The translations under genes were made by a program, and so were the position numbers. This document shows, piece by piece, positions 1 to 21,914 of a DNA stretch of 21,914 nucleotides. Location of the stretch: positions 1-21,914 of the IMG/VR virus record IMGVR_UViG_3300042525_000235; one strand, written 5' to 3'. Numbering within the stretch: the first letter of the stretch is position 1; every line of letters begins with the position of its first letter. The DNA comes from a virus. The notes beneath the pieces were generated by a model. The model was not told the DNA's origin. It saw only the letters and a list, made by a program, of their open reading frames with translations, and ran no database searches.

Positions 1-218
1 CGGAGCATCGCGACGAGCATGTGGAGCATGACCGTGCTTCCGCCCGCCTTGAGCCCCAGCGCCCAGTTCCATCCGCCGCCGAAGCGACCAAAAGGGCCGG
101 GTGCCGCCCGCCACTTGAAGACGAACTTCACGCGCCCGATGTTTCGCTCGATGCGGAGGTCTTGCTCCTCGCGGCAGAACGCCTTTACCTGCTGGTAGAA
201 CGAAGGTGTGTCGCTCAT
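1..218 (-). CDS. small hypothetical phage protein, cut by the left edge
   Basis: An open frame starts at ATG 218 and is still open at base 1, so only the first 72 codons are visible. The product begins MSDTPSFYQQVKAFC and has a basic stretch (RIERNIGRVKFVFKW) followed by a Gly/Trp-rich stretch. A GAGGTGG ribosome site lies just upstream, and the start overlaps the stop of the gene before it by 4 bases (ATGA), as at most junctions here. I do not recognise a family. It is the last visible member of the leftward early operon. The start and strand are well supported; the function is unknown. Confidence 0.7.
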   Translation of the reverse strand, partial: MSDTPSFYQQVKAFCREEQDLRIERNIGRVKFVFKWRAAPGPFGRFGGGWNWALGLKAGGSTVMLHMLVAML

Positions 219-526
219 GCGCCACCTCTTTCCTTCGCCGTGGCCGCAAGAAACGCGCGCTTGTCGGAATCAGTCATGTTGCACATTGAATCGTTGGTCA
301 TCGCGTACATGATCTCGCCATCATCGACGACCTCAACGAGGTTGACTTTCCACTTTCGGATCAGGCTATGCGCCTCGTCGCGCTCGGCGTTTGCCTTCGC
401 GACCTCGGCGGTGCGCTGCGCGAGGTCGGCGCGGAGGCGTTCGATCTCGGCGTAGAAGGTCATGCTCTTCGACTTCTCCTCACACCACAGCGCGCTCAAG
501 CGCGCGATCTCGTCGGTGTCGCTCAT
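215..526 (-). CDS. small coiled-coil hypothetical protein
   Basis: The product is 103 residues, beginning MSDTDEIARLSALW. I chose ATG 526 over the longer open frame because GGAGGCGCAGCG precedes it and it overlaps the upstream stop by 4 bases. Residues about 22-55 form a heptad-rich helix (IERLRADLAQRTAEVAKANA). The same helix, minus seven residues, occurs in the 74-residue protein at 3099-3323, and the DNA of the two genes shares 39 identical bases. The C-terminus (AKERGGA) is encoded by the next gene's ribosome site. No catalytic motif is visible; it may be a small regulatory or host-interaction protein, but that is a guess. Confidence 0.75.
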   Translation of the reverse strand: MSDTDEIARLSALWCEEKSKSMTFYAEIERLRADLAQRTAEVAKANAERDEAHSLIRKWKVNLVEVVDDGEIMYAMTNDSMCNMTDSDKRAFLAATAKERGGA

Positions 527-948
527 CGCTGCGCCTCCTTCGCACGGCGGATCGCGGCGATTGCTTCCCGTACATTCCGTCGCGAGGTTTCCCCCCACTC
601 GATAGCCCAACGGGCAGACAGCGCCGCCAGCCACGGCTCATACGAAGAAGACGATGACGCGGGAAGCAGCACATCTTGCGCGCGTTCTGCTGCTGGCGCG
701 GTCCGCTCGCGGCACATGATGCGCCACGCCTCACCGTAGCCGTCCGCGTCTGCCATCGGCTGGTACTCGCTCAACTCGCGCCACATCTCCGCGAGCGGGT
801 CGTTCGCCTTGAGCGCGGCGTTCTCGGCAAGCAGCGCCCGCAGCGCCGCTGCGTAGTCCTCAAGAAACTCTGCGGACCACACGATCCCGGCGCGAGACTC
901 GATCTGCCGGATCGAATCCTCGATCAGTCCTCGTTGTTCGTCGTTCAT
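523..948 (-). CDS. hypothetical helical early protein
   Basis: The product is 141 residues, starting MNDEQRGLIEDSIRQIE at ATG 948. The ribosome site GGAGGCGAAGCG and a 4-base overlap with the gene before it support this start over an upstream one. The sequence is acidic and mostly helical, with a Ser run (ASSSSSYEP) near residue 100 separating two helical halves, and a basic C-terminus (IRRAKEAQR). The N-terminal pattern (ALRALLAENAALKAND) resembles the short coiled-coil 'ead/Ea22-like' early proteins of lambdoid phages, but I cannot assign it to that family from the residues alone. Function unknown. Confidence 0.75.
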   Translation of the reverse strand: MNDEQRGLIEDSIRQIESRAGIVWSAEFLEDYAAALRALLAENAALKANDPLAEMWRELSEYQPMADADGYGEAWRIMCRERTAPAAERAQDVLLPASSSSSYEPWLAALSARWAIEWGETSRRNVREAIAAIRRAKEAQR

Positions 949-1175
949 CGCTTCGCCTCCTTCGTCAAGATGCGGAAAATTGCGACGGGAGTAATCACGA
1001 CGCACGCCATCGCAAACGAACCCATCCCCACGCGCATCCAAGCCTCGGCGCGCTCCGCGTCATCGAGCATCCACGCGAGGAACAGCGTCACGTTCATGCA
1101 CACGCTGACCGCGAGCATCCACGCGAAGATCCGCGCCCTGCTCTCGGCCTCCTCGATCAAGATCAGATCGTCCAT
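945..1175 (-). CDS. small membrane protein with two transmembrane helices
   Basis: The product is 76 residues starting at ATG 1175 (MDDLILIEEAESRARIF). Two hydrophobic segments are visible: about residues 18-37 (WMLAVSVCMNVTLFLAWML) and about 51-70 (MGSFAMACVVITPVAIFRIL), joined by a short acidic loop (DDAERAEA). The tail is basic (TKEAKR), so a hairpin in the inner membrane is likely. The ribosome site is weak (AAAGGGAA). It is the first gene after a non-coding gap with two hairpins. Position and topology would suit a superinfection-exclusion or holin-like role, but the gene sits with early genes, not lysis genes, so the role stays open. Confidence 0.75.
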   Translation of the reverse strand: MDDLILIEEAESRARIFAWMLAVSVCMNVTLFLAWMLDDAERAEAWMRVGMGSFAMACVVITPVAIFRILTKEAKR

Positions 1176-1201
1176 GTCGTTCCCTTTCTTGTTGCTAGGT
1201 T

Positions 1202-1241
1202 CCACCTGTGCGCGCCCTGACACGGTAACGCGCACAGGTGG
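1202..1241. terminator. hairpin with a perfect 13-bp stem
   Basis: CCACCTGTGCGCG at 1202-1214 pairs exactly with CGCGCACAGGTGG at 1229-1241 across a 14-base loop. It lies in the 101-bp gap between the gene ending at 1277 and the one starting at 1175. Neither strand has a T-tract after the stem, so it is not a classical intrinsic terminator. It could be an RNA stem that protects or attenuates the downstream message, or a protein-binding dyad. Confidence 0.5.
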
Positions 1242-1250
1242 TTCCCAGTT

Positions 1251-1269
1251 CGCTGGCAACGCGCCAGCG
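1251..1269 (-). terminator. hairpin just after a stop codon
   Basis: CGCTGGC at 1251-1257 pairs with GCCAGCG at 1263-1269 over a 5-base loop, starting 8 bases after the stop codon at 1277-1279. With the larger hairpin at 1202-1241 it forms a tandem pair. No T-tract follows on the minus strand, so termination would be partial at best. Confidence 0.35.
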
Positions 1270-1276
1270 GTGTTGT

Positions 1277-1756
1277 TCAGTCTTGGCTCTCTCCCTGCGG
1301 AACGCGCAGCGCGTTCATCACGTTGACGAGCCGCATCGTCGCGGACTCGACGCAGCCGAGCAGATCGCCAGCGCGGTTCAGACGGTCGGCTGTTTCCATC
1401 AACTTGGCGACGGCCTCGGCATCCATGAAGTGCCGTCCGCTCAACCTGGCGACCGACCGCGTGAGCGCCCGGATTGCCTCGGTGTTGTCGGTCAGCGCGG
1501 CGATCATCGCGTCGTGCTTCGGCGATGACGGCTCCGCGACGGGATGCGTCGGAATCAACTCCGGATGCGGCGGCGCGTACTCGTTGTCGTACCACTCGCG
1601 CACGGCGTCGTAGGTCGAGTACGAGTAGCGACCCGCGCGCAACACCTCGAACCGATTGGCCCTCACCGCCTCGTACAAAGCCTCCTCACCGATTGGCCTG
1701 TCGCTCTTGCGGAGCCGCGCTCCGATCTGCGCTATGGATTCAAGTTGCTTCGCCAT
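1277..1756 (-). CDS. putative winged-helix or excisionase-like DNA-binding protein
   Basis: The product is 159 residues from ATG 1756, preceded by CAGGAGACAGAG. The N-terminal half (about residues 12-60) has helix, turn and wing patterning (EEALYEAVRANRFEVLRAG then RYSYSTYDAVREWYDNEY) that resembles the small MerR/excisionase winged-helix fold. The C-terminal half (about 80-150) is helical and likely an oligomerisation segment. The first 17 bases of the gene overlap the end of the CsrA-like gene. A role as a phage transcription regulator or recombination directionality factor is an inference from the fold pattern; no integrase is visible nearby. Confidence 0.65.
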   Translation of the reverse strand: MAKQLESIAQIGARLRKSDRPIGEEALYEAVRANRFEVLRAGRYSYSTYDAVREWYDNEYAPPHPELIPTHPVAEPSSPKHDAMIAALTDNTEAIRALTRSVARLSGRHFMDAEAVAKLMETADRLNRAGDLLGCVESATMRLVNVMNALRVPQGESQD

Positions 1757-1991
1757 CTCTGTCTCCTGCCGCTCCTGCGGCGTTGGTCGGCGCGCCCTCG
1801 CGCTGAATGCGGATCTCTCGCCGCATCGTCATCGCGATCCTTGCGCCTCGGTTGCTCGTTTGCTTGACGCCGATGGTCCCTACCAGCGTGCCGTCCGGCA
1901 GCGTCAGCCGGATCTCGTCTCCGCGACGAAGCATCCGGCAGACGGTTCCCATGCCGGGAAGCCGCTTGGCCTCGGTCCTCTGTGGCGTCAT
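1740..1991 (-). CDS. CsrA-like post-transcriptional regulator
   Basis: The product is 83 residues starting at ATG 1991. Residues 18-66 follow the CsrA/RsmA pattern: an N-terminal strand ending in LRRGDEIRL, then the DGTLVGTIGV strand pair, the ARIAM strand where CsrA has VRIGI, and the final strand EIRIQREG where CsrA has the RNA-contacting V-V-H-R-E-E. The residues matching the RNA-binding positions, Leu21-Arg22-Arg23 and Arg64, are present. It differs from the usual ~60-residue CsrA by a 17-residue N-terminal extension and a Gly/Ala/Asp-rich tail. CsrA dimers bind GGA motifs in leader RNA and change translation. The ribosome site ACAGGAGAC is itself a GGA motif, so self-control is possible. 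I infer the family by eye; an unrelated small beta protein is the alternative. Confidence 0.55.
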   Translation of the reverse strand: MTPQRTEAKRLPGMGTVCRMLRRGDEIRLTLPDGTLVGTIGVKQTSNRGARIAMTMRREIRIQREGAPTNAAGAAGDRDGEAT

Positions 1992-2242
1992 TGGTTCGTC
2001 TCCTGTCGGGAATCCTGCGAGCCGGGTGTCCCCGGCCCGCAGGAGCGGCCTACGCGCGAGACAGTAGCGCGGTCAGCCTCGGCGCGTCCATGCGCGTGAG
2101 ATGCCATCCTAGCGCCGTGGTTCTCCTCGCGCAATCGAATGTACGCGACGGCCTCAAGTTCATCTGCGGTCGTGCAGATCGTGCGGGCAGCGATTGAGCG
2201 CAGCCCGTCGCGCACGCTGGCGCTGTAGTAGGCGCGCTTCAT
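1988..2242 (-). CDS. small hypothetical early protein
   Basis: The product is 84 residues from ATG 2242 (MKRAYYSASVRDGLRSIAA), overlapping the stop of the Gp157-like gene by 4 bases (ATGA). The first ~45 residues look like an ordinary folded helical protein (TADELEAVAYIRLREEN). The C-terminal ~38 residues are low-complexity and polar (GRSCGPGTPGSQDSRQ) because this DNA also encodes a strong hairpin (2014-2043) just before the CsrA-like gene. The tail may therefore be dictated by RNA structure rather than by protein function. No family recognised. Confidence 0.65.
   Translation of the reverse strand: MKRAYYSASVRDGLRSIAARTICTTADELEAVAYIRLREENHGARMASHAHGRAEADRATVSRVGRSCGPGTPGSQDSRQETNQ
2014..2043 (-). 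promoter_or_regulatory. hairpin upstream of the CsrA-like gene
   Basis: CCTGCG-A-GCCGGG (2014-2026) pairs with CCCGGC-C-CGCAGG (2031-2043) around a 4-base loop: 12 pairs with one A-C mismatch. It lies inside the end of the 84-residue gene, and the minus-strand RNA continues into GATTCCCGACAGGAGAC, the ribosome site of the CsrA-like gene. It could limit or shape translation of that gene, or be a partial terminator without a U-tract. Confidence 0.4.
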
Positions 2243-2760
2243 CGAATGCTGATCCTGTTGCCGCGCTCCATGAGCGAGGCGAAGTCGAGCGCCTCGCCAG
2301 CCTCGAGCCGTTCTCGGATCGCGTCGGTGTTCGCCTTCGCGACCGTCTCGACGGTCACGGCCCACGCGGGGAGATCCTCGACGCCGCAGCGCAGATCCAG
2401 TTTGGATTTGCCGCCGATCTTCGCGAGTGACACGCAGTAGCGCGTCGTGTTCAACTTGCCCATGCCCTTGGCCTCCCACGTCCAGCGCAGCCGTTCGCGC
2501 AGCGCGGCGGCGGCGTTCTCGTCCACGCGGGCGCGCTCGGCGAGTCGCTTGGCCTCGGCCTTGCGTACCTCGGCGCGCGCCTCAATCTCCGAGATGAGGC
2601 GACAGTACCCGTCAACCTTGTCGGACAGGTTGGCTTCGTTCTCCGCGAACCACGCGTCGATGGTGGCCTCGGTGTCCGGCGTGATCTCGCCTCCGGCTGC
2701 GGCGAGGAGCGCGTCGAGCGACTCCATGTCTGCGGTGATGTCGAGCAGGGTTCGTGTCAT
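2239..2760 (-). CDS. siphovirus Gp157-like protein
   Basis: The product is 173 residues starting at ATG 2760 with AAAGGA upstream. Features of the Gp157 family are visible in order: an N-terminal LLDITADMESLDALL segment, an acidic middle (DTEATIDAWFAENEANLSDK), a long charged coiled coil (ISEIEARAEVRKAEAKRLAE), the WTWEAKGMGKLNTTRYCVSL segment, and the C-terminal part ending in RISIR. Length fits the family (about 160-180). Gp157 of Streptococcus phages was linked to phage resistance when expressed in the host; in many phages the gene sits beside single-strand annealing genes, as here. Its exact role is unsettled. Confidence 0.85.
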   Translation of the reverse strand: MTRTLLDITADMESLDALLAAAGGEITPDTEATIDAWFAENEANLSDKVDGYCRLISEIEARAEVRKAEAKRLAERARVDENAAAALRERLRWTWEAKGMGKLNTTRYCVSLAKIGGKSKLDLRCGVEDLPAWAVTVETVAKANTDAIRERLEAGEALDFASLMERGNRISIR

Positions 2761-2775
2761 TGTGTCCTTTGTGTG

Positions 2776-3102
2776 TTAGCGGTTGTATTCGCGCCACCAT
2801 TGCGCGGTCGTGTGTTCGGAGTCCATGAGCCAGCGCCGCGCGAATCGATGCGGTTCGTACCGCCACACGGCCTCCTCCATGATGGCTTCGTACTCTGCTT
2901 GCGTGGTCGAGTCGCGGAGGTCGTTGCCGTCGCCGTCAGCGAGGAGGATCATGTAGACCTCCCCGCCCTCTGCGGCGCGAAACTCGAACGACAGGCTGTC
3001 GGCTGGGTGACCTGTTGGCGGCTCGGTCACGGCGCTGATGGAGAGGATCGGATGCGAGATCACGTCCTCGACGCGCATGGTGTATCGTGGTCGTTCGCTC
3101 AC
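2776..3102 (-). CDS. hypothetical early protein
   Basis: The product is 108 residues. I chose GTG 3102 (VSERPRYTMRVEDVI) because GGAGGTGCAGCC precedes it and it overlaps the upstream stop as GTGA; the longer open frame has no such signal. The middle is beta-rich (SLSFEFRAAEGGEVYMILLA) and the C-terminal third is acidic and aromatic (YEAIMEEAVWRYEPHRF, ending WWREYNR). No family recognised; it looks like a small globular protein. Confidence 0.75.
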   Translation of the reverse strand: MSERPRYTMRVEDVISHPILSISAVTEPPTGHPADSLSFEFRAAEGGEVYMILLADGDGNDLRDSTTQAEYEAIMEEAVWRYEPHRFARRWLMDSEHTTAQWWREYNR

Positions 3103-3323
3103 GGCTGCACCTCCTTCGCTTCGAAGCAATTCCATCCGCGCTGAGCGGCGTACTTCCGCCTCATGCGGTCAAAATGAAAACTTGAAGGCCAGTTTCTGCG
3201 TGCAACGCCATTGCAGATTTCACGCTGAGCCTCGTCGCGCTCGGCGTTTGCCTTCGCGACCTCGGCGCGGAGGCGGGTGATCTCTTGCTGCAACTCATCA
3301 GCATTGCTTACAGGTTCGCTCAC
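3099..3323 (-). CDS. small coiled-coil protein, paralogue of the 215-526 gene
   Basis: The product is 74 residues from GTG 3323, with CAAGGAGGTGACGCC upstream and a GTGA overlap. Residues 11-35 form a helix (QQEITRLRAEVAKANAERDE) that repeats the helix of the gene at 215-526 with seven residues missing. The C-terminal half is different and basic (FHFDRMRRKYAAQRGWN). The shared DNA (39 identical bases) points to a recent duplication followed by replacement of the rest of the gene. Function unknown. Confidence 0.7.
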   Translation of the reverse strand: MSEPVSNADELQQEITRLRAEVAKANAERDEAQREICNGVARRNWPSSFHFDRMRRKYAAQRGWNCFEAKEVQP

Positions 3324-3664
3324 GGCGTCACCTCCTTGAGCATCCGTTCCAGTTCAGCGCTTTGTGCGGCGCGATTCGCATAAAATCCCGCTTCTGACCA
3401 GTGCGCCCCACCGTCTGTCACAGCCCACGCCGCCGCTTCCGACGCTAAGTGATTAGACACACCCAACGCAGACCACGCCGCAACCGTTGCCGCATCCAGT
3501 TCCGCGTCTGTGGCCTCTCCGCGCAGATGCCGCGCCGCGACATCCAGCGCGTTCGTGCTGCGCCGGTCGGTCATCAGGTGGCGCACCCGCTCCACACACC
3601 ACAGCGCGAACTCACGTCGCTGGCGGTCGGACAGCCGGTCGATCAGGGTGTCGATGTCGGTCAC
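3320..3664 (-). CDS. small Ala/Trp-rich protein, immunity-protein-like
   Basis: The product is 114 residues from GTG 3664, preceded by GGGAGGTGGCGC and overlapping the upstream stop (GTGA). The pattern RREFALWCVERVRHLMTDRR, then ALDVAARHLRGEATDAELDA, then repeated Ala/Trp helices (AAWSALGV, AAAWAVTDGG) matches small helical proteins often annotated as putative immunity proteins in GC-rich bacteria and phages. I recognise the repeat style but do not know a proven biochemical role. The annotation 'immunity' is inherited from database usage and should not be read as function. Confidence 0.7.
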   Translation of the reverse strand: MTDIDTLIDRLSDRQRREFALWCVERVRHLMTDRRSTNALDVAARHLRGEATDAELDAATVAAWSALGVSNHLASEAAAWAVTDGGAHWSEAGFYANRAAQSAELERMLKEVTP

Positions 3665-3948
3665 GCGCCACCTCCCTCGTACAGCGAGTCATCGTCTGCG
3701 TGCTGCTCCCAGTAGTCCTCCATCAGCAGCCGTCCGGCCTCCGCGCTGCCGCCGACGAGCGCCCACGCAGCGCCTTGTCGGTATCCGATCTGCACAGACA
3801 CGCGGCAGTCGGGATACCGGGCCTCCGCGAACTTCGTGACGGATGCCACGACGAGGTCGCCGTCGCGGATGTCTCCGGAGTCGCCAGCCTCCAAGGAGGT
3901 CGGGCAGATGCTGATGTCGATGAATCGGTCCTGTGTGCGTCGGCTCAC
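3661..3948 (-). CDS. hypothetical early protein
   Basis: The product is 95 residues from GTG 3948 (VSRRTQDRFIDISICPTS), with GAAGGAGGTGGCGC upstream and a GTGA overlap. The centre looks like a small alternating sheet (DGDLVVASVTKF, then CRVSVQIGYRQGAAWALVG) and the end is acidic (DYWEQHADDDSLYEGGGA). The last residues GGGA are encoded by the ribosome site of the next gene. No family recognised. Confidence 0.7.
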   Translation of the reverse strand: MSRRTQDRFIDISICPTSLEAGDSGDIRDGDLVVASVTKFAEARYPDCRVSVQIGYRQGAAWALVGGSAEAGRLLMEDYWEQHADDDSLYEGGGA

Positions 3949-4229
3949 GCGCCACCTCCTTCCTGCGCGAAGAACTCGTTGTGCAGCCCGATCAGGTCGG
4001 TGGACTCGGCATACACGCCCTCGGGGTTCGACGGAGAACGCTTCACGAACGCGTAGAAGACGGGCCTCCCCTTTCGGCACAGAAGACCGATGGCATGATT
4101 TCCAAGCGCGATTCGCGCATCCTCGGCAACCGTCATCGGGTTGACGCGAGTGCGGTTCCTTCGGTCGAAACGCTCATCCTCGGCAAGGCGTTGGTTCACG
4201 GCATCAGAGAGGTAGACGATTTCGGACAT
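3945..4229 (-). CDS. first gene of the distal early operon, hypothetical
   Basis: The product is 94 residues from ATG 4229 (MSEIVYLSDAVNQRLAED). The start follows CAGGAGACAGCC, a leader shared with three other genes here, and lies about 50 bases after a good promoter at 4285-4312. The earlier part is helical and charged; the later part is a possible sheet (AIGLLCRKGRPVFYAFVK) followed by PEGVYAESTDLIGLHNEF. No family recognised. As the promoter-proximal gene of a string of small overlapping genes, it is probably expressed early and most strongly. Confidence 0.75.
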   Translation of the reverse strand: MSEIVYLSDAVNQRLAEDERFDRRNRTRVNPMTVAEDARIALGNHAIGLLCRKGRPVFYAFVKRSPSNPEGVYAESTDLIGLHNEFFAQEGGGA

Positions 4230-4284
4230 GGCTGTCTCCTGCGGCTGGGCCGCGTGTGCGCCGCGCTCCATGCGCGACGGGTTG

Positions 4285-4312
4285 AGTATACACCTATTTC
4301 GGCCCGATTCAA
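4285..4312 (-). promoter_or_regulatory. sigma-70-type promoter for the distal early operon
   Basis: On the minus strand TTGAAT (4312-4307) and TATACT (4290-4285) are spaced by 16 bases. The first matches the -35 consensus at 4 of 6 and the second matches TATAAT at 5 of 6. The start of transcription would fall near 4278, about 50 bases before ATG 4229. This is one of the few AT-richer stretches in the window, and it faces the string of small genes. Confidence 0.65.
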
Positions 4313-4362
4313 GACCTTCAGCACAGATTCCCAAGATTTCCTACAGATTGTCGTTATCTGGA

Positions 4363-4389
4363 CGCTGCATATGCAAACCGCGTATACGC
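4363..4389. promoter_or_regulatory. two adjacent palindromes, possible operator
   Basis: TGCATATGCA (4366-4375) and GCGTATACGC (4380-4389) are both perfect 10-bp palindromes, four bases apart, in the 180-bp non-coding stretch 4230-4409. The minus-strand block TTTGCATATGCAGCG (4377-4363) recurs with one change at 5270-5256 in the other early non-coding region. Position upstream of two early operons suggests a binding site for a phage or host regulator. Confidence 0.4.
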
Positions 4390-4409
4390 CCGTCTGAGCC
4401 GTCCGAACG

Positions 4410-5075
4410 TCAGGGGCGCTCGGAACCCTGCCCCGCCGTCAGGACGCCCCGCGCGGCCAGCCCCGGCGCGCCGTACACGCGCCACCACTCACGGGCAGGA
4501 AGCGGGCGCAGCGGCTTGGTCGGATCGTCGGACCAGCCGCCGCGATCATCGCGCACCTGTTCGTAGTAGCCGCGCTCGGTCGGCGCGGCGCGCACCCGGT
4601 CGAGCAGCAGATCGGCCACGGCGAGATACCAAGGCATCGGCCACGTCTCCGGCTGCGCTGGCGGGCGCGGCGCGCCCCAGCCGACCAACTCAGCGACGAT
4701 CTCTCCGACGATCAGCGGATTGGCCGTCAGCACCGTCCGGCGGTCTGACTCGCGCTCCTCGCGCTGCGCGGCGATCTCCTCGGCCTGTCGAGCCTCGCGC
4801 AACGCCGCCTCGCGCGCCGCCTTGTCGCGGTCCACAAGCACCGTGCGCGTCGGCTGCGGCTGGGACTCGTACGCCTTGAGGAACTTCCCGACGATGAAGC
4901 GACGGTTCGGCCCGCCGTCGCGAAGCGCGTACTCGTTCAGCGCGATGATCGCGCGCTCGTAGTCGAGTTTCACGCACTCGCGCATCCAAAGCGCCGTGAT
5001 CTCGTCATCGTCATCGCCGCCGCGAAAGAGTTTCCTCACGCGCGCGCGCAGTTGTGCTAGTTCGTCTTGTGTCAT
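4410..5075 (-). CDS. putative replicative helicase loader / replisome organiser
   Basis: The product is 221 residues from ATG 5075, with TTGGAG upstream. The first ~70 residues (DEITALWMRECVKLDYERAI, then ALNEYALRDGG, NRRFIVGKFLKAYES) match the N-terminal helical pattern of phage helicase-loader proteins such as SPP1 G39P, in which a small helical domain scores flanking template or contacts the helicase. A charged coiled coil follows (about 80-115, AREAALREARQAEEIAAQRE), then a Pro/Trp-rich C-terminus (PLRPLPAREWWRVYGAPG). No Walker A motif is present, so it is not an ATPase of the DnaC type. A non-coding, possible origin region lies directly upstream, which fits a replication role. Family assignment is by pattern only. 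Confidence 0.55.
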   Translation of the reverse strand: MTQDELAQLRARVRKLFRGGDDDDEITALWMRECVKLDYERAIIALNEYALRDGGPNRRFIVGKFLKAYESQPQPTRTVLVDRDKAAREAALREARQAEEIAAQREERESDRRTVLTANPLIVGEIVAELVGWGAPRPPAQPETWPMPWYLAVADLLLDRVRAAPTERGYYEQVRDDRGGWSDDPTKPLRPLPAREWWRVYGAPGLAARGVLTAGQGSERP

Positions 5076-5088
5076 TCATGCTCCAAAC

Positions 5089-5111
5089 ACACACACGCAA
5101 AGCGTGTGTGT
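5089..5111 (-). promoter_or_regulatory. 10-bp hairpin in the leader of the loader-like gene
   Basis: ACACACACGC (5089-5098) pairs perfectly with GCGTGTGTGT (5102-5111) around a 3-base loop. It ends five bases before the GGAG ribosome site of the gene starting at 5075, so it may set ribosome access. It is made of CA/TG dinucleotide repeats and could also slip in length between related phages. Confidence 0.5.
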
Positions 5112-5180
5112 ATGTCGGGAGTCCGTGTGGACTCGTACCGCTGTCTCCGGAGCGCACCGCGCGCTCGGGAACTTGTTGAC

Positions 5181-5201
5181 GGGGGGGGTTTTAGGGGGGG
5201 G
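5181..5201 (+). other. G-quadruplex-capable tract
   Basis: Two runs of eight G (5181-5188 and 5194-5201) are separated by TTTTA. Each run can supply two G3 stacks, so one strand could form an intramolecular quadruplex; the minus strand carries the matching C8 runs. The tract is flanked by TTGAC (5176-5180) and GTCAA (5213-5217) as an inverted pair. Runs this long are absent elsewhere in the window. Confidence 0.6.
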
Positions 5202-5217
5202 AGATTCGGTCTGTCAA
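5188..5217 (-). promoter_or_regulatory. candidate promoter with a C8 spacer
   Basis: On the minus strand a perfect TTGACA (5217-5212) is followed after 18 bases by TAAAAC (5193-5188), 4 of 6 matches to the -10 consensus. The last eight spacer bases are C. It would drive the loader-like gene from about 110 bases upstream. The perfect -35 is persuasive; the -10 is modest. Confidence 0.35.
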
Positions 5218-5241
5218 TAGGGGTCGCCGCTCTGATTCGCG

Positions 5242-5270
5242 ATTATTCATCAGATCGCTGTATATGCAAA
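5242..5270 (-). promoter_or_regulatory. candidate promoter for the loader-like gene
   Basis: On the minus strand TTTGCA (5270-5265) and AATAAT (5247-5242) are spaced by 17 bases; they match the consensus at 4 and 5 of 6 positions. The -35 overlaps the block repeated at 4363-4377, so a regulator bound there could block or recruit polymerase. Confidence 0.45.
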
Positions 5271-5301
5271 GGCGGCGCGCCCCGCGAGGAGACGCGCCGC
5301 C
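5271..5301 (-). terminator. GC-rich hairpin after the HTH gene
   Basis: GGCGGCGCG (5271-5279) pairs perfectly with CGCGCCGCC (5293-5301) over a 13-base loop, 18 bases past the stop codon of the HTH gene. On the minus strand the stem is followed by TTTGCATAT, a short T-run only. It is the most terminator-like hairpin in the early region and would end the membrane-peptide/RecT/HTH transcript. Confidence 0.5.
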
Positions 5302-5319
5302 GAGACATATGCGATGGGG

Positions 5320-5703
5320 TCAGCGGAGTCTTGCACCCCGTGCCGCAATGATCGCCCGCATGGCCCGCTGCGTCAAGTCGAACCGCACCGACTGTGAGAT
5401 GCCCTCCCACTGGATCGCGCGGCGTCGGATCGTCCTGACGGACACGCCCAGTAGCCGCGCGTGTTCGCGGCGGCACGGCGTGAGGTGCAGCGGCATGAGG
5501 TCAAGGACCAGTCCGACCTCGACAAGCCGACGCACTAGCGGCGGCAGCGCCGAATCGTCCCGCACCATTCGCGCCGTCGCGATGGCCTCGGACAGAGCGA
5601 CGGGATGGAATACGCGCTCGTCCTCGTCAGCGATTCCAAGTTGCGCGCGGACGCTTCGGGTTCCGGGTTCCTCGATGCGTAGGAGGTTGGTCAGCCATTT
5701 CAC
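5320..5703 (-). CDS. helix-turn-helix DNA-binding protein
   Basis: The product is 127 residues starting at GTG 5703, after GGGAGGTGCGGC and overlapping the RecT stop as GTGA. Residues about 77-100 (CRREHARLLGVSVRTIRRRA) form a helix-turn-helix in which the second helix (SVRTIRRRAIQW) would read DNA. The N-terminal 60 residues are helical (VALSEAIATARMVRDD, LPPLVRRLVEVGLVLDL). Following directly after RecT and preceding the possible origin, it could be an origin-binding or operon-control protein. It could also be a late-gene activator. The HTH is clear; the role is inference. Confidence 0.7.
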   Translation of the reverse strand: MKWLTNLLRIEEPGTRSVRAQLGIADEDERVFHPVALSEAIATARMVRDDSALPPLVRRLVEVGLVLDLMPLHLTPCRREHARLLGVSVRTIRRRAIQWEGISQSVRFDLTQRAMRAIIAARGARLR

Positions 5704-6608
5704 GCCGCACCTCCCTTCACCAACTCGACCACGACCTCGCGCTTGCCGACCAGCGCCAGTCGGCAGTGCGTCGGCTCGGAGAATGCGATGTTGGCCTCAA
5801 TGCCGGACATGATGGCCGGGTCGCGAACCGCAATCGGTTCGTCCCGGCCATCGAGGTCCAGCCGCCACACGGTGTCGCCGCCGGTAGTCTTCACCGCCGC
5901 GATGCGCGCGGTCGGCGGGATCACGAACACGTCGGCATTGGCGGCTGGCAGTGTCTTCGGAGCGGCCTCCTCGCGCCCGCTCGATAGCAGCCGCCGGGTG
6001 TCCTCCTTGCGCTCCTCCGGCGTCATAGAGCGCATCTGCGCGGGGCTGACGGCCTTCGGCGGCGGCGCGTCCTCGGTGATCTCCATTTCCCCGTGCGACT
6101 CGACGTAGACGGGCGCGGCCCCCAGCGCGTCCGGGCAGTGCTGCTTGTACCCGGCGCTGATGCACCGGGCGAACAGCATGGCCTTGGGGTAGCGCCGCCA
6201 GTTGTCCCCGCCCAGCCCCGCGCGCTTGGCGTCCTCGAGCGTGAACGATGTCACCCCGATGGTTTCCCAGCCGCCCGACGCCGTGCGCTGCCGGAACTCG
6301 ACGCGCGCCTCGTCCTCGTTGACCACCGAGCGGTAGTCGTACTTCCCCGCCCGCTTGATCGCCGCCGCCATCAGGTTCGCGGCCAACACGGCCTTCCCCT
6401 TGATGATGTGGAGGCCCGACATGGCGTCGTAGTCTGACAGGCCGAGTCCCCGCCCGATGATCAATTTGGCTGCGGCTGCGGCCTCCGACTGGATGTCGGG
6501 GAACATCCCGGACTGACGGAAAATGCGGGCCACCGTCATCGGGTCGAGGACCGTGGGGACCATCTGCGTCGGCGGCAGCGCCGCCTCCTGACGTGCGAGG
6601 TCACTCAT
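5700..6608 (-). CDS. recT: RecT-family single-strand annealing protein
   Basis: The product is 302 residues. I chose ATG 6608 (MSDLARQEAALPPTQ) over the GTG three codons upstream because GGAGGTG lies eight bases before it. Hallmarks are in order: the KLIIGRGLGLSDYDAMSGLH segment (48-67), IKGKAVLAANLMAAAIKRAG (69-88), the EFRQR strand pair, SFTLEDAKRAGLG (121-133), and NWRRYPKAMLFARCISAGYK (136-155) followed by CPDALGAAPVY. These define the RecT/Redbeta-like core that coats single strands and anneals complementary DNA during phage recombination and replication. The C-terminal 120 residues are less conserved. No partner exonuclease gene is visible, though the next gene left of the window could hold one. 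The start overlaps the 31-residue peptide gene by 8 bases. Confidence 0.85.
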   Translation of the reverse strand: MSDLARQEAALPPTQMVPTVLDPMTVARIFRQSGMFPDIQSEAAAAAKLIIGRGLGLSDYDAMSGLHIIKGKAVLAANLMAAAIKRAGKYDYRSVVNEDEARVEFRQRTASGGWETIGVTSFTLEDAKRAGLGGDNWRRYPKAMLFARCISAGYKQHCPDALGAAPVYVESHGEMEITEDAPPPKAVSPAQMRSMTPEERKEDTRRLLSSGREEAAPKTLPAANADVFVIPPTARIAAVKTTGGDTVWRLDLDGRDEPIAVRDPAIMSGIEANIAFSEPTHCRLALVGKREVVVELVKGGAA

Positions 6609-6696
6609 CGGAGCCACCTCCGATCAACGCTGCGATTGCGAGTGGGCCGAACACGACCGCCGCTACGACGAGCGGCGTCAAATCCAAGACTGGCAT
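6601..6696 (-). CDS. 31-residue single-pass membrane peptide
   Basis: A short open frame runs from ATG 6696 to TGA 6603-6601. It begins MPVLDLTPLVV and ends IGGGSDE, with about 20 uncharged residues (LVVAAVVFGPLAIAALI) that would span a membrane once. The ribosome site CAGGAGACAGCCC is strong and of the type shared by three other genes here. Its end overlaps the RecT start by 8 bases, so translation may be coupled. It is the first gene of the leftward operon. It could anchor replication proteins or act on the host membrane; no family recognised. Confidence 0.6.
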   Translation of the reverse strand: MPVLDLTPLVVAAVVFGPLAIAALIGGGSDE

Positions 6697-6734
6697 GGGC
6701 TGTCTCCTGTTCCCGTCCGCACCATGCGGAGGGG

Positions 6735-6757
6735 GTGACAATGTGTCACATGGTCAC
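6735..6757. promoter_or_regulatory. 23-bp near-palindrome, probable operator
   Basis: The block reads GTGAC-N-ATGTG-N-CACAT-N-GTCAC, so both arms match everywhere except one position each and the centre. Inside it GTGACA-ATG-TGTCAC (6735-6749) is a perfect shorter dyad. It lies between the leftward early operon (first ATG 6696) and the lone rightward gene, and covers that gene's ATG at 6741. A second dyad of the same type, GACA-AAA-TGTC, lies at 6807-6817. The layout is that of a repressor site between divergent genes. Confidence 0.6.
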
Positions 6758-7088
6758 ACTCTATCGTCAGATCGCGGGACAGGCTACAATTTTGGTCGTG
6801 AATCCGGACAAAATGTCAGTCCCGGCGAAACTCCGGTCCCGCAGGGTCCGCGAGTTCGTCCTGTCGGTGTCGCGCGATCTGCGCGCGCTGGGCGTCCGGC
6901 GCGAGGCTTGCCGATGCCAAGCGGTCATCGCGGTGACATGGGATTGCCTCGACCTGTACACGGTCGCGCTCGATCTCGCGGAGGACGATGACTTGCGCTT
7001 CCTGCTCCAACAGGCGCGCGGCACGATCCTTGCCAGCCTCGTCGCTCAGACGATCAGCGAATCCGCAATCGTCTCGGTGTTGGAGTAG
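6741..7088 (+). CDS. lone plus-strand gene, possible switch regulator
   Basis: The product is 115 residues if it starts at ATG 6741, which has GGAGGGGGTG just upstream. Other starts in frame are GTG 6798 and ATG 6813. GTG 6798 would suit a leaderless message, because TACAAT lies seven bases before it (6785-6790). The protein is helical: a basic stretch (AKLRSRRVREFVLSVSRDL), two Cys (CRCQAV), then a hydrophobic and acidic part (DLYTVALDLAEDDDLRFLL) and ARGTILASLVAQTI. Third codon positions are GC-rich as in its neighbours. No family recognised. Opposite orientation, the palindrome at its start and its position between early and late modules suggest a regulator. Its last 43 bases overlap the end of the 460-residue gene on the other strand. 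Confidence 0.6.
   Translation: MCHMVTLYRQIAGQATILVVNPDKMSVPAKLRSRRVREFVLSVSRDLRALGVRREACRCQAVIAVTWDCLDLYTVALDLAEDDDLRFLLQQARGTILASLVAQTISESAIVSVLE
6785..6790 (+). promoter_or_regulatory. candidate -10 element of the plus-strand gene
   Basis: TACAAT matches TATAAT at 5 of 6 positions, in one of the AT-richer spots nearby. No good -35 is found 15-18 bases upstream, but the 23-bp palindrome ends 27 bases before it, so an activator is possible. If used, transcription would begin at about 6797, at or next to the GTG codon. Confidence 0.3.
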
Positions 7089-8428
7089 TTCGCGGGGAGC
7101 GACAGGCCGTGGCGGTACATATCGAACAGGCGGTCGAACGCGCGCACGAATTGGCCTTCGTCGTTGTTCGTGAACGTGAATCTGCCGTTGTCATCGGCGC
7201 GCCAGTCGGTCGCTCCCGCGATGATTCCGACAGCCTGACCGCCCGCGCCGATTGGCGTGAGTTCCGCAAGCACGACTTCGTCAATGTACGCGGCTGCTGT
7301 CGCGACCGTCACCGTACTCTCGATGTGGAAGTAGATGTCGCTCGGCACGTTGCGCGGCGAACGCAGCGTCAGCGTGTAGATGTCCCACGACGTTGTCAGC
7401 GCTGCGACGGTGGTAAAGGTGTTGAATGCGCCGCCGTCGATGATGTTGCCGCTGGCGTCCTTCACGCTGAAGCGAATGGTTCCGGTTGCGCCCGCGTCCT
7501 TCTTCGCCGCGAAGGCCAAGACGTAGGGACGATCCGGAGTCATGCGACCGAACGTGCCGCTTGCGCTGCTGAACTGCTGCCGGATGTTGAAGAGCGTTCC
7601 GGTTCCCGCAAGCAACTTCAGCGACTTCCCGCCACGGTAGAAAGTTCCCGTCTCGGTCGCGAAGTGCGTACCCGCCGTTCCCGTCACGATGGTCCATCGG
7701 TCGGGGAGGTTGGACGTCTGGTCCTCAAGATCGCTGTTCGTCAGGAGGTTCTGCGTTGGGCGACCGCCGTCGATGCCAGCCGACACGGTCGTGATGCGCG
7801 TAACGCTGCCGGAGCCAGCCGGGAATCGGTAGTCAAGCGACGGATACGCGGGCTGGCCGCGCACCTCGAAGACCTCGGACCCGGCGACAACCGCGCCGTT
7901 GGTCGCATCCTGCACACAGCGGGCCTCAAGCGTCTCGCTGCGGATGTTCGGCCAATCGTTGGTCGAGCCGAGCAGGATGTTCGGAGCCTCGGTGTTGTAC
8001 ACCCAGCGACCGTTGCCGATGTTCGACGCAGCGTACGACGCGGACGTCTTGCTGATGGTCGTGCCGTCCACCGTCTTTGCGTCGGTGTCCATCTGCCGGA
8101 TGAGCCACGTCAGCGCGTCTTGCAGCGTCTTGGCCCGCATGACGTTCGTTGCGCCGGACGTGTTGGCCTCCGCGAACGTCATCTCGATAAGCGTTCGCTC
8201 CGCTGCCGAGCGCACGTCGTTGAGGACGCCGCCAGCCTCGGAGATCCGCGCCTCGATGTTGCCGCTCAGCGAGTCGATCATCCAAGCGTCGGTGCTGCTG
8301 TAAGACGCCTGCACGTTCGCGAGGAGGGTCTTTAGGTTCGTCTGATGCGAGCGAACGGCGTCCATCATGTAGATGAGCCGCCCCAGCCGCGTGAAGAGTC
8401 CGTCCGTACCGTCGTAGGTGAGAGGCAT
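7046..8428 (-). CDS. virion protein with carbohydrate-binding-like jelly roll, likely tail fibre or tip
   Basis: The product is 460 residues from ATG 8428. The N-terminal ~110 residues are helical (DGLFTRLGRLIYMMDAVRSH), suiting attachment to the virion. Residues about 225-375 look like a CBM-type jelly roll: NLLTNSDLEDQTS, then the Gly-rich strands TFYRGGKSLKLLAGTGT, YVLAFAAKKDAGATGTIRFS, SWDIYTLTLRS, and the terminal YIDEVVLAEL, a pattern common in sugar-binding modules. The C-terminal part (WRADDNGRFTFTNNDEGQF) is short. It is the last gene of the late module, where receptor-binding proteins often lie. The assignment to a fibre is inference; the module pattern is visible. Confidence 0.6.
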   Translation of the reverse strand: MPLTYDGTDGLFTRLGRLIYMMDAVRSHQTNLKTLLANVQASYSSTDAWMIDSLSGNIEARISEAGGVLNDVRSAAERTLIEMTFAEANTSGATNVMRAKTLQDALTWLIRQMDTDAKTVDGTTISKTSASYAASNIGNGRWVYNTEAPNILLGSTNDWPNIRSETLEARCVQDATNGAVVAGSEVFEVRGQPAYPSLDYRFPAGSGSVTRITTVSAGIDGGRPTQNLLTNSDLEDQTSNLPDRWTIVTGTAGTHFATETGTFYRGGKSLKLLAGTGTLFNIRQQFSSASGTFGRMTPDRPYVLAFAAKKDAGATGTIRFSVKDASGNIIDGGAFNTFTTVAALTTSWDIYTLTLRSPRNVPSDIYFHIESTVTVATAAAYIDEVVLAELTPIGAGGQAVGIIAGATDWRADDNGRFTFTNNDEGQFVRAFDRLFDMYRHGLSLPANYSNTETIADSLIV

Positions 8429-8430
8429 CG

Positions 8431-8679
8431 TCAGCCGTCCTTTCGCTGTTCATCGGTGAACGGCATGGCCGCGTTCAGCGCGGCGCGTCGAGCGCCGCAT
8501 CCTCCGCAGTCGCCGACCAGTTGAGTGATTCGCGAAGCATTCGCCACAGCATGAACCACGTCACCGATGCCACGCATCGGTCCTTCATATTCTGTGCAGA
8601 TGGCGCAAGTACCGGATGATGGCGTTCCTCCGTACAGCCCTTTCCCGCATCGAGACATGGAAAGATGGAGACAAGTCAT
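8431..8679 (-). CDS. small Cys-rich phage protein
   Basis: The product is 82 residues from ATG 8679, overlapping the stop of the gene before it by 4 bases (ATGA). It carries a cysteine pattern near the N-terminus (CAICTEYEG) and the segment RGIGDVVHAVANASRITQLV followed by GDCGGCGARRAALNAAMPF. The latter resembles a small protein found in many phage tail regions (a G-G-D-V helix, then a C-x-x-C-x-x-R-R-x-x-L-N motif). The Cys pairs suggest a zinc site. I know no proven function; tail-tip assembly is a guess from position. Ribosome site weak, so coupling is likely. Confidence 0.65.
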   Translation of the reverse strand: MTCLHLSMSRCGKGLYGGTPSSGTCAICTEYEGPMRGIGDVVHAVANASRITQLVGDCGGCGARRAALNAAMPFTDEQRKDG

Positions 8680-9332
8680 GTCAGCGAGAATGGAAATGAA
8701 AATGCTGGGAATGGGAAGAACGGAGGCGAGTTGCTTACGTCAGTTGGCCGTCCTGTTTGATCAAAGGAAGGCCACCTGACGCAACCTCGCCAACGATTGT
8801 CAGGAGATGCCGGAATGCCGGGAGCAAATGAGGTCACAGGACATCCGCTTGTCGTTCCGTTTCCAATCAATCCAATCGCTATGCCTCCAGCCAAAACTCC
8901 GATCTCCCATCTCCACGGGTATCCGAAGATTGCCCACGGATGGACCCAATATCTGCAAACGTTGCTAGGTGTCTGCCCGTGTATTCCGGTTGCAACCGAT
9001 ACTGTTTGACCCCACGGATACGTTCTAGCGATTCCTCCAGTCCACGCCAGTGTATTCGTGTTTGCATTTCGAGTCGCGTAGAAACCGCACTGGATTGCGC
9101 CACTCGGCGCATTCAACTTGTTCAATACGATTGGCTGTGTCAGTGCCGGAACAAGGCTGATCGGATTTTGCGTCGGAGAACCAATAAGTCCTGTATAGGT
9201 GAAGTACCTATTGCCTTCGTGCGTGAAGTCGAAGTTGATCGACACAGACCCAAGTGCAAGGGTGTACGCGCTGATCGGACAACATTGCGTCTGCCCACAG
9301 CAGCATGGAAGAATTGCCGCTTCCGCTGTCAT
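8676..9332 (-). CDS. Cys- and aromatic-rich tail-tip protein, atypical base composition
   Basis: The product is 218 residues from ATG 9332 (MTAEAAILPCCCGQTQCC). Five cysteines in the first 18 residues suggest a metal site or disulfide knot. The rest is strand-rich with many Trp, Tyr, Phe and Gly (WVHPWAIFGYPWRWEIGVLA) and ends in an unusual Pro/Phe repeat (PPFFPFPAFSFPFSLT). Four sampled lines give about 51 percent G+C, against about 70 percent in a sampled capsid-gene line. No family recognised. Position in the tail-tip gene run and odd composition suggest an exchanged, possibly receptor-related, protein. Confidence 0.65.
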   Translation of the reverse strand: MTAEAAILPCCCGQTQCCPISAYTLALGSVSINFDFTHEGNRYFTYTGLIGSPTQNPISLVPALTQPIVLNKLNAPSGAIQCGFYATRNANTNTLAWTGGIARTYPWGQTVSVATGIHGQTPSNVCRYWVHPWAIFGYPWRWEIGVLAGGIAIGLIGNGTTSGCPVTSFAPGIPASPDNRWRGCVRWPSFDQTGRPTDVSNSPPFFPFPAFSFPFSLT

Positions 9333-9679
9333 GCCTCCTCACCGTACAGCGTGACGCAAATGTACGCCGCGCTTGCGGCGCGTATCCAAATCTTGTCGCC
9401 CGGAGCCATGAGGATCGGCGCGTCGTAGACCGTCGTGATGTGGGCCGCGATGCTCGTATCGTAGAGCAGCGCGTTCGACGTGCTGGCAGACTCGGAGGAA
9501 CGGGTGTGGAACACGCGCACTTGGACGGCGTTGTTGTGGTTGTTGGATATCCACAAGGACACGATGCGCGCGGACATCCCGCTTGGAACCTCGTACAGAA
9601 CCACGGCGTTCGTCGTGGCGAGGTCGCTCGCGAGTTTGCGCGACATGACGGAGGTACGGTCTGTGGCGTTGTAGATCAT
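9329..9679 (-). CDS. small virion protein, beta-rich
   Basis: The product is 116 residues from ATG 9679, with a 4-base overlap with the upstream stop. It looks like a single small beta-sandwich: VVLYEVPSGMSARIVSLWIS, NAVQVRVFHTRS, then MAPGDKIWIRAASAAYICVT. The PSGMSARIVSLWISN and MAPGDKIWIRA patterns recur in small phage structural proteins near tail fibres. Composition is GC-rich (38 of 60 in one sampled line), unlike its two neighbours. Probably a tail or head appendage component. Confidence 0.65.
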   Translation of the reverse strand: MIYNATDRTSVMSRKLASDLATTNAVVLYEVPSGMSARIVSLWISNNHNNAVQVRVFHTRSSESASTSNALLYDTSIAAHITTVYDAPILMAPGDKIWIRAASAAYICVTLYGEEA

Positions 9680-10389
9680 CCGCAGGTCACCTGATATCCG
9701 TTGGGGACGCAGAAGACGTAGCGTCCATTTGGCTCCGGCACGGCGAACACGACAGTATTCAGTTTGATCGGCTGACGAACCATCGTCACTCCGCTTGGCT
9801 TGACAGTTCCGACTCCGACCGTCTGCGCGTTGTCAACTGGATTCTCTGCACCGTTGTAGAGCGTGGTCAATGGAAGAGCAGGGTCGTTCTGTGGGTTGTA
9901 GACGACGAAAAGCGAGTTTCCACCACTCCATTCAGCCGGATATCCGTAGTAGGTCCAAGCCGGAGCATTGCCTGTAAAGGCACTGATGATGAACAATCCC
10001 GGAACCTGAGGCTCAATGGGTTCAAGATATGTCCGTCCGGATGCCGTGTTTCGTTGGAAGGCATACAGGATTGAACCTACGCCAAAACTAGTTCCCTTGA
10101 GTGGCATCGCGAACGGATTGTCTCCTGACGTTGAACGCGCGCCGCCTTCAACCGCAACCCATTGGTCAAACTCCAAAGAGTTTCGCGATACCTCTTCCCA
10201 TGCCGCAAGTCCCTGTGCGTTGAACGCGGTAATCCTGACAGTGAGTACGCGACCACGCTTGTCTCCTGTCTTGCGAGATGGAGACACGCCAGCCTGTGCC
10301 TCGAGACGCTCGATGCGCTCGAATACCGCGTTGACGTGCGCGAAGGTCATCGCGCCGACGTTGCCTTGGGTGAAGCGTGGGAACTCCAT
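9676..10389 (-). CDS. tail-tip or virion protein, less GC-rich
   Basis: The product is 237 residues from ATG 10389 (MEFPRFTQGNVGAMTFAHVN). The first ~35 residues are a short helix with coiled-coil character (FERIERLEAQAGV), a common virion-anchoring start. The rest is beta-rich and low in charge (GLFIISAFTGNAPAWTYYGY, TVVFAVPEPNGRYVFCVPNG). Two sampled lines average about 51 percent G+C, well below the neighbours. No strong ribosome site is visible, so it may be translated by re-initiation after the gene 3 bases upstream. No family recognised. Confidence 0.6.
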   Translation of the reverse strand: MEFPRFTQGNVGAMTFAHVNAVFERIERLEAQAGVSPSRKTGDKRGRVLTVRITAFNAQGLAAWEEVSRNSLEFDQWVAVEGGARSTSGDNPFAMPLKGTSFGVGSILYAFQRNTASGRTYLEPIEPQVPGLFIISAFTGNAPAWTYYGYPAEWSGGNSLFVVYNPQNDPALPLTTLYNGAENPVDNAQTVGVGTVKPSGVTMVRQPIKLNTVVFAVPEPNGRYVFCVPNGYQVTCG

Positions 10390-10392
10390 GAG

Positions 10393-10764
10393 TCAGTCCG
10401 CGAGGATGTTGTAGAGCAACTTGACCGCCGCCGTGTTCGCGCGCGCCGTTGGCGCGTTCGTCGCAAGCCGCAGCGCCGCGACCTCTCCGGCCTTCAGACG
10501 GATCACGGGCGCGAAGTTCGTCCCCGTCCCGCTCCCGATGTCAACGTAGTTCGTCGTATCGCAGTTCCGGAACCAAGCCCAGCCCGCGCTCGACACGTCG
10601 CTCATGGACAGCGCCTCCGCGTTCGTGCTGGTCCCGATGTCCTGCACGCCGCCCGTCGCGGTCGTGCCGCTCATGTCAACAAGCACCGTGCCGGGACTGA
10701 ACGACTGCGCCAAGAAACCGTTCTTGACGTCCACCTTGAGGTTGACCGTGATTTCCTTAGCCAT
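10393..10764 (-). CDS. conserved small phage structural protein
   Basis: The product is 123 residues. I chose ATG 10764 (MAKEITVNLKVDVKNGFLAQ), which overlaps the upstream stop by one base (TGATG), over a much longer frame that runs through the neighbour's coding sequence. The pattern STNAEALSMSDVSSAGWAWF, RNCDTTNYVDIGSG, then IRLKAGEVAALRLATNAPTA and ANTAAVKLLYNI is a recurring small virion protein in many tailed phages, with the G-W-x-F-x-R-N and L-K-A-G-E motifs intact. It is likely a decoration or appendage component. Confidence 0.75.
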   Translation of the reverse strand: MAKEITVNLKVDVKNGFLAQSFSPGTVLVDMSGTTATGGVQDIGTSTNAEALSMSDVSSAGWAWFRNCDTTNYVDIGSGTGTNFAPVIRLKAGEVAALRLATNAPTARANTAAVKLLYNILAD

Positions 10765-11558
10765 CAGAAGTTCTCGCTGATCGTGTTGAAGTCGTAGGTC
10801 TGCGGGAACGGCTGCACGAATGCGACCGTCTCGGCGTGGAATCCGTACTGCGGGCTGAAGGTCATGCTCACGTCGCCCTGCGAGTTCTTGCGCGGCACTT
10901 GCTGCATATGGAAGTCCGCGCGGTACTCGAAGCGATGCGTCAGCCGGAAGAGGTTGACGTTGACCCGGCTTGAATCGTTGCCGCTGTAGACGAGCGTGCC
11001 AGCCGCGAAACCCTCGAACGTCGCAGAGTTGCGCTTGCCTACCGCCTCCGCGATTGTCGCCAGTCGCCCCGGCATCTGGAAGTCTCGGATGTTCTCGCTG
11101 ATCTGAAGCGTGACCACCACGGTACGAATCGTCGTGGGATCGCCTCCGGCATCGACCGGAGTCCCGCCGATGTCCGATCCGTTCGACCCGTTGCCGCCGT
11201 ACGCGCTCGGCACGTTGAGTCGGTACACGTCGAGGAACTGGAACCCCGTCGATGTCGTGCGCTCGACGTATCCAAGATCGCTCGGCGGGTTTGTGCTTGG
11301 CCCGTACTGCCAAGTCACGCGCCACGTCGCCTTGCCGTCCCCGAGCGGGTCGATGGTGTGCGACAGCGCGTAGACCGTCGTTTCGCCGGGGAACAGGTCG
11401 CCAGCGGCGGGCATCCCGTTGGCGCCGAGCGTGATCTGAGACGGCTCAGTGATCGCCGCCGAGTCATCCCACACGACGAACACGCGAGTACCCGTGATCT
11501 TGCCGCCGGAGATCGACAGGTTGCGGCTTACGAGTTGTTCGTGGACTGTCTGAGCCAT
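10764..11558 (-). CDS. tail protein, possible distal tail component
   Basis: The product is 264 residues from ATG 11558, one base after the tape-measure stop. It is beta-rich throughout: KITGTRVFVVWDDSAAITEP, ATWRVTWQYGPSTNPPSD, TVVVTLQISENIRDFQ, and a terminal block (FRLTHRFEYRADFHMQQVPR) ending in QTYDFNTISENF. Immediately after the tape measure is the usual place of the distal-tail or tip-baseplate protein (Dit-like). I do not see a diagnostic motif, so the assignment rests on position and fold pattern. Confidence 0.5.
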   Translation of the reverse strand: MAQTVHEQLVSRNLSISGGKITGTRVFVVWDDSAAITEPSQITLGANGMPAAGDLFPGETTVYALSHTIDPLGDGKATWRVTWQYGPSTNPPSDLGYVERTTSTGFQFLDVYRLNVPSAYGGNGSNGSDIGGTPVDAGGDPTTIRTVVVTLQISENIRDFQMPGRLATIAEAVGKRNSATFEGFAAGTLVYSGNDSSRVNVNLFRLTHRFEYRADFHMQQVPRKNSQGDVSMTFSPQYGFHAETVAFVQPFPQTYDFNTISENF

Positions 11559-11559
11559 A

Positions 11560-12912
11560 TCACTGGATCGCCATGTTCATGGTTGCGTCGTACTGCTTGC
11601 CCAGCACCTCGAGGATCTTGGTGAGCGTGCGGAACGAGTCCTCATCCACGTTGCGCTTGCGGCCCATGTCGCCGAAGGCGTTGAACTTGAACGTGCCGCC
11701 AACCGCTTGGATCGCGCCGGACTGCACCGCGCGAGTCGCGCTGATCGCCGCGCTGATCTCCTTGCGGGCCTCGTCCTGGATGTCCTTGATCTTCTCGTCA
11801 CGCTCTTGGATGCGGCGCTGGCGCGCCTCTTCGTCAGCCTTCTTCTTCTCCTCGGCCTCGGCTGCGATCAGGTCGAACCGCTCCTGATACTCCAACTCGA
11901 TCACGCGCAGCCGCTCCGCTGCGGCATCGTCGAACCGCTTCATTTCGTGCTGCGCGTTGGACACCGTGTCCTTGTTCGCGGAGTTCAGCATCATCTTCAC
12001 GCGCAAGTCGCGCTCGCGCTCCATCGCGATCCTCTCGCGCTCGATCTCGCGTTCCATCTCGATGCGAAGCGCGGATTCCTCGTCGCCCGACGCGCGGACC
12101 CGCGCGGCCTCGCGATCTGCCAACGCGTCTGCCATCCTCGTCTCGTTCTCAAACTGGCGGTCGCGGGAGACTTTCTCGAGTTCGCTCAGGATCTTCTCGT
12201 TGGCGGCGAACTCGTCCTGATACGCCTTCTTCCGCGCCGCAAGGCGCTTCTCATCGTCCTCGCGCTTCTTGATCGCGATGGCGTTCTCCTCCATCACGCG
12301 CTCCATGTACGCGGCGTCTTCGGAAAGCCGAGTCGCTGCGGCGGCGCGTTCGCCAGTGATGCCTTCGATGATCCTGTCGCTGATCGAGCGTCCGACCTTG
12401 ACTAGCGATCCCGCAATCGGGATCGAGGAAATCATGTCATTGAGCGCCTGTCCGACCGATTTGTCTCCGCTGATTACGTCGGCCAAGTCCTTCAGCATTC
12501 GGTCGGCCATCGCGATGCCGACAAGACCTCCGATCATGTTGCCGATCTTCTTGTCGCTGAACTGTCCCGCCAGCGCGCCCCCAAGCGCGCTGCCAGTCTG
12601 CTTGCCGAGCGCCTTCCCTGCGGCGCTAGCCGACGCACCGGCGCGCTTCGGCACGTCGCCGAATCCTGCGTCCACCCACTTCGGGATCTCCTTGCGGATG
12701 TCCGGGCCGACTTGCTCCTTGACCACCTTCACGATGTTGGTGACGGCTGGCGGCGCGACAATCGCCGCCGGAGTCGGAGCGGAAGTGGCCGCCGAGAACG
12801 CCGCCATCGCGCGCTTTCCGGCATCCATGAACCGCGACTCGATGTCGCGGAACTGCGCCTCAAGCGCGTTCATCTCGGCCTGTACGGAGATGTTGAGCGT
12901 CCCTGCGTTCAT
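11560..12912 (-). CDS. short tape measure protein
   Basis: The product is 450 residues from ATG 12912, overlapping the end of the frameshift product by ATGA. The N-terminus is helical, residues 105-175 form a Gly/Ala-rich hydrophobic segment (GSALGGALAGQFSDKKIGNM, GGLVGIAMADRML) like the membrane-active part of tape measures, and about 190-400 is a long charged coiled coil (EEKKKADEEARQRRIQERDE). Position right after the G/GT chaperones supports the call. At the usual ~0.15 nm per residue the tail would be near 67 nm, short for a siphovirus. There are no peptidase or lysozyme motifs. Confidence 0.8.
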   Translation of the reverse strand: MNAGTLNISVQAEMNALEAQFRDIESRFMDAGKRAMAAFSAATSAPTPAAIVAPPAVTNIVKVVKEQVGPDIRKEIPKWVDAGFGDVPKRAGASASAAGKALGKQTGSALGGALAGQFSDKKIGNMIGGLVGIAMADRMLKDLADVISGDKSVGQALNDMISSIPIAGSLVKVGRSISDRIIEGITGERAAAATRLSEDAAYMERVMEENAIAIKKREDDEKRLAARKKAYQDEFAANEKILSELEKVSRDRQFENETRMADALADREAARVRASGDEESALRIEMEREIERERIAMERERDLRVKMMLNSANKDTVSNAQHEMKRFDDAAAERLRVIELEYQERFDLIAAEAEEKKKADEEARQRRIQERDEKIKDIQDEARKEISAAISATRAVQSGAIQAVGGTFKFNAFGDMGRKRNVDEDSFRTLTKILEVLGKQYDATMNMAIQ

Positions 12913-13510
12913 CGTCGTTCAACGTATCGGCGCATCCAGTCGCCGCCTTGATGCTGCGCCGAATCGTGACCCTCGATGGACAGCCGAAGATGCGCGTCGA
13001 ACTCGCCGCAAGTCAGGTCGAACGGATGGCCAAGACCCGGCGCGGCGCGCGCGATCAGATGCGCCTCGGCGAACACGTCGCGCTCGACGGTGCGTCGAGG
13101 CTGCGTCAGTTTCCCGGCGTTGGCTTCGCTTCTTCGGCGGCGATGGCGTCGGTGTTGATTCCAAGCGCCTCAAGCGCGACGTTCGTGGCCTCGCGCGGGG
13201 CGACCGACTGGACGAACCGCATGGCCGTATCAACATCGCCGAGCGCCGCAGAGAGGACGCGGATCTGACCGTGGATCGAGTAGCAGTCGAGACACACCGC
13301 GTGGACGTTCAACGCGCGGCGGCGCGCGTCGGAAACGAACTCCGCAGCCTCCGCGCCGCGCAGTCCGGCCAAGGCCGCGTCCCCGGCTGCGGCCTTGGCG
13401 CTCTCGGTCGCGAAGTCCTCCGACAGCGCAAGGCGCTGCCGCACCGTCAGCGGCTTGACCAAGTAGAACTGACCACCTGCCGCGATCTCCCATTGTGCCG
13501 TGCGAATCAT
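12909..13510 (-). CDS. tail assembly chaperone GT, made by -1 frameshift
   Basis: The first 132 codons are shared with the G protein; ribosomes then slip back one base on GGGAAAC (minus strand; plus strand gtttccc 13109-13115), read in the zero frame as CCG-GGA-AAC-TGA. The new frame continues GGG-AAA-CTG-ACG-CAG and runs open for 66 further codons to a TGA at 12911-12909, giving a 200-residue fusion. The T part reads LTQPRRTVERDVFAEAHLIA and ends GGDWMRRYVERR. It has no start codon of its own near its beginning, lies directly before the tape measure gene and overlaps its ATG. In lambda the same arrangement (slippery GGGAAAG) makes gpGT, which loads the tape measure. Confidence 0.8.
13106..13510 (-). 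CDS. tail assembly chaperone G
   Basis: The product is 134 residues from ATG 13510, with GAGGAGGC upstream and a 4-base overlap with the next gene. It is mostly helical (VRQRLALSEDFATESAKAAA, RRRALNVHAVCLDCYSIHGQ, DTAMRFVQSVAPREATNVA) after an initial strand (WEIAAGGQFYLVKPLTV), as in other tail chaperones of the G class. Its stop codon overlaps the frameshift site immediately, which is the standard geometry for making G and GT in a fixed ratio. It acts before tail assembly and is not part of the finished tail in known phages. Confidence 0.75.
   Translation of the reverse strand: MIRTAQWEIAAGGQFYLVKPLTVRQRLALSEDFATESAKAAAGDAALAGLRGAEAAEFVSDARRRALNVHAVCLDCYSIHGQIRVLSAALGDVDTAMRFVQSVAPREATNVALEALGINTDAIAAEEAKPTPGN
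13109..13115 (-). promoter_or_regulatory. -1 ribosomal frameshift site GGGAAAC
   Basis: The heptamer fits X-XXY-YYZ (G-GGA-AAC) exactly in the zero frame of the G gene, and the stop codon TGA follows at once. The -1 frame after it is open for 66 codons. A stimulating structure would lie downstream on the RNA; GACGCAGCCTCGACGCACCG (13107-13088) can fold only weakly by eye. Confidence 0.8.
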
Positions 13511-13776
13511 CCGTTGAGCCTCCTCATGCGTTCGAGAAATCCATCCGCTCCCGTCGCGACCACCGCGACATCCGACGCGCGCCGAGCCTGTACAGACGCG
13601 ATCTCAACGACCGTGCGCCTGTCTGCCGCCAGCGCGAAGTTCACAGCCTGTTCTTCCGTGATCCGGCCCGGATTGATCCGGCGAGAACGGACAACACCAT
13701 CGCGGTACGCGATGGTGATGACCCAGTCCGAATCGGACGGAGCGAATACCTCTGTCACCTGTGCCGGGATCGTCAT
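13507..13776 (-). CDS. small tail protein between tube and chaperone
   Basis: The product is 89 residues from ATG 13776. The first half is a small sheet (AQVTEVFAPSDSDWVITIAY, DGVVRSRRINPG) and the second half is helical (TEEQAVNFALAADRRTVV). It has no clear ribosome site, lies 3 bases after the tail tube stop and overlaps the G start by 4 bases. No family recognised; its place suggests a tube-associated or assembly protein. Confidence 0.65.
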   Translation of the reverse strand: MTIPAQVTEVFAPSDSDWVITIAYRDGVVRSRRINPGRITEEQAVNFALAADRRTVVEIASVQARRASDVAVVATGADGFLERMRRLNG

Positions 13777-13779
13777 GCG

Positions 13780-14205
13780 TCAGACCAGCCAAGAAATCAC
13801 GGGGGCCGTGCCGTCGCCGTTGCTGAAGTTGCAAGTCAGCGTCGAGTCGCCAGTCTTGTCCACGTTGAACGCGAAGCCGTTGAAGATGCAGTTGGCGCTG
13901 ATCTTCGCGTCACTGGTTGTGGTTCCGTCGAAGAGGTTCAGCGTGAGCGCGGCGGTTGCGGTCTGAAGGAAGACGCAACTGGTCGCCGCGCTGGTCGTAG
14001 CCGTGCCGACGCCCGGAACGCCCGTGAGCGAGCCAGTGAGGTCGAGCATTCCGAGCCGACGCCGCCGCCCGGTGTCGCTGAAGCCAGTGGTGTCGCTCTC
14101 GACGCGCTCGAGCGTCGCCGCGAAGGTGCGGACTTGAATGACTTCGCCGCCAGCCGGGAGAGTCACTGATCCGTCGTTGCCGCAAAGGTAGGTGCTGATA
14201 GGCAT
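13780..14205 (-). CDS. major tail tube protein
   Basis: The product is 141 residues from ATG 14205 with GAGGAATAG upstream. The sequence shows the tail-tube sandwich pattern: GGEVIQVRTFAATLERVESD, RLGMLDLTGSLTGVPG, AALTLNLFDGTTTSD, then CIFNGFAFNVDKTGDSTLTC. The combination of a mid-protein L-T-G-S-L-T turn and the late FxxF-N-V-D-K-T strand is common in HK97/lambda-type tube proteins. It follows the tail terminator gene, as is usual. Length is near the lower end for the family. Confidence 0.75.
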   Translation of the reverse strand: MPISTYLCGNDGSVTLPAGGEVIQVRTFAATLERVESDTTGFSDTGRRRRLGMLDLTGSLTGVPGVGTATTSAATSCVFLQTATAALTLNLFDGTTTSDAKISANCIFNGFAFNVDKTGDSTLTCNFSNGDGTAPVISWLV

Positions 14206-14215
14206 GGTCTATTCC

Positions 14216-14605
14216 TCAGGTGTCGAAGGCAAAAGCCCGGTACTCCACAACAATCGTCCAACCGTCATCCGCGAATGACGGCGCTCCCGTCGATGTCAGG
14301 ACGAACTTGCATCGGTCGAACCCGGTAGGCGAGGTGGACGTCGAGAGCGCGGTCGCAAGCGCGGCGGTCGCCGTGTGGATGTCCTGCGTCCCGCTGTTGC
14401 CGAAGTAGAACGTGAAGGCGAAGTCCACGACGTAGCGCGTGGCCGTGTTGTACGGCTGGACGTCGATGTTGGTAGCGCGGTAGACAAGCAGCGGGAGCGC
14501 GGCGTTCGCCGGACCCGCATCGAGGTAGATGCGCTGGCCAACGACGTTGGTCAGGCTCGACGTGGCGAACAGGCGCGACTTGAGCGCGTCGAGAATCGCT
14601 TGCAT
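14216..14605 (-). CDS. tail terminator / tail completion protein (DUF3168-like)
   Basis: The product is 129 residues. I chose ATG 14605 over the GTG one codon before it because GGAGG lies five bases upstream of this ATG and it overlaps the HK97 gp10-like stop as TGATG. The N-terminus (MQAILDALKSRLFATSSLTN) and VGQRIYLDAGPANAALPLLV match the tail-terminator pattern, in which the helix is followed by a sheet; VVDFAFTFYFGNSGT and DDGWTIVVEYRAFAFDT complete it. Such proteins cap the tube end and join tail to head. Confidence 0.75.
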   Translation of the reverse strand: MQAILDALKSRLFATSSLTNVVGQRIYLDAGPANAALPLLVYRATNIDVQPYNTATRYVVDFAFTFYFGNSGTQDIHTATAALATALSTSTSPTGFDRCKFVLTSTGAPSFADDGWTIVVEYRAFAFDT

Positions 14606-15120
14606 CACGGCCTCCCCATGCGCTTGGCGACGGCTTCCGACACGATGCCTTCTACCTCGCCCTGCATCGCGGCGATGACGGGCCGGATATACGGACGGGC
14701 TGCGATTCTCGCGCGCGTGCTGCCGAACTCAAGCGCGGCGGCGTACTTCAGATTCGATCCGACCGTCAGCACAAGCGCGCTGCCAGTTCGATTCAGAGAC
14801 GCAAATCCTTCGTTCTTCGTCGTGGTCGATCCAATGTTGGCGTTGGAAACGACCGTCCACGACGCACGCAGTCGGCCAGTGTTCGCCGCCGGAGGATTGC
14901 CGGGAGCAGAGGCGACGTGCCATCCCTTCGCGCGCGCGTTGCGGCCCTTCTTCTTCCCCTTCGCGACTCGGTAGCGCCGCCCGGTTCCCGGCTTCGACAA
15001 CTGGTCGCGGATCAACTTTGACAGCACCACGGAGACGCCGACCATGCCCTGAGCCACGCCATCGTCAACCCGGCGCGTGACCTCGCCGGGACCGCCGCCA
15101 GTCCACTGGAACGAGGTCAC
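14605..15120 (-). CDS. HK97 gp10-like head-tail joining protein
   Basis: The product is 171 residues. I chose GTG 15120 (VTSFQWTGGGPGEVTRRV) because GGAGGTG lies five bases upstream and it overlaps the stop of the next gene as GTGA; the longer frame runs through the neighbour. Typical gp10 features are KLIRDQLSKPGTGRRYRV, the basic KGKKKGRNARAKGW stretch, APGNPPAANTGRLRASWTVV, and the terminal AALEFGSTRARIAARPYIRP. These small proteins join the head-tail interface in HK97-type siphoviruses. Confidence 0.8.
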   Translation of the reverse strand: MTSFQWTGGGPGEVTRRVDDGVAQGMVGVSVVLSKLIRDQLSKPGTGRRYRVAKGKKKGRNARAKGWHVASAPGNPPAANTGRLRASWTVVSNANIGSTTTKNEGFASLNRTGSALVLTVGSNLKYAAALEFGSTRARIAARPYIRPVIAAMQGEVEGIVSEAVAKRMGRP

Positions 15121-15503
15121 AGCGACACCTCCGGCTCGATCTCCACGCACTCGATCTCGGTGTGGTTCAAGTGCGGCGCGGCCCCGGTGTCGCCAAGCAA
15201 GCCCGGATTCGTGACGCCCGTCACGCGCCACGTCTTCACGTTCGCCGTGCCAGCGATCCGGTCGTGGATCTCGTCATCGACCTCCACGTCCGCGCAGCCC
15301 TCGACGTAGATCGTCGTGGCCGTGCGCCCGTTCATCCGGCCCTGCGCCACGTCGCTCGACTGCGACCCCGGCTGAACGAAGCCCGTCACGGTGAACTCGC
15401 GCGCGTACGAGCGCGACACCTGACCGTCCGCGCCGACCGCGACCGCCGGACGGTAGACGAACAGGCAGCGCCCGAACTGGGCGATGATGCCGCCAATGCT
15501 CAA
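15117..15503 (-). CDS. head closure / head-tail adaptor protein, TTG start
   Basis: The product is 128 residues. No ATG or GTG sits at the right place; TTG 15503 (first residues M-SIGGIIAQFGRCLFV) is preceded by CGGAGGATTCG and overlaps the upstream stop as TTGA, so I take it as the start. The sequence is a small beta barrel pattern (REFTVTGFVQPGSQSSDV, DVEVDDEIHDRIAGTANVKT, WRVTGVTNPGLL) like SPP1 gp16 or HK97 head-closure proteins. It lies between the connector and the gp10-like gene, the usual spot. Confidence 0.7.
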   Translation of the reverse strand: MSIGGIIAQFGRCLFVYRPAVAVGADGQVSRSYAREFTVTGFVQPGSQSSDVAQGRMNGRTATTIYVEGCADVEVDDEIHDRIAGTANVKTWRVTGVTNPGLLGDTGAAPHLNHTEIECVEIEPEVSL

Positions 15504-16315
15504 CGAATCCTCCGGTACTGCGCGAGGAGGTCGCGGATCTCCTGCTGCTGCTCCGCTGCCGCGCGGCGGCTGTAGGAGTACCCGCCAAGGCTCTCGCTGG
15601 CGATCCCCATGTCTCGCGTCCTGTCGCGGTAGAACCGCGCAGCGACCGTCAGCGTGGCTTGCACGATGTCGTAGGGGATCGTCGCGTAGCCGCCCGTGTA
15701 GTCCACCAGCACCGACTGATACCCGGACAGCGAGTCGCCGTAGATGATGCCGCGCTCGGCGTCGAGTCCGTAGTCCGACAGCGAGTACACCCATCCTTGC
15801 AACAGGCAACCCGAGATCCGCAGATCCCGACCCACCACGCCATCGAGGTACATGGACGGGATGTTGAGGTTGGCCGTGGCGCGGAACCCCGCCACGGCGT
15901 TGATGGCCGTGGCCAGTTCGTTCGTCGTGTCGTAGGTGGTCAGCGACAGCGTCGTGATCGTCTCCGTGCCGCCACTGGTGCGTCGGTTGAGGTAGATGGA
16001 CGTGGAGTCGTTCGAGATCGACGCGAAGGCATCGCTTTGGTCGATGCTGTAGACGCTCAGCACCGTTTGCTTGAGCGCCCCGACGAAATACACCTTCTCG
16101 GCTGGAGGATTCTTCAGCACGATCCGGTCATGGCCGAACGTGTCGTAGACCTCCTGCACCCGCGCATCGGTGAAACGACGCCCGCAGTACGACTCGACCC
16201 ACTTGGACGCGCGGTCGATGCACTGCTCGAGAATCGTGTCCGTGCCTCCCGACGTGACGCCGAGGAACGTCTTGAGGTCTGCGAGGGTGACGAGCGAGGT
16301 TGCGGCGACAGCCAT
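15500..16315 (-). CDS. gp6-like head-tail connector with an inserted domain
   Basis: The product is 271 residues from ATG 16315, overlapping the stop of the gene before it by one base. The first ~50 residues (LADLKTFLGVTSGGTDTILE, ASKWVESYCGRRFTDA) and the last ~60 (IPYDIVQATLTVAARFYRDR) are the two helical ends of the gp6/gp15 adaptor family. Family members are usually 90-200 residues. Here a strand-rich segment of about 100 residues (TSGGTETITTLSLTTYDT through GRDLRISGCLLQG) sits between them, so the adaptor is enlarged. It would form the ring under the portal. Confidence 0.75.
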   Translation of the reverse strand: MAVAATSLVTLADLKTFLGVTSGGTDTILEQCIDRASKWVESYCGRRFTDARVQEVYDTFGHDRIVLKNPPAEKVYFVGALKQTVLSVYSIDQSDAFASISNDSTSIYLNRRTSGGTETITTLSLTTYDTTNELATAINAVAGFRATANLNIPSMYLDGVVGRDLRISGCLLQGWVYSLSDYGLDAERGIIYGDSLSGYQSVLVDYTGGYATIPYDIVQATLTVAARFYRDRTRDMGIASESLGGYSYSRRAAAEQQQEIRDLLAQYRRIR

Positions 16316-16557
16316 CAGTTCTCCGGCTTGGGTGCGGTCCTCGACTTCTTCGGCGGTTTCGGAGTCGAGGTGGAATCCGCGAACAGCGGCGCTGGCTCGA
16401 TCAGCCGCCGCGCGTAGCCGCCGGACACCAGCCGTTCAGCCGTTGTCGCGTTCGCGTTGAACGTCGTGCCGGGACGCAGTTCGCGCCGCCCGACGCCGTC
16501 CTGATGCACCGCGCAGTTCCGGACGCAGATCAGCAGTTCCGTCAGTACGTCTTGCAT
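16315..16557 (-). CDS. small head protein
   Basis: The product is 80 residues from ATG 16557 (MQDVLTELLICVRNCAVHQD), with CGGAGCG upstream and a 16-base overlap with the gene before it; a longer in-frame start has no such signal. The centre (RRELRPGTTFNANATTAERL, VSGGYARRLIEP) is a small fold seen in many phage head modules, where it precedes the connector; the tail is Pro/Lys-rich (PKPPKKSRTAPKPEN). Function not established in general. Confidence 0.6.
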   Translation of the reverse strand: MQDVLTELLICVRNCAVHQDGVGRRELRPGTTFNANATTAERLVSGGYARRLIEPAPLFADSTSTPKPPKKSRTAPKPEN

Positions 16558-17576
16558 CGCTCCGGCCTCCCGTGCTTGGTGTAGTCGCCGCTCCACTGGT
16601 TCACGACCTCGAGGTGTTCACCGGGCCACGTCACTGTCAACTGGAGATGTCCGATCCTCACGCGCGGCGAAGCGCAGACCTTGTTGCCAGCCTCGCGGAA
16701 CCTCTTCCAGAACCAAATGTCATCGTCCACCTTCGCCGGACCCCAGCGGTTCTCCGCGTCCGGCGCAGAGTGGAACCAAGGCTTCGGCATCCGGCGCAGC
16801 GCGTCGGTGCGGATCAGCGTAAGCCCCATGTGTCCCGTCTCGCACTCGATGGCGTCCGTGTGGAACTCGCGCGAGTCGATCTGCTTCCGGCGCTTGCCGT
16901 CCGAGTCGAGCATGGTCAGCAGCACGTTGTTTCGGTCGCGCCCGATCTGAAGCGGGAACAGCGCGTCCACGTCGGGCCGCGTCTCCATGATCTGCCACAG
17001 CCGCACGATGTCCGTCTCGTCAAAGATCGAGTCGAAGTCGATGGTAAGGACGTACTTGCGCTTCGGCTGGTCGCAGACCTCCTCCATGATGCGCTCAAGG
17101 CACTGGCCCCAAAATACCCCGGTGGACTTGAGGAAGTCGATACCGAGTTTCGCGCACGAGAGATGCGTAGCGGCCATCGTGTCCGTCCACGCAACGCGCG
17201 GCAGCGACATGATCGCCTGTACGTCGGACATCGGAAGGCGCGGACTCGGCAGCGCGAATCGCCGCACGACGGCGCGCAGCATCTCGCCTTCCCGCTCGAT
17301 GCCGCCGAGCCGCTGCAATCCCGCCATGTCAAGGACGCGCGAGAACTTCTCGCGGTTCCACAGGCTGGCGTACTTGCCCGACCCAAGCGCCATCTCCTCG
17401 ACGCTTCCCGACCCGTCCTGATACGCGGCCACAGCCGCGTCGAAGTCGGGAACGACGAACGCCGCGCACTGTCCATCGGACAGCCTCGCGGCGCATTCCT
17501 TCGCTACCTCGACCTCATTGCCGACGCTGGCTCGCGCCAGCACGTCTCCGAACTCCGTCACGTCCTCTGTAACCAT
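16542..17576 (-). CDS. glycosyltransferase-like protein in the head module
   Basis: The product is 344 residues. I chose ATG 17576 because AGGAGGAACAGC precedes it. Residues 173-198 (KYVLTIDFDSIFDETDIVRL) carry a GT-A DxD motif, Asp180-Phe-Asp182, that binds nucleotide-sugar and metal. The later segment GHMGLTLIR (248-256), then WGPAKVDDDIWFWKRF (278-293) with an acidic DDD, is typical of the catalytic region of family 2 type enzymes. The N-terminal 110 residues lack a known motif. Placed between the decoration protein and the connectors, it could add sugar to capsid proteins. Whether it is active, and on what, is unknown. Confidence 0.65.
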   Translation of the reverse strand: MVTEDVTEFGDVLARASVGNEVEVAKECAARLSDGQCAAFVVPDFDAAVAAYQDGSGSVEEMALGSGKYASLWNREKFSRVLDMAGLQRLGGIEREGEMLRAVVRRFALPSPRLPMSDVQAIMSLPRVAWTDTMAATHLSCAKLGIDFLKSTGVFWGQCLERIMEEVCDQPKRKYVLTIDFDSIFDETDIVRLWQIMETRPDVDALFPLQIGRDRNNVLLTMLDSDGKRRKQIDSREFHTDAIECETGHMGLTLIRTDALRRMPKPWFHSAPDAENRWGPAKVDDDIWFWKRFREAGNKVCASPRVRIGHLQLTVTWPGEHLEVVNQWSGDYTKHGRPERCKTY

Positions 17577-17599
17577 GCTGTTCCTCCTGTTGCCTCCAA

Positions 17600-17632
17600 G
17601 ATGGGGCGAGGCGACGAGCGCCCCGCCCCATC
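17600..17632 (-). terminator. hairpin after the decoration gene
   Basis: GATGGGGCG (17600-17608) pairs with CGCCCCATC (17624-17632), and an inner GGCG/CGCC pair (17610-17613 and 17619-17622) extends the stem past one mismatch. It sits 18 bases past the stop of the gene at 17651 and before the ribosome site of the glycosyltransferase-like gene. The minus strand continues TTGG, without a T-tract, so it may reduce rather than stop downstream transcription. Confidence 0.5.
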
Positions 17633-17650
17633 CTACAGAGGATCGTCCCG

Positions 17651-18076
17651 TCAGATCTGCGAGAGATTCGCAGTGCCGATCTCGGCTGCGGTCGCGCAAC
17701 CGTCAGACGGCTCGGACAACTCGACCGCGATGAACGGCTCGGTGGTCGCACCCAGTCCGAACGTCGGACGGAGATACCGCTTGCGTCCGCGCAGATCCAC
17801 TTCGTAGATGATCTTGGCGAGCGCCGTCGAGACGGTGCTCGCGGTGGGGGTGTACGCCGTGCCGGAGCCAGCAGCCGAAATGGTGGTCCAGTTCGTGCTG
17901 TTGTCATCGTTCTCGGCGAGCGTGTTGTTGGCTGCGGTCGTGTGGACCGCAGCGGTGCTGTTCGCGAAGCAGTAGATGCGCGCGAAGGAGAAGCCGCGAG
18001 TGTCGATGGACGCGGTCAGCGTGCTGACGTTGGTCGCTCCGATTGCGGCGATGGAAAACTTGCTGTTCTGTCGCAT
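17651..18076 (-). CDS. capsid decoration-like protein
   Basis: The product is 141 residues from ATG 18076 (MRQNSKFSIAAIGATNVSTL). It is a beta-rich, low-charge protein with Thr/Ala/Asn-rich strands (TASIDTRGFSFARIYCFA, TTISAAGSGTAYTPTAST) and the segment IIYEVDLRGRKRYLRPTFGL that recurs in small capsid-associated proteins next to the major capsid gene. The ribosome site is distant (CAGGAAC, 11 bases). Its place immediately after the capsid gene and between two hairpins suggests strong expression. Confidence 0.65.
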   Translation of the reverse strand: MRQNSKFSIAAIGATNVSTLTASIDTRGFSFARIYCFANSTAAVHTTAANNTLAENDDNSTNWTTISAAGSGTAYTPTASTVSTALAKIIYEVDLRGRKRYLRPTFGLGATTEPFIAVELSEPSDGCATAAEIGTANLSQI

Positions 18077-18110
18077 GGGTGGATGTTCCTGCGTTTGATT
18101 GTGGGAGCGA

Positions 18111-18139
18111 GGCGGGCCGGAGGAGGTTTCCGGCCCGCC
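18111..18139 (-). terminator. 11-bp GC hairpin after the capsid gene
   Basis: GGCGGGCCGGA (18111-18121) pairs perfectly with TCCGGCCCGCC (18129-18139) over a 7-base loop in the 78-bp gap after the capsid gene. No T-tract follows on the minus strand. A stem of this strength can protect the 3' end of the capsid message or act as a partial terminator. Confidence 0.55.
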
Positions 18140-18154
18140 CCGCAGGAGGGAGGA

Positions 18155-19516
18155 TCAGAGCGTCATTCGGACGAGAGCGCCGGAGGCCGTGGCCGAGCCG
18201 ACGTTCGCGCACACGATGTCGAACCGCTCGGTTGCGCGGAAGGCGATCTCGTCCTGCTCGAACGCGTTGAGCGCCGAGTCGGAGAACGCAACCGCCTGCT
18301 GGCGACGGTCGCCGAAGATGCAGCCTTGCGCGAGGTCGCCGATGTACGCGAAGGTCGCGCCAGCCGACTGAGTCGCCGGAATCACCTGAGTGAACTCGAC
18401 CGGGTATCCGAGGAACCGAGGCGAGGTCAGGCCGCCCGCGACTTCCGCTGCGGTCGCGCCGCCAGACGATGCAGCAAGACGCTCGAACGCGCCGTGGTAC
18501 GCCGCCTTCGGGCAGAAGATCTTGATGTTGTTCCGCTGAGCCGCCCAAGCGGGCAACTTCGCAAGACCAGCCGAGATTTCCGCGAGGGTGACGCCGGAGT
18601 ACGCCGACGCGCCGCCGTCCGACACCTGATAGGTGGCGTCCGTAAGCGAGTTGAGCAGGCCGACGATGCCGCCGAACGTAGACGTACCGTCGCCGTTGAA
18701 GCCGCAGTCATCTTCCTTGAGCGCGAATGCGTAGGCCATCTCGCCAGCGAGATCGTCGCCGAGGTTGACGACGTTGTCCTCGTTGAGTTCGCTGGAGATC
18801 GTGCCGACGATGCCCAACTTCTTCGCGACCAACTGGACCTGATCCATCGTCTGCTGCGACTCGGTGATGGCCTGAGCCTCGCCGACGAAGTAGGCGGTGT
18901 ACGTTCCGACGCGCTTCGGAAGCCGCTTCACGTCGCTGCCCATCGGCACGACGCGGGCGTTGCGACGGAAGACGCCGTACTGCTCGCGCAGGGTGATGAT
19001 CTCAGTCTCGAACTCGTCCGGAACGGCAAAGCCGCCCGAGGAATTGATGCCTTCGACGTTGCCCTTGATGCGGACGATGCCGATTCCGTTCGCCTTGCAC
19101 CACTCGGCGCTCTTGACGTGGCCGAGGGAGCCAAGCACCCAGCGGCCCATCTTGTACGCCGTCTCCTTGCTCTTCAAGTGCTTGAGCGCTCCGAAGGTCC
19201 GAGCGGTGTCCCAGTCCTTCGCGATCTCCGCGCGGACGTGGAACTTCGACGCGAGGACTTCCTGCGCGAGCGACTTGCGGACGGCCTTGGCCACCGCGTC
19301 GGCATCGACGCCGTCGTTCTCGACTTCGGTAGCGGCGGGCGCTGCGGCCTTGATCACGACGTCGAGCGACGCCGGATCGACGGCCATGCCAGCCTCGTCA
19401 ACGATCATGTAGTTCTCGAGGACGAGCGACTTCTGAGCGATGACGCCCGCTTCGCCCTTCTGCTTCGCGGCCTTCTCAAGCACGGTCGAGAAGTCGCTGA
19501 TGTTCATGGTCTTCAT
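18155..19516 (-). CDS. HK97-type major capsid protein
   Basis: The product is 453 residues. I chose ATG 19516 (MKTMNISDFSTVLEKAAKQK), with GGAG eight bases upstream; an ATG three codons later is possible. Residues 1 to about 150 are charged and helical, matching the delta (scaffold) domain. The core begins near EGINSSGGFAVPDEFETEII (155-174), the usual N-arm entry, and contains QYGVFRRNARVVPM, GFNGDGTSTFGGIVGLLNSL, QRNNIKIFCPKAAYHGAF and the final domain EQDEIAFRATERFDIVCANV. The adjacent prohead protease would cut off the delta domain. A strong hairpin follows. Confidence 0.9.
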   Translation of the reverse strand: MKTMNISDFSTVLEKAAKQKGEAGVIAQKSLVLENYMIVDEAGMAVDPASLDVVIKAAAPAATEVENDGVDADAVAKAVRKSLAQEVLASKFHVRAEIAKDWDTARTFGALKHLKSKETAYKMGRWVLGSLGHVKSAEWCKANGIGIVRIKGNVEGINSSGGFAVPDEFETEIITLREQYGVFRRNARVVPMGSDVKRLPKRVGTYTAYFVGEAQAITESQQTMDQVQLVAKKLGIVGTISSELNEDNVVNLGDDLAGEMAYAFALKEDDCGFNGDGTSTFGGIVGLLNSLTDATYQVSDGGASAYSGVTLAEISAGLAKLPAWAAQRNNIKIFCPKAAYHGAFERLAASSGGATAAEVAGGLTSPRFLGYPVEFTQVIPATQSAGATFAYIGDLAQGCIFGDRRQQAVAFSDSALNAFEQDEIAFRATERFDIVCANVGSATASGALVRMTL

Positions 19517-19581
19517 GTGAAAACTCCGTCTTGCGCGGTCGCCTTCGTCCCGAGGTTGTCTTTCAGGCACTCGCCGTAGGA

Positions 19582-20256
19582 TCAACCGGGCGGGAGGTAG
19601 ATCGCGCCCTTCGCCCGCGCGATCTCGCGTCGGACGATGCTGTCTACGTCAATCGGCGCGCGCTTCGTCTTGGTTGAGAGCGCGGGGACGTTCACCGTCA
19701 CGACAACGCGCTTCGGCGCTTCGATGCCGAACCACTTCTTCGCGGCCACTGGCGACATGACGCCCTTGCGGACTGCGGTGATGAGCGCCTCCGGATTCGC
19801 TTGCAGCGGAGCAAGCGAAACCTCAAGCAACTTCCACCGAGAGAACACGGTCGAGACGTTGCCGCCGTACTTCTTGCGGTCAACCTCCGTCGCGCGGCGC
19901 GCGCCGCCGTCCTCCGGCACGAAGCCGACGCTGACTCCGTTCACGATGCCTTGGCCTACCAGCGCGGCGGCGACCTCAGGAAAGAACTCGCCGACGTAGC
20001 CATCGGGCCGCTGCGCGAACGTGAACTCTCCGACGATGTCGCGATCCCGGCGCTTCAGTCCGACGCTCTTGCCGACAGGCTGCGAGTAGTCGTGGTTCCA
20101 GAACAGCACCGGGTTGCGCTCGAACTCGGTGGCGTTCATTCCCTGAGGGACAAGCACCTCACCGTCCCGGTCGATTGTCTCTGCGGTAATCACGGCGGTG
20201 AATCCGCGCGGCGTGCCTTCAAGACGTGCGGGGAGAGCCTTGCGATTCGGGTTCAT
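19582..20256 (-). CDS. HK97-family prohead protease
   Basis: The product is 224 residues from ATG 20256, after GGAGGTGAAGGA and overlapping the portal-fusion stop by 4 bases. Family hallmarks are visible: TAETIDRDGEVLVPQGMN, the histidine region VLFWNHDYSQPVGKS (His55), and the serine region IVNGVSVGFVPED (Ser109), with WKLLEVSLAPLQANPEAL downstream. It is a serine protease of the HK97 gp4 type that matures the capsid. The C-terminal 60 residues are basic (KRVVVTVNVPALSTKTKRAP) and may bind the scaffold. Confidence 0.9.
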   Translation of the reverse strand: MNPNRKALPARLEGTPRGFTAVITAETIDRDGEVLVPQGMNATEFERNPVLFWNHDYSQPVGKSVGLKRRDRDIVGEFTFAQRPDGYVGEFFPEVAAALVGQGIVNGVSVGFVPEDGGARRATEVDRKKYGGNVSTVFSRWKLLEVSLAPLQANPEALITAVRKGVMSPVAAKKWFGIEAPKRVVVTVNVPALSTKTKRAPIDVDSIVRREIARAKGAIYLPPG

Positions 20257-21914
20257 TCCTTCACCTCCGCGTTGAGCGCGATGCGCGCTTGGTCGATGGC
20301 CCCGGAGCGGCTGATGCGCTCGTAGACCGCTTCCAGTTCCGGCGTCAACTTCGGCTGCATCGAGCAGCGGCAGTTGGGGTGCAGCGGCGGGCCGTTGACG
20401 TTCTCGTAGTCGAGCATCATTGCGCCGCCGTCCGCGCCGGTGAGAGTGTCGCCCTTCTTGAAGAACGCGTCATCGAGGCCGATGGACTTCTCGCCGAACG
20501 CCTTCGCCGCCGCCTCGCAGAACTCGCACGGGTCCGGAGCGAGAAGCCACGTCTTGCCCGTCACCACGCCAGTTGCCTTCCACGCCTCGACTTCGGCCAC
20601 GCGCGCCGCGCGCATCGACTCCGTGCGGGCAATGGTCCGCGCTCGGCTCCACGATCCGTCCTCGCCCTTCTGACCGTCTGCCCATTCCTGCACCCGCTTG
20701 GCCAACTGGTCGGAAGTCTCGCCCTTCTCCAAGCCGTCGCCCAACAGGTCGCGGACGCGAACCGACGTCTGCTCCGTGACGCCTGACGCCGTCGTGCGCG
20801 CGATACGCACCGACTCGCTCTCGGCGTACTTCGCGAGGTCTTGGCGCTCGACGGAGAAATCGACGCTGGTCGCCACCTTCGACACCGTCTCGATGCCGAC
20901 GTCAACGCCGACCGAGATTGCCTCGCGCAGATACGGCGACAGCGCCTCAACGATCTCGCGCTGGTAGGACCGCGCCTTGAGGACGTTCTCGACCTGTACG
21001 ACCAGTTCCCGCGTCGGGCTGGGCGCGGCGGCAATCAGCGCGAGGATGTCTTTGACCTGAGCGTCGAAGACGTCGGACACGGCCTTCGCAGCCTTGTCCT
21101 CGTTCTTGCCGATCTTGTCGCCTTCGCTCTCGGCGCTCTTGGTCTGAATGCCATCGGATACGGCGTCCTCCCACACGGCGCGATGCGACAGCCGCTTTGA
21201 CCTCGCGCAGCCACAGCCGCATGATTTTGATGAAGGTGCTGGTTGTCGCGACGCGATAGCCTCATCAAGCGTCTTGCCTTCGCTACACATGGAGTACGCG
21301 ATTGCCACGGCCTGATCCTGCTCGTAGCCCTCGTCAATCAACTTGCCGACCTTGTCGGAGACGCAGTCGCCCAGCGCGTCCTTCGTCTTGACCTCCGGCG
21401 TAAGATCGGCAGCGAGTTCCGGCGTGGCCGTCCCGCCCGTCGCAGTCGGCTTGTTCGCCAGTTGAATCGTCGCGCCATCGACGGATGCCAGCCCGAACGG
21501 CGACGGCGGCGCGACGGGGACGCCGCCAAGCGGCTGGCCGTTGATGAGAAGCCGATCCGCGTTCGCGTCGGCCACCTCCTCAAGACCCTCCATCATGCGC
21601 GCTTCGTTTGCCGTGATGATGCCGCCAGCGACGTAGCCGCGCCGCTTCTCAAACTCAAAGCGTTCGTCGGCTCCCACCGGGTTGTCGTAGGCGAGGAACG
21701 CATCATCCTCGATTCCGAACAGCGGCAACAGCGTCTGATTCAAGACCTCTTCGTCCATCCGCATGAGCGGCAACACGCTGGTCGCCTTCCACGACGTGAA
21801 GCCCACCGTCGCGCTCGCGAGGTTCGGGTCGTTCGCCTTCAGCATCGAGACAGGAACGCCGAACACTGCGGCGATCTCCTCCACGATCTGCTCGCGTCCG
21901 GCCATGTCCTTCGG
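20253..21914 (-). CDS. portal protein fused to a MuF-like head morphogenesis domain, 5' end cut
   Basis: The reading frame is open at base 21914 (codons PKD before the first visible Met), so the start lies outside. Counting from Met21905, residues 1-120 are the end of an HK97-type portal (REQIVEEIAAVFGVPVSML, then the crown helix LPLMRMDEEVLNQTLLPLF). About 178-212 is a small Cys module (CVSDKVGKLIDEGYEQDQAV to YSMC) and 229-233 is CGCGC. About 290-530 is a MuF domain: RTIARTESMRAARVAEVEAW, a CxxC pair at 460/463 and the closing PPLHPNCRC. MuF proteins are minor capsid proteins encoded just after the portal; here both share one chain of at least 550 residues with no stop between. Confidence 0.85.
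   Translation of the reverse strand, partial: PKDMAGREQIVEEIAAVFGVPVSMLKANDPNLASATVGFTSWKATSVLPLMRMDEEVLNQTLLPLFGIEDDAFLAYDNPVGADERFEFEKRRGYVAGGIITANEARMMEGLEEVADANADRLLINGQPLGGVPVAPPSPFGLASVDGATIQLANKPTATGGTATPELAADLTPEVKTKDALGDCVSDKVGKLIDEGYEQDQAVAIAYSMCSEGKTLDEAIASRQPAPSSKSCGCGCARSKRLSHRAVWEDAVSDGIQTKSAESEGDKIGKNEDKAAKAVSDVFDAQVKDILALIAAAPSPTRELVVQVENVLKARSYQREIVEALSPYLREAISVGVDVGIETVSKVATSVDFSVERQDLAKYAESESVRIARTTASGVTEQTSVRVRDLLGDGLEKGETSDQLAKRVQEWADGQKGEDGSWSRARTIARTESMRAARVAEVEAWKATGVVTGKTWLLAPDPCEFCEAAAKAFGEKSIGLDDAFFKKGDTLTGADGGAMMLDYENVNGPPLHPNCRCSMQPKLTPELEAVYERISRSGAIDQARIALNAEVKE

Follow-up and report, generated by a model that had tools for sequence, protein, structure and literature searches.

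A conserved dyad at a predicted early start point and recurrent leader hairpins in an uncultured phage group

Gene layout and relatives

The window (the whole stretch of DNA that was analysed) is a 21.9-kb viral record from an uncultured phage group. Its leftward early operon, on the minus strand, begins with a 31-aa hydrophobic ORF (6601–6696) that is conserved in relatives. This is followed by the gene for a RecT-like annealing protein (5700–6608; ATG 6608, frame open to GTG 6617; phrog_561, E 5.7e-15) and, in third place, by the gene for an HTH protein (5320–5703). The rightward gene (6798–7088, plus strand) encodes a protein of 96 aa that is predicted to be all-helical (AlphaFold2, pLDDT 85). 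Its 3′ end overlaps that of the leftward tail gene by about 43 bp (7046–7088).

Relatives were collected by searches with the rightward, RecT-like, and HTH proteins and were found in other uncultured viral contigs, with identities of the rightward protein from 97% down to about 40% or lower. The gene order is shared: a leftward tail gene is followed by the rightward gene, then (in the nearer relatives) by the 31-aa hydrophobic ORF, and last by the leftward RecT-like and HTH genes. Neither the rightward nor the HTH protein was found in the host genome contigs and named phages of the collections searched; only distant RecT and capsid relatives turned up there.

Start of the rightward gene

The rightward gene itself is real, as judged from its homologues and its codon-position bias. 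A previous reading of the window, made from its letters (the sequence-only reading), had placed the start at ATG 6741, in the centre of the dyad GTGACA-ATG-TGTCAC (6735–6749, dyad 1), and had proposed a translational switch with the AUG in a triloop beside a strong ribosome site. It is true that this codon has a GGAGG at a suitable spacing upstream and that the RNA is able to fold into a hairpin that would hide the start. However, the codon is ATC in L002, L003, L005, and L057, in all of which paired changes maintain the dyad, and the presumed ribosome site GGAGGGGG overlaps one arm of a conserved hairpin in the leftward leader (6716–6730, see below). The coding signal begins at 6798, an outcome that the sequence-only reading had itself named as speaking against the switch. 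When the window is compared with L057, the segment 6741–6797 carries one synonymous and five nonsynonymous codon changes, spread evenly over the codon positions (2/2/2, no codon bias), whereas 6798–7085 carries nine synonymous and three nonsynonymous changes (codon positions 1/2/11). Protein similarity to the more distant clades, too, in most cases sets in at the downstream start or close to it.

In the more distant relatives, the start codon equivalent to GTG 6798 is usually located about 7–9 bases past a −10-like box (TACACT, TATATT, or TATCCT) and is not preceded by a Shine–Dalgarno site. The corresponding box in the window, TACAAT (6785–6790, plus strand), would belong to a leaderless-type rightward promoter and lies 7 nt before GTG 6798, a distance that is similar in most relatives. 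The leaderless arrangement is thus found in the window and in most relatives; the exceptions are L074 and L078, both with a Shine–Dalgarno site. The ATC codons in relatives, the onset of codon bias at 6798, and the −10-like box ahead of the downstream start together indicate that the gene most likely starts at GTG 6798, 57 bases past ATG 6741, as a leaderless-type message, and a start at ATG 6741 hidden by a hairpin is very improbable.

The rightward protein gave no match in Pfam, PHROG, NCBIfam, or PDB and no fold match. Its assignment as a known regulator was rejected on these grounds.

Conservation of dyad 1

Dyad 1 (core GACA-N3-TGTC) and a second dyad, GACA-AAA-TGTC (6807–6817), are both present as had been described, with their centres 70 bp apart. 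The window contains four copies of the motif GACANNNTGTC where 0.42 would be expected, and none of 100 shuffles reached this number. Dyads with 6-bp arms and a 3-nt centre are in themselves unremarkable in a GC-rich sequence such as this one (the window has 19, shuffles have 8), so the weight given to dyad 1 rests on its conservation. The 23-bp near-palindrome reported around it exists in the window (10/11 pairs), but its pairing falls to 7/11, 5/11, 5/11, and 3/11 in four relatives, each of which keeps all six arm pairs of the inner 15-bp dyad. The longer palindrome was rejected as a functional unit because its pairing is not conserved in the closest relatives.

The conservation, covariation, and position of dyad 1, like the gene start, were established by comparison. 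The core GACA-N3-TGTC stands at one position in all main-clade relatives, and it was recovered at the same place, with compensating arm changes, in 11 distinct relatives. Among these 11, the inner four pairs (GACA/TGTC) do not change, apart from a single mismatch at one site; the central three bases are variable, and the two arm pairs that come next change symmetrically only (T-A/G-C and G-C/C-G/A-T, respectively). In the nearest clade the element reads GGGACA-ATC-TGTCCC, so that the dyad persists where the ATG does not. The two outer arm pairs are paired in every case, compared with 44% after arms had been swapped between relatives. The covariation exceeds that of all 500 shuffles and of every slid control; related sequences can beat shuffles without any structure, and the slid controls retain this relatedness. 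No G-U pairs occur in the arms. The form CGGACA-N3-TGTCCG is found once per locus, always at the dyad 1 position, and in one clade the half-sites stand in reversed order (TGTCCG-N4-CGGACA).

A copy of GGACACCGTGTCC is located at 11959–11971, within a late gene; in two related records (G004 and G007), the motif is likewise seen once at a position other than the early promoter. The copy at 11959–11971 is probably a coding coincidence.

The second dyad lies within codons 4–7 of the rightward gene, at about +10 to +20 of the transcript predicted for it. Its core is identical to the dyad 1 core of other genomes. Its presence stands, but its conservation is confined to the window's own clade (L001/L002/L003), with no sequence divergence within the dyad. 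It may be a second operator.

Putative leftward early promoter

A −10-like TAGAGT (6758–6763, minus strand) lies within the conserved CGATAGAG, is itself conserved in relatives, and is preceded by a weak −35 TAGCCT (6781–6786, minus strand); both are assigned to a putative leftward early promoter. In the relatives the leftward layout comprises a −35 (TTGACT, TCGACA, or TAGACG), a −10 within CGATA/CGATG, the dyad, a second hairpin, a Shine–Dalgarno site, and the first early ORF. A promoter scan gave better leftward promoters in L068 and L074; it found none in the window itself, the putative leftward promoter of which scores poorly. The distance from the −10 to the dyad is nearly constant, whereas that from the dyad to the rightward start ranges from about 60 to 130 nt across relatives, and a tie between the dyad and the rightward promoter was rejected because of this wide variation. 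Dyad 1 would cover approximately +2 to +16 of the transcript from the predicted leftward promoter.

Leader hairpins

The second element of the leftward leader is the hairpin TCCGC-ATGGT-GCGGA (6716–6730, minus strand; UCCGC-AUGGU-GCGGA as RNA), which stands upstream of the Shine–Dalgarno sequence AGGAG (6704–6708) of the early mRNA. Its inner five pairs always form in 31 distinct relatives, although the stems vary widely in sequence, and in two instances the pair is G-U in the mRNA sense. With the register set by hand on the loop, the pentaloop reads R-N-G-N-N, its third base being G in 28/28 cases, and the remaining three relatives carry 4-base ANGA loops. Variable stems with a kept loop are the opposite of the pattern seen in dyad 1 and fit an RNA hairpin.

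Hairpins of the same type precede the Shine–Dalgarno sites of other early genes. Two further ones were found on the minus strand of the window: CGCGC-ATGGA-GCGCG (4262–4276), with a −10-like box on one side and an AGGAG-ATG start on the other, and GCCGC-AGGA-GCGGC (1768–1781), before AGGAG and an ATG at 1756. Five are present within 6.3 kb of L096 (at 2074, 4406, 4707, 5136, and 5783) and five likewise in L104. L129 carries three (2018, 4657, and 5162), with the loop ACGAU three times, and L095 two (1688 and 4647), with the identical loop AGGUC on unrelated stems. The recurrent loop is A-N-G-R-N (or ANGA), just upstream of AGGAG and ATG, and the loop type is similar within a genome. In a control that placed no constraint on the loop, the early strand had 67 distinct hairpins with 5-nt loops ahead of a Shine–Dalgarno site and start, compared with 11 for the other strand; loops with A1 and G3 made up 41/67 of the sense and 1/11 of the antisense hairpins, counts that include homologous copies and are not fully independent.

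Leader hairpins were also seen in the corresponding place in L017–L052, which are RecT operons of a more distant group that lack the rightward gene. Here, the loop is RCGUU (or RCGU), the hairpin lies past promoters of the TTGAC-TATA type, and in many of these leaders a second hairpin, GCGCGG-CGNN-CCGCGC, then follows.

Several known elements were compared with these hairpins. CsrA/RsmA-type sites present ANGGA in a hairpin loop. Loops of this kind (ACGGA, AAGGA, or AUGGA) are found beside the ribosome site in one clade, whereas other clades have ACGAU, AGGUC, or AAGAC; ANGGA is thus restricted to some clades or copies, and the loops in the window are AUGGU, AUGGA, and AGGA. No CsrA gene was found in 12 related records. 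The SAS/ESAS elements of Cluster K mycobacteriophages and Cluster EF phages are likewise repeated elements, some of which contain inverted repeats, that stand directly upstream of the starts of non-structural genes (PMC3203893, PMC7302621). They are, however, conserved in sequence, whereas the hairpins described here have unrelated stems and keep only the loop. The 13-bp SAS sequence GGGATAGGAGCCC, which lies at the ribosome site, gave 0 matches in the window with up to 2 mismatches allowed.

A scan against Rfam gave no match. The literature was searched for operators with leaderless repressors, for start-point autorepression, and for conserved phage hairpins adjacent to Shine–Dalgarno sites, and nothing matching was found. 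The R-N-G-N-N hairpin may be a new type of RNA element that accompanies the starts of several early genes; its loop would be recognised by RNA polymerase or by an RNA-binding factor from the phage or the host, and we put this at a little short of an even chance. The leader hairpin is the more novel element of the two, compared with dyad 1.

Dyad 1 as operator or as RNA

Start-point operators of Cro/LacI-type repressors are short palindromes with fixed half-sites and a free centre that lie over the start point of a promoter. Dyad 1 resembles them in being a conserved palindrome with fixed half-sites, and an HTH gene is located inside the operon that it would control. It differs in that the HTH protein is without a clear family and in that a genome has a single site, or two in the case of the window's clade. 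The fixed half-sites, the free centre, the lack of G-U pairs, and the clade with reversed half-sites point to protein binding of DNA.

Dyad 1 could also act as RNA, as a hairpin at the 5′ end of the leftward early mRNA which, together with the leader hairpin, would stabilise the message or modify RNA polymerase. Two tandem hairpins do lie directly past the predicted start point in most relatives, the leader of the window folds into both of them, and tandem leader hairpins occur in the distant RecT operons as well. The put RNA of HK022 is a pair of stem-loops located immediately past an early promoter; put elements have sequence in common, and their target is RNA polymerase (PMC9378689). In its arrangement, put RNA is the nearest analogue of the tandem hairpins after the putative early promoter, and it differs from them in that here the stems of the second hairpin vary freely, the loop is conserved, and copies stand before several genes. 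For dyad 1, however, the inner stem is the fixed part and the centre the variable one, G-U pairs are lacking, and one relative would carry an A-C mismatch in the mRNA sense. Moreover, the half-sites are reversed in one clade, loss of the dyad tracks the HTH protein, and the folding energy of the window's leader is not unusual (z −0.99). An RNA function of dyad 1, argued by analogy with put, is considered unlikely.

The suggestion of a repressor operator in the sequence-only reading is supported: the inner dyad is conserved, its changes are symmetric, and it is located at the predicted leftward early start point, between the late and early modules. We consider it somewhat probable that dyad 1 is an operator on this start point, with the HTH protein as the most likely repressor and the rightward gene divergent and leaderless.

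Candidate binder of dyad 1

The HTH protein (5320–5703) is proposed as the binder of dyad 1, an assignment that is tentative and falls below an even chance. Its predicted HTH helices (78–85 and 89–100) have a high pLDDT of 88; Pfam HTH matches are weak, and its structural neighbours are mostly DNA-binding proteins, none of them significant. The recognition helix follows the half-sites: it reads RT[IVL]xR[RK] in lineages with GGACA half-sites and is altered where these are absent (L112, L113, L114, L116, L120–L125, L126/L128, L127, and L129). A tree was built from the rightward and HTH proteins with the HTH region left out. Most lineages without the dyad lie outside the dyad carriers on this tree, and L114 nests among them (support 0.85), which means that the dyad and the helix motif were lost together at least once. 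The correlation between helix and dyad, drawn from sequences and involving few independent events, is suggestive of the HTH protein as the binder.

In one clade without the dyad (L120, L121, L122, L124, and L125), another inverted repeat in the early promoter region, CGATATGG-N6/7-CC(A/G)TATCG, extends over the −10 and the start, and the HTH recognition helix is a different one (HDRKTIASR). This repeat is possibly an operator of different specificity.

The product of the rightward gene might instead bind the operator, as a classical divergent regulator: the gene is small, divergent, and adjoins dyad 1, and the conserved N-terminal part of its product is rich in arginine (KLRARRVR). Against this, the protein has no match to a DNA-binding fold or family, and both the gene and its KLKARRVREHV segment are retained in L066/L114, which lacks the dyad. 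This possibility is regarded as quite improbable.

With the HTH protein as the favoured repressor, dyad 1 would be a DNA operator over the start point of the promoter that drives the 31-aa ORF and the RecT-like and HTH genes. A dimeric repressor would bind the GGACA-type half-sites and block initiation, which would place early transcription under Cro-like negative feedback. Divergent transcription of the rightward gene, with its leaderless-type start at GTG 6798, would come from an overlapping back-to-back promoter. In the window's clade, the second site (6807–6817) could allow the same repressor to act on the rightward promoter as well.

Conclusion

The start of a conserved gene has been corrected. 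A testable candidate pair of regulator and operator is now available for a phage group for which the collections searched gave neither a close named relative nor a copy integrated in a host. Free stems with a kept loop are a signature of loop recognition, and the leader hairpins may be a sign that the early genes of these phages are served by a post-transcriptional or antitermination system.
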